Part shown: one piece after another, positions 1 to 55,760 of the stretch
How positions within the stretch are numbered: the stretch's first letter is position 1
Layout of the letters: the number at the start of each line of letters is the position of its first letter
DNA from: a bacterium
GTDB lineage: Bacteria; Actinomycetota; Acidimicrobiia; Spongiisociales; ZC4RG35
DNA length: 55,760 nt
Reading direction: 5' to 3'
Assembly (NCBI GenBank): GCA_024641285.1
Contig: JAHEDH010000005.1
Location: forward strand, 1 to 55,760
Translations under genes and position numbers: made by a program
The notes under the pieces: model-generated
The model's database searches: none
Seen by the model: the letters and a program-made list of their open reading frames with translations, nothing else
Told to the model about the DNA's origin: nothing

Positions 1-263
1 AGGTATTCGAACGCCCCCCTGAGCAGCGACAGAGGCGCCAGAGGGGACGGGGCGATCTGTGTGACACCCCCGGCCACGGCTGCGTCGACATAGGCCTGGT
101 AGTCGGCCAGTCGACTGGCGTATTCGGCGGCACCGATGATCACCGAGACGGCGGTGACTGCAATGAGGATCGCCAGCAACACGACCAGGATGCGGCTTCG
201 AGCGGCAGCCCGATACTCGTGCCTGGCGATCGCCACGATTCGCTGTCGAGATTCACGCACCAT
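1..263 (-). CDS. ABC-2 type transporter permease, partial (C-terminus off the left edge)
   Basis: Minus-strand reading from ATG at 263: MVRESRQRIVAIARHEYRAAARSRILVVLLAILIAVTAVSVIIGAAEYASRLADYQAYV..., open to the edge; overlaps the end of the next permease. Confidence 0.7.
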   Translation of the reverse strand, partial: MVRESRQRIVAIARHEYRAAARSRILVVLLAILIAVTAVSVIIGAAEYASRLADYQAYVDAAVAGGVTQIAPSPLAPLSLLRGAFEY

Positions 264-1170
264 TGCTGCTCCTCGAGAAGTCGTGTCTTTGCACCAGAGC
301 GAACGCGATCGCCATCAGCACCGCCACGAGCGCAACGGTCGGGGCAATCCGGCCGATGGTCTGCAGCCCGGTCTCGACGGGACCCGTCGCCAGAATGCTC
401 CCGCTGGCGAGCTTGTACTGCTCGGCGACGGAGAACGGCTCTGCCAGGGACGTGATCTTGAAGAACCCCTGGGACGTGCTGACCGGATCGATGATCGGGT
501 TGAGAGAGGAGGTCGGCCGGAGGCCGGAGGTGAACTGCGGAACGGCGAAGGTGACCACCAGCCAGGCGCCCATAGCCGACAGCAGAGCCATCGAGCGTCG
601 GTTCGTCGCAAGCACCGCCACCATCCCGATCAAGGAGAAGGCGAGGAGATACACCCACGAGATCGTGAAGAAGCCACCCAGACGGACGAGGTCACCGAGA
701 GACGGAATCGCCTGGTTGACGATCACGAGCGAGACCGCGCTCACGACGAAGGCTGCGAGCATGATGACCGCAAGTACCCCGGCGGCCGCAGCGAGCTTGC
801 CGAGAATGTATTCGCGGCGTGTCACCTTGCGCGAGAAGATCAGCCGCCCGAGGCCGTCGGCTTCGTCGTCGGCCAGGCTCAGGTGGCCGAGCACGACTGC
901 GAGCAGCGCTCCGAGAAACGGGATGTATACGACCATGTTCGAAACCAGTGAGAGTGTCGGCTTCAACAAGAACGGATTGGGAGGAGCCGGCCGGCCGTCG
1001 GCCGCGAGCAGCTTGACTGCCTCGTCGTAGACGCGCACGATGGTGTTGTGACTCGACCAGCCGAGCACGCCTGCGATCGCCGTCATCGCCATGAACAACC
1101 CGAGGGCGGCAAGGAAGATCCTCTGGCGTCGCAAGGCCAGGACCTGCTGAGTGGCAATGGCCCCGATCAC
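253..1170 (-). CDS. ABC-2 type transporter permease
   Basis: Multiple hydrophobic TM segments, directly downstream of an ABC ATPase on the same strand. Confidence 0.85.
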   Translation of the reverse strand: MIGAIATQQVLALRRQRIFLAALGLFMAMTAIAGVLGWSSHNTIVRVYDEAVKLLAADGRPAPPNPFLLKPTLSLVSNMVVYIPFLGALLAVVLGHLSLADDEADGLGRLIFSRKVTRREYILGKLAAAAGVLAVIMLAAFVVSAVSLVIVNQAIPSLGDLVRLGGFFTISWVYLLAFSLIGMVAVLATNRRSMALLSAMGAWLVVTFAVPQFTSGLRPTSSLNPIIDPVSTSQGFFKITSLAEPFSVAEQYKLASGSILATGPVETGLQTIGRIAPTVALVAVLMAIAFALVQRHDFSRSSNGA

Positions 1171-1901
1171 GTCGGCACGCCTTCCATACGAACGTAGATG
1201 TCCTCGAGGGACGTCTCGTTCGGGAACCTCCGAGTGGTCTCCTCCATCGAGTCCTTGTAGATCAGCTCACCCCGGCTGAGGACGCCGATGGTCGTGCACA
1301 CCTTGGCGACCTCGCTCAACTGGTGTGTGTTCATGAACACGGTCATCCCGAGATCCCGGTTCAATCTGATGATCGTCTCGCGGAGTTGACGGATACCGAC
1401 CGGATCGAGGCCGGCGGTCGGCTCGTCCAGGAAGAGGACATCGGGACGATGGACGATCGCCTGGGCGATGCCGATGCGTTGCCGCATACCGGTGGAGAAC
1501 GTTCCGAGCCGTCGGTCGGCGAGGTCGGCGCAGCCGAGGTACTCCAGCGTCTCGGCGGCCGCGCGCTTCGGATTCGACACGCCGGAGAGCTCGGCGAAGA
1601 ACGTGAGGTTCTCGGCTCCGGTCATGTGCGGGTACATGCGCACCTCTGAAGGGAGGTATCCGATGTCAGCGGTCACCAGGCTGCGCTCGGCGACCACGTC
1701 GTGTCCGTTGACCGCGGCGCGGCCGGATGTCGGTTCGATCAGTGTGGTGAGGATGTTGACGGTGGTGGTCTTCCCCGCTCCGTTGTGTCCGAGGAACCCG
1801 AAGATCTCGCCGTGTTCGATGGTGAGGTCCAGGTCACGCAACACCGGGTCTCCGTTGTATCGGTGGCCGAGGCCGCGAAGCTCGATTGCGGGACCGTCCA
1901 T
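1167..1901 (-). CDS. ABC transporter ATP-binding protein
   Basis: Walker A GHNGAGKTT, signature FSTGMRQRIGIAQA, Walker B DVLFLDEPTAGLDP. Confidence 0.95.
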   Translation of the reverse strand: MDGPAIELRGLGHRYNGDPVLRDLDLTIEHGEIFGFLGHNGAGKTTTVNILTTLIEPTSGRAAVNGHDVVAERSLVTADIGYLPSEVRMYPHMTGAENLTFFAELSGVSNPKRAAAETLEYLGCADLADRRLGTFSTGMRQRIGIAQAIVHRPDVLFLDEPTAGLDPVGIRQLRETIIRLNRDLGMTVFMNTHQLSEVAKVCTTIGVLSRGELIYKDSMEETTRRFPNETSLEDIYVRMEGVPT

Positions 1902-2099
1902 GAGCGCTCCTTGTCGTCCACTTCACGATGCCCCGAGGGGCGGTCGTGAGCCGGCTGTTGCCGGCCGCCGGGTCGGTGTGACCAGGCATGGACAAGGTAC
2001 GAGAGCGCGATCCAGCGGCTGGAGAGCGCAAAGCGAGAGGACGGCGAGAATTCCGAGACCGGCCGTGTCAAGGGGCTGTTTGCGCCCTTCAGGGCTGGC

Positions 2100-3413
2100 T
2101 CAGGGTTCGAAGACGAAGGCCCTGGGGCGATCGGCGCGCTGGAGCACGACGTCGATCTGTGGTCGGGGCCCCGATCGTGTCACCGCCAGCCGCCCCGGCA
2201 TCGACTCGACGAGCCGCTGCGCGAGCGGCAATCCGAGCCCGAGTGGCGGGACGTCCCCGTTGTCAGTTGCCGCTTGCTCGAGGGTTGTCGATTCGAACCC
2301 CGGGCCCTCGTCCCGGACGTGGATGGTCACCGAGTCCTCCCCGACCCGGCAATCGACCTCCACCTCTCCTGCACCGTGAAGCAGCGCGTTGTCGATCAAC
2401 ACATCGAGGGCATGGCTCAGAACCATCGAGCTCCCCTCGACCAACGGAGTGAATCGCGCCGATGCGACCCGGAGGGAGCGACCGGCCCGGGCGAAGGGGC
2501 CGCTCCACTTCCGGTTGAGATCGCTGAGGACATCCGCCACCGAGAACGGACGGTTCGTGGCCTGCGGCGCTCTCGCAATGGCCAGCAGTTCGGCGACGGT
2601 GCGCTCGAGCCGGTCGAGATCTGCCAGCGCATCGTGCAGGACCTCGTTCCGATCGGCACGCGGAAAAGCCAATTCCGTCTCCATCACCGCACGAAGACCT
2701 GCGATCGGCGTACGGAGCTGGTGGGAGACATCGGAGCTGAACATCCGCTCCTTGGTGACCAGTGCGTCGAGCCGACGAGCCGTGGCCGTCAGCGCCTCGG
2801 CGGCCTGGTCGAGTTCGGAGACATCGCTTTCCGGCACGTCGAGGGCGAAGTCACCCTCTCCCAGCTGGATTGCCGCGTCCCGGAGGCGCCGCACAGGCCG
2901 CGCCAGTCGGCCGGCAACGATCCAGCCGACCAATGCCCCGACACCGAGCACCGCCATTGCGAGGCCGAGGAGCCAGCCGAAGATGCGGTGCGCGCGGGCG
3001 TCCCCGTCCAGCGTGGACTGCTCCGCTCGAATGGCTCCGATGACCCGCTCGTCGGACGAGATCGGCACCGCGACGATGCGAGCCTCCCCCGCTTCGGTGT
3101 CCACCACCTCGTTGCCGAGGGCACGCGTCGTCACCGCGTCGGCCACAGCCGGGCCCAACCCGGCAACCAGCGCGCCGTTCGTGTCATACAGCGCAAACAC
3201 GACACCGTCGGCTGTCGCGGCGAGTTCCACCGGATCGTCACCCGTCGCGAAATCGGCTGGGACCGAGCGAGCCGCAAGAACGGCCTGGCGCTCCACTCGA
3301 ACGGTTGCGCTCTCGTCCAGGAGGCGACCGATCACCACGGCGAGAGGAATCCCGAACAGGATCACGGCGAGTGTGGTGACGCCCAGGATCGCCGCAAGCA
3401 CCCGTCGTCTCAT
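2100..3413 (-). CDS. Sensor histidine kinase (HAMP + HisKA + HATPase)
   Basis: DVSHQLRTPIAGLR H-box, VLIDNALLHG N-box, DEGPGF, GLGLPLAQRLVE; start chosen at MRRRVLAAILGV, overlapping the RR gene end by 4 nt. Confidence 0.92.
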   Translation of the reverse strand: MRRRVLAAILGVTTLAVILFGIPLAVVIGRLLDESATVRVERQAVLAARSVPADFATGDDPVELAATADGVVFALYDTNGALVAGLGPAVADAVTTRALGNEVVDTEAGEARIVAVPISSDERVIGAIRAEQSTLDGDARAHRIFGWLLGLAMAVLGVGALVGWIVAGRLARPVRRLRDAAIQLGEGDFALDVPESDVSELDQAAEALTATARRLDALVTKERMFSSDVSHQLRTPIAGLRAVMETELAFPRADRNEVLHDALADLDRLERTVAELLAIARAPQATNRPFSVADVLSDLNRKWSGPFARAGRSLRVASARFTPLVEGSSMVLSHALDVLIDNALLHGAGEVEVDCRVGEDSVTIHVRDEGPGFESTTLEQAATDNGDVPPLGLGLPLAQRLVESMPGRLAVTRSGPRPQIDVVLQRADRPRAFVFEP

Positions 3414-4090
3414 GGCACCTCGAACCGATAGCCCACACCGCGCAACGTCGTGATCCGGCTGTCGTGGCCAGGACGGTCGATCTTGCGACGGAGGGCAGCG
3501 ATGTGGAAGTCGAGCGTCTTGGTGGAACCAAACCAGTGCTCGTCCCACACGTCGCTCATCAGGGCCTCCCTCGACACGGCCAGTCCGGCGTCTTCGACGA
3601 GGCGACTCAAGAGGTCGAACTCCTTCGGACGCATCTCGAGCTCTTCTTCGTCCAGCCACACGCGCCTCGCTCCGAGGTCCAGAACGAGATCACCGACCGA
3701 AGACCGCGAGTCGAGCCGCGCTTCCCGCCGCCGCAGCTGTGCCCGGATACGTGCCAACAACTCCGCCAGTTTGAACGGCTTCGTCACGTAGTCGACAGCG
3801 CCGGCATCGAGTCCGACCACGATGTCGAGCTCTTCATCGCGGGCAGTCAGCATGACGACGTCCACCGTTGGATCGGTCTCATGAATCTGCCTGCACACCG
3901 TCAGCCCATCGACATCCGGAAGCCCGAGATCGAGCAGCACCAGATCGGGCCGCACGCTCGCGACGGACGCCAGCCCGGCTCGACCGGTCTGCTCCCACAC
4001 GGCGTCGTACCCGCTGCCGTCCAGTGCGCGCAACAGCGAGGATCCGATCCGCTGATCGTCTTCGACAATCAGAATCCGCTGCCCGGTCAT
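3410..4090 (-). CDS. OmpR/PhoB-family response regulator
   Basis: MTGQRILIVEDDQRIGSSLL receiver domain, LVLLDLGLPDVDG, C-terminal wHTH ending TLRGVGYRFEVP. Confidence 0.93.
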   Translation of the reverse strand: MTGQRILIVEDDQRIGSSLLRALDGSGYDAVWEQTGRAGLASVASVRPDLVLLDLGLPDVDGLTVCRQIHETDPTVDVVMLTARDEELDIVVGLDAGAVDYVTKPFKLAELLARIRAQLRRREARLDSRSSVGDLVLDLGARRVWLDEEELEMRPKEFDLLSRLVEDAGLAVSREALMSDVWDEHWFGSTKTLDFHIAALRRKIDRPGHDSRITTLRGVGYRFEVP

Positions 4091-4184
4091 GGGAAGGAGG
4101 CTACGGCATTCGGCCGACATCACCGATGGCTCCAGGGCGGCCAAATCGCCGACGAGGCGAAAGTCGTGGAGATGTCCCCGACGG

Positions 4185-4433
4185 CTATCCGGCGCGGATG
4201 TCCTTGCCCTGGAACGGGTTACCGAAGAGCGGTGCAAGAACGCAGACGTCGAATACACCGGCCAGCAACGGGACCGCCCCGACAACGGCAACGATGACCC
4301 CGACCGCTCCGTCGAGTCCCCAGACGCCCCAGACGATCAACGCGATACCGGCCACGACGCGAACCACGCGCCCATTGACGGAAGCCATGAAACTGACGAA
4401 CGGGTTCATCCCCGTACCTTCTCTCTCGAACAC
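4185..4433 (-). CDS. Small membrane protein, DUF2892/YgaP-like transmembrane domain
   Basis: MNPFVSFMASVNGRVVRVVAGIALIVWGVWGLDG...PLLAGVFDVCVLAPLFGNPF resembles the DUF2892 pattern. Confidence 0.75.
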   Translation of the reverse strand: MFEREGTGMNPFVSFMASVNGRVVRVVAGIALIVWGVWGLDGAVGVIVAVVGAVPLLAGVFDVCVLAPLFGNPFQGKDIRAG

Positions 4434-4546
4434 AGGAGGTTGCTCCTCCTCTTGTCCAGACTACGCCTGACGGTGCCGGCGATGATGCGCTCCGCTCCGA
4501 TCGCATTCCGGCGAGTAGCTCGACGCGGTTCGCCTCTCAGACCGGG

Positions 4547-5902
4547 TCACCTCGGGCGTGCCGTGCGCTGGCGACGCTCCCAACGTCCGGCTCCCACCAC
4601 ACCGCCCGCCACGACGCCGGCCAGTGGCAGCATCAAGGCGACCACGTTCAGGCCACCGGCATCGGCAATGCCGCGTGCTGCAAGCAGGCCGAGTCCGGCG
4701 CAAGCGGCGAACGCTGCGAGGACCGGCTTCCAGGCCGGCGGAGCGGGCCGGTTGTCGGTTCGAGGCCGTTCGAACCTCCCGAAGCCGACCAGGAACGGGA
4801 CGGTCACCAGCGTCATGAACGCCAGCCACACCGGTCGAGTGATCCACCACATGGCCGTCCCGACCCCGATCCCAAGGCCGGGACCCCCGGCCAGCAACAG
4901 AAGGCCGACCACTGCGACCATCGCCGTCAGGTGCCACAGGTAGAGAGTCATGATCGAGCCGTTGATGGCCACGACCTTGGTCCAGGCGGACACCCGGGCC
5001 AATCGCCTCTGGGCAACTCTCTCGAACATCATGGCGACGCCGAACTGGAACACGCCGAGAGCGACCAGGGTCACTTTCGGCGGATTCGAGTTCGTGACCG
5101 TTGCGCCGGCGAACCCGACCATCGACACCGGATAAGGCCCGAGCACGATGAGCGATGCGAGCGCCGTGAAGCCACCGACCGCAAACATGCCGCGGCTCCC
5201 GAGTCCTCCGATCCGGCCGTCCGCCCAGGCGTACCCGAGGATGTGGACGGCGTTCCACACGAAGACGTAGTTGAGCCAGCGGACCGGGTCGACCTCGAAT
5301 CCCAGATAGAGCACATCGACCGTGGCCGCGGCGCCGGCGAAGGCGACAAACGACCACCAACCCATGCGCTCCCACATCTTCAGCGTCCACGGGGCGACTG
5401 CGACGATGAGCACGTAGGTGGCGAGAAACCACACCGGCACGAGTGCCGCCTGCGACCCGACCCTGACCAACTCGGTGTCCACCCCGGACGTCACCGCCAG
5501 CCACGCACCAGGAGCCCACAGGGCGAGTACTGGGAGCACGGGAATGACCAGCCGTCGGAGCCGGTCGTTGAGCCACTTGCCGTAGGGAACACCCTTGCGG
5601 CGCGAGGCACGCAGGCCGAGGGCGTTCGAATAGCCGCCGACGAAGAAGAAGATCGGCATCACCTGAAGAACCCAGGTGAGACCGCGGGTCCACGGGATGT
5701 CGGTGAGTGCATGCCCGATCCGGATCTCCCCGTTCACCACCTCCGGCGCCGCCACGAGCCAATGGCCGTAGACCACCACCAGAATCGACAGTGCCCTGAG
5801 CAGGTCCACGTATCGATTGCGGGTCGGAGGTGTGGCGCGGGCGACCTTCTCGGCCGCCTCCATGGTCCTGGTGAGCGGGTTCATGGATGCAGTATCGGCC
5901 AT
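4547..5902 (-). CDS. Acyltransferase family 3 membrane protein (OafA/YrhL-like)
   Basis: N-terminal RYVDLLRALSILVVVYGHW typical of Acyl_transf_3; about 10 TM segments. Confidence 0.88.
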   Translation of the reverse strand: MADTASMNPLTRTMEAAEKVARATPPTRNRYVDLLRALSILVVVYGHWLVAAPEVVNGEIRIGHALTDIPWTRGLTWVLQVMPIFFFVGGYSNALGLRASRRKGVPYGKWLNDRLRRLVIPVLPVLALWAPGAWLAVTSGVDTELVRVGSQAALVPVWFLATYVLIVAVAPWTLKMWERMGWWSFVAFAGAAATVDVLYLGFEVDPVRWLNYVFVWNAVHILGYAWADGRIGGLGSRGMFAVGGFTALASLIVLGPYPVSMVGFAGATVTNSNPPKVTLVALGVFQFGVAMMFERVAQRRLARVSAWTKVVAINGSIMTLYLWHLTAMVAVVGLLLLAGGPGLGIGVGTAMWWITRPVWLAFMTLVTVPFLVGFGRFERPRTDNRPAPPAWKPVLAAFAACAGLGLLAARGIADAGGLNVVALMLPLAGVVAGGVVGAGRWERRQRTARPR

Positions 5903-6018
5903 CGCCGCCGGCGACCACAGCGGAAACTATGGCGGATTCATGCTGAGTCGTCTGCCAAACCGAGGACCGCCGAGCCGTCAGGCACGCGTGCCGAGCGTCG
6001 CTCAGGGCGACCTCGTGT

Positions 6019-6053
6019 CTGCGACCTCCGGGTCATCGACCCGGAGGTCGCAG
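6019..6053 (-). terminator. Long perfect hairpin downstream of lon
   Basis: CTGCGACCTCCGGGTC-ATC-GACCCGGAGGTCGCAG: 16-bp uninterrupted stem 9 nt past the lon stop; no clear U-tract. Confidence 0.6.
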
Positions 6054-6061
6054 GCAGTCGC

Positions 6062-8350
6062 TCAGCTGGGGAACGCGATGGCGATCACATCGTCGAGGGT
6101 GTCGGCGATGTGGATCGTCATCTCCTCACGCACCTTCTCGGGGATGTCGTCGACATCGGACTCGTTGCGACGTGGGAGGATCACTTCGGTGAGACCGGCA
6201 CGGTGCGCTGCCAGCACCTTCTGCTTGACCCCGCCGATCGGCAACACCTTGCCCTGAAGCGTCACCTCACCGGTCATCGCCACCGTCGACTTGACGGTCC
6301 TACCGGTCAGCAGCGACACCAGCGCGGTGGTCATCGTCACGCCGGCCGACGGGCCGTCCTTGGGGATGGCTCCGGCGGGAACGTGGACGTGGAACCGGCG
6401 GTCGAGCGCCTTCGGATCGATCCCGAGCTGTTCGGTGTGACCCTTGACGTACGACAGTGCGATCTGGGCGGACTCCTTCATGACATCACCCAACTGTCCG
6501 GTCAACGTCAATCCGGCCTCGCCGTCCATGGCTGTCGCCTCGATGAACAGGACGTCGCCGCCGGCACCGGTCACGGCAAGACCGGTGGCGACACCGGGCA
6601 CGTCGGTGCGGTCGGACACCTCGTCCTTCCAGACCTTGGGCTTGCCGAGGAAGTCGACGAGGTCGCCGTCGCCGATCGACAGCGGTGTCTCCGCCCCGCC
6701 GGCCACCTTGGTGGCGGCTTTGCGGGTCAGCTTGCCCAATTGGCGCTCGAGGTTTCGGACGCCGGCTTCACGGGTGTATCGGTCGACGACCGACGCCAGT
6801 GCATCGGTGGAGACCTCGATCTCCTCCGGCTCGAGACCGGCGGTGCGGACCTGGCGCGGGAGCAGATGATCCCTGGCGATGTCGACCTTCTCGGCGTCGG
6901 TGTACCCGTCGATGCGGATCACCTCGGTGCGGTCCAACAGTGGGCCGGGGATCGTCTCGAGGACGTTTGCCGTTGCGATGAACAGCACGCCTGACAGATC
7001 GAGGTCGGTCTCGAGGTAGTGGTCCCGGAACGTGTGGTTCTGGGCGGGATCGAGCACCTCGAGCAACGCCGATGACGGGTCGCCGCGCCAGTCGTTGCCG
7101 ACCTTGTCCATCTCGTCCAAGAGGAACACCGGGTTCATGGTTCCGGCTTCGATGATCGCTCGGGCGATCCGCCCGGGACGAGCGCCCACATAGGTCCGCC
7201 GATGCCCGCGGATCTCCGCCTCGTCCCGGACGCCGCCAAGCGCCACCCGGTGAAACTCGCGTCCGAGTGCTTTGGCGACCGACTCCCCGAGCGAGGTCTT
7301 GCCGACGCCAGGGGGCCCGACCAAGAGCAGGATCGCACTCGAGCTGCGGTCGTCGTCGAGCCCGCGCTCGGCGCGGAGCTTGCGGACCGCCAGGTGCTCG
7401 ACGATCCGCTCCTTGACGTCCATCAACCCCGTGTGATCGCCGTCGAGCACCGCCCACGCCTCATCGAGGTCGAGACGGTCCTCGGACCGCTTGTCCCACG
7501 GGATGTCGAACATGGTGTCGAGCCAGGTGCGGATCCAGGAGTGCTCGGGCGACTGCTCGCTCATCTTCTCGAGCCGGTCGATCTCCTTGGTGATCGCGGC
7601 CGCGACGTGCTCTGGGAGGTCACGCTCTTCGAGCTTGGTGCGGTAGTCGTCGGTGACGTCGGCGTCCTCGCCGAGCTCCTTCTTGATGGCGGCGAGCTGC
7701 TGGCGCAGGATGTACTCGCGCTGCGAGCTGTCGATCTTCTCGGCCGCCTCGTCACGGACCTTCTTGCGGAGCTCGAAGTCGGCCAGCACGTTGCGCATGA
7801 GGTCGATGACCAGGCCCAGCCGGGCGCGAATGTCGAGAGTCTCGAGCACTCGAACCTTCTGTTCGAGGTCGAGGTCGGGCGAGTAGACGACCAGGTCCGC
7901 GAGCTGGCTCGGGTTCTCCATGCCGAGGATCCGGTCGGCGACCGCGCCGATGCCGCGATGATTCATGACCTCCGACACGACTGCGCGGAACTCCGAGACG
8001 AGGCTCTCGAGCTGCTCGTCGATGATGTCGACCTCGGGGTACGGCTCGGCGTCGACCCACAGGGCGCCCTCGTCGTCGGTCGAGCCGGCTCCGACCCGGG
8101 CGCGGCCGACACCGGCGACGACGACATTGCCGTCGCCGTCGGACTCCTGGATGTCGGCGATGGTGCCGACGTTGGCGTACTTCCCGTCGACGCGGGGGAC
8201 GAGGAGGAATCTCCCGTCGTTGCGCTCGGCGGCTGCGAGGGCGGTCTTGCCCTCGGCGGTTTCGATCCGGAGCGTCACGACCATGTGCGGGAAGACGACG
8301 CCGTTGCGGAGGGGAAGCACGGGGAGGGTGGTGTGTGTTGTGTTCGGCAC
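6062..8350 (-). CDS. lon: ATP-dependent Lon protease (endopeptidase La)
   Basis: LLVGPPGVGKTSLGESVAKALGREF Walker A, LLDEMDKVG, catalytic PKDGPSAGVTM with downstream Lys; GTG start at 8350 (PNTTHTTLPVLPLRNGVVFPHMV) preferred over the upstream ATG at 8386. Confidence 0.96.
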   Translation of the reverse strand: MPNTTHTTLPVLPLRNGVVFPHMVVTLRIETAEGKTALAAAERNDGRFLLVPRVDGKYANVGTIADIQESDGDGNVVVAGVGRARVGAGSTDDEGALWVDAEPYPEVDIIDEQLESLVSEFRAVVSEVMNHRGIGAVADRILGMENPSQLADLVVYSPDLDLEQKVRVLETLDIRARLGLVIDLMRNVLADFELRKKVRDEAAEKIDSSQREYILRQQLAAIKKELGEDADVTDDYRTKLEERDLPEHVAAAITKEIDRLEKMSEQSPEHSWIRTWLDTMFDIPWDKRSEDRLDLDEAWAVLDGDHTGLMDVKERIVEHLAVRKLRAERGLDDDRSSSAILLLVGPPGVGKTSLGESVAKALGREFHRVALGGVRDEAEIRGHRRTYVGARPGRIARAIIEAGTMNPVFLLDEMDKVGNDWRGDPSSALLEVLDPAQNHTFRDHYLETDLDLSGVLFIATANVLETIPGPLLDRTEVIRIDGYTDAEKVDIARDHLLPRQVRTAGLEPEEIEVSTDALASVVDRYTREAGVRNLERQLGKLTRKAATKVAGGAETPLSIGDGDLVDFLGKPKVWKDEVSDRTDVPGVATGLAVTGAGGDVLFIEATAMDGEAGLTLTGQLGDVMKESAQIALSYVKGHTEQLGIDPKALDRRFHVHVPAGAIPKDGPSAGVTMTTALVSLLTGRTVKSTVAMTGEVTLQGKVLPIGGVKQKVLAAHRAGLTEVILPRRNESDVDDIPEKVREEMTIHIADTLDDVIAIAFPS

Positions 8351-8441
8351 TGAGGCTCCTTGTCTGATCCGGGTTCTCCCCGGCATCCATGACGTCGGTA
8401 ATCAAGATTACGGGAACAATATTCCCACGGTCTGAGTTATA

Positions 8442-8458
8442 TGAGTGGCAGAGACTCA
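8442..8458. promoter_or_regulatory. HAIR-like HspR operator between lon and dnaK
   Basis: TGAGT-GGCAGAG-ACTCA (N7 spacer) matches the core of HAIR CTTGAGT-N7-ACTCAAG; an additional TCTGAGT half site lies at 8431-8437. Confidence 0.75.
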
Positions 8459-8554
8459 GATCTCTATAGCGTACTACTTCAGATCTGATACAATTCGACG
8501 AGACAGACCTCCCACGCCCACACGAGCGCGTTCAGGACCAAGGAGAACCATCAC

Positions 8555-10382
<1,828 letters not shown>

Positions 10383-10390
<8 letters not shown>

Positions 10391-11030
10391 GCATCTTTTC
10401 ACGTTTCACGTTCCACATTTCACGTTCCACGCCATGAGGGACGAGCAGATGGAGGATCTGCCGGAGGTCGAGCTCGTCGAAGGTGAAGTGACCGAGAGAG
10501 TCGGGGAGGGCGATCCGCCCTCCCCGACTCCGGAGTCGCTCGGAGTCGAGCTCCCCGAAGACCGCGACGAGGCGATCGGCGTGCTCACGGCCCACCTGGC
10601 CGATGCCCGCTCCGACGCCGAGACGCATCTCGACGACCTCCGCCGCGTCGCTGCCGAGTTCGACAACTTCCGGAAGCGCTCGATGCGCGACCGTGAACTG
10701 ATGATCTCGAGCGCCGGCGAACGGGTCGTGAGGGCAATGCTGCCGGTGCTCGACAGCTTCGACGCCGCGCTGGCCATCGAGCCATCCACGGAGACCGAGA
10801 AGAAGATGCTCGGCGGGATGCGGAGCACGCACGACCAGTTGATGGACGTGCTCGGCAAGGAGGGGCTCACGCCCATCGAGGCGGCCGGAGCCCGGTTCGA
10901 CCCTGAACTGCACGAGGCCGTGATGTCGTCCGGTGACGGCGACCTCGTCGTCGCACAGGTACTCCGCCGCGGCTACCTGCTCGGAAACCGCGTGTTGCGG
11001 GCGGCGCTGGTGGCGCTGGAGAGCGAGTGA
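10383..11030 (+). CDS. grpE: Nucleotide exchange factor GrpE (alternative start at 10434)
   Basis: [20 protein letters not shown]...[15 protein letters not shown]...[20 protein letters not shown]; located between dnaK and dnaJ. Confidence 0.93.
10397..10431 (+). repeat. Five tandem heptamers at the grpE 5' end
   Basis: TTTCACG TTTCACG TTCCACA TTTCACG TTCCACG. Confidence 0.85.
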
Positions 11031-11031
11031 G

Positions 11032-12162
11032 ATGAACCCGGACTGGGCGGAGAAGGACTTCTACGAGATCCTCGGCATCGACAAGACGGCGTCGGGCGAG
11101 GAGATCAAGCGCGCCTATCGAAAGCTCGCCCAGAAACTCCATCCCGACGCCAACCCCGACGACCCGAAGGCCGAGGACCGCTTCAAGGACGTGTCCGAGG
11201 CATACTCGATCCTCTCGAACGCCGAGAAGCGCAAGGACTACGACGAATTCCGGCGAGTGGTCGCATCTGGCGGTTACCCAGGCGGCGGTTTCGGCGGCTT
11301 CGGCACCGGCGGCGCGCCGTTCGGAGGTCAGAACATCCGCGTCGAGGACCTCGGGGACCTCCTCGGCGGCTTCGGCGATCTGTTCGGCGGTGGCGGTGCC
11401 CGGACCCGGGCGACGGGCCCTCGCCGCGGCGCAGACCTGCAAACCGACCTCCATCTCTCCTTCGACGACGCCGTCAACGGCGTGACCACGACGGTCACCG
11501 TTCGCGGTGACGCCGCCTGCAGCCGCTGCCACGGCTCGGGCGCCGAGCCCGGCACGTCGGTGACCACGTGCCCCACCTGTGGGGGCACAGGCCAGGTCGC
11601 CCAGAACCAGGGCCTGTTCAGCTTCGCCAGTCCGTGCCCCGAATGCCGGGGCTCGGGCAAGCGGATCGAGCAACCGTGCTCGAACTGCAGAGGACGAGGC
11701 ACCGAGGTCCGCAGCCGCAACATCAAGGTCAAGATCCCCGCCGGAGTCAAGGACGGGGGAACCATTCGGCTGCGCGGGAACGGCTCGCCGGGAAGCAACG
11801 GCGGACCGGCCGGCGACCTGCTGGTCAAAGTCCACGTCGCCAAGCACGGCGTCTTCGCCCGGAAGGGCAACGATCTTCTGGTGACCGTCCCCGTGACCTA
11901 TGCGGAGGCGTCGCTCGGCACGAAGATCGCCGTGCCCACCATGAACGGTTCGGTCACGCTGAAGGTCCCCGCCGGGACTCCCAGCGGCAAGACCTTCCGA
12001 GTCCGCGGCAAGGGCGTCACCCCATCGAGGGGCAAGGCCGGTGACCTGCTCGCAAGGATCGAGGTCGTCATCCCCAAGCGGATGTCGAAGGACGAGAAGC
12101 GGCTCGTCGAACAGCTCGCCACGTACGATGACGACTCGATCAGGTCACATCTGGAGGTGTGA
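11032..12162 (+). CDS. dnaJ: Molecular chaperone DnaJ
   Basis: J domain KDFYEILGIDKTASGEEIKRAYRKLAQKLHPDANPD, Gly-rich region, four CxxCxG-type zinc motifs. Confidence 0.97.
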   Translation: MNPDWAEKDFYEILGIDKTASGEEIKRAYRKLAQKLHPDANPDDPKAEDRFKDVSEAYSILSNAEKRKDYDEFRRVVASGGYPGGGFGGFGTGGAPFGGQNIRVEDLGDLLGGFGDLFGGGGARTRATGPRRGADLQTDLHLSFDDAVNGVTTTVTVRGDAACSRCHGSGAEPGTSVTTCPTCGGTGQVAQNQGLFSFASPCPECRGSGKRIEQPCSNCRGRGTEVRSRNIKVKIPAGVKDGGTIRLRGNGSPGSNGGPAGDLLVKVHVAKHGVFARKGNDLLVTVPVTYAEASLGTKIAVPTMNGSVTLKVPAGTPSGKTFRVRGKGVTPSRGKAGDLLARIEVVIPKRMSKDEKRLVEQLATYDDDSIRSHLEV

Positions 12163-12164
12163 GC

Positions 12165-12557
12165 ATGAGCAAGGAGACACGCAGAGCGGTCTTTGTGATC
12201 TCGGTTGCGGCCGAGCTCGCCGGCATGCATCCCCAGACGCTGCGCATCTATGAGCGCAAGGGCCTGATCGAGCCGTTCCGCACTTCCGGCGGCACCCGAC
12301 GCTACTCCCAGGAGGACATCGACCGGCTCAACCAGATCCAGGAGCTGACCGAACAGGGCCTCAACCTCGAAGGCGTCAAACAGGTCATCGAGTACCAGGA
12401 CCAGATCGCCAAGCTCGAGAAACGGGTGGCATCGCTGGAAGCCAAGCTCGATTCGCTCCAACGGGAAGCCGAGCGCCGCCTCAGCGAGGTGCACCGCTCG
12501 TACCGCCACGAGATCGTCCTGCGCTCCGCCATGCTCCCCGACGTCTCCCGAGACTGA
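12165..12557 (+). CDS. hspR: MerR-family heat-shock repressor HspR
   Basis: VFVISVAAELAGMHPQTLRIYERKGLIEPFRTSGGTRRYSQEDI; final gene of the dnaK-grpE-dnaJ cluster; alternative GTG start at 12159 overlapping dnaJ. Confidence 0.94.
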   Translation: MSKETRRAVFVISVAAELAGMHPQTLRIYERKGLIEPFRTSGGTRRYSQEDIDRLNQIQELTEQGLNLEGVKQVIEYQDQIAKLEKRVASLEAKLDSLQREAERRLSEVHRSYRHEIVLRSAMLPDVSRD

Positions 12558-12605
12558 CGCCGAGGGAACCAACCACCACGACTGCTCCCCATCGCTTGCT
12601 GTGTG

Positions 12606-12645
12606 TCCCCCGAAAGGGGGACTGGCTGCCCTCAAGGGCAGCCAG
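12606..12645 (+). terminator. Tandem hairpins downstream of hspR
   Basis: TCCCCC-GAAA-GGGGGA followed by CTGGCTGCCC-TCAA-GGGCAGCCAG (10-bp perfect stem). Confidence 0.55.
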
Positions 12646-12669
12646 GGGGATCCAGCTACGATCTGGGCC

Positions 12670-12960
12670 ATGTCCGAGCAGTCGAGCTATCACGGCAAAG
12701 TCAGGATCCTGGACACGAGCGGGATCATGTTCGACGTCGGCCTGGCCGACCTGACCGTCACCGACGCGTCCACCCGGTCCTGGGGCGGGTCGATCCGACT
12801 CTTCGACAAGTCGGCGCTGGCGACCAAGAGCCTCACGTCGTATCTCGAGTTCGAGGACGGAAAGCGCCTGAAGGCACAGGTCGGGCCACGCAGCGGAGAC
12901 GCCGGGCCCGACCTCATGTACGTCAAGGTCACCGGCATCGAGGACGTCGAGTCCTTCTGA
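12670..12960 (+). CDS. Hypothetical protein (96 aa)
   Basis: Open frame with coding-like composition, MSEQSSYHGKVRILDTSGIMFDVGLADLTV... Confidence 0.6.
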   Translation: MSEQSSYHGKVRILDTSGIMFDVGLADLTVTDASTRSWGGSIRLFDKSALATKSLTSYLEFEDGKRLKAQVGPRSGDAGPDLMYVKVTGIEDVESF

Positions 12961-12963
12961 GGC

Positions 12964-13134
12964 TCAGCGGGGCTGGGGCATCAGAAGACGGCTGACCCGC
13001 TCCTCGGCGATCGACACCGCAGCAATCGCCTCCTCGATGGCAACGCGATCTTCGGCATGTCCGCTCAGTTGATGCTTGCGACACAACGTGTCGCGAATCT
13101 CGCCGAGCGTTCCGACGATCTCGAACTCGTGCAT
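12964..13134 (-). CDS. Small hypothetical protein (56 aa), not in the supplied ORF track
   Basis: MHEFEIVGTLGEIRDTLCRKHQLSGHAEDRVAIEEAIAAVSIAEERVSRLLMPQPR*; amphipathic helical character. Confidence 0.45.
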   Translation of the reverse strand: MHEFEIVGTLGEIRDTLCRKHQLSGHAEDRVAIEEAIAAVSIAEERVSRLLMPQPR

Positions 13135-13216
13135 GCATGGCTCCGGATCGGTTCGCGAAAAGCTATCGCACCGATGTTTCGGGCGGATGACGACTGTGCC
13201 GCCGATTGATGACAGG

Positions 13217-13804
13217 TCAGGCGGACCGACGCCGCTCGACGATGCGGCTGCGGATCCATTGCTGGCTCACACCAAGCGCCTCGCCGGCCTGAACCAGGAC
13301 CCCGAGATGTCTGGCGCGGATGCGGCCACCGGTCACTGACACCTCGATCGCCCGCTGCATCATGAGATGGCGAGCCGCCTCGTCGAGGACGTCGACCACG
13401 TCCCGCAACGGGTTGTCACGCTCGGAGAGGTCGTCGACGTCGATCAGGTCGGCTGCCGAACCCGGTCGGATGACGTACGGCATCATCGCGTCCAGGGCCC
13501 CGGCGCGAACGTCCTCGTCGGCCGGCGTGGCCCGGATCAGTGACCCGAACAGCGTCCTGGCGGCGAGATCGATCCGCTTGACCATCTCGTGGTTGGTGAG
13601 GACGTCGAGCACCGCGGTATCGAAAGTGGTATCACATCCCGTGCACCGCAGCAGGCTGTCGGACTCGAAGCGATCAGGATCGACCTTCGAGAGCAGCGAG
13701 CCGATTCGCCCTGCCGTGACCTTCTCGTAATTGCGATCGCCGCCCTCGATCGGACACCAGAAGATGTCCGTGGGATTGCCCAGACCCAGTTGTGACGCAG
13801 CCAT
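13217..13804 (-). CDS. Hypothetical protein with a CxxC motif
   Basis: Long frame, MAASQLGLGNPTDIFWCPIEGGDRNYEKV...LLRCTGCDTTFDTAV... Confidence 0.65.
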   Translation of the reverse strand: MAASQLGLGNPTDIFWCPIEGGDRNYEKVTAGRIGSLLSKVDPDRFESDSLLRCTGCDTTFDTAVLDVLTNHEMVKRIDLAARTLFGSLIRATPADEDVRAGALDAMMPYVIRPGSAADLIDVDDLSERDNPLRDVVDVLDEAARHLMMQRAIEVSVTGGRIRARHLGVLVQAGEALGVSQQWIRSRIVERRRSA

Positions 13805-13902
13805 CGCGCTGTCCTCCTCGTTCGCCCTGCCCTATCAACACCGTATCCCGGCTCCGAAAGGTCGCAAGCGGATTCTCGACTATTTCCGCGGTGCCGGAAT
13901 GA

Positions 13903-15111
13903 CTAGGTCACCTCTCCACGCCGTCCGCTGTACGAAGCGAGGTCGACGTTCGACAGCACGTCCGCCAGCTGCGCCAGGGCCGTTGCGATGTCGGCATGGC
14001 TCAGATAGAGCGGAGCGACTCCGAACCTGGCGACGTCGGGAGTGCGGAAGTCACCGATCACCTGCCGGTCGATCAGGGCTTGGACGACGGCATAGGCCTG
14101 CGGGTGCCGGAACGCGGCCTGGCTACCCCGGTCGCAAGGCTCCCGCGGCGTGATCACCTCGAGGCCGAGCGCATCGAAACCGGCGATCAGGTGGTCGACG
14201 AGCTCGACCCCTCGCTGCCACACCTCATGGACGTCGATCCCGCCGTAGACGTCGAGTGCGGCATCGAGGACGCTCAACGAGAGCACGTGGCTGGTCCCTA
14301 CCCGCATCCGGTCGATGCCGTCTGCCGGGTCGAAGCTCGGGTCGAAGTCGAACGGCCTGGCGTGACCGAACCAACCGGTGATCGGGTTCGCCATGTCGGC
14401 CTGGCGCTGATGCGAGACATAGATGAAGGCGGGCGCCCCGGGACCGCCGTTCAGGAACTTGTATCCGCATCCGACCGCATAGTCGACGCCACAGGCGTCG
14501 AGTGCGACTTCGAACGCCCCGGCCGAATGTGCCAGATCCCAGACCGAGACCACACCGTGATGCTGCGCCTGGGCCGTCACGACCGACATGTCGTGCCGGC
14601 GTCCGGACCGGTAGTCGACTTGCGTGATTGCCATCACACCCGCGTCCTTCGCCAGTTCGTCGATGACGCGCTCCGGCTCCACCGCCCGCAACTCCCAGTC
14701 GTGCGCCGTCGCAAGCGTTCCCAGGACATACAGGTCGCTCGGGAAGTTGGCGGTGTCGGTGAGGATCACCCTCGGTCCGTCGGCGTGCGACATCGCCGAG
14801 CTGACCGCCTTGTACAGGTTGATCGAGGTGGAGTCGCAGGCGATCACCGTCCCGGGTGCGGCACCGATGAGCCCGGCGATCTTGTCTCCGACCCGCCTCG
14901 GCAGGGAGACCCAGTCGGCGTCGTTCCACGATCTGATCAGCCCTCGCGCCCATTCCTCCCCGACCACGGTCTCGGCTCGCCGCCGAGCCTGCACCGGCAT
15001 GGCACCGAGGCTGTTTCCGTCCAGATACACGACACCGTCGGGGATGACGAAATCGGTCGACAACCGGGGTCGGTCACCGTCGAGTTCGAGCGCGGTCGCC
15101 AGGTCGAGCAT
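13903..15111 (-). CDS. kynU: Kynureninase (PLP-dependent)
   Basis: VYLDGNSLGAMP, DSTSINLYKAVSSAM, WDLAHSAGAFEVAL, YAVGCGYKFLNGGPGAPAFIYV (PLP Lys), PLYLSHADI. Confidence 0.93.
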   Translation of the reverse strand: MLDLATALELDGDRPRLSTDFVIPDGVVYLDGNSLGAMPVQARRRAETVVGEEWARGLIRSWNDADWVSLPRRVGDKIAGLIGAAPGTVIACDSTSINLYKAVSSAMSHADGPRVILTDTANFPSDLYVLGTLATAHDWELRAVEPERVIDELAKDAGVMAITQVDYRSGRRHDMSVVTAQAQHHGVVSVWDLAHSAGAFEVALDACGVDYAVGCGYKFLNGGPGAPAFIYVSHQRQADMANPITGWFGHARPFDFDPSFDPADGIDRMRVGTSHVLSLSVLDAALDVYGGIDVHEVWQRGVELVDHLIAGFDALGLEVITPREPCDRGSQAAFRHPQAYAVVQALIDRQVIGDFRTPDVARFGVAPLYLSHADIATALAQLADVLSNVDLASYSGRRGEVT

Positions 15112-15122
15112 GCCTGGCGAGC

Positions 15123-16136
15123 CTATCTCGCGGGATCGAGGGCGGCCTTGATGAAAGCCCGATCGGCAAACGCCCGATAGGCGTCCGGCCCTTCGTCGAG
15201 TTTCAGCCCGGGCCGGTCGACGACGGCGTCGACGATCTCGCGTGCGACTTCGGCCAAGAAATCGAGTTGGGAGTCGAGGATGGAGCGGACCGGCGCCCTG
15301 CCCCATGCCACCGTGAGATTGCGGTCGTATGCCTCGATGGGCGTGAACGGCATCTCGGTGGAGGTCTGAACGGAGATGATCGAGACGACTGCGCCCGGAG
15401 CGGCGCACCCCAACGCCGTGCGCTGCGCAGCCGGTGAACCCGCGGCCTCGATCACAGCGGAGGTCGGCTCGATGTGCCCCGGCACGCCCGCCACAGCACC
15501 GAAGCCGACCGCGGCCGCGAGCCTGGCCTCGACCGGGTCGATCGCCACGATGCGTCCGACACCCATCCGCCGGGCGACGGCGACGGCGCACAACCCGACT
15601 GCACCGAGGCCGACAACGGTGAGCGACGCCTGCGGCCGGGCCCGATGCACCGCCGCAAAGGCGGTCGGCAGGTTGTCGGCGAGCAGCAGCGCTGCCGGGT
15701 CGGAGACGTCGGGGGCGGCGACCAGCGTGGACGCGGCGAGCGGCACCCTGACGAGCTCGGCCTGACAACCGTCGAGCCCGACGGTCGCATCCTCGGGATC
15801 GCGCCAGCCGAACAGGGCACCCGACTCACAGCGGGCGCTGAGCCCGTCGAGGCATGGACCACAGCGACCGCAACTCGATGTGAATGGCACGATCACCCTC
15901 CGGCCCACCTCGATTCCCGAAACGGTGCTTCCAACGGCCTCGACCACGCCGACGGCTTCGTGACCGGGAACGGTCCCGCGAGCAAGCGGCTCACGGCCGA
16001 GATAGGGATGGAGGTCGGAACCGCACAGGCCGGCACGGGTGACACGGACGACCGCGTCGGAGGGTTCGACGATCGAGGGATCGGGCCGATCCGCAACCGT
16101 GATGAGACCGGGACCTTCGAAGACGAGCGCTCGCAT
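15123..16136 (-). CDS. Zinc-binding alcohol dehydrogenase family (MDR) protein
   Basis: AGLCGSDLHPYLG, PGHEAVGVVEAVG, CGRCGPCLDGLSARC structural-zinc lobe. Confidence 0.9.
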   Translation of the reverse strand: MRALVFEGPGLITVADRPDPSIVEPSDAVVRVTRAGLCGSDLHPYLGREPLARGTVPGHEAVGVVEAVGSTVSGIEVGRRVIVPFTSSCGRCGPCLDGLSARCESGALFGWRDPEDATVGLDGCQAELVRVPLAASTLVAAPDVSDPAALLLADNLPTAFAAVHRARPQASLTVVGLGAVGLCAVAVARRMGVGRIVAIDPVEARLAAAVGFGAVAGVPGHIEPTSAVIEAAGSPAAQRTALGCAAPGAVVSIISVQTSTEMPFTPIEAYDRNLTVAWGRAPVRSILDSQLDFLAEVAREIVDAVVDRPGLKLDEGPDAYRAFADRAFIKAALDPAR

Positions 16137-16146
16137 GGGGCGAACG

Positions 16147-16548
16147 CTAGATGGGCATCATCCAATCACCGGACTCGACCCGGTTCCGCTCCCCCAACTC
16201 GACCGTTGGGCCGGCCAGATACACGAAGGCGGTGATGGCCTGGCCGGCGGCGTCGACCTCGATCTCGACACGGCGGTAGTCGGCGCCCTCGTACTCGTCG
16301 ACCGCCCTCAGCACCTCCTCGATCCGATCCGGATCGATCTCGACGACGTCACCTACGACCTGGCGACCGTGCTCGGGCCTGACGAAGGGAAAGGGGAGGC
16401 CCCATCCGAACAGGGCGTGATCGGCGAGCACACCGTCGCTGACATCGATGGCCGCGTCGGCGAGCAGCCGCTCGAACGCTCCACCCATTCGTCGGAGGCT
16501 GCCATAGACGAAGAGGCGATTGTTCACGCCTGACAAGTCCGGTTTCAC
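16147..16548 (-). CDS. Gamma-glutamylcyclotransferase-like (AIG2/GGCT) protein
   Basis: LFVYGSLRRMGG...LPFPFVRP...VDEYEGADYRRVEIEV. Confidence 0.85.
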   Translation of the reverse strand: MKPDLSGVNNRLFVYGSLRRMGGAFERLLADAAIDVSDGVLADHALFGWGLPFPFVRPEHGRQVVGDVVEIDPDRIEEVLRAVDEYEGADYRRVEIEVDAAGQAITAFVYLAGPTVELGERNRVESGDWMMPI

Positions 16549-16606
16549 CGCCTCGGGTTACGTGCGGATTTCGAAGCTCACGGGGTCGAGTACCCTGACA
16601 CCTGCC

Positions 16607-18427
16607 ATGTCCGGCTCCCCCTACCGCAACATTGCGTTGATCGCGCACGTAGATCACGGCAAGACCACCCTCGTGGATGGTCTCCTGTCGGCAACCGGTG
16701 TCTTCGCCGCGCACGAGACGCCGGTCGACCGCGTCATGGATTCGAACGACCAGGAGCGCGAACGTGGCATCACCATCCTCGCCAAGGCCGCTTCCGTTCA
16801 ATGGAAGGGCGTCACGATCAACCTGGTCGACACCCCCGGCCATGCCGACTTCGCCGGAGAGGTCGAGCGGGCGCTGACGATGGTCGACGGCGTACTCCTG
16901 TTGGTCGATGCCGCCGAAGGGCCGATGCCACAGACCCGCTATGTCCTTTCGAAGGCGCTCGGGCGCAACCTCCCTGCCGTGGTCGTCATCAACAAGGTCG
17001 ACCGACCGGACGCCAGAACCGAAGCCGTGGTCGACGAGGTCTACGAGCTCTTCTTCGATCTCGAGGCCCCCGACCACCACATCGAGTTCCCGATCGTCTC
17101 GGCGATCGCTCGCGAGGGCCGCTCCATGGTGGGGGTCGGTGTCCCCCCGGCCGATTCGGGTCTCGGACCGCTCCTCGACCTGATCCTCGAGACCATTCCC
17201 GGGCCTGCCGGCGACCCCGACGCGCCGGTTCAGGCGCTCGTCACGAATCTCGACGCCTCCGACTATCTCGGACGGCTGGCGGTGGGTCGAGTGATGAGCG
17301 GGACGCTCGAGGCGAGCAAGATGATCGGGCTCGCCCAGGCCAGCGGCAACCCGGTCAAACGCAAGCTCTCCACCCTGATGGGCTTCGACGGTCTCGGCCG
17401 CTCGGAGCGACAGAAGATCAGCGCGGGCGATCTGTTCCTCGTCGCCGGATTCCCCGAGGTCCAGATCGGCGACACGTTCGTCGACCCCGAGAACCCGATG
17501 CCGCTCGAACGGCTCTCGGTCGACGAGCCGGTGCTCCGGATGACCTTCGGCGTGAACACCTCCCCCCTGGCAGGAAAGGAGGGGTCGCTGCTGACCTCTC
17601 GCCAGATCCGCGAGCGGCTGGAGCGCGAGACGCTCGGCAACGTCTCGATCAAGATCGGCCCGACCTCGTCACCCGAGGTCATCGAGGTCGCCGGACGAGG
17701 CGAGCTCCAGCTGGCCGTCCTCATCGAGTCGATGCGACGCGAGGGATTCGAGCTCCAGGTGAGCCGCCCCGAGGTCATCATCCGCACGATCGACGGTGTC
17801 AAGCACGAGCCGTTGGAACGCGCCATCGTCGACGTACCGGACGAATACGTGGGGACCGTCACCCAGGCCGCCGCCCCGAGACGGGGAACCGTCGAGGACA
17901 TGCGTCCCGGTGACCGAGGACGCACCATCATCACGCTCACCGCCCCGAGCCGGGGGCTCATCGGCTTCCGGTCGCTGCTGCTCACCGCAACCAGAGGGAC
18001 GGCGTTGATCCATCAGCGGCACGAGGGCTGGATGCCGTGGGCCGGCGAGCTACCCACCAGACACGGTGGTCCGGTCCTCTCGGATCGCTCAGGTGTCACG
18101 ACTGCGTTCGCTCTCGACAACCTGCAGAAACGCTCCGAGCTCTTCGTCGGACCGGGCCAAGACGTCTACGAGGGCATGATCATCGGCGAGAACGCCCGCT
18201 CCGAGGACCTTCCGGCGAACCCGACGAAGGCAAAGCAGTTGACGAACATCCGGGCCGCGGCATCCGACGACGCCATCAAGCTGACGCCGCCGAGACGACT
18301 CTCGCTGGAGCTCGCGATCGAATGGATCGCCGAGGACGAGTTGGTCGAGGTCACACCCTCGTCGATCCGGGTGAGGAAGCGCTATCTCACGGAAGGCGAG
18401 CGGAAGCTGGCTGCGAAGCGAGCCTGA
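16607..18427 (+). CDS. typA: Translational GTPase TypA/BipA
   Basis: [58 protein letters not shown]. Confidence 0.96.
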
Positions 18428-20111
18428 CCGGCTTGGCGATCGGCTCGGTCACGAAGAGCACTCGGTGGGGAAGCGTTACCGAGAAGCATGCTCCTCCGAG
18501 CACCTCGGAATCCCGATACGCGGCGGTGCCGCCGTGGGCCTTGGCGATCATGTCCACGATGGCGAGACCGAGGCCGGTTCCTGGGACCATCGAGTTCAGC
18601 TGGTTGCTGCCCCGCTCGAACCGCTCCCAGATGATCTGCTGGTACTTCTTGGGCACACCCGGGCCGTTGTCGTGGACTTCGATCACCAGGTCTCGGCCCT
18701 TCGCCTCGAGTCTCATCTCAGAGCGGTCCGCGCCATACCTGATCGCATTGGTCAACAGGTTCGATGCCAGCTGTTTCACCCGGTCGAGATCGATCGTGAC
18801 CTCGAGTGTCGGATCCATCCGCACCTCGACCTTCTCTGCTTTGGAGCCGAGCGTGTCGAGGATGGATGAGACGAGCTCCTGGATCGGATAGACGGACTCG
18901 ATGAGCGCCATCTTCTCAGGGGTGTCGCGAGCGAGCAGGATGATGTCGGTGACCATCCGGCCCATGTAGTTCGCCTGATCGAGGACGACGTCGGACAGCT
19001 CACGACGCTCGTCCTCGGGAAGCTCGTCGCCGGTCTCCTTCAAGACGGTGAGGAATCCGATCATGGACGTCAACGGGGTGCGCAGCTCGTGGGACACCGA
19101 CGCGATGAGCGATCGACGCTCGCTCTCCACCTTCGTCCGGTTCTCATGGATCGCCAGGGTCTGGCGGGCAATGACCAGGATCATGATGAGGACTGTGGCG
19201 AGATCGAGCAGCAGTCCGGCGGACTCGTACGGCGAGAACAAGTCGAGCAGGTGGAAGACGACGATCGCAACACCCAGAGCATACGGAATGGCGTACGACC
19301 AGACAGGTGTCTGGCGGTCGGCGACCTCCACCGGGGAGGGTGCACGGGTCACCAGGAGCCCCGTGACCATGATCGCGGTGGACGATCCGAGATAGAGCAG
19401 CATGTTCGGGGTGGCGTCGCTCAGGAGCCCGGTTGCAGAGCTGGTCAGGAAGTTGAGGTCGGCCCATATCTGGAACGCGAACGCCGTGATGAGGACGAAG
19501 ATCCGGATGTCGAACCGATATTGGCCCCGGCGCAGGATCATGACCATCGCCCCGATCAGGATTGCACTGTCGAGTGTCGGATAGGTGAGGCCGATCGCTC
19601 GTTGGATGGGCGAAAGGGCCTCGAGGGCATCGAGAAGGGAAACCTGGGCGACGATCCAGACGATCGTTGCCACCGAGATGGCGCCGACGAGCCCGTCGAG
19701 CACGATCCGCACCTGTGACCGCCAGCCGAGGTTGACGGCCGGGAACCGACTGAGACCGACAAGGAAGAGGCTGTACACCAAGAAGAACCCGAAGTCGAGC
19801 ACTCCGAAAGCTCCGACCTCGATCACTTCGGAAATGAGGCCGGTGACGACCATCCAGATGCCGGCGATCTGCAGACCGACCCCGATGAAGAGAAATGCGT
19901 GCCGGTCGTCGTTCTTGCTCGTCCGGCCATATCGGACGAGCAATCGGCCGCCGGAGAAGAAGCCTGCTGCGGCCGTGATCGCAGCGACCTCGAGGAATCG
20001 GTCACTGTCGAAGGCGTAGAGCGCGCCCGTCAGGCCTGCGAGCAGCAGGATGCCGACCGTGACGATCTCGGATCGTGACAGCCGTTGCCCGCGAAACAGG
20101 GTCTGCGCCAT
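18387..20111 (-). CDS. Membrane sensor histidine kinase
   Basis: Multi-TM N-terminus, ASVSHELRTPLTSMIGFL, NLLTNAIRYG, VHDNGPGVP, GTGLGLAIVDMIAKAHGG; 3' end overlaps typA convergently. Confidence 0.92.
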   Translation of the reverse strand: MAQTLFRGQRLSRSEIVTVGILLLAGLTGALYAFDSDRFLEVAAITAAAGFFSGGRLLVRYGRTSKNDDRHAFLFIGVGLQIAGIWMVVTGLISEVIEVGAFGVLDFGFFLVYSLFLVGLSRFPAVNLGWRSQVRIVLDGLVGAISVATIVWIVAQVSLLDALEALSPIQRAIGLTYPTLDSAILIGAMVMILRRGQYRFDIRIFVLITAFAFQIWADLNFLTSSATGLLSDATPNMLLYLGSSTAIMVTGLLVTRAPSPVEVADRQTPVWSYAIPYALGVAIVVFHLLDLFSPYESAGLLLDLATVLIMILVIARQTLAIHENRTKVESERRSLIASVSHELRTPLTSMIGFLTVLKETGDELPEDERRELSDVVLDQANYMGRMVTDIILLARDTPEKMALIESVYPIQELVSSILDTLGSKAEKVEVRMDPTLEVTIDLDRVKQLASNLLTNAIRYGADRSEMRLEAKGRDLVIEVHDNGPGVPKKYQQIIWERFERGSNQLNSMVPGTGLGLAIVDMIAKAHGGTAAYRDSEVLGGACFSVTLPHRVLFVTEPIAKPVRLASQPASARLP

Positions 20112-20160
20112 GCCCTCTTTGTCGGCACGTCCCACCCACTGCTTAACGGAAGCCTGAACG

Positions 20161-21462
20161 TCAGGTCAGGTGCGCATCGTCGTATTCGGTTTCGAGTAGC
20201 TCGACCATCGCCGGCGCATCATCGGTGAGATCGATCACTCGCTCTCCCACGACACCATGGATGTGTCTCGCCAGCGTGCGGAGCATCGCCTCGATCTGCT
20301 CTTCGTCGTGGAACAGGGTGTGAGTGAAGCGGAGCCCGCTCTGGCCGAGTGGAACCGCAGGGAACGACGCCAGGTTGAGGAAGTACCCGTCCTCGATCAT
20401 TCGTCGCCCGACCTCGACCGCGTCGTCGTGCTTCCCGATCTGTGCGAACCAGATCGGAGTGTGTGCGAACGCACCGAAGGGGAGGCCGAGCTCACGGCCG
20501 AGTCGGGCAACCAAGCGTATCTGCTGGTCGATTCGCCGCTGCATCTCCGGTTGCTCGTCCGAGAGCATGATCTCCACGGCGGCGACTGCGGCGCCGAGCT
20601 CCGCCGGATGCAGAGGCCCCGAGAAGGTCATGGGTCCCGCCGCGATCTGGACGCGCGCTGCCAGCTCGGGGTCGTGGAACACGAGCGCCGCTCCGCCGGC
20701 TCCGAGTGACTTGGCGAGTGATGCGGCAACGATCATGCGCGGGTGGAGGTCCATCTGGCCCAGGACGACTCCTCGTCCGTGCCTTCCGGCCCAGCCGACG
20801 CCGTGGGCGTCGTCGATGTACACCCACAACTCCGGATGTCGCTCCAGAAGCCGCCGAATCGTCTCGACCGGGGCCACGTCGCCCAGCATCGAATACACCC
20901 CATCGGCGAGATACCAGACCTGGTCGTGCTCCTGGCACGCCTGAGCGACGGCCGTTTCGAGTGCTTCGACGTCGTTGTGAGGGAGCGCGGAGACTTCGAT
21001 GCCCGTCGACCGGAGCACCTGGGTGGCGAGGTGGACCGACGAGTGGGCCTGGATGTCGATGAGGACCGTCGAGTTGGGACCGACGACCAGCGGCAGGCAC
21101 GACAGGTGGCCGAGGGTCGTCGTCGTCGGGACGATCACCGAGCCTCCGAACATCTCTGCGAGACCCTGCTCGAGCGTGGTGTAGAGATCGACAGAGGTGT
21201 ATGCCGCCGATGACGAGAACACCGGGCCGAACCTCTCGATTGCGGCGATCGCCGCCTGCTTGAGCCGGGGATCGGTGTTGAGCCCGCTGTAGGCACACGT
21301 CCCGAAATTGGTCAGGCGTCGCCCGTCGATGGTGATCGCATCACCGTCGAGCACCTCGTCTTCGACCCGCATACGTACGAGCCCGGCCTCATGAGCCGAC
21401 TCGACGAACCGCTCGAACACCCTCAATATCCGCTCATGCTGAGCGGCGCTTCCTGATCGCAT
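20161..21462 (-). CDS. Alpha-oxoamine synthase family aminotransferase (AONS/KBL/SPT-like)
   Basis: NFGTCAYSGL, VYIDDAHGVGWAGRHGRGV, AASLAKSLGAGGAALVF (PLP Lys). Confidence 0.88.
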   Translation of the reverse strand: MRSGSAAQHERILRVFERFVESAHEAGLVRMRVEDEVLDGDAITIDGRRLTNFGTCAYSGLNTDPRLKQAAIAAIERFGPVFSSSAAYTSVDLYTTLEQGLAEMFGGSVIVPTTTTLGHLSCLPLVVGPNSTVLIDIQAHSSVHLATQVLRSTGIEVSALPHNDVEALETAVAQACQEHDQVWYLADGVYSMLGDVAPVETIRRLLERHPELWVYIDDAHGVGWAGRHGRGVVLGQMDLHPRMIVAASLAKSLGAGGAALVFHDPELAARVQIAAGPMTFSGPLHPAELGAAVAAVEIMLSDEQPEMQRRIDQQIRLVARLGRELGLPFGAFAHTPIWFAQIGKHDDAVEVGRRMIEDGYFLNLASFPAVPLGQSGLRFTHTLFHDEEQIEAMLRTLARHIHGVVGERVIDLTDDAPAMVELLETEYDDAHLT

Positions 21463-21626
21463 GCTGCGCTATCCCTTCTCGATCAGTGGCCCCGGGCAGG
21501 TTGTCTCTCCTACCGAGGCCACAACTCTAAGGCACTGAACCCCGACGCCCAGTCGAAACCGGCCCGATCAACTGTGACCTTCGACCCATGCGCGGGATCG
21601 TTGCGCGCGCTCGTAGCCTGCAGCCG

Positions 21627-24059
21627 ATGGACACCGGGCTACCCATCGAGGACGTCGTCGACGAGGTTCGCCGCATGCTCGACTCGCCGGGCATCGGCAT
21701 CCTGACTGCTCCGCCGGGGTCGGGGAAGACCACGGTGATCCCGATCCGGCTGCTCGACGAATCGTGGCGAGGTGGTCGCAAGATCGTCGTCCTTGAGCCC
21801 CGTCGCATCGCCACTCGAGCGGCCGCCCACCGAATCGCCGAACTCATGGGAGAATCGATCGGCGACCGCGTCGGGTACGTCACACGTGACGATCGGATGG
21901 TCTCGGACCGCACCGTCATCGAAGTGGTCACCGAGGGAGTGCTCACGAGGCGCCTGCAATCGAACCCCGAACTGCCCGGAACGGCTGCCGTGTTGTTCGA
22001 CGAGGTCCACGAGCGGAACCTGCAGACTGATCTGGGCCTGGCGTTGACGCTCGATGTCCGCAGTTCGATCCGCCAGGACCTCAGGGTGCTGCTCATGTCC
22101 GCCACCATCGACGCCGAGCGGATTGCCGAAAGGATCTCCGACCCGCCGGCCCCGATCGTCTCGGGACAGGCGCGCACCTACCCGATCGACCTTCGATGGC
22201 TGCCGCAGCAGCGGCGGACCGGCGTCGAGGTCGGGGTGTCGACGGCGGTGCGCCAGGCGCTCGACACCGTGGACGGCGACGTCTTGGTGTTCCTTCCCGG
22301 GATGGGCGAGATCGTGCGGTGCCAGCGGCGACTGGAAGGGGACGGGATCTATGCCGACATCCACATCCTCCACGGTTCGCTGCCGGCCGCCGAACAGGAT
22401 CTGGCGATCCGGCCCAGTGTCACCGGACGCCCGAAGGTCGTCCTGTCGACCGACATCGCCGAAACGAGCCTCACGGTGGAGGGAGTGCGCACGGTCGTCG
22501 ACTCCGGATTCGCCAGGGCGCCCCGTTTCGACGCGAGGACGGGGATGACACGCCTCGTCACCATTCCGATCTCGAAGGCATCGGCCGATCAGCGGGCGGG
22601 CCGGGCCGGGCGAACCGCTCCGGGTCTGGCATATCGCCTCTGGTCCAAACTGGAGCATGCGGCGAGGCCGAGTGACATCGAGGCGGAGATCGCCAAGGTC
22701 GAGCTGGCCGGATTCATGCTGGAGCTCGCATCGTGGGGGACCATCGATCCATCGACGTTGACCTTCGTCGACCCACCGCCGGGTCGCACAGTGGACGAGG
22801 CACTCCAGCTTCTGCGACGGCTCGGCGCACTCGACGGCGATCGGATCACCGACTCGGGGCGGCTCATGTCGAACCTGCCGCTCCATCCCCGGTTGTCACG
22901 CATGGTCATCGACAGCGGCATCGACCAGCCGCTCGCGTGCGTGCTTGCCGCACTGGTAGACGATCGCGACATCTTCTCCGGCCGCCCCGACGACGTCCCG
23001 ACCGATCTCGTCGAACGCGTGCGCCTGGTCAGTGGCGGAGCGGACGATCGCCGGGTCGCCCGGCGCAGGGTCGAGCGAGTGAGGCGCACCGCACAGGACC
23101 TGATGCGTCGCGCATCTGTCCCGCCGATGCCGGTCGATCCCGACCGTTCGGGCGCGGTGCTTGCGCTGGCGTTCCCCGATCGCCTGACGATCAGGCGGGG
23201 CAGCCGCGGCCGCTTCCAGATGCGGACCGGCACGACGGCATGGATGCAGGCGGGCGACTCGCTCGCGGGAGAGCAGTTCCTCATCGCCGTCGACCTCGAC
23301 GGCAAGCGCAAGGACGCCCGCATCCGATTGGCCGCCCCACTCGATGCCGAAGACGTCGCAGCCATGTTCGCCGAGCACGTCACGACCGAGACGGATCTGG
23401 TGTGGCACGGCGATCGGCTCACACAGCGAACCCGCAGACGTCTCGGCGGGCTCACGCTCGACGAGACGGAGCGCCGACCCGACCCGGGACCGGAAGTGAC
23501 CGCTGCGTTGGTCGACCGAGTGACCCGTGACGATCTGCGTCCCTTGAACTGGACGAAGAAGGCCCGTGCACTGACCGAGCGGGTCGCATTTCTCCACCAG
23601 GCGATCGGAGATCCTTGGCCGGACTGGTCGCCTGCCGGTCTGACCGCTACACCCGAGACATGGCTGGCTCCCGCCATCGTGAACGCGAGCGGTCTCGATG
23701 ATGCCGGACAGATCGACCTGTTGGCGCTCTTCCGGTCACTCCTCCCCCATCAGCTGCACGGCGAGATCGATCGACTCGCCCCCGAGTCGTATCGGCTCCC
23801 CTCCGGCCGGAACGTGCCGCTCGACTACTCGAGCGGCGAGACACCGACGCTGTCTGTCCGGGTCCAGGAGGTGTTCGGACTGAAGTCGCATCCCACCGCC
23901 GGCGGCCTCCCGCTCACCGTCGAGTTGCTGTCACCGGCGAACCGGCCGATACAGATCACGAGTGACCTCCCGGGATTCTGGTCTGGCAGCTGGCAGGAAG
24001 TCCGCAAGGACATGGCCGGCCGCTACCCCAAACACGCCTGGCCCGAGGAGCCTCGCTAA
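21627..24059 (+). CDS. hrpB: ATP-dependent helicase HrpB
   Basis: TAPPGSGKTTVIP, DEVHERNLQTDLGLAL, STDIAETSLTVEGV, QRAGRAGRTAPGLAYRLW, C-terminal HrpB domain. Confidence 0.94.
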   Translation: MDTGLPIEDVVDEVRRMLDSPGIGILTAPPGSGKTTVIPIRLLDESWRGGRKIVVLEPRRIATRAAAHRIAELMGESIGDRVGYVTRDDRMVSDRTVIEVVTEGVLTRRLQSNPELPGTAAVLFDEVHERNLQTDLGLALTLDVRSSIRQDLRVLLMSATIDAERIAERISDPPAPIVSGQARTYPIDLRWLPQQRRTGVEVGVSTAVRQALDTVDGDVLVFLPGMGEIVRCQRRLEGDGIYADIHILHGSLPAAEQDLAIRPSVTGRPKVVLSTDIAETSLTVEGVRTVVDSGFARAPRFDARTGMTRLVTIPISKASADQRAGRAGRTAPGLAYRLWSKLEHAARPSDIEAEIAKVELAGFMLELASWGTIDPSTLTFVDPPPGRTVDEALQLLRRLGALDGDRITDSGRLMSNLPLHPRLSRMVIDSGIDQPLACVLAALVDDRDIFSGRPDDVPTDLVERVRLVSGGADDRRVARRRVERVRRTAQDLMRRASVPPMPVDPDRSGAVLALAFPDRLTIRRGSRGRFQMRTGTTAWMQAGDSLAGEQFLIAVDLDGKRKDARIRLAAPLDAEDVAAMFAEHVTTETDLVWHGDRLTQRTRRRLGGLTLDETERRPDPGPEVTAALVDRVTRDDLRPLNWTKKARALTERVAFLHQAIGDPWPDWSPAGLTATPETWLAPAIVNASGLDDAGQIDLLALFRSLLPHQLHGEIDRLAPESYRLPSGRNVPLDYSSGETPTLSVRVQEVFGLKSHPTAGGLPLTVELLSPANRPIQITSDLPGFWSGSWQEVRKDMAGRYPKHAWPEEPR

Positions 24060-24069
24060 CGCTCGGCCG

Positions 24070-24097
24070 CTTCCAGCTCCCAGCTCTCAGCTTCCAG
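24070..24097 (+). repeat. Heptamer array CTTCCAG CTCCCAG CTCTCAG CTTCCAG
   Basis: Four exact-phase 7-nt units in the convergent intergenic region. Confidence 0.85.
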
Positions 24098-24172
24098 CCT
24101 CGGCACCGCGCGATCTCGGCTGCGAGCGAAGTGAAATCGCAGTCGGTCGGAAAGAAGGATCCGGAGGGATGG

Positions 24173-24207
24173 TGGCCGGTAGCTGGCAGCCGGTGGCCGG
24201 CAGCCGG
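24173..24207 (+). repeat. Heptamer array TGGCCGG TAGCTGG CAGCCGG TGGCCGG CAGCCGG
   Basis: Five exact-phase 7-nt units, opposite orientation to the array at 24070. Confidence 0.85.
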
Positions 24208-24208
24208 A

Positions 24209-25432
24209 CTACCGCCTGCGCTTCTTGCGCTTCTTCTTGGGCTTTTCCTTCTCCGGTGGCGGTTCCCAGTTGTAGAGGTCGTCGAGGCGGTCGTCGTTGC
24301 TGAACATCTCGACGATCGACTGCCGGATGCCGGCGATCTTCTGGATCCGCTGGACGTCGGGGACCTGATTCCACTCCACGAGCGTGACGACGAGACCCTC
24401 CTCACCGGCCCGGGCGGTCCGCCCGGATCGGTGCAGATACGTGGTGGCGTTGTCCGGCGGGTCGTAGTGGATGACGATGTCGACACCCTCGATGTGCAGC
24501 CCTCTGGCCGCCACGTTGGTGGCGACGAGCGTCGTCAGCTTGCCGCGGGAGAAGTCTGCGAGCACCTTCTCGCGCTGGCTCTGATGCTTGTCGCCGTGGA
24601 TCGCCGCCACCTTGACGCCGAGATCGAGGAGCTTGTCCGTCACCTCGTCGGCGCCCCGCTTCGTCCGCGTGAAGACCAAGAGGCGGTCGGCGTTCCGGCC
24701 GATGCGCTCGACGATCTTGGGCTTGTCCATCCGGTGCGTCTGGATGAACCGGTGCTCGGATGTGTCGACGATGACCGTGTCGGACTCGACCTCGTGGAAG
24801 ATCGGATCGTTGGTGTAGTCGCGGACGAGACCACCGACCTGACCGTCGAGCGTCGCCGAGAAGAGCAGAGTTTGGTGCTCTTTGGTGATCTGACGCATGA
24901 TCTTGCGGACCTGCGGGAGAAACCCCATGTCGGCCATCTGATCGGCCTCGTCCATCACGACGATCTCGACATCGTCGAGACGCAGCGCCTTGCGGTCGAG
25001 CAGATCGATGAGACGGCCAGGGGTGGCGACGACGACCTCGACGCCATCCCTCAGCAGCTGGGTCTGGTCACCGATCGAGACCCCGCCGTAGACCGAGACC
25101 AGGGACTGATCACGCGTGGCGAGCAATGGGACCAGGGCATCTGAAACCTGGGTGCAGAGCTCACGGGTGGGCACGAGCACCAGCGCCTGTGGAAGCTTCG
25201 GCTTGGCGTGGCCGATGCGCTCGATGAGCGGCAACCCGAACGCCAGCGTCTTGCCCGAGCCGGTCTTCGCCTTGCCGCAGACGTCTTCGCCCTGCAGCGC
25301 GTCGGAGATCGCCAGGATCTGGATGGGGAATGGAGAGACGATGCCCTGGTTCTCGAGAACCTCTACGAGGTCCGCCGAGACTCCGAGATCCGAGAATCGA
25401 ACTGTGTCTTCTTGTTCTGTGGCGACCGCCAC
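24209..25432 (-). CDS. DEAD/DEAH-box RNA helicase (RhlE-like)
   Basis: GKAKTGSGKTLAFGLPL, VVATPGRLIDLL, VMDEADQMADMGF, FSATLDGQ, HRSGRTARAGEEG; basic C-terminal tail; GTG start at 25432 proposed. Confidence 0.93.
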   Translation of the reverse strand: MAVATEQEDTVRFSDLGVSADLVEVLENQGIVSPFPIQILAISDALQGEDVCGKAKTGSGKTLAFGLPLIERIGHAKPKLPQALVLVPTRELCTQVSDALVPLLATRDQSLVSVYGGVSIGDQTQLLRDGVEVVVATPGRLIDLLDRKALRLDDVEIVVMDEADQMADMGFLPQVRKIMRQITKEHQTLLFSATLDGQVGGLVRDYTNDPIFHEVESDTVIVDTSEHRFIQTHRMDKPKIVERIGRNADRLLVFTRTKRGADEVTDKLLDLGVKVAAIHGDKHQSQREKVLADFSRGKLTTLVATNVAARGLHIEGVDIVIHYDPPDNATTYLHRSGRTARAGEEGLVVTLVEWNQVPDVQRIQKIAGIRQSIVEMFSNDDRLDDLYNWEPPPEKEKPKKKRKKRRR

Positions 25433-25558
25433 GGTGCTCCTATCGATGAAATCGGCCCGAAGGGCCACCACAAAAGATAGCCCAGGCCCGGCGATGTTCC
25501 GGATTCGGCCGGATCGGGTAAGGAGCCCAGACAGCGCATCACACCACGGAGACATCGC

Positions 25559-25774
25559 ATGACCCAACTGAAGACGCACTACGCCGACACCCACCAGAAG
25601 AGGCTGTTCCAGGTGAAGGTTGCTTTCATCGTCGCCGGATTCCTCAGCTTCCTGCTCTCGGTCTACCTGTACTTCCTGGTCGACGAGCAGCAGGGCATCT
25701 ATGTCGGGCTCTGGGTCCCGTCGATCTGGTCGCTCGGCGCCCTGACCCTCTCGACCGAAACGAGGAGCTCATGA
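25559..25774 (+). CDS. Small membrane protein, hypothetical (71 aa)
   Basis: MTQLKTHYADTHQKRLFQVKVAFIVAGFLSFLLSVYLYFLVDEQQGIYVGLWVPSIWSLGALTL: two TM helices. Confidence 0.65.
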   Translation: MTQLKTHYADTHQKRLFQVKVAFIVAGFLSFLLSVYLYFLVDEQQGIYVGLWVPSIWSLGALTLSTETRSS

Positions 25775-25938
25775 GCGAGGGCCTCCTCTTCGGGCTCGGC
25801 GGAGTCATCCTGATGATCGCCATCGGAGCACTCGCCGTGTACGGAATCACCTATTCGAAGTCGAAGTTGAGAGCTGTCGTCGGCGACGACTTCGATGGCT
25901 TCAAGAATGTCGCCAACAAGCCGGGAACGCCGGTCTAG
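25771..25938 (+). CDS. Small membrane protein, hypothetical (55 aa)
   Basis: MSEGLLFGLGGVILMIAIGALAVYGITYSKSKLRAVVGDDFDGFKNVANKPGTPV*; start overlaps the previous stop (ATGA). Confidence 0.6.
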   Translation: MSEGLLFGLGGVILMIAIGALAVYGITYSKSKLRAVVGDDFDGFKNVANKPGTPV

Positions 25939-25939
25939 C

Positions 25940-27601
25940 TCACAACCGCTCGGCGATCTCGGTTCCCAGCATGGCCAATCCCATCGCCCCGTTCCCGATC
26001 ATCTCGGTGTGGAACCGCTTCAGATCGAAGGCGGGGCCGAGGCGACGCTCGGTCTCGGAGCGGATCGACAGGATCTCCCGCTCGCCGATCTTGTAGCTGA
26101 TCGCCTGACCCGGCCAACCGAGGTAGCGGAGCACCTCGGCGTGCGATTGTGCATCGGTCCGGAACCCGAACCGCCGCATGTAGTCGACGGCCAGGTCATA
26201 CGACCACGGACGCCCTGGCCCGAGCGGAGCGGTGTCCGGCACAGCCAGTTCGAGATGGAGCCCGATGTCGACGAGGACACGGGTCGCCCGGTACAGCTGT
26301 TTCGCGAGCATGCCGAACTCGAACTCGGGCCGTTCGAGAAACCCGAGCTCGCCCATGAGCCGCTCCGTGTACATCGCCCAGCCCTCGCCGTAGCCCGGGT
26401 ACCACACCGTCAGCCGGTGGGCTCGACTGAGCCGATCGGCGTTCGCCATCGCCGTGGCGATCTGGAGGTGATGGCCCGGGAAGCCCTCGTGATATGCGGT
26501 CGAGATCTGGTGATACAGAGGGAACTCGGTCTGATCGCCCACCGAGTACCAGACGCTGCCGGGACGACTGAAGTCTTCGCTCGGGCGCATGTAGTAGGCG
26601 CCGAGCGCGCCACCGGGTGGAGCGATGTTGACCGTGATCGGGCGGATCCGCAGGTCGACGTCGAAATGCGATCCGTCGAGCCGCGCGACGGCGTCCTCGA
26701 GCCGTGCCGCTATCACCTCACAGAACGCCTCCGGCGAGGTCGCCCTCAGCCCGCGGTCTGCTTCGAGTTGCTCGGTCATCGCATCGAACGACGCCCCAGG
26801 TCGGATTCGATCGGCAACTCGGGTCATGGCATCGACCAATCGGGAGAACTCACCCCAACCCCAGTCGTACGCATCACGGGCGTCGACGGCCATCCCGAGG
26901 AACTGCCCGGCCTTCCGCTCGTACGTCTCTCGACCGACGGCATCGCGGTCACGGCTGTCCGGGAGATAGATCCGTTCGAGGAAGTCGGCGAACTCGCCCG
27001 CGCCACGAGCCGCAGTCTCGACGGCATCGTCGAGACGAGAAGATCCGAACCCGGACAGGTTGGCGGTGTCTGCGAGGCGGCGGTAGGCGGAGTCCTCACC
27101 TTCGAGTGACCTCGCCTGGCTTGCCACGGACTCCGCTTGGCGCCGCGCCACCACCCTGCCGGCGGCCCGGCCGATGTCCAGGCGCTGGGCGTACTGCCGG
27201 AACGCCTCGGGGATCCGCTCCAGCCGGCCGGCGATTGCGTCCCAGCCCTCCTGCGATGCCTGGTCCATCACGTCGAATGTCGTCCGGAGCCCTCGGAAAC
27301 TCGAGGCGAGATGGCCCAGATCCTCGAGATGGTCACCGGCTTCGATCGACTCGATTCGGCGGTCGAGCGATTCGATCAGAACCCTCGCCGCGGTGCGCTG
27401 ATCCCGGTCCGGATGATCGACGTGGCCGGCCAACTGCGCCCGTGTGTCCCTGGCGAGATCGAGGATCGCCTCGATTCCTGCGACCCCGTAGTCCCCCCAC
27501 CGGTCGGCGCCGCGCAGATCGCCTATCGAAGTGGCGAAGGTCGGGACGAGCTCGATCATCCGCTCGACATGGGCGTTCGAGATCTCGAAGGGTGTCGTCA
27601 T
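25940..27601 (-). CDS. DUF885 family predicted metal-dependent protein
   Basis: YHEGFPGHHLQIATAM motif, YGEGWAMYTERLMGELGF, typical length. Confidence 0.9.
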   Translation of the reverse strand: MTTPFEISNAHVERMIELVPTFATSIGDLRGADRWGDYGVAGIEAILDLARDTRAQLAGHVDHPDRDQRTAARVLIESLDRRIESIEAGDHLEDLGHLASSFRGLRTTFDVMDQASQEGWDAIAGRLERIPEAFRQYAQRLDIGRAAGRVVARRQAESVASQARSLEGEDSAYRRLADTANLSGFGSSRLDDAVETAARGAGEFADFLERIYLPDSRDRDAVGRETYERKAGQFLGMAVDARDAYDWGWGEFSRLVDAMTRVADRIRPGASFDAMTEQLEADRGLRATSPEAFCEVIAARLEDAVARLDGSHFDVDLRIRPITVNIAPPGGALGAYYMRPSEDFSRPGSVWYSVGDQTEFPLYHQISTAYHEGFPGHHLQIATAMANADRLSRAHRLTVWYPGYGEGWAMYTERLMGELGFLERPEFEFGMLAKQLYRATRVLVDIGLHLELAVPDTAPLGPGRPWSYDLAVDYMRRFGFRTDAQSHAEVLRYLGWPGQAISYKIGEREILSIRSETERRLGPAFDLKRFHTEMIGNGAMGLAMLGTEIAERL

Positions 27602-27644
27602 GGCATCAGCCTATGTCCCGTCCGTCTGCGGACAGCGCTGACGG

Positions 27645-28442
27645 TCACGGCAAAGCGACCGCGTCGCTCGGCGGTTCCACTGCCACGCCGGCGGCAGAGA
27701 GGAAGTTGATCTCGAACGTGAAGCGCTCGACCCCGGCCTCGGGGTCGTCACCATCGAGAACGACATTCCGAATCAGCCCATCGGCGAGTTGGATCGAGAT
27801 CTGGAAGTCGCCGCCTCCGATTCGCAGACCGAAGTCGTACAGGCTGCGCGGGAATCTCGTGCCCAGGTCGAGCACGAAGTCGCGGTCCACGGCGACCGAG
27901 AGCTCTCCGGCGTCGACGAGCGGCTCGACCAACACCGGGAGCACGTCGACGGGAAGCACCTCGGACCGCACGAAGGGGTCGCCGAGATCCTGACTCCGTT
28001 CGGTGATTCGATACCACGTGTCGTAGGAGGGAGGAGTGTCCGACGGCAACGACGCCGTGTTGAAGCCCTTGATGTAGACGTCACCGCCGACGATCGTCGT
28101 GTAGGCAGCGACGTCGCCGATCTCGTCATCGGGGAAGAGCGCCTCGGCGGCGGAACGGAGGCTCTCGTCGTAGGCGACCACCGACTCGACGTCTCCGGTC
28201 GAGGCGTCGATCACGCCCGACCCGCTCACAAGGAGCTCGGATCGGCCGGAGTCGGACGCGCTGAGGACGTAGTCGGCGGTCCAGTCGAACTCGTATGCCG
28301 CCAGCTGTGCAGTGTTCGCGGCCGCCCGCTCGATCTCATCTCCCAGCCCGCCGGGTTGCGATGTCGGGATGCCACACGCCGCCACGAGGATCGAAAGGGA
28401 GAGTGCCCACACGGCCGGAGCGGCTACGGGTCTGGTTCGCAT
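27645..28442 (-). CDS. Lipoprotein, LppX/LprAFG-like
   Basis: Signal peptide with lipobox LSILVAACG; secreted-domain-like remainder. Confidence 0.75.
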   Translation of the reverse strand: MRTRPVAAPAVWALSLSILVAACGIPTSQPGGLGDEIERAAANTAQLAAYEFDWTADYVLSASDSGRSELLVSGSGVIDASTGDVESVVAYDESLRSAAEALFPDDEIGDVAAYTTIVGGDVYIKGFNTASLPSDTPPSYDTWYRITERSQDLGDPFVRSEVLPVDVLPVLVEPLVDAGELSVAVDRDFVLDLGTRFPRSLYDFGLRIGGGDFQISIQLADGLIRNVVLDGDDPEAGVERFTFEINFLSAAGVAVEPPSDAVALP

Positions 28443-28491
28443 GCCATCATGCTGGCGTGGTCCAGCCGACTGAGCGAAATCGGAGATCGTC

Positions 28492-29424
28492 GTGCGACAC
28501 AACCTGGGTGTGATGGCTCCTTCGAGCGAGGAGCACCGGTGGCTCGGAGCACTCGCCGATGCCCTGGGGGAAGCGTGGACCGTCGATCGGGTCGAGGCGT
28601 TCGCCGACGACGAGCTCGAGGTCATCGCTGCCGCGCCCCCGCTCCGCCGAGCGTTGTCGGAGTTCCCGAACCTCCGGCTCATCCAATCGCTGTGGGCGGG
28701 TGTCGAGGTCATCCTGCGGGATCCTGGCCTCCGCACCGACATCCCGCTGGCCCGCATGAAGGACCCGCAGATGGAGACGTCGATGGCGCTTTCCGTCCTG
28801 GCGCACGTGCTGGCGTTCCATCTCCATCATGACCAGTACCGCCGCCGCCAGAACGGGTCGGAGTGGTCCCAGATCTACGGTGTCTCACCAGGTGAGCGAA
28901 CCGTCACGATCCTCGGGCTCGGGGCCATGGGTCGAGCGGCCGCAGTGGCCCTGCAGGATGCCGGCTTCGGAGTCGCGGCCATGGTTCGGACACCCAGGCT
29001 CGATGACGAGATCGACGTCTTCGGGCCGGATCAACTCGACGAGAGGCTGGCCGACACCGACGTGCTGGTCAACGTCCTGCCGGTCACCGAGGAAACGCGT
29101 GACCTGGTGGACGGGGCGCTGCTGTCGAAGCTGCCGCCCGGCTCAGGCTTCGTCAACGTCGCCCGGGGCGTCCACGTGGTCGACGACGACCTCCTCGCCG
29201 CCCTCGACTCGGGTCGACTGCGCCATGCATTCCTGGACGTGTTCCGCGTCGAGCCCCTTCCCGAGGATCATCGCTTCTGGACCCATCCGCGCGTCACGAT
29301 CACCCCCCACATGGCGGCACCGACGTTTCCCTCATCGGGGTCGGTGTTCGTCGCCGAGCAACTCGAGCGACTCGAGCAGGGCCAACCACTGGAGCACCTG
29401 GTCGATCACGCCGCCGGGTACTGA
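28492..29424 (+). CDS. D-isomer-specific 2-hydroxyacid dehydrogenase (GhrA-like)
   Basis: VTILGLGAMGRAAAVALQDAGFGVAAMVRTP Rossmann fold; NVLPVTEETRDLV; FVNVARGVHVVDDDLL; HPRVTITPHMAAPT. Confidence 0.9.
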   Translation: MRHNLGVMAPSSEEHRWLGALADALGEAWTVDRVEAFADDELEVIAAAPPLRRALSEFPNLRLIQSLWAGVEVILRDPGLRTDIPLARMKDPQMETSMALSVLAHVLAFHLHHDQYRRRQNGSEWSQIYGVSPGERTVTILGLGAMGRAAAVALQDAGFGVAAMVRTPRLDDEIDVFGPDQLDERLADTDVLVNVLPVTEETRDLVDGALLSKLPPGSGFVNVARGVHVVDDDLLAALDSGRLRHAFLDVFRVEPLPEDHRFWTHPRVTITPHMAAPTFPSSGSVFVAEQLERLEQGQPLEHLVDHAAGY

Positions 29425-29463
29425 CCGGGCCGTAGCCCGACGTTCTCGACCTACGATTCGCAC

Positions 29464-29871
29464 ATGGAGTCAGAGCTCTTCGAGATCGAGACCGGCGAAC
29501 GTCCGATCGTCGTCGACATCACCGAACTCGTGGCCCAGTTCTGCGCCGACCGTGGCGACGGCCTCGTGTCGATCTTCGTCCCCCACGCAACCGCGGGTCT
29601 GGCGGTCATCGAGACCGGAGCCGGGAGCGACGACGACCTCCTGGCGGCAATCGACGACGTACTGCCCACCAGGGGCGGAAGGTGGCGGCATGATCACGGC
29701 AGCCGGGGGCATGGCCGTGACCACGTGATGCCTGCGTTTGTCGCACCGAGCCTGACCGTCCCGGTGATCGACGGGCTGCTGCAGCTCGGCACCTGGCAGT
29801 CGATCACGATCGTCGATCCGAACGTCGACAACCCGCATCGCAGCGTCCGACTGTCGTTTCTCCCCGGCTGA
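29464..29871 (+). CDS. YjbQ family protein (UPF0047)
   Basis: VPHATAGLAVIETG...HVMPAFVAPSLTVPVIDGLLQLGTWQSITIVDPNVDNPHRSVRLSFLPG. Confidence 0.9.
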   Translation: MESELFEIETGERPIVVDITELVAQFCADRGDGLVSIFVPHATAGLAVIETGAGSDDDLLAAIDDVLPTRGGRWRHDHGSRGHGRDHVMPAFVAPSLTVPVIDGLLQLGTWQSITIVDPNVDNPHRSVRLSFLPG

Positions 29872-29890
29872 GACCGTACTCTCCGCACCG

Positions 29891-31936
29891 ATGACCGACC
29901 CCAGCCCCACGTTCCGGTACCCGGCTGCACGCCGCGATCAGATCGTCGACGACTACCACGGCACCCCGGTACCGGATCCATACCGATGGCTCGAGGACCC
30001 GCAATCCGACGAGACCCGGGCCTTCGTCGCGGCCGAGAACGAGATCACGCTCCCGTACCTCGCATCCCTACCCGAACGGGAGCCACTCGCGGCGCGCATG
30101 CGAGAGACCTGGGACGTTCCGCGGACCTCTGCGCCAGTCGCTCGCAACGGCGTCAAGGTCTGGTCCCACAACGACGGCCTGGCCGACCAGCCGCTCCTCA
30201 TGGTCGAGGACGACTCCGGCGAGCGGCGAGTGCTCATCGACCCGAACACGATGTCCGACGACGGGGCAGTGGCGATCACCCAGAGCTCTCTGTCGCCCGA
30301 CGGAGCCCTCCTGGCCTACAACGTCGCCGAGGCCGGCAGCGATTGGCAGGTGATCCGTTGCGTCCGGACCGCCGACGGCTCCAACCTCGACGACGAGATC
30401 CGGCATGTGAAGTTCAGCGAAGTGACCTGGCACGGTGACGGCTTCTTCTATTCCAGATTCCCCGCCGTCGACCCGGCGTCGACCGAGACCGTGCGCAACC
30501 AGACGGTGTGGTTTCACACGCTGGGCACCGATCAGTCGGAGGACCGCCTCGTCTTCGAGAACACCGAGGACCCCGACCCCGGCTACAGCGCACAGCTGAC
30601 CCCGGATGAGCGATATCTGATCCTGATCGAATGGGTCGGGACCTCCCGGGCCAATGGCGTCCTGTACCGACCGCTGGACGATGACGGAGCCGAGTGGGTT
30701 CGCCTGGTCGATCCGGGAGTGGGGCAACACATCGTGCTCGCCCATGTCGACGGGGCGTTCGTGGTGCACACCGACGTCGACGCCCCGAACGGGCGGATCG
30801 TCCGCATCCCGCTCGACGACACCGCCGGCTACACCGACGTGGTCGGCGAAGGGTCGAACCCGATTGCGGCGGCGGGAGCCGCCGCCGGCGTCCTGTGGAT
30901 CCTGTCGCTCGAGGATGCCTCCCACCGGATCCGGCTCGCGTCCCTCGAGGGCGACGACCGGGGCGGGATCGACCTTCCCGAGCCCGGCACCATCGCCGAG
31001 GTCACGGGACGGCTCCAAGATCCCGACATCTACGTCGGGTTCCAATCGTTCCTCCGTCCACCGTCGGCGTTGCGCTGGTCGGACGGCCGCACCGAGGTGT
31101 TCGCCGGTGCCGAGCTTCCTCCGATCGCCGGCGAGATCGAGATCGAGCGCGATCATGCGACCTCCACCGATGGCGCCTCGGTGGGCATGTTCGTGATCCG
31201 CCATTGCGACACGATCCTGCCCGCTCCCGTCGAGCTGTACGGATACGGGGGATTCACCATCGACCTGACCCCGATGTTCAATCCGGCGCGGCTGGCCTTC
31301 CTCGAATCGGGCGGCGTCGTCGTCTCGGCGAATCTCCGCGGCGGGTCCGAGCTCGGCGAGCATTGGCACACCCAGGGCATGCTCGGCAACAAGCAGCAGG
31401 TGTTCGACGACTTCGCCGCCTGCGCCGAGCGCGTGATCGAGCGCGGCATCGCCACCCCCGACACTCTGGCGATCCGAGGAGGATCCAACGGGGGTCTCTT
31501 GACGGCGGCAGTCATGTTGCAGCGACCCGAACTGTTCGCGGCGGTCATCTCGCAGGTTCCCGTGGCAGACATGCTGAGGTATCAGCTGTTCACTGCCGGC
31601 CGCTACTGGACAGTGGAGTACGGCGACGCCATCGAGGATCCCGAGGCGTTCGAATGGCTGATCGCCTACTCGCCCTATCACCGAGCTGCAGACGTCGATG
31701 CCGCCACCCTCCCACCCTTGCTGATCACAACCGCAGAGACCGACGACAGGGTCGTTCCGATGCACTCGCTCAAGCTGGCGGCAGCCCTCCAGCAGGCCGC
31801 CGGCGGGTCGTCAGAGCAGCCGTTGCTCGTCCGCGTCGAGACGCGCGCCGGACACGGGATGGGCAAGCCCACGTCGAAGCTGATCGAGGAGTCGGCCGAC
31901 ATCTTCGGCTTCATCCTCCATCATTGCCGTCCATAG
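29891..31936 (+). CDS. Prolyl oligopeptidase family serine peptidase (S9A)
   Basis: DPYRWLEDPQSDETRAFVAAEN, LAIRGGSNGGLLTAAVMLQRPELFAAVISQVPVADMLRY. Confidence 0.95.
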   Translation: MTDPSPTFRYPAARRDQIVDDYHGTPVPDPYRWLEDPQSDETRAFVAAENEITLPYLASLPEREPLAARMRETWDVPRTSAPVARNGVKVWSHNDGLADQPLLMVEDDSGERRVLIDPNTMSDDGAVAITQSSLSPDGALLAYNVAEAGSDWQVIRCVRTADGSNLDDEIRHVKFSEVTWHGDGFFYSRFPAVDPASTETVRNQTVWFHTLGTDQSEDRLVFENTEDPDPGYSAQLTPDERYLILIEWVGTSRANGVLYRPLDDDGAEWVRLVDPGVGQHIVLAHVDGAFVVHTDVDAPNGRIVRIPLDDTAGYTDVVGEGSNPIAAAGAAAGVLWILSLEDASHRIRLASLEGDDRGGIDLPEPGTIAEVTGRLQDPDIYVGFQSFLRPPSALRWSDGRTEVFAGAELPPIAGEIEIERDHATSTDGASVGMFVIRHCDTILPAPVELYGYGGFTIDLTPMFNPARLAFLESGGVVVSANLRGGSELGEHWHTQGMLGNKQQVFDDFAACAERVIERGIATPDTLAIRGGSNGGLLTAAVMLQRPELFAAVISQVPVADMLRYQLFTAGRYWTVEYGDAIEDPEAFEWLIAYSPYHRAADVDAATLPPLLITTAETDDRVVPMHSLKLAAALQQAAGGSSEQPLLVRVETRAGHGMGKPTSKLIEESADIFGFILHHCRP

Positions 31937-32739
31937 GTCTCGAGGATCCGCTGGTTGGCCTCAGGCCACACGTCCAGCGACCACGCACCGAAGTCGGTGT
32001 CCGCTATGGACACGGCGGCCAGGCCCGCCTCGGGATCGACCCACAGATACGAGCCCGATCCGCCGAAATGCCCGAAGGTGTAGGGCGAGTTCGACGGTGC
32101 GGTCCAGTGCGGCTGCTTGTGGTCGCGGATCTCGAAGGTAAGGCCGAACGGGTTCGGGTCGAACGATGTGATCCCGGGCAGCATGCCGGCGAGCTCAGGG
32201 AAGTGCGGCCGGGTCGCCATCGCCAGGGTCTCGGGCGCGATCAGTGTCGGCCGAAGGAGCTCGCGGGCGTAGACGAGGAGATCGGAGATGGTCGAGTAGA
32301 CGTCGTGCGCCGGCGACCCTCGCAATTCGGTGGATGCCAGCCCCAGCGGCTCGAAGACGGCCTCGCGGAGATACTGGTCGAAGGGGATCCCGGTGCGATC
32401 GGCGAGATGATCGCAGAACTTCTCGATGCCGACGTTCGAGTACACACGACGCTTCCCGACCGGCGACACCTGACGATCGTCGCCGAAGCCCAGGCCCGAG
32501 GCGTGAGCGAGAAGGTGTCTCACCGTCGATCCTTCCGGGCCCGCCGGTTCGTCCAGGGTGATCGACTCCTCCTCGAGCGCAACGAGCGCCGCCACTCCCA
32601 CCATCGTCTTCGAGATCGAGGCGATCCGCACCGGCCCGTCGGGGTCGGGGCCGGATCCGAGCGAGGTGTCGGCGTCGGTCACGCCCAGGCTCGCCCAACC
32701 AACCGGCCATGCGCTGGTCCACGATGAGAGATCGTCCAT
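31921..32739 (-). CDS. Serine hydrolase / class C beta-lactamase family
   Basis: RIASISKTMVGVAALVALEE (SxxK), YSNVGIEKFCDHLADRTG, FGHFGGSGSYLWVDPEAGLAAV. Confidence 0.88.
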   Translation of the reverse strand: MDDLSSWTSAWPVGWASLGVTDADTSLGSGPDPDGPVRIASISKTMVGVAALVALEEESITLDEPAGPEGSTVRHLLAHASGLGFGDDRQVSPVGKRRVYSNVGIEKFCDHLADRTGIPFDQYLREAVFEPLGLASTELRGSPAHDVYSTISDLLVYARELLRPTLIAPETLAMATRPHFPELAGMLPGITSFDPNPFGLTFEIRDHKQPHWTAPSNSPYTFGHFGGSGSYLWVDPEAGLAAVSIADTDFGAWSLDVWPEANQRILETYGRQ

Positions 32740-32779
32740 GGCCGGGAACATAGCTCTGCCGGCGCGCCTATCGATGTGC

Positions 32780-33628
32780 CTACGGGCCAACCGCTTCGAC
32801 GGCGGCGATGGTCTCGGCTCCCGCCGATCCACACCTCACATCCAAGGTCACCCGGCCGTGTGGAGCAACGGCTTCGGCCATGCCCGGGATCAACGGGGCC
32901 ACCGAGGCACCTGGACAGCTGGTGTCGGCATAGGCCCCGTGACCGGCCAGCGTCGCAGCGTCGATCCCGAACCGGTCGACGGCCCAGGCGAAGAGGGCGA
33001 CGGTCGTGTCGAGCTGCACCGAAGTCGGCTCCTGTGCATCGAAGTCCCCTTCCATGCAGACGAGGAAGTGGCCGGTCGGGTCGTACTCGGTTCCGGTGTC
33101 ACCGCGGAAGCGGAGGTCTCTCCCCTCGTAGGCCAGGCCGGTCTGGTCGACCAGGAAGTGGTACGCGAGATCGGGCCAGCCGAGCGACTGGTGATAGCGC
33201 TGGTGCTGTCTCGCCCTGGCGGGCCCCTGGGCCGGTGATGTCTGGCTGACCGCAGTGTGATGGAGTGTCAGCCGAACGGGAACGTGCTCGACCATTCCCG
33301 AACCGGCCGGCGCCGCACCCCATGCTTCGCGGCATGCAACGACCGCAGTCATCGCAGGGAGCGACGTTGTCGTCGTACTGGGTGGTGCGGTCGACGATGT
33401 CGGGCCTGTCGACGGCACCGGGACGGTCGTCGATGTCGGGTCGCCGGGTGGGACCGTCCCGGCAGCCGTTGCGCTCGATGACCGGGACCCGACGGCGGTC
33501 GGAGCAGGCTCGCCCATCAGCGCCCGGTAGACCCCGCCTCCGATCGCGCCCGCTCCCAGGAGCCCGATACCGGCGATCACCCGCCGTCGGGTCGGATCGG
33601 GTGCGTCGTGTCCACTTCGATCACGCAT
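32780..33628 (-). CDS. Peptidoglycan recognition protein / N-acetylmuramoyl-L-alanine amidase family, Tat-type signal
   Basis: TRRRVIAGIGLLGAGAIGGG signal; CREAWGAAPAG, LTLHHTAV, YHFLVDQTGLAYEGRDLRFRG, HGAYADTSCPG. Confidence 0.9.
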   Translation of the reverse strand: MRDRSGHDAPDPTRRRVIAGIGLLGAGAIGGGVYRALMGEPAPTAVGSRSSSATAAGTVPPGDPTSTTVPVPSTGPTSSTAPPSTTTTSLPAMTAVVACREAWGAAPAGSGMVEHVPVRLTLHHTAVSQTSPAQGPARARQHQRYHQSLGWPDLAYHFLVDQTGLAYEGRDLRFRGDTGTEYDPTGHFLVCMEGDFDAQEPTSVQLDTTVALFAWAVDRFGIDAATLAGHGAYADTSCPGASVAPLIPGMAEAVAPHGRVTLDVRCGSAGAETIAAVEAVGP

Positions 33629-33744
33629 CGGGGTCAGGCTATCGGTGATCGGATGCGCCACGTCGAAACGGCCGATTCGCCCCGGGTCCCCGGAGCGGGC
33701 GTTGCACGCCGGCTCTATGGTTGAGCCAGCCAACGAGGAGAGAG

Positions 33745-34173
33745 ATGCTCAAGCGCCAGTCCGACAAGATCGAGTTTCTCAAGAAGGTCCCGTTGTTCGA
33801 AGGCATGTCGAAGAAGGATCTGACGGCCGTGGCACGCGCAGCGGACGAGACCAACCTGACCAGCGGCGAGGTGATCGTGTTCCAGGACGACTCCGCGCCC
33901 GCGGCATACATCCTGGTGACCGCCGAGGCAATCGTCCGGCGCAACAACCGCAAGGTCGCCGAACTCGGACCGGGCCACGTCATCGGTGAGCTGGCGCTCA
34001 TCTCCGATTCTCCCCGCAACGCCACTGTGGTGGCGACGAAGGACGGCACGGTGCTCGAAGTACCTCGCCGCCACTTCCTCGGGCTCATCGAGAGCTCGCC
34101 TGCCCTCGCCAGGCGCGTGATGACCCAACTGGCAGACCGCCTCGCAGAGGCGGACAGGAAGCTCTACGGCTGA
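33745..34173 (+). CDS. Cyclic nucleotide-binding domain protein
   Basis: FLKKVPLFEGMSKKDLTAVARAADETNLTSGEVIVFQDD...GPGHVIGELALISDSPRNATVVATKDGTVLEVPRRHFLGLI; no HTH. Confidence 0.88.
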   Translation: MLKRQSDKIEFLKKVPLFEGMSKKDLTAVARAADETNLTSGEVIVFQDDSAPAAYILVTAEAIVRRNNRKVAELGPGHVIGELALISDSPRNATVVATKDGTVLEVPRRHFLGLIESSPALARRVMTQLADRLAEADRKLYG

Positions 34174-34214
34174 GAGACACCACTCTCGGTTCCGATCGGC
34201 CATCATGGAGGCCT

Positions 34215-34862
34215 ATGCCGGTCTACAACGGAACGATCCAGCTGGAAGGTGACCCCAACGTCCTGCCTGCCGTCATCACCGTCGACGACGGTCGCATCGT
34301 CATCTCCTCCCGCAACCAACCCATCGGCAACTGGACGCTCAAAGGCGCAGGCTTCCGCCGCACGGCCGAGGGAGTCGTCCTGACCGTCGACGAGGGGAAG
34401 CTGCTGATCAGGGCCGAGAACCCCGACTCCTTCGCCCGCTCCGTCGGACTGCGGGATGAGAACCGGGCATCGGAGCGCCGGTCCCAGTTCTCTCAGCCCG
34501 CCCCCTGGGAACAGACGGACGAGGCGAAGAAGGAGTCGCGCTCGGCGGAGGAGGTCGCCAAGGGGATCGCCTCCGATCTGAACCCATACGTCTCCGAGGT
34601 GAAGGAAGGCCTGTCTCAGATCAAGCTGGACCGGAACCAGTGGATCGGGGTGGGTGTCGCTGCGATCCTCGCGCTCGTCTTCCCGAGTGTGTCTGTGTTC
34701 ATCCTCAGCATCGTCGGCGCCGTCGCGGTGCTCGCGGGCGGAATCGGCCTGCTGGAGCCTTCATTCGAATCACGCTTCCCCGAGCAACTGTCACCAGTGC
34801 GGGTTCTGGCCATCGGAATGGCAGCATTCCTGCTGGCGGCAATCGTCCTGATGATCCGCTGA
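34215..34862 (+). CDS. Hypothetical membrane protein (C-terminal TM helices)
   Basis: Soluble beta-rich N-terminus, then VGVAAILALVFPSVSVFILSIVGAVAVLAGGIGLL and VLAIGMAAFLLAAIVLMIR. Confidence 0.7.
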   Translation: MPVYNGTIQLEGDPNVLPAVITVDDGRIVISSRNQPIGNWTLKGAGFRRTAEGVVLTVDEGKLLIRAENPDSFARSVGLRDENRASERRSQFSQPAPWEQTDEAKKESRSAEEVAKGIASDLNPYVSEVKEGLSQIKLDRNQWIGVGVAAILALVFPSVSVFILSIVGAVAVLAGGIGLLEPSFESRFPEQLSPVRVLAIGMAAFLLAAIVLMIR

Positions 34863-34878
34863 CTGCCAGACTGGCCTC

Positions 34879-36225
34879 ATGTCCGACGCCCAGAACGAAA
34901 CGCTCGACTATCTCCGCTCGGTGATCGGTGGACGCGACCAGGTCGAGTGGTTCACCGACTCGATCACGGGATCGGAGCTGGCGACCGCGCCGATGGATGT
35001 GTTCGTGCGGACGACGGATGGCGCGGTCACGTGGGGCTGGTCCGTGCAACCGATCCCCGTCGATCCCGGGCTCAGGCGGTTCCGCAGGTTCGCATCGGAC
35101 GACGACCTGATCATCCTGACCGACGCCGAAGATCCGGAGATCATCTTCATCCCGTACTCCGTGGAGCTGCATTCGATCAGCACTGGGCGTCAAGCCGAGT
35201 TCTCGATCGGGCTCCCCACCAGCTCGCTGCCGTCTCCATCGGTCTCCTTCGACCTCGAGAAGGCAGCCCGCTCCTCCGATGGCCGATATTCGATCGACCC
35301 GGCGTACCCGCAAGAGACCGTTTCTCGTGCTCTGGAGTTGTGGACGGCGTCACTGCTCGAAGAAGAAGTGACGTTCGCGTGGGTTCCGCTCTCGGCCGAC
35401 GCCGAAGCCGAGATCGAAGATCTCACCGACTTGGCCGACGCCGACGAGGACTTCGAGGGTTTCGACGAGGAGATCGCCGACATCCTGTCCGGCTTCGCGT
35501 CGATCGCCTGGTTCCAGGCAGACCTCACTTGGCCGGATTCCGACAACATCGAGGCCTTCCGCGACCACATCGACGTTCGATTCCGGTCACCTTCCGAAGG
35601 CCTGGTTTTCCTGGCCTCGATCGGTCCCCTCGGTTCGGGAGAGGACCCGTGGATCACGACCACCGGCGGTGGCGGGCTGATGAGCATCGACCGGGCCGAT
35701 CCGACCGTGATCGGTCTCGCACCGGATCGCCTGGTGATCGCGCTCAGCCGGACAGCGGACGGCTACGAGCCCGCAGGAGTCGCCACCCCGTGGGGGACGC
35801 CACCGAAATCCGAAGAGTGGGCAGAGTTGCGGAAGTTCGCCACGGATCATCCCGACACGTTGATGATCTACGCCGCGGGTTGGAGCGAGGACCGCGTCGG
35901 AGATGCCCTGGCCACCTGGGCTCGCATCTGGGGCGATGCCGAGGTCGAGTTCGCCTACGACTACGACGACCCGATTCCGCAGGCCACCATCGCTGCCAAC
36001 GAGGAACTGGCCGAAGCGGCACCGACGTCGAACCAGTTCGTCCGAACCGACACGCCCAACCGCTGTGTCCACGTCGATGAAGGCACCGCACCCAACGAGC
36101 GGCCGTTCCCGTGCGGCCGCCTCGCCACCCACTACTACACGCCCGGCGGCTCGGCGGAGGGCGTGGTCCTCGTCTGCGACGACCACATCCCGCCTCGCGT
36201 CAGCGCAGCCCCCCTGCTCAAGTAG
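34879..36225 (+). CDS. Hypothetical protein (448 aa)
   Basis: Long frame in a co-oriented block, coding-like composition; family not recognised. Confidence 0.75.
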   Translation: MSDAQNETLDYLRSVIGGRDQVEWFTDSITGSELATAPMDVFVRTTDGAVTWGWSVQPIPVDPGLRRFRRFASDDDLIILTDAEDPEIIFIPYSVELHSISTGRQAEFSIGLPTSSLPSPSVSFDLEKAARSSDGRYSIDPAYPQETVSRALELWTASLLEEEVTFAWVPLSADAEAEIEDLTDLADADEDFEGFDEEIADILSGFASIAWFQADLTWPDSDNIEAFRDHIDVRFRSPSEGLVFLASIGPLGSGEDPWITTTGGGGLMSIDRADPTVIGLAPDRLVIALSRTADGYEPAGVATPWGTPPKSEEWAELRKFATDHPDTLMIYAAGWSEDRVGDALATWARIWGDAEVEFAYDYDDPIPQATIAANEELAEAAPTSNQFVRTDTPNRCVHVDEGTAPNERPFPCGRLATHYYTPGGSAEGVVLVCDDHIPPRVSAAPLLK

Positions 36226-36249
36226 CTCGCTGGCGCTCGCCGCTGTCTG

Positions 36250-36277
36250 CTCCCAGCTTCCAGCCGTCAGCTTCACG
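36250..36277 (+). repeat. Heptamer array CTCCCAG CTTCCAG CCGTCAG CTTCACG
   Basis: Four in-phase degenerate 7-nt units of the same family as at 24070. Confidence 0.7.
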
Positions 36278-36351
36278 GTTCGGCTCGATGCTGCGGGCTG
36301 TTTTGCATCGGGCGTCGGAGCCGCCAAGATCGGCGCTGACCAAGGAGAACC

Positions 36352-37317
36352 ATGGAGATGCAATACCGCCGGATGGGAGACTCCGGTCTCAAACTGAGTG
36401 TGCTGTCGTTCGGCTCGTGGATCACGTTCGGCGGGCAGATGGGGCTGGACGAGAGTCTGCAATGCATGCAGAACGCCCGCGACGCCGGTGTGAACTTCTT
36501 CGACAACGCCGAGGTCTACGCAGGCGGCGAGTCCGAGACGCTGATGGGTCAGGCGCTCCAGCAGTTGGAGTGGCCGCGCTGGTCATATGTGATCTCGACG
36601 AAGTTCTACTGGGGCCTCCACGAGGGCCCGAACACCCGCAACACACTGAACCGCAAGTACTTGGTCGAGGCGATCGACGGCTCGCTGGAACGCCTGCAAC
36701 TGGACCACGTGGACCTCGTGTACTGCCACCGACCAGATCCCGACACGCCACTGGAAGAGACGGTGTGGGCGATGTCGGAGATGGTGAGCAACGGCAAGGC
36801 CCACTACTGGGGCACGTCCGAGTGGTCGGCCGCCGAGATCTATGCCGCATACGAGATCGCAGAGCGCCACCATCTCCACAAACCGCAGGTCGAGCAGCCG
36901 CAGTACAACATGTTCCACCGCGAACGGGTCGAGACCGAATACGCCCGCCTCTACGAGGACATCGGGCTCGGGACGACGACCTTCAGCCCGCTCGCCTCGG
37001 GCCTGCTGACCGGGAAGTATCTCGGTGGACAGGTGCCGGAGGGCAGCCGGGCCGATCAATCGGACGGTATGCGCAGGCAGCTGACGGACGAGGCCAAGAA
37101 CGTCACGGTCAAACACCTTGCGGAGGTCGCGGACGGCCTCGACTGTTCGATCGCACAGCTGGCACTCGCCTGGTGTGCGTCGAACCCGAATGTCACCTCG
37201 GTGATCACCGGTGCCAGCCGACCGAGTCAGGTCACGGAGAACATGGCGGCGCTCGAGGTGCTCGATCGACTCGACGAGGAGACACTCGAGCGAATCGAAG
37301 AGATTCTCGCCGACTGA
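36352..37317 (+). CDS. Aldo/keto reductase (voltage-gated K+ channel beta-subunit-like)
   Basis: [55 protein letters not shown] upstream. Confidence 0.94.
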
Positions 37318-37739
37318 CGTATCACCACGACGTCCGACGACTCATCTTCTGGTACCCAACGGGGTATGCGACGGAGAAGAGTCGAGGAGATGGACGTGGG
37401 ATTGGCAGGCACAGAGGGGAATGCCGTCATCCGGAGACGATCGGCCACAACGGCGATCGTCGTCGATCTCCGCGACGAGCCGTCGACCACGGACCGGCCA
37501 CAAGCGATCGGGGCGTCGCCGACGGCCGGTCACAAGTGGGGCCTCGACCGCGACCGATTCCAGGTCTCGGATCGGGTCTTGGCGGCGTGGTTCGGCGTGC
37601 GAATGGTCTCCGTCGACGGCGAGCTGGGGGTGGCTCCCGTCACTGGTCGGGTGTGCGGGGGCAACTCCCCGACCGAGGGTCGGTCGTCGGGCGGCTGGGG
37701 TTTCTGACCGACGGCCGACCCACCGGGTTCCTCCGCGAT

Positions 37740-37764
37740 CGACCCCGGCCCTGGGCCGGGGTCG
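37740..37764 (+). terminator. Intrinsic terminator-like hairpin
   Basis: CGACCCCGGCC-CTG-GGCCGGGGTCG then TTCGTTTCG. Confidence 0.65.
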
Positions 37765-37788
37765 TTCGTTTCGCGTAGGCTCTCGGAT

Positions 37789-38892
37789 GTGGAGGAAGTC
37801 ATCCGCCAAGCGGTGATCGACGAACTCGAGGCCGCCGTCGCCGGCTCGGACATCGTCACGGTGTCCTCGATCGCCGGCGGCGGGCTCAGCACGACACTCG
37901 ACCAGTGGACTCGTTCGACCGAGAGGAACGTCGTCGGGTCTCACTGTGCAGGATTCACTCCGCAACGTCCACTCTGCGCTCTGGGAGAGCTTGCCGACGA
38001 GGAGACCAGGGCGCGCCTCGCCGAGGGCGACCGGTCGGGAGCGCTCGAACGGATCCGCTCACAGCTCGAGTCGACCCCCGGCGTGGTGCTGTGCGTCGAC
38101 GACGCCGACCGGATGGACGAGGCGTCTGCGCGATTGGCAGCCGACCTGTGCGCTTCAGGCCTGAAACTCGTGCTCGGCCACCACCACAGCCCGTCGACCA
38201 ATCCGGCGATGGAGTCGCTGGTGGTGGCGGCGGGCGAATCCGAGCCGATCGAGATCCCGCCGCTCGACACCATCGAGGTCGGCGCGCTGATCGAGGACCG
38301 CGAACGCGCCTCGGAAGCTCGCGAATCGACAGGTGGCAACGCGCTCGCCGTGACCCTGTACGCAGCGAACTTCGTCTCCATCGGCGCGACCGTCCTGGAA
38401 CGATTCGACCGCCTTCCACCGGACGGGCAGGCCGCAGCCGCGATCCTGGCTGCGTGCCCCGAACCGCTGCCGCTGGAAGTGTTCGAGTCCATGGGGCGAC
38501 CATGGGATTCGCATGGAGCGTCGGTCGAGCGAAGCGGCCTGGCGAGGGTCGGAGCCGATGGGGCGTCGTGCCGGAACGACAAGATCCGCCTCGTGCTGTA
38601 CGAGGAGATGACCGCGGTCCGTCGACGTTTCGTCCATGCCGAGATACTTGCGCACCTCCCCGACTCGACCGACCTCACCCGGCTCATGCACCATGCCGTC
38701 GGGGCTGCAGACGTGGAGACGATCGTCACGATGGGACCGATTGCAGCCACCGCGGCTGAACAAGTCGGGGCGTACCGCGAGGCCATCGGGCATCTGCGGA
38801 ACGTGCTCACCTACGAACATTCGGTGCCCGAGGCGGACCGGGCAGGGCTTCGAGCCTCGTTGGACCGCTGCCTCGAGGCAACGGTGGGCTGA
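37789..38892 (+). CDS. STAND/MalT-like AAA ATPase domain protein with degenerate Walker A, no HTH
   Basis: DIVTVSSIAGGGLSTTLDQW (P-loop position, no Lys), GVVLCVDDADRMDEASARLAADL (Walker B), ESTGGNALAVTLYA; GTG start. Confidence 0.65.
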   Translation: MEEVIRQAVIDELEAAVAGSDIVTVSSIAGGGLSTTLDQWTRSTERNVVGSHCAGFTPQRPLCALGELADEETRARLAEGDRSGALERIRSQLESTPGVVLCVDDADRMDEASARLAADLCASGLKLVLGHHHSPSTNPAMESLVVAAGESEPIEIPPLDTIEVGALIEDRERASEARESTGGNALAVTLYAANFVSIGATVLERFDRLPPDGQAAAAILAACPEPLPLEVFESMGRPWDSHGASVERSGLARVGADGASCRNDKIRLVLYEEMTAVRRRFVHAEILAHLPDSTDLTRLMHHAVGAADVETIVTMGPIAATAAEQVGAYREAIGHLRNVLTYEHSVPEADRAGLRASLDRCLEATVG

Positions 38893-38897
38893 CCGCC

Positions 38898-39527
38898 TCA
38901 CACCGTGAAGCTGTCTCCCCATCCGAGTGGCACGAACTCGATCCCCGCCTCCTTCAGCGGCCCGGCGACCAACCCCGGTAGGAAGCTTCGCCCCTGCTGC
39001 GACAGGTAGAAGTCGTGTGCCGGGATCACCTGGCGGGGGACGAGGCGCCTGGCGAAGTCGACGGATGCCGTCGACGACCCCCAGGGGGCGATGAGTGAAA
39101 GCGACAACACGGGGGCGCATGCGCTCAACCCGTAGCTGTCGCCCGGATGGGTGAAGACGCCGTCGACCGTCCACGCCCGGTTCGGTGGTGTGGCCCCGTT
39201 CGGGATGCGTTCGTGCAGCACATCCTGAACACTGGTTCCGGTGGGCACCTCGGTCGACACGGCGATGTTCGACTTGGACAGCATCGTCTGCACGGCCTGG
39301 TTGGAGTAGATCTCCAGATCGAACCTCCGATCCAGGAGCCATTGCACGAACTCGGGGTGGACGTGGTCACCGTGCTCATGGGTGATCAACACCCGGGTGA
39401 CGTCACCGATCGAGCTGAGATCGATCACTCCAGACGTGAACGTGAAGAAGTCGGGGTCGATCAGTGTGGCGTGATCGTCTTGCGTCACGATCACACACGA
39501 GTGGGTGAGTCTTCTGATGCTCGTCAT
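38898..39527 (-). CDS. MBL-fold metallohydrolase (UlaG-like)
   Basis: THSCVIVTQDDHATLIDPDFF, VLITHEHGDHVHPEFVQWLL, IPAHDFYLS. Confidence 0.88.
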   Translation of the reverse strand: MTSIRRLTHSCVIVTQDDHATLIDPDFFTFTSGVIDLSSIGDVTRVLITHEHGDHVHPEFVQWLLDRRFDLEIYSNQAVQTMLSKSNIAVSTEVPTGTSVQDVLHERIPNGATPPNRAWTVDGVFTHPGDSYGLSACAPVLSLSLIAPWGSSTASVDFARRLVPRQVIPAHDFYLSQQGRSFLPGLVAGPLKEAGIEFVPLGWGDSFTV

Positions 39528-39614
39528 GATTCCGAACCTACAGATGTCGTTGAGCCCGTGGCGTCTCCCCTCGCGCTCCCGGACCCGGCTCCACCCATCG
39601 GTAGTCTGCCCTGA

Positions 39615-40607
39615 ATGATCGACTTCGCCACGAGCCGATATCCGGTCCGCCCGGACATCGTCGATCGATTCGACGTCGCCTGGCGACAGCTCGGAGGACC
39701 GGGGACGTGGTTCAGCGGCTCAGATCGGCTTTCGCTCGCGCAGCATGCGCGGAGTGCCCGGACCAGAGGCTGGTTCGAAACCCATGACCCCGCCGCCGAA
39801 GTCTCGGTGCGCATCGCCGCCAGCCCGGCCACCACCACCGACACCTGGATTTCGCAGATGGTTGAAGCACTGGGGAGCGAAGAGCGCTACGTGGAAATCA
39901 TGGGTATCGCTGCCCGGGTGGTGATGGCGGACACATTCGCCCGACTCCTGGGCCTCGAGCCGTTCGACTTCCCCGAGCCTCGATCCGGGCAGCCGACGAT
40001 GACGACGGTCGAGCCACGCCCGAAGAAGGTGCGATCCTGGATCTCCGTCGGGCCTTCGCTCGTGCCCCCGTTCACGCAGCTCCTCGTTCCCGGAGAGAAC
40101 GCAATGACCTACCCACTGATCGAAGCGCTCTACATGACCGGATGGGATATGCAGGACCCCGATTTCCGTCGGGGTGACCTCCACCGCACTCAGATCGAAT
40201 TGGTCGCAGCTGTGTTGTCGTTCGGTAACGAGTGTTTCTATTGAACGCTCTCCCATGCACGGATGCTCAGGTGGAGCTCCGAGGAAACCGGGCGATCGGT
40301 CGACGTCACAGCCGTGAGTGACGAGGCGGTCGACGCCGGCGTCGAAGCCGGCCGATCGCTTGCGGCGCTGGGGAGACTCGGCGCCCGCATCACGAGTCCG
40401 GATGGAACGGCCGCTCGAGCGGTGGCCGAAGAGCTCGGCCCACATGCAGCGGCCGACGCTGCGGCAGTTGCGGCTGCGTTCGAAGGCCTCAACCGGATCG
40501 TCGACGGGGTCGGGCTCCCGATCGGTCGCCGAGAGCGCCGAGACCTGGCACCGTTGATCGACGCCCTCGGTCTCGATGCCTTCCCGCACTCCTCGCACGG
40601 CGTGTGA
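39615..40607 (+). CDS. AhpD-like / carboxymuconolactone decarboxylase family selenoprotein, UGA-Sec at 40242-40244
   Basis: ORFs 39615..40244 and 40263..40607 share one frame with no stop other than the TGA: ...HRTQIELVAAVLSFGNECFY-U-TLSHARMLRWSSEETG...; E-to-C 12, C-to-U 3 and U-to-H 4 residues match AhpD E118/C130/C133/H137. Confidence 0.85.
40245..40290 (+). promoter_or_regulatory. Candidate bacterial SECIS hairpin(s) downstream of the in-frame UGA
   Basis: Manual pairing: (a) GCUCU..CC-CAU-GCACGG-AUG..GG-UGGAGC-type stem at 40247-40277; (b) CUCAGG-UGGAGC-UCCGAG at 40266-40283 with G in the apical loop. Confidence 0.4.
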
Positions 40608-40680
40608 TCCGAGGCTCGTCGCACGCCCAACAGCCAGGTCGGTGGTGTGGCCGGCGCGCGGGCATGCTTGACTCTGAGAC

Positions 40681-41922
40681 ATGGACCTCCAGGCTGATCT
40701 GCCGCTGCTGATGGTGCTACTCGCGCTCCTGGGATTCTCGATCTTCATCGCGGCGGCCGAGGCGTCCTTCCTCCGAGTCCCTGCCGTCCGTGTCAGAGCG
40801 ATGGCCGCAGGCGGATCTCGACGTGCCCGCCAGCTCCAGGAGATGACGTCGCGCATGCCCAACGTGCTCAACGCCATTCTGCTGGCGGCACTGCTCAGTC
40901 AGATCGCGGCGGCGACCGTGGCCGGCATCCTCGCCATCAGATGGTTCGACGAGCGCCTGGGGCCGACCATTGCTTCGGTCGGCCTGACCGTGATCATGTA
41001 CATCTACGCCGAGGCGATCCCAAAGACCTATGCGGTGCGCAACGCCGACCGGGTGGCTCTGCTCACGGCGATTCCTCTCGCCGTCGTCGAGCGCGTCTTG
41101 CGGCCGATCGTCTGGGTGCTGGTGTGGATCGCCGACCTCCAGATGCCGGGCAAGGGGATGGAGGGGTCGCCGACCGTCACTGAAGACGAGCTGCGGATGC
41201 TGGCGTCCGCCGCTGCCACCGAGGGCGAGATCACCGATGAGGATGCAGCGCTCATCGACCGGGCCTTCCGCGTCGGCGACCGCGAGGCGGACGACGTCAT
41301 GGTCCCTCGAACCGACATCATCGCCGTCGAGACGACCACGACGGTCGACGAGGCCGTCGAGGTCGCCATCGAGTCCGGCCATCGCAGGCTCCCCGTCTAC
41401 GAGGACTCGCGCGAGAACATGACTGGCGTGGTCGGGCTCCGGGACATGATCGCGGTCCCGGTCGAGCGCCGCTCACATGTCCAGGTCGGAGCGCTCGCCG
41501 AGGACCTGCTCGTCGTCCCGCAGTCGAAGCGCGTGCTCGACCTCCTCCAGGAGATGCAGCGAACGGCCACCCACCTCGCCATCGTCGTCGACGAATACGG
41601 CGGCACCGCCGGCCTCGTGACCGTCGAGGACATCGTGGAAGAGGTGCTGGGGTCGATCAGCGTCACCCCCGTCTCCGAAGAGATCAGCCGGGTGAACGAG
41701 TACACGTGGGTCATCGACGGCACTCTCCCCGTCGAGGACCTGGGAGAGTTGATGCACTGCAATCTCGAGGACGACCGCTGGAACACGGCAGGCGGCCTCG
41801 TGATGGCGGAGCTCGGTCGGCTCCCCCGCCTCGGCGATCTGGTCTCCTTCGAGGGTCACACGCTCAAAGTCATCGGCCTGCGCGGCCGCCGCATCACCCG
41901 CATCGAGGTCCGGCGGACCTGA
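40681..41922 (+). CDS. CNNM + CBS domain + CorC_HlyC family transporter (hemolysin-like)
   Basis: N-terminal DUF21 TM region, [72 protein letters not shown]. Confidence 0.95.
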
Positions 41923-42034
41923 AGCCGTACGCCATCCGGCATCCGCCAGAGGCTCTTCGCATCACGTGGTGACGATCGGCCCTGGGCGAGGGAGCCCAAC
42001 CTCGGACAGAGTGGAATGGCGACCTGGAGGAGCG

Positions 42035-42538
42035 ATGGCGACGACAACAGAGACCGTGTGGGCCGAGATGGGTGACAACATCTTCGGAGTGCTGGCGTTC
42101 ACGAACGGCGCAGGAGAGCCGCGGAGCGCAGGAGTCGTGTACGTGGTCGATGGCCGCTCGCTGCTGATCTCTACGGCAACGGACTCCTGGAAGATCCGCC
42201 ACATCAGGCGCCATCCGAAGGTGTCCATGACGGTCGCGATCCCCAAACGGGTTCCCTTCCTGCCCTTCATCAAGGTGCCCGCCGCGACGGTGACGTTCCA
42301 CGGTGACGCCGTAATCCTCGAGGTCGGAGACATCTCCTCCGAGGCATCCCGGCGACTGTTCAGGTCGTCCCGCATCGACGACGAGATGAAGCGCACCGTG
42401 AGCATCATCCGCGTTGTGCCCCGCGGCGAGTTCGTCGCCTACGGGATCGGGATGCCGATCACCCAGATGGCGGATCACGAACACGCCATCGCCCGGGTCC
42501 CGTGTGGGACGGAGCGTGAGCCGGTTCCCACCGTCTGA
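42035..42538 (+). CDS. Pyridoxamine 5'-phosphate oxidase-fold protein
   Basis: GVLAFTNGAGEPRSAGVVYVVDGRSLLISTATDSWKIRHIRRHPKVSMTV split-barrel pattern. Confidence 0.82.
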   Translation: MATTTETVWAEMGDNIFGVLAFTNGAGEPRSAGVVYVVDGRSLLISTATDSWKIRHIRRHPKVSMTVAIPKRVPFLPFIKVPAATVTFHGDAVILEVGDISSEASRRLFRSSRIDDEMKRTVSIIRVVPRGEFVAYGIGMPITQMADHEHAIARVPCGTEREPVPTV

Positions 42539-42543
42539 GAAAC

Positions 42544-43653
42544 TCACACCGCGAACTGGGCGCGGTCGAGTTCGGTGTCGCTCCAAGCGGCTTCAGTGAG
42601 CAGCGTGGCCGCGAGCGCAGCGACGGCGTCGGCGCTCTTCGCCATCCGGCCATTGCCGCCGGCGACGACGAAGAGGCCGGGTTCGACCTCGTCGATGATC
42701 GGCAGACCAGTGGGCGTCCGCGTGTAGATACAGGGCCTCGAACGGATCTGACCGAACTCCAGCCCCGGCAACAACTCTCGAAGCGCTGACGCCATCGGCG
42801 TGGCCCGTTCGGCGTGGGCCTCACCGCTCATCCACTCGGCCACAGTGTCTGCCGTGTCCAAGGTGATCGTCTCAGGCAGCTCCGCACCGAACTTGATGCT
42901 CCAGCCGCCGGCCCCGTGGATCGGCGGCGTCAGATACCCGTCGACGATCGACTCCGAACTCAGACGACCGATGCACGGGAGGTCCGCGAGCGCCGCTCCG
43001 CTGTCGGCCGCCAGGCGTGCATCGATCACGACCTCTCCGGTCACATCGAGCTCGACCTCCACCAGATCACGACTGCCCGCCCCTGCCGCGACCACGACCC
43101 GATCCGCGATCAGCGACTCACCGTCGCGCAGGCGGACCGCCCAACGGCCGTCGATCGGCTCGACCGCTCTGACGACCCGTGCGTCGAAGACCGCGCCACC
43201 TCGCTCCGCCAGCACTCGATGGGCGCGCAGCATGTCCTTCGGTGCGATGTACCCGGCGCCACCGCGTTCCAGCAGGGTCTGGTCGAGCGCGGCGATTCCC
43301 TCCCATCCGCCCAGACCGGTTCCAGTCTCCACACCGAGCATCGATCCGACCGGGGCGAGTTCGGCAAGCGGCCGGGGAGATCGCGCCGACCACAACACCC
43401 CAACCGGGTGATGGAACCGGACGCCGGATCGGGACTCGACGTCCGCGTAGTCGGCGATCGCACGCTTCGCCAGCGTCGCCCATGTCGGTGAGGCGTCCAG
43501 GATGCGCGTGATGCGACCGGAGTCGTCGTGGCTCGAGTACGGGGGGCCGGACGCTGGACCGAAACAGATCGGCTCGAGGCCGGCCTCGGCCAGCCGGCGG
43601 CTCAGGGCCGCACCCACGAGACCTGCCCCGATCACGGCGACTTGGCGACTCAC
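42544..43653 (-). CDS. FAD-dependent oxidoreductase (DAO family)
   Basis: VAVIGAGLVGAALSRRLAEAGLEPICFG dinucleotide fold; C-terminal TGLPIIDEVEPGLFVVAGGNGRMAKSADAVA; GTG start. Confidence 0.9.
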   Translation of the reverse strand: MSRQVAVIGAGLVGAALSRRLAEAGLEPICFGPASGPPYSSHDDSGRITRILDASPTWATLAKRAIADYADVESRSGVRFHHPVGVLWSARSPRPLAELAPVGSMLGVETGTGLGGWEGIAALDQTLLERGGAGYIAPKDMLRAHRVLAERGGAVFDARVVRAVEPIDGRWAVRLRDGESLIADRVVVAAGAGSRDLVEVELDVTGEVVIDARLAADSGAALADLPCIGRLSSESIVDGYLTPPIHGAGGWSIKFGAELPETITLDTADTVAEWMSGEAHAERATPMASALRELLPGLEFGQIRSRPCIYTRTPTGLPIIDEVEPGLFVVAGGNGRMAKSADAVAALAATLLTEAAWSDTELDRAQFAV

Positions 43654-44102
43654 GGCTCGAGCGCGCGTTCGACTCGGGCGAGGGAGACCGCCATCGGGAG
43701 ACCGAAGCCACGATTCCGACGCTTCACCAGCTTCGCCCATGCCCGGACGGCGCTTCGAACCTCGGGGGCGGCATTGAACCGCCCGCCGGCGGTTCGTTCT
43801 GCGCCCATGACCTCATCCGGCTCGAGGCTGGCCGAGAACTTCGGGTGCACATCCCGCTCGACGAGATCGACCAGGGAGCGATATGCGCGACCCTCCCGGG
43901 GATGATGCTCGTCGAGCCAGACGGCGGCATTCTCGACGCGCACCCGAAAGCCTCCGACGGTGGTTGCGAGTACCGAGAGGCTGACAGGATCGTTGCCACT
44001 GCGCCTCGCAGCCCGAAACGGGGCGTCGGCGAGCCCGGCGATCGCCTCGGCCGACTCAGCGAACCGAGCGTTCCTGATCTCACGCCGATCGGTGCGGCTC
44101 AT
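43650..44102 (-). CDS. Hypothetical protein
   Basis: Overlaps both neighbours by 4 nt (translational coupling); MSRTDRREIRNARFAESAEAIAGLADAPFRAARR... Confidence 0.65.
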   Translation of the reverse strand: MSRTDRREIRNARFAESAEAIAGLADAPFRAARRSGNDPVSLSVLATTVGGFRVRVENAAVWLDEHHPREGRAYRSLVDLVERDVHPKFSASLEPDEVMGAERTAGGRFNAAPEVRSAVRAWAKLVKRRNRGFGLPMAVSLARVERALEP

Positions 44103-44584
44103 CCCAGGCCCTGCGCGCGTCGCCAGGCCGCAATACCGGCTTGCATCTGGGCGAGGTGGTCGTCGACGTGGCGGGTGTAGGTGACGAGCCAGTCCTCCAT
44201 CGTCCATGTACCTCGCTCGGAGTGGGTCACCGTGTGCTCCCAGGTGCCGACGTCGAGCGAGACGAGGATCGGGTGTGTGAGTGAGCGCAGCCGAGCCATG
44301 ACCTCGATTGCGAGCTCGGGGTCCTGGCGGTGATAGTCGAGGGTCGACGCCCAGGCGTCTTGGGCGTATCCGGGCACGAGAGAGCCCGGTTCGGCGACCA
44401 GCATGCGGAACCTGACATAGCCGTTGACGTCGGCGTCGGCCAGATGAATCACCAACTCGTGCGGGCTCCATTCGCCGGGTGCGGGCCTGAACTGCCGTGC
44501 ATCGGCAGGAACCTGCTCCCACGCATTCCGTACGGCAGCCGCGCCCTCGGCGAACGCGTCGATCAGCGCAGAGCGCTCGCTCAT
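44099..44584 (-). CDS. DinB-superfamily protein
   Basis: AWEQVPADARQFRPAPGEWSPHELVIHLADADVNGYVRFRML...TYTRHVDDHLAQMQAGIAAW. Confidence 0.85.
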   Translation of the reverse strand: MSERSALIDAFAEGAAAVRNAWEQVPADARQFRPAPGEWSPHELVIHLADADVNGYVRFRMLVAEPGSLVPGYAQDAWASTLDYHRQDPELAIEVMARLRSLTHPILVSLDVGTWEHTVTHSERGTWTMEDWLVTYTRHVDDHLAQMQAGIAAWRRAQGLG

Positions 44585-45324
44585 CGAGACCCCCTGATGC
44601 CTGGGAGCAGACGTGTCGCCGACTGCTCCATCGCCGTGTAGGCGTCCCTCATGAGGGCGCCGCCGGTCGAGATCCGTCGAACACCGAGGTCGGCGAGCTC
44701 ACCGACATCGGGCCCGCCGGGCCACAGCAGCACGTTCACAGGGCATGCGAGCTCGCCGACCACCCGCTCGATGTCGGACGGCTCGCTGAGGCCGGGCGCG
44801 TAGACGACGTCCGCTCCGGCATCTCGATATCGCACGAGGCGTTCGATCACGTCATCGAGATCGGCTTCGCCGTACAGGAGCGCCTCCGCCCGGGCAGTGA
44901 GCACCAGACCGGACTCGGCGGCCGTTTCGGCTGCTGTTGCGACTCGTGCGACGGCTCGCTCCAGCGGATCGATGCTCTCCGTGTCGGGCCGGTAGTCCTC
45001 GATCGAACAGCCGGCGGCCCCCGTGCCGGCGATCGCCTCGATCATCGCACTCAGCGCAGAGAGATCCTCGGTGAACAGTCGCTCCGAGTCGACGTTGAGC
45101 GGAACCGAGACCATCGACACCATCTGCGAGGCATGCTCGAGCATCTCGTCGGCCGTGATCTGCTGGTCCTCACGTCCGAGTGACCCGGCGTGACCGGAGC
45201 TGGTCGTCGCGAGCGCCGGGAATCCCATCGACTCGAGCCGGCGGGCCGATCCCGGGTCCCACGGGTTGGGCATGACGAAACATCCTGCGGCGTGCAATTC
45301 GCGGAATCGACTGATCCGGTCCAA
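44581..45324 (-). CDS. Isocitrate lyase / PEP mutase family protein
   Basis: FRELHAAGCFVMPNPWDPGSARRLESMGFPALATTSSG, PLNVDSERLF, GCSIEDY; TTG start at 45324 proposed. Confidence 0.88.
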   Translation of the reverse strand: MDRISRFRELHAAGCFVMPNPWDPGSARRLESMGFPALATTSSGHAGSLGREDQQITADEMLEHASQMVSMVSVPLNVDSERLFTEDLSALSAMIEAIAGTGAAGCSIEDYRPDTESIDPLERAVARVATAAETAAESGLVLTARAEALLYGEADLDDVIERLVRYRDAGADVVYAPGLSEPSDIERVVGELACPVNVLLWPGGPDVGELADLGVRRISTGGALMRDAYTAMEQSATRLLPGIRGSR

Positions 45325-45352
45325 GCCGGCTCCTCGGTGGCGTCGCGAGACG

Positions 45353-45904
45353 CTACCGGGTGTTCGCCTCGAAGAACCGGCCAAGTTCGAGGAGTGTGTC
45401 GCGGAAATCGGCGTCGTGACCCGGAGACACGGTGTGGGCGACCTCGTGCGCGATGACCCAGACGGTGGCGGGCCGGTCGATCTGGATCAGCCGGGTCGCC
45501 GGTGAGTACTGGCCTCCGAGGTCGCCGGGCAACTCGTCGACGACCTCGGCCTGCACATCCGGTCCCCCGACGAAGTCGATCATCGAGTCGACATAGGACT
45601 GCACGTCGGCGTCGGCAACGATCAGCGCCGACATCTCGGCCATCACCAGCCCCAGGCCGGCATCGAGGACGTGCTGCTCCACGATGCAGTAGTCGAAACG
45701 GCACACCTCGAGACCGTTGTCTGCGATCTGCGGCGTTCGAGCGTCGAGGACGTTGAAGAGCGGGATGGCGAACATCGACAGAGCCGCCAGCGCTCCGACG
45801 ACGCGCCACGACTTGGGAATCCGCCGGGCCGCGATCGGGTCCTCTGCCAGGGCATCCCAATCCTCGACATCCCAGTCGGCATCATCGAATTCATCGGACG
45901 TCAC
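45353..45904 (-). CDS. Membrane-anchored putative metallopeptidase (HExxH)
   Basis: TM VVGALAALSMFAIPLFNVL; WVIAHEVAHTVSPGHDADFRDTLLELGRFFE; GTG start at 45904. Confidence 0.7.
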   Translation of the reverse strand: MTSDEFDDADWDVEDWDALAEDPIAARRIPKSWRVVGALAALSMFAIPLFNVLDARTPQIADNGLEVCRFDYCIVEQHVLDAGLGLVMAEMSALIVADADVQSYVDSMIDFVGGPDVQAEVVDELPGDLGGQYSPATRLIQIDRPATVWVIAHEVAHTVSPGHDADFRDTLLELGRFFEANTR

Positions 45905-45996
45905 ACCCCCATGATCGTCGCTTCGGTCTGCTGTGCGAGCCGCCCCGGCTGCATCGCCTGGTATACCGGGATCGACAGCGACCACGGAGCCGAGGC

Positions 45997-47013
45997 ATGA
46001 AGCGGATCGTCACGACACTCGCCCTCTGGCTGTTGGTGATCTCGCCCGCCACTGCGTCGACACCAACAGACCGCGCCAGCTGTCCGCCTGATCTGCCCCG
46101 AGCCGGCTTCTCCGACGTCTATCCCCTGTCGGTCCACGCCTTCGACATCGACTGCATCACCTGGCGTTCCGTCACCGATCCGGCGACGCCCACGTTTCGC
46201 CCGACAGAGAATCTGGCGAGATGGGAGATGGCGACATGGCTCGATGCCATGCTGAGATGGGTGCAGGATCGGTATGCAAGTACCCCGCTCACCTTCACCG
46301 ACACGGCATCCCTGGATGCATCCGAGAACATCGAGGCACTTCGCCGGCTCGACGTGACGCGCGGGATCGGTGGTGACGCCTTCGACCCATTCGGCGCCGT
46401 CCCGCGCTGGCAAATGGCGTTGTTTCTGACACGCGGCTACACCGCAGCCGGCAACCAGCTCCCTCCGGCATCGGATCGCGGGTTTGCCGACATCTCGGGT
46501 GAGACACAGGAGGCGCAGGACGCGATAAACCAGCTGGCGACCCTCGGCGTAACCAATGGCACCGGCCCGACGACGTTCTCACCGGACGATCCCGTCACCC
46601 GTGAGCAGATGGCCTCGTTCGTAGCGCGTCTGCTCGAACAGATCTGGGTCCTGCAGCCCCTGACCGACACGTGCGTCACGACCGGACTGCCGATCCGCTG
46701 CTCTGGATCCATGGTGGCTGTGTCTTCACCCGGCACACTTCGGCTGCGGATCCCGATGTTCATGGCCGATCACGTCGGTGACCTGGACACTGCCGAGGCG
46801 CTCATCTCCCACCCTGCGACACGCATCGACATATACGTCGACGGAACGTCGGTCCCGGTGGCCTCGTCGATGCGGCGCAACAGCGGTGCGATCTATCGCT
46901 ATTGGGAGGCTCTGCTTCCCGCCGGTCTGCGAGGCCCGATCACGGTCGAAGCCCGTACCTTCATCCGCGGCGTGCTGACGACGGTGCGCCAGGTGGATGT
47001 CGACTTGCGTTAG
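45997..47013 (+). CDS. S-layer homology (SLH) domain protein, secreted
   Basis: Signal peptide; AGFSDVYPLSVHAFDIDCITWRSVTDP.TPTFRPTENLARWEMATWL, INQLATLGVTNGTGPTTFSPDDPVTREQMASFVARLLE. Confidence 0.9.
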   Translation: MKRIVTTLALWLLVISPATASTPTDRASCPPDLPRAGFSDVYPLSVHAFDIDCITWRSVTDPATPTFRPTENLARWEMATWLDAMLRWVQDRYASTPLTFTDTASLDASENIEALRRLDVTRGIGGDAFDPFGAVPRWQMALFLTRGYTAAGNQLPPASDRGFADISGETQEAQDAINQLATLGVTNGTGPTTFSPDDPVTREQMASFVARLLEQIWVLQPLTDTCVTTGLPIRCSGSMVAVSSPGTLRLRIPMFMADHVGDLDTAEALISHPATRIDIYVDGTSVPVASSMRRNSGAIYRYWEALLPAGLRGPITVEARTFIRGVLTTVRQVDVDLR

Positions 47014-48158
47014 CGAAGATGCTCAGGCTCGGTCACCGACCACAGCAGCACGATCAGCGCGAGCGCGTCGACGGCGACCGCCGCGAGGGCGTTCGCTCCG
47101 AATCCGATCGACGTGAACAGGGCAGGGCCGATCACTCCGGCGAGGACGCGACCCAGGCTGATCGCGACGACCAGCCACGCCAGATACCGACCTCGACCAC
47201 CAGGCACGAGCTCGGACGCCAACGGGAACGTCGAGATGATGAGAAACTCGAACCCTGCAAAGGCGACGAGCGCTCCCCCCACCCCCAGAACAACCGAGGA
47301 GCCGGACAGTCCCATCGCCGCGTACCCGACGGCATTGATGACCAGCCCGATGCCGACCGCCCGCTTCTTCCCGAGCCGATCGGTGAACAGGCCGGTCGAG
47401 AGAGCGCCGGTGAGCTCGGCGAGGCCGATCAGCGACGCCAGGCCGGCGATGCCGACGAGCGCAATGGCAAAGGAGTCTTCCAGCCAGGCGCCGAGGACGA
47501 TCACGGTCAGCTCGTCGGCCCCGGAGAACAGCACGGCTACCGCCAGCATCCCGATCGCCGAGCGGTCCAATGTCAGGCGGCCTCGCTCGGCCATCTCGGC
47601 GTGGTCCTCGTCGAGCAGCATCACGCCACCGATGAAGGCCACCCCTGCGATCAACGCAATGACTCCATACGCGGTCTGCCAGCCGCTCCTCGAAATCAGC
47701 CAACCGACGACAGGGGCGCCGATGAGGAAGCCGCCGGCCCACGTGGTCTCGAACGCCGCCAGCCACCTTGCTCGCGATTCGTAGGGGACGCGGTCGGAGA
47801 GATACGCCTGTCCGGAGACGTCGAACACGGCCTTCCCGAGGCCCATGAGCACGAATCCGGTGAGCACACCGCCATAGATGCCCACGAGCGCAGTGATCCC
47901 CGAGCCGAGGCTGAAGATCGCCAGCCCGACGAGCACCAACGCCCGCCGGTCGTACCTGCGTCCGGCCGTGACGATCGCCGGCGTCGCCATCGCCGCCGCC
48001 GAACGGGCTGCGACCAGCACCCCGGCGGATTCGAGTGGAATACCGAGACCGCGTGCGATCACCGGCAGGAACGGCGACACCAGACGGTGACCGGTGTTGA
48101 TCACCAGCCGTGCGGCAGTCAGTAGACCGAGCGCGTTGATGAGTGGACGTGAAGACAT
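47010..48158 (-). CDS. MFS transporter
   Basis: About 12 hydrophobic segments, LSDRVPYESRARWLAAFETTWAGGFLIGAPVVGWL, LFTDRLGKKRAVGIGLVIN. Confidence 0.92.
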   Translation of the reverse strand: MSSRPLINALGLLTAARLVINTGHRLVSPFLPVIARGLGIPLESAGVLVAARSAAAMATPAIVTAGRRYDRRALVLVGLAIFSLGSGITALVGIYGGVLTGFVLMGLGKAVFDVSGQAYLSDRVPYESRARWLAAFETTWAGGFLIGAPVVGWLISRSGWQTAYGVIALIAGVAFIGGVMLLDEDHAEMAERGRLTLDRSAIGMLAVAVLFSGADELTVIVLGAWLEDSFAIALVGIAGLASLIGLAELTGALSTGLFTDRLGKKRAVGIGLVINAVGYAAMGLSGSSVVLGVGGALVAFAGFEFLIISTFPLASELVPGGRGRYLAWLVVAISLGRVLAGVIGPALFTSIGFGANALAAVAVDALALIVLLWSVTEPEHLR

Positions 48159-48241
48159 GGAACCTCGACCGGGGCGGCTGAGCGTATCGACTCCGATGAC
48201 GCCCCCGATCGGATTTGGCCGAGCGCTGCGCTCGAACGCTG

Positions 48242-48345
48242 TCAGTCGAGCCAGTCCAAGAGCAGATCGGCGAGCCGGTCGGGTGCGGTCAGCGGGAGCC
48301 AGTGATCGGCGCCCTCGATTGGCCCGTGCTCGGTAATCGTGAGCT
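48242..48345 (-). pseudogene. Possible C-terminal remnant of an alpha/beta hydrolase
   Basis: LTITEHGPIEGADHWLPLTAPDRLADLLLDWLD* resembles a hydrolase C-terminal His motif; no hydrolase body upstream. Confidence 0.3.
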
Positions 48346-48479
48346 CGACATCGAGGCTTGGAACTCGGCGCGACCGGGTATAGGAGTCGAACACATTCAG
48401 GAAACCGACGGAACTGCTGGTTCGAAGGTCGGCGGTTCGGTCTGATAGCGTCCGGGCACGAGAAACGAGGAGCTCACAG

Positions 48480-49250
48480 GTGGTCAGTCGGGTAGAAGTC
48501 ACAGACGAAGCGTTCAAGAAGCTTCGGACCTACAACATCGTGATGGCGGTCCTGCATGCCGTTCAGGGTGCGGCGGTCGTCGCGCTCGCAACCGATTTTT
48601 CGCTCCCGGTCACGGCGGCCTTCCCCGCCGGGCCTCCGGGGACCGCCGCCCCGGCCCCCGACACGCTGTTCGAGCTGAACGTTGCCTGGGCGGTTGCGGC
48701 GTTCTTGTTCCTGTCGGCCTTCTTCCACCTGCTGGTCGGCGTGATCATGCCCGCCCGCTATCGCGACCAGCTGAGCAGAGGCCAGAACCAGTTCCGTTGG
48801 ATCGAATACGCGATGTCGTCGTCGATCATGATCATCCTCATTGCCATCCTCCCCGGCATCACCAACGTCGCCGCTTTGATCGCCCTCTTCGGCGTCAACG
48901 CCGGCATGATCTTCTTCGGATCGGTGCAGGAGAAGTACGAGGAGCCGGGCGGTTCGCTGTGGCCGTTCTGGATGGGTTGCATCCTGGGGATCGTGCCGTG
49001 GATCGCCATCGGGATCTACCTCGTCTCGCCGGGGAGCGAGGCGCAGCCACCCGGTTTCGTCTACGGGATCTTCTTCTCGCTGTTCGTGTTCTTCAACAGC
49101 TTCGCCTTCACCCAGTGGGCCCAGTACCGCCAGATCGGTCGTTGGAAGCAGTACCTGACCGGGGAGCGGACCTACATCCTGTTGAGCCTGCTGGCGAAGT
49201 CGGCGCTCGCCTGGCAGGTCTTCGGCGGCACGCTCGTCCCCCCGGCCTGA
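48480..49250 (+). CDS. Heliorhodopsin
   Basis: Seven-TM protein; FRWIEYAMSSSIMIILIAILPGI (TM3 Glu counterion region), PPGFVYGIFFSLFVFFNSFAFTQWAQYRQIGRWKQYLTGERTYILLSLLAKSALAWQVFGGTL (TM7 retinal Lys); GTG start. Confidence 0.93.
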   Translation: MVSRVEVTDEAFKKLRTYNIVMAVLHAVQGAAVVALATDFSLPVTAAFPAGPPGTAAPAPDTLFELNVAWAVAAFLFLSAFFHLLVGVIMPARYRDQLSRGQNQFRWIEYAMSSSIMIILIAILPGITNVAALIALFGVNAGMIFFGSVQEKYEEPGGSLWPFWMGCILGIVPWIAIGIYLVSPGSEAQPPGFVYGIFFSLFVFFNSFAFTQWAQYRQIGRWKQYLTGERTYILLSLLAKSALAWQVFGGTLVPPA

Positions 49251-49256
49251 CACATC

Positions 49257-49640
49257 GTGCTCGACGACAAGACCAGGGCCCTCGCCTCTGCCAGGAATTT
49301 CGCGGTGCTGACCACGCTGATGGCGGACGGGACCCCGCAGTCCCACGTCATGTGGGTGGATCACGATGACGAGCACATCCTCATCAACACCGAGATCCAC
49401 CGCCAGAAGTACGCCAACGTGACCCGCGACCCGAGGGCCACTGTGACGATCATCGATGCTGACGACGGCTACTCGTACACGGAGGTGAGGGGAACGGTGG
49501 TGGACACCGTCGGCGGCGAGACCGCACGCAGGCACATCGATGAGTTGTCGCTCCGCTACTTCGGTCGGCCATACTCCAACCGCATCCAGAGCGAACGGGT
49601 CATCCTGCGAATCCGGCCCGACCGCGTCATCGTCCACTGA
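49257..49640 (+). CDS. PPOX class, probably F420/flavin-dependent oxidoreductase
   Basis: NFAVLTTLMADGTPQSHVMWVDHDDEHILINTEIHRQKYANVTRDPRATVTIID; 6 nt after the heliorhodopsin stop; GTG start. Confidence 0.9.
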   Translation: MLDDKTRALASARNFAVLTTLMADGTPQSHVMWVDHDDEHILINTEIHRQKYANVTRDPRATVTIIDADDGYSYTEVRGTVVDTVGGETARRHIDELSLRYFGRPYSNRIQSERVILRIRPDRVIVH

Positions 49641-49649
49641 AACGCAGAC

Positions 49650-49680
49650 GGTCGGACACCCCCGCCCCGGGTGTCCGACC
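49650..49680 (+). terminator. Hairpin after the heliorhodopsin-PPOX pair
   Basis: GGTCGGACACCC-CCGCCCC-GGGTGTCCGACC, 12-bp perfect stem. Confidence 0.65.
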
Positions 49681-49801
49681 GATACACGTGATCTCAGCGC
49701 TCGCTCCGGTCCGTTGCCCGCCGGCGCTCGGTGCGTGCCGACAGTATCCATCTCCCGCCGGCCGGGGAAAGGCAGATTGCTCAGACTCCCGAACGGGCTA
49801 G

Positions 49802-50869
49802 TCAGGCGACCCGGCCGCGGAGGTCGACCTCGGTGGACGCAACGTCGGTTTCACCCACCAGCCAGAGGTGGTCGAACAGGTTGACAACCGGGCAGATGTG
49901 GTTCGGCACGACGACGACCCGCTCACCCACTTCGATTCGTCGAGCGCTCCGCACCATTCCGTGGTTGTCGTTGAGGCGGTCGATCACCGCTTCCGGCACG
50001 CCGACAACGTGGCCGAAGGACTCGATCCATGCCGACCGGTCCTTGGTGAGCGCCTTGGCACCGGCGTCGATGACGAATCGGCCCTCCGCACTGTGGATCA
50101 CGGTGGAGACGACCGCCGCCGCCACCTCGTCGGCGGGGCAGGCTCCGAGCAACGTCTGCTGGTAGTCGCCGAACACATACGTGCCCGGGCGCAACTCGGT
50201 GACCGGTGGCCTGATCGCGTAGGGAGCAGTCGGCGTGGATCCGGCACTGAGCACCTCGGGCGCACGACCGAAGGTCGCTGCCGCGTCGTCCAGAGCACGC
50301 AATTCGTCTCCACCCGCCCGAGCCGCCCCGCCGGGTTCGTACCCGTGCCCTCCGTGCGTGGCGAAGCCGAGGAAGCGGTCCCCGACCATGCCGGCGAGCG
50401 CGGCAGCCTCGGTTGGCTGCGCTCCGGTCCGGAACAGGCCGCTGTCGACCTCGACCATGACCGGGACATCGACCGGCACCCCGCGGAGCACCGAACGGGC
50501 GATCGCCTCACTGTCGACCGTGAGGATGAGGCGATCGTGGAGTTCGAGCGCTCGGTCGATGAGGGCACGCTTCGGCTGGTCGACGAACACCGGCGTCGAC
50601 ACGTACACGTCGGTGGCACACCCGGCGTCACCGAGGGCGATCGCCTCCGACAGCGTTGCACAGGTGACTCCGACGGCGCCCGCCTCGAGTTGCATACGGG
50701 TGATCATCGACGACTTGTGAGTCTTGATGTGGGGCCGCAACGCGATGCCGGCCGCGTCACACGATGCCTGCTGACGATGGACGTTGCGGTCGGCCACATC
50801 CGCGTCGACGGCGAGAAACGGCGTTGCCAGGTGACGGGTCCGTTCGATCAGCGCAGCCAGGTGCTCCAT
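49802..50869 (-). CDS. D-threonine aldolase / D-serine dehydratase-like PLP protein (alanine racemase N-terminal fold)
   Basis: TPFLAVDADVADRN, LRPHIKTHKSS (PLP Lys), VMVEVDSGLFRTGAQ, VVVPNHICPVVNLFD metal motif. Confidence 0.9.
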   Translation of the reverse strand: MEHLAALIERTRHLATPFLAVDADVADRNVHRQQASCDAAGIALRPHIKTHKSSMITRMQLEAGAVGVTCATLSEAIALGDAGCATDVYVSTPVFVDQPKRALIDRALELHDRLILTVDSEAIARSVLRGVPVDVPVMVEVDSGLFRTGAQPTEAAALAGMVGDRFLGFATHGGHGYEPGGAARAGGDELRALDDAAATFGRAPEVLSAGSTPTAPYAIRPPVTELRPGTYVFGDYQQTLLGACPADEVAAAVVSTVIHSAEGRFVIDAGAKALTKDRSAWIESFGHVVGVPEAVIDRLNDNHGMVRSARRIEVGERVVVVPNHICPVVNLFDHLWLVGETDVASTEVDLRGRVA

Positions 50870-50875
50870 GAGGCG

Positions 50876-51295
50876 CTACGCCCCGACCGAGCCGTAGGCG
50901 TGCACCGGATACATCTTCAGGATGAGCCGACCATCGAAGATCATCGCCTGGTCGTACTCGTCCCAGTCGGGGTGCTCCCCCGAGATGTTCCGGTAGAGGC
51001 GGCGCAGCTGTGCGATCGTCGCGTCATCGGGGTCTCGGGCGACCTCGGTGAGCTCGATGTCGCACTCCATCACGATGTAGGCGCCGAAGTCCGACGTGGT
51101 GACGTGGAGCACCGCCCTGGGGTCGCGGCGGAGGTTGGCCGTCTTGGCACGGCCGTCGGTGATCGAGACCCACACCGCACCGTCGATCGTGGAGTAGACG
51201 ACGTTCGACATCTGCGGGAGCCCGTTCGAGCGCACGGTCGCCAGCACGCCCTGATGGTGCCTTCCGGCGAATTCCATGGCGTTGTGGATCTTCAT
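50876..51295 (-). CDS. PPOX class F420-dependent enzyme
   Basis: HHQGVLATVRSNGLPQMSNVVYSTIDGAVWVSITDGRAKTANLRRDPRAVLHV. Confidence 0.9.
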   Translation of the reverse strand: MKIHNAMEFAGRHHQGVLATVRSNGLPQMSNVVYSTIDGAVWVSITDGRAKTANLRRDPRAVLHVTTSDFGAYIVMECDIELTEVARDPDDATIAQLRRLYRNISGEHPDWDEYDQAMIFDGRLILKMYPVHAYGSVGA

Positions 51296-51308
51296 TCGTT
51301 CTCCTTGC

Positions 51309-52265
51309 TCAGAGGATGTCGGAGGCGCTCGACACGGCCTGGACTGCCTCCCGGCACACGTCGATCGCGAGGTCGGCGAACCGACGCACCATCGGCGACG
51401 GGTTCTTGGGCAGGACGAGGGAGATCGTTCGAGGGGGGATGGGCGGATCGAGCCTCCGCACGAGGATCTTGGGATCGCCGACATCGACTCCGAGGAGGGG
51501 CATCACTGCCAGGCCCATCCCCTCGCGCACCATCGACTGCAAAGCCGCGTTGTCGTTCGTGCGGAAGACGTAGTCGGGACTGACACCGCCATCGACGAGC
51601 CCGGCGCTGATCTTGATCTGGCAGGTGTCGGAGACGGGCTGGCCGATCAACGGCACGTCGGCGAGCTCTCCCATCGTGATGGCGTCGCCGGCCTCGTAGC
51701 CGGCCGGGGCCACGACGACGAACGGGTCCGAGACCACCTCGACCAGTTCGAACGATGCGGGAACCCGCACCGGACTCGCAACGAAGCACACATCGAGCTC
51801 ACCAGACTCGACCCGTTTGACCGTCTCATTGTCGTTGTTGGATTCATGAGGTCTGACATCTGCCTGTGTCTCGCGGAGGAGTCGCCCGACGACGGCGGGA
51901 AGCACCTTGACCGCCACCGACTGGAAGACGCCGACGTCGATCCGACCCGCGCTGCCCGTCTTGTAGCCGGTGAGCTCACGCTCGAAGACCTTGACCTGTT
52001 CGAGCATGCGCTCTGCATGCTTGACGACGAGGCGTCCGGCCGCGGTCAGTGTCACGGGTCGGGGCCCGCCGGGACGGTCGAAGAGCTGCTCTCCGACCAG
52101 ACGTTCGAGCGAGGCGATCTGCTGTGACACGGCGGACTGGGTGAAGCCGAGCGAATCGGCAGCGCTGGCGAAGGTGCCGTATTCGACCACGGCCGTCAGC
52201 GCCCGGAGGTGGCGGATGTCGAGGCCGTCGAGGGATACGTGCCCCCTGCTGGGGGCCGTCACCAT
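51309..52265 (-). CDS. LysR-family transcriptional regulator
   Basis: LDIRHLRALTAVVEYGTFASAADSLGFTQSAVSQQIASLERLVGEQLFDR HTH. Confidence 0.95.
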   Translation of the reverse strand: MVTAPSRGHVSLDGLDIRHLRALTAVVEYGTFASAADSLGFTQSAVSQQIASLERLVGEQLFDRPGGPRPVTLTAAGRLVVKHAERMLEQVKVFERELTGYKTGSAGRIDVGVFQSVAVKVLPAVVGRLLRETQADVRPHESNNDNETVKRVESGELDVCFVASPVRVPASFELVEVVSDPFVVVAPAGYEAGDAITMGELADVPLIGQPVSDTCQIKISAGLVDGGVSPDYVFRTNDNAALQSMVREGMGLAVMPLLGVDVGDPKILVRRLDPPIPPRTISLVLPKNPSPMVRRFADLAIDVCREAVQAVSSASDIL

Positions 52266-52497
52266 GTGCCCACCATCCGTTCGAGGTTCGATGACAGGCA
52301 GTGGTGAGGGGTCGGCCTTAAGCGAACCGCAACTCGAATGTGACGGTCGGGGTTCTTCACGTTGGAGGCGGTTGCTCGATTCCCCGCTCTTGCCTGCATG
52401 AGATGAACATTAGCACTGCTGATGTCTATCGCCAGTTTTAATCGCTATACAAGATGCTTACCCGACGATACGTTGATGAACGAACAAAGGAGATCAC

Positions 52498-52746
52498 ATG
52501 ACCAACTTCATCGCAATGCTCGACGAACTCGAGGCACGCATCGCCGTCGCCGGACTGGCCGGGACCGAGCCGCAGCTTCGACAGATCGCCGATCTCCTCG
52601 TCCGCACCGGCACACTGCCGGTCGTGGCGGGAATCATCGCCGACAGTGGAGCACCGGAAGTCGCCCGGATGCGGGCCCTCGCGCGAGCGTCCCGAGCGCT
52701 CCGCGCGACGCCGTCCGCCGAGCCGCGATTCCTCGTCGTCGCCTGA
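52498..52746 (+). CDS. Small hypothetical protein (82 aa)
   Basis: Strong SD AAAGGAG 5 nt before ATG, AT-rich upstream region divergent from lysR. Confidence 0.65.
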   Translation: MTNFIAMLDELEARIAVAGLAGTEPQLRQIADLLVRTGTLPVVAGIIADSGAPEVARMRALARASRALRATPSAEPRFLVVA

Positions 52747-52783
52747 AGATCCGCAAGCGCGGGGATCGGACCAGACTGGCGGC

Positions 52784-53461
52784 ATGCCCGCCTCCCCCCA
52801 GCTCTCCTCCCACCTGTCCTCGTGGTTGGGGGCATGGCCGCCAGAGGGTCCGACCTCGCTCATCATCACCTCGGCACCGCTTCGATGCGCCCCTGGATGG
52901 GACGGCAAGATCAGACCGGTCGCCGGGGTCGCCACACCTGACGGAGCGGTCCTGTCGGTCCCTGAAGACGCCGTCGAGGACGTGCGCCGGCTCGGCAAGA
53001 CCCTCGAAGAGGTCGGCCCGAAGCTGGCGGCGGCCCTCGGCAAGCCCGACTGGCGGTTCTTCGCCGGTGTGTTCCGCTGGACCGAAGATCCGATCCCGTT
53101 CGATCGGCCAGGCACCTGGCTCCCGAGAGACCACGAGTCGGTGCTCCCGTGGTTGCACCCGTTCAACGGAGACGTTCTCGTCGGATTCGAGAACGGCGAG
53201 GTCGCCTCCGGCGTCGGGAGGAAGATGCACGACGACTTCGGCCACGAACTGGCGGTCGTCACCGAAGATGGCCATCGCGGTCGGGGATGGGCGCGGCGCC
53301 TCGTCAGCCAGGCAGCCGAACGTGTGCTGGCGGATGGCGCCATCCCGACCTACCTGCATTCCCCGTTCAACGAGGCGTCGGCTCGGACCGCGGACGCCTG
53401 CGGCTTCCCCGATCGCGGCTGGCGAATCCTCGGAATCTTTCCCTCCGACCCCGGCGCCTGA
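52784..53461 (+). CDS. GNAT-family N-acetyltransferase-like protein
   Basis: VVTEDGHRGRGWARRLVSQAAERVLADGAIPTYLHSPFNEASARTADACGFPDRGWRILGIF. Confidence 0.82.
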   Translation: MPASPQLSSHLSSWLGAWPPEGPTSLIITSAPLRCAPGWDGKIRPVAGVATPDGAVLSVPEDAVEDVRRLGKTLEEVGPKLAAALGKPDWRFFAGVFRWTEDPIPFDRPGTWLPRDHESVLPWLHPFNGDVLVGFENGEVASGVGRKMHDDFGHELAVVTEDGHRGRGWARRLVSQAAERVLADGAIPTYLHSPFNEASARTADACGFPDRGWRILGIFPSDPGA

Positions 53462-53506
53462 ACACCAGGGTTCGGTCTCCTCCTCGAAGTGCGGGCTATG
53501 AGTCCG

Positions 53507-53935
53507 GGCGGGTAGCGGGACGCCAGGCGACCACAGCCCTCCCCAAGATGCGGTCTCGCCGCGGGTGCTGACCCCTTACCTCCGGCCTCCTTCGTCGGCC
53601 GCAGGGACCTTTCCCCCTCGCTTCGCTCCGGGGAACACCACACGGCTGATGTCCCCCACGCAGTGGGGGAAGGGACCCGCTCGCGGGTAGGGGGCAGTCA
53701 CAAGACCACAGCCCTCCCCAAGATGCGGTCTCGCCGCGGGTGCTGACCCCTTACCTCCGGCCTCCTTCGTCGGCCGCAGGGACCTCTCCCCCTCACTTCG
53801 CTCCGGGGAACACCACACGGCTGATGTCCCCCACGCAGTGGGGGAAGGGACCCGCTCGCGGGTAGGGGGACGCCACACGACCACAGCTCTCCCCGAGAAA
53901 CCGCCCCGCCGCGGGTGCTGACTCCTCACCTCCCT
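53507..53935 (+). repeat. 175-bp tandem direct repeats (about 2.3 copies)
   Basis: GACCACAGCcCTCCCC starts at 53529, 53704 and (diverged) 53879, exact period 175; partial unit end at about 53507-53528. Confidence 0.95.
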
Positions 53936-53944
53936 ACCGCAGCG

Positions 53945-55558
53945 TCACCTCAGCCAGGCGGCGGCGTCGGGGGGGAGGAACCCGGCTGAGAGTTCGACGC
54001 TCGACAGCAGGACCTCGCCCTCGACCGGGATTGGATCGGGGCCGAAGTTGACGATGCAGCGCAGGCCGGACCCCCGCCGGAAGGCCAGGCTGGTCTTCGG
54101 GCTGTCCAGCCATTCGATCTCGAGATCCGACGTGAGGTGCTCGCGGCGGAGCCGGAGCGCCGACCGGTAGAGCTGCAAGATCGAATCGGCGCGACCGGTC
54201 TGCGCCTCGACGGAGCGCGCTCCCCACCCTGCGGGCTGCGGGAGCCACGAACCACCGTCGCCGAAGCCGGCGGAATCGCCCTCCACCGTCCACGGGATCG
54301 GCACCCTGCACCCGTCGCGGCCCTTCTCGGTGTGACCCGACCGCACCCAGACCGGATCCTCGAGCACATCGACCGGCAACTCGGTGACCTCGGGCAACCC
54401 GAGCTCCTCGCCCTGATACATGTAGACCGATCCAGGGAGCGCCAGGAGCAGAAGGGCAGCGGCTCGCGCCCGCCGCTCCCCGAGGACAGGGTCCAGAAGC
54501 GAACGGTCACCGTCGAGCAGCCACACCTTGGCCTCGACCTCGTTCGGCAATCCATAGCGGGTGGCATGCCGCACGACGTCGTGGTTCGACAGCACCCACG
54601 TTGGAATCGAGCCGACGCTCCCCACGGCATCCATCGACTCGTCGATCGCGATCCGCATCTTCTCGGCATCCCAAGGTGCCTGGAGAAAGTCGAAGTCGAA
54701 GGCCTGGTGGTACTCGTCGGGGCGGAGGTAGTTGGCGAGGCGCTCGAGATCGGAGACCCAGGCCTCGGCAACCATCATCGCGTCGGGGTATTCGCCGAGC
54801 GTCGCCCGCCACCTGCGAACGATCTCGTGGAGCTCAGGGCGGTCCCAATACGGATGGCGGCTGAAGAGGGTGCCGGTGAGGAGGTTCTCCTCGTTCTCCT
54901 CGTCGCCGGTGTCCGGATAGCCGGGAGCCTTCACCAGGGAATGAGCGACGTCGACCCGGAAGCCCGATGCTCCGCGATCGAGCCAGAAGCGCAGAATGGA
55001 GTCGAACTCCTCTCGGACCTCTGGGTGCTCCCAATTGAGGTCGGGCTGTGAGATGTCAAAGAGATGCAGGTACCACTCCCCGTCGGGGACGCGCTCCCAT
55101 GCCGAGCCGCCGAACACCGCTCTCCAGTCGTTCGGAGGCTCCGACCCGTCAGGTCCACTTCCAGGGAGGAAGTGGTACCGCTCGCGTTCGGGCGATCCAG
55201 GGCCGGCTTCGAGTGCGGCTCGAAACCATGCGTGCTCCCACGAGGTGTGGTTGGGCACGAGGTCGACGAGGACTCTGATCCCGTGCTTCGCGGCCTCAGC
55301 GATGAATTCGACCGCCTGGTCGACGTCTCCGAAACGGGGATCGATGTTGCGATAGTCGGCGACGTCGTAGCCGCCATCGAGGAGCGGAGACGTGTACCAA
55401 GGGTTGATCCACACGGCGTCGACACCGAGGTCGCGCAGATATGGCAGCTTCGATCTCAGCCCGGCGATGTCTCCGGTCCCGTCACCGTTGCCGTCCTTGA
55501 ACGACCGGATGTACACCTGATACACGGCAGCCGTCCGCCACCAAGGTTCGACTCGCAT
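53945..55558 (-). CDS. Glycoside hydrolase family 13 (alpha-glucosidase/oligo-1,6-glucosidase type)
   Basis: WWRTAAVYQVYIRSFKDGNGDGTGDIAGL, GVDAVWINPWYTSPLLDGGYDVADY, VLVDLVPNHTSWEHAWF, GFRVDVAHSLVK, WVLSNHDVVRHATRYG. Confidence 0.95.
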   Translation of the reverse strand: MRVEPWWRTAAVYQVYIRSFKDGNGDGTGDIAGLRSKLPYLRDLGVDAVWINPWYTSPLLDGGYDVADYRNIDPRFGDVDQAVEFIAEAAKHGIRVLVDLVPNHTSWEHAWFRAALEAGPGSPERERYHFLPGSGPDGSEPPNDWRAVFGGSAWERVPDGEWYLHLFDISQPDLNWEHPEVREEFDSILRFWLDRGASGFRVDVAHSLVKAPGYPDTGDEENEENLLTGTLFSRHPYWDRPELHEIVRRWRATLGEYPDAMMVAEAWVSDLERLANYLRPDEYHQAFDFDFLQAPWDAEKMRIAIDESMDAVGSVGSIPTWVLSNHDVVRHATRYGLPNEVEAKVWLLDGDRSLLDPVLGERRARAAALLLLALPGSVYMYQGEELGLPEVTELPVDVLEDPVWVRSGHTEKGRDGCRVPIPWTVEGDSAGFGDGGSWLPQPAGWGARSVEAQTGRADSILQLYRSALRLRREHLTSDLEIEWLDSPKTSLAFRRGSGLRCIVNFGPDPIPVEGEVLLSSVELSAGFLPPDAAAWLR

Positions 55559-55612
55559 GGGCGCGAGGCTAGATGGTCGGCCAGACCAAGTTGCGCTCAC
55601 TCCAAGGGCTGG

Positions 55613-55640
55613 CTCCCGGCCCCCAGCTCCCGGCTTCAAG
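55613..55640 (+). repeat. Heptamer array CTCCCGG CCCCCAG CTCCCGG CTTCAAG
   Basis: Four in-phase degenerate 7-nt units, intergenic. Confidence 0.7.
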
Positions 55641-55705
55641 CCCACCGGCGAGCTGCCGGTGCCAGGTGCCCGTTCTGGCCTGGTCAGAACGCCAACCCTC
55701 GAGGT

Positions 55706-55760
55706 TCAGAGCGCATCCAACTCAAAGGCCACACTGTCACGGACAGGGAAGCCGACAGCC
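55706..55760 (-). CDS. C-terminus of a CDS entering from the right edge
   Basis: Minus frame ...AVGFPVRDSVAFELDAL* open to the edge. Confidence 0.35.
   Translation of the reverse strand, partial: AVGFPVRDSVAFELDAL

Follow-up and report, generated by a model that had tools for sequence, protein, structure and literature searches.

The locus

The window, by which we mean the whole 55,760-nucleotide stretch of DNA analysed here, comes from a 3.4-Mb draft genome (89.5% complete) whose order is the actinobacterial order containing the genome UBA5794, and UBA5794 is what we take to be the order's GTDB name. The assignment comes from G161, a genome of the host's order whose HeR occupies the position of contig DIDS01000033 of UBA5794. 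It carries a heliorhodopsin (HeR) gene, the only one found in the host genome, which is followed by a predicted PPOX-class oxidoreductase gene and a hairpin and preceded by a transporter gene (Table 1). The HeR start codon is supported by the ribosome-binding-site-like motif and by a genome of the same genus (hereafter the genus-mate), in which an ATG stands at the position matching the GTG. We found no sigma-70-like promoter upstream of HeR, and no Rfam families or tRNAs in the window. A 91-residue open reading frame that overlaps the HeR start (48242-48517, minus strand) was set aside as spurious or a remnant: relatives have no counterpart of it, and it matched no family even at a threshold of E=1. 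By eye, its end, GADHWLPLTAPDRLADLLLDWL, resembles the tail of an alpha/beta hydrolase.

Table 1. Features at the heliorhodopsin locus (positions in the window)
Feature	Position	Strand	Details
RBS-like AGGAG	48468-48472	+	7 nt 5' of the HeR GTG; read from the sequence
Heliorhodopsin (HeR) gene	48480-49250	+	GTG start, TGA stop, 256 aa, open reading frame
PPOX-class predicted F420-dependent oxidoreductase gene (TIGR03618/Rv1155 type)	49257-49640	+	127 aa; 6 bp 3' of HeR
13-bp hairpin	49649-49681	+	fold z=-4.4 in the window
MFS transporter gene	47010-48158	-	Pfam MFS_1; divergent neighbour; genus-mate counterpart 85% identical (tblastn)

A well-formed heliorhodopsin

The gene is a genuine, ordinary heliorhodopsin of a family already known in this lineage; HeRs have been reported from order UBA5794 (PMC12008989). 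Its product matches Pfam PF18761 over the whole profile (326 bits, E=1.3e-97; cut-off 26.7 bits) and NCBIfam NF038020 over its full length (311 bits; cut-off 100 bits), and it matches the 48C12 heliorhodopsin at E=5e-83, with 48C12 and other heliorhodopsins as the nearest solved structures. PF18761 is the sole Pfam family matched, the type-1 microbial rhodopsin profile (PF01036, Bac_rhodopsin) giving no match to the protein. The preliminary description had recognized a heliorhodopsin from three stretches, all of which are present and lie in helices of our structural model: the TM3 signature RWIEYAMSSSIMI within helix 104-123, the TM7 signature LLAKSALAWQVF within helix 225-250, and the PPGFVYGI...SFAFTQWAQY region in TM6 (helix 192-217). 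The identification stands against both refuting outcomes that the description had named, with the HMMs assigning the protein to heliorhodopsin and to no other seven-helix family and the TM7 lysine in place in the alignment.

The active site is intact. The retinal lysine K240, which aligns with K241 of 48C12, forms with S236 (S237) the SxxxK motif of TM7; E109 aligns with the counterion E107; and these residues are invariant in 42 aligned HeRs, as are the pocket histidines H26 (H23) and H83 (H80) and residues W107 (W105), Y110 (Y108), S113 (S111) and N140 (N138). One departure from 48C12 is its W146, which is S148 in the window protein, at a position that varies among relatives.

An AlphaFold model (42 sequences; pLDDT 92.5, pTM 0.89) predicts seven membrane helices and a beta-hairpin between TM1 and TM2, and compares with the 48C12 crystal structure (6su4) at a TM score of about 0.92, with 54% identity over about 250 residues. 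The ten best PDB matches of the model are all heliorhodopsins (TM 0.87-0.95), type-1 rhodopsins being far weaker, and the likeness to 48C12 (PDB 6su3, 6su4, 6uh3; TM 0.90-0.95) takes in family, fold, lysine, counterion, histidine pair and the TM1-TM2 beta-hairpin. Lys and Arg residues number 11 on the N-terminal face and 0 on the opposite face, a pattern that, under the positive-inside rule, fits the predicted inverted topology with the N-terminus in the cytoplasm.

Could this be a light-driven ion transporter, such as a proton transporter like viral V2HeR3? As a retinal protein it belongs to the same superfamily, and PMC9448325 describes a viral HeR that transports protons, so the sequence alone does not make it certain that transport is absent. 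We nevertheless regard transport as most unlikely, given that the closest match is 48C12, at 54% identity, and that ion pumping has never been demonstrated for HeRs according to PMC8612252.

Comparison with the genus-mate (L065) gives a dN/dS of 0.052 for HeR, against 0.11-0.22 for six flanking genes, which indicates that the gene is maintained by purifying selection. The dS of HeR is also the lowest, at 0.65 against 1.06-1.34 for the flanking genes, and may reflect codon constraint or recombination.

The downstream PPOX gene

The PPOX gene, which matches TIGR03618 at 100.9 bits (cut-off 79) and Pfam PNPOx_N, is the sole same-strand neighbour of HeR, and the two genes probably share one transcript. 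The hairpin beyond them is the likely end of that transcript, although it has no T run and went uncalled in the terminator scan. In the genus-mate, sequence comparison places the hairpin core and loop, CACCCCCGCCCCGGGTG, directly 3' of HeR, in a stretch that folds no better than its shuffles. The PPOX gene is missing there although HeR is 96% identical, and it is likewise absent beside every other HeR locus fetched. The nearest PPOX homologues in the host's family (56-66% identity) belong to four genomes, G027, G016, G028 and G030, only one of which (G016) has a HeR, on a contig other than that of its PPOX homologue.

The simplest reading that these sequence comparisons suggest is that the PPOX gene beside HeR is a recent, lineage-specific insertion, possibly accidental, in which case the operon would say little about HeR function. 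The preliminary description had called the operon context informative; we could not sustain this, as the genus-mate lacks the PPOX gene and conservation of the genes flanking HeR stops at the genus. The genus-mate alone has the MFS, LysR, second PPOX and alpha-amylase family genes in the same places. That second TIGR03618 PPOX gene (50876-51484, minus strand) is separated from the first by about 1.2 kb and adjoins a D-serine-dehydratase-like gene and the LysR regulator, a trio conserved in the genus-mate.

HeR might instead be a light-dependent regulator of its operon mate PPOX through direct contact, as published HeRs are reported to be with glutamine synthetase (PMC9529153), photolyase (PMC9769723) and an ABC transporter (PMC11109279). 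The 6-bp gap on one strand with a hairpin after PPOX speaks for this, as do the predicted F420 dependence of the enzyme and, in the sister order Ca. Actinomarinales, a HeR that adjoins an F420-type nuo cluster (PMC7771536). We judge such regulation unlikely in view of the missing PPOX gene beside the 96%-identical HeR and at all other HeR loci fetched, and of family homologues that sit elsewhere, on another contig (G016) or in genomes that have no HeR (G027, G028 and G030). Likewise, we consider it very unlikely that HeR acquired PPOX as a light-controlled operon partner in the window species, thereby coupling F420 redox chemistry to the perception of light; if so, an F420-dependent PPOX would be a partner class absent from those reported in the cited work. 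HeR is common in the same or sister order, as described for UBA5794 (PMC12008989) and Ca. Actinomarinales (PMC7771536). The available parts of these two papers do not name PPOX as a HeR neighbour, and the neighbours that they do name (histidine-kinase-type ATPase, photolyase, nuo clusters) do not lie beside the window HeR.

Retinal supply

The preliminary description had proposed searching the genome for retinal biosynthesis genes, and the search was extended to the order: none of its 138 genomes, 53 of them with HeR, has a match to the Blh-type retinal-forming dioxygenase (PF15461). The PF15461 search found nothing in the control set yet recovered a strong Blh (E=5e-53) in a HeR-bearing Ilumatobacter genome, and therefore works. 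In the host draft, we found neither phytoene synthase nor type-1 rhodopsin (PF01036). A retinal operon near HeR was also discounted, with 0 of 10 scanned surrounding genes being a carotenoid or retinal gene.

Judged by gene content, the usual route to retinal seems closed to this order of uncultured actinobacteria, and its sister order Ca. Actinomarinales also has no retinal synthesis genes (PMC7771536). The host probably either imports its retinal or forms it with some non-Blh enzyme. Uptake would be the likeliest source, a ranking that draws on draft genomes, which can miss genes; retinal uptake from neighbours has been proposed for other bacteria (PMC9296517). The host does have one gene of the carotenoid-oxygenase (RPE65) family (contig C73, 48882-50234; L052), whose product falls below the NCBIfam equivalog cut-offs and has a carotenoid 9,10-dioxygenase as its nearest solved structure, making it a candidate for producing retinal or a different apocarotenoid. 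Elsewhere in the host's family, this gene was found in G015 and G020 only. The six genomes of genus g3 (G002-G007), in which HeR is absent, each carry two adjacent squalene/phytoene-synthase-family genes that resemble the hpnCD genes which sponge-associated UBA5794 members are reported to have.

These negative searches would also suit a protein that is active without retinal, or a gene that is a relic in a retinal-less host: Blh was not found in the order, nor phytoene synthase in the host draft. We think this quite unlikely, because purifying selection on the gene is strong and the retinal lysine and pocket are invariant, and because uptake of the kind proposed elsewhere or the host's own carotenoid-oxygenase-family gene could supply the chromophore.

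Co-occurrence with photolyase

Across the 138 genomes, HeR tracks photolyase (FAD_binding_7): 36 genomes have both, 17 HeR only, 13 photolyase only and 72 neither, when genomes with weak partial matches alone are not scored photolyase-positive. Photolyase is thus present in 36 of 53 genomes with HeR and 13 of 85 without it (Fisher p=4e-10), and the genus-level table keeps the trend (25/6/6/24; p=2.5e-6), with both p values inflated by relatedness because the genomes are not independent. A shared sunlit habitat may account for the co-occurrence. The two genes lie close together in several genomes, with 86 bp between the matched stretches in both G070 and G073, and the host's photolyase gene is on a contig (C169) other than that of HeR. 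The host resembles Trichococcus flocculiformis (PMC9769723) in that its genome encodes a photolyase as well as HeR. In T. flocculiformis the photolyase, a CPD class II enzyme, is an interaction partner of HeR, whereas that of the host matches FAD_binding_7.

When the neighbours of 45 HeR loci were clustered, several families recurred within 5 kb of HeR, at loci whose HeR is 47-71% identical to that of the window: an SDR-DUF2867 protein (12 loci), a B12-binding regulator (6), an amine oxidase (3), photolyase (2) and DUF1365 (2). Genes of the recurrent clusters are missing from the vicinity of HeR at all eight loci with 72-100% identity, among them the window's own, so this subclade may have a different partner. 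SDR-DUF2867 was accordingly dropped as a conserved HeR partner, being found at 12 of 45 loci but at 0 of the 8 closest.

Proposed function

We favor, at a probability of roughly 60%, a functional HeR that acts as a retinal-binding, non-pumping light sensor or helper, turning on photoprotective and light-damage functions. The protein would have seven helices and a cytoplasmic N-terminus and would bind retinal through K240 with E109 as the counterion, the retinal being taken up or produced by a non-Blh enzyme. Isomerization of the retinal by light would alter the protein on its cytoplasmic side, presumably without ion pumping, and HeR could then switch on its target functions, either as the sensor itself or as a helper.

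The gene is one more well-formed heliorhodopsin, and its order-wide setting is the more useful result: across 138 genomes, 53 with HeR, searches did not find the enzyme that usually forms retinal, and HeR tracks photolyase. This makes two questions concrete, namely where these sensors obtain their retinal and whether HeR serves the actinobacterial light-damage response. It also extends known themes, such as the missing retinal synthesis of the sister order (PMC7771536) and the links between HeR and photolyase (PMC9769723, PMC11109279).

Two further observations concern rhodopsin genes in relatives. HeR is seemingly split into two frames at L040 (7830-8709) and L041 (6023-6727), through a frameshift, a pseudogene or sequencing error. 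In genus-mate G012 (contig C226, L051:1501-1758), a C-terminal piece of a type-1 rhodopsin, about 88 aa long, lies inside an otherwise unrelated reading frame, either because the gene has decayed or because contigs were joined there in assembly.
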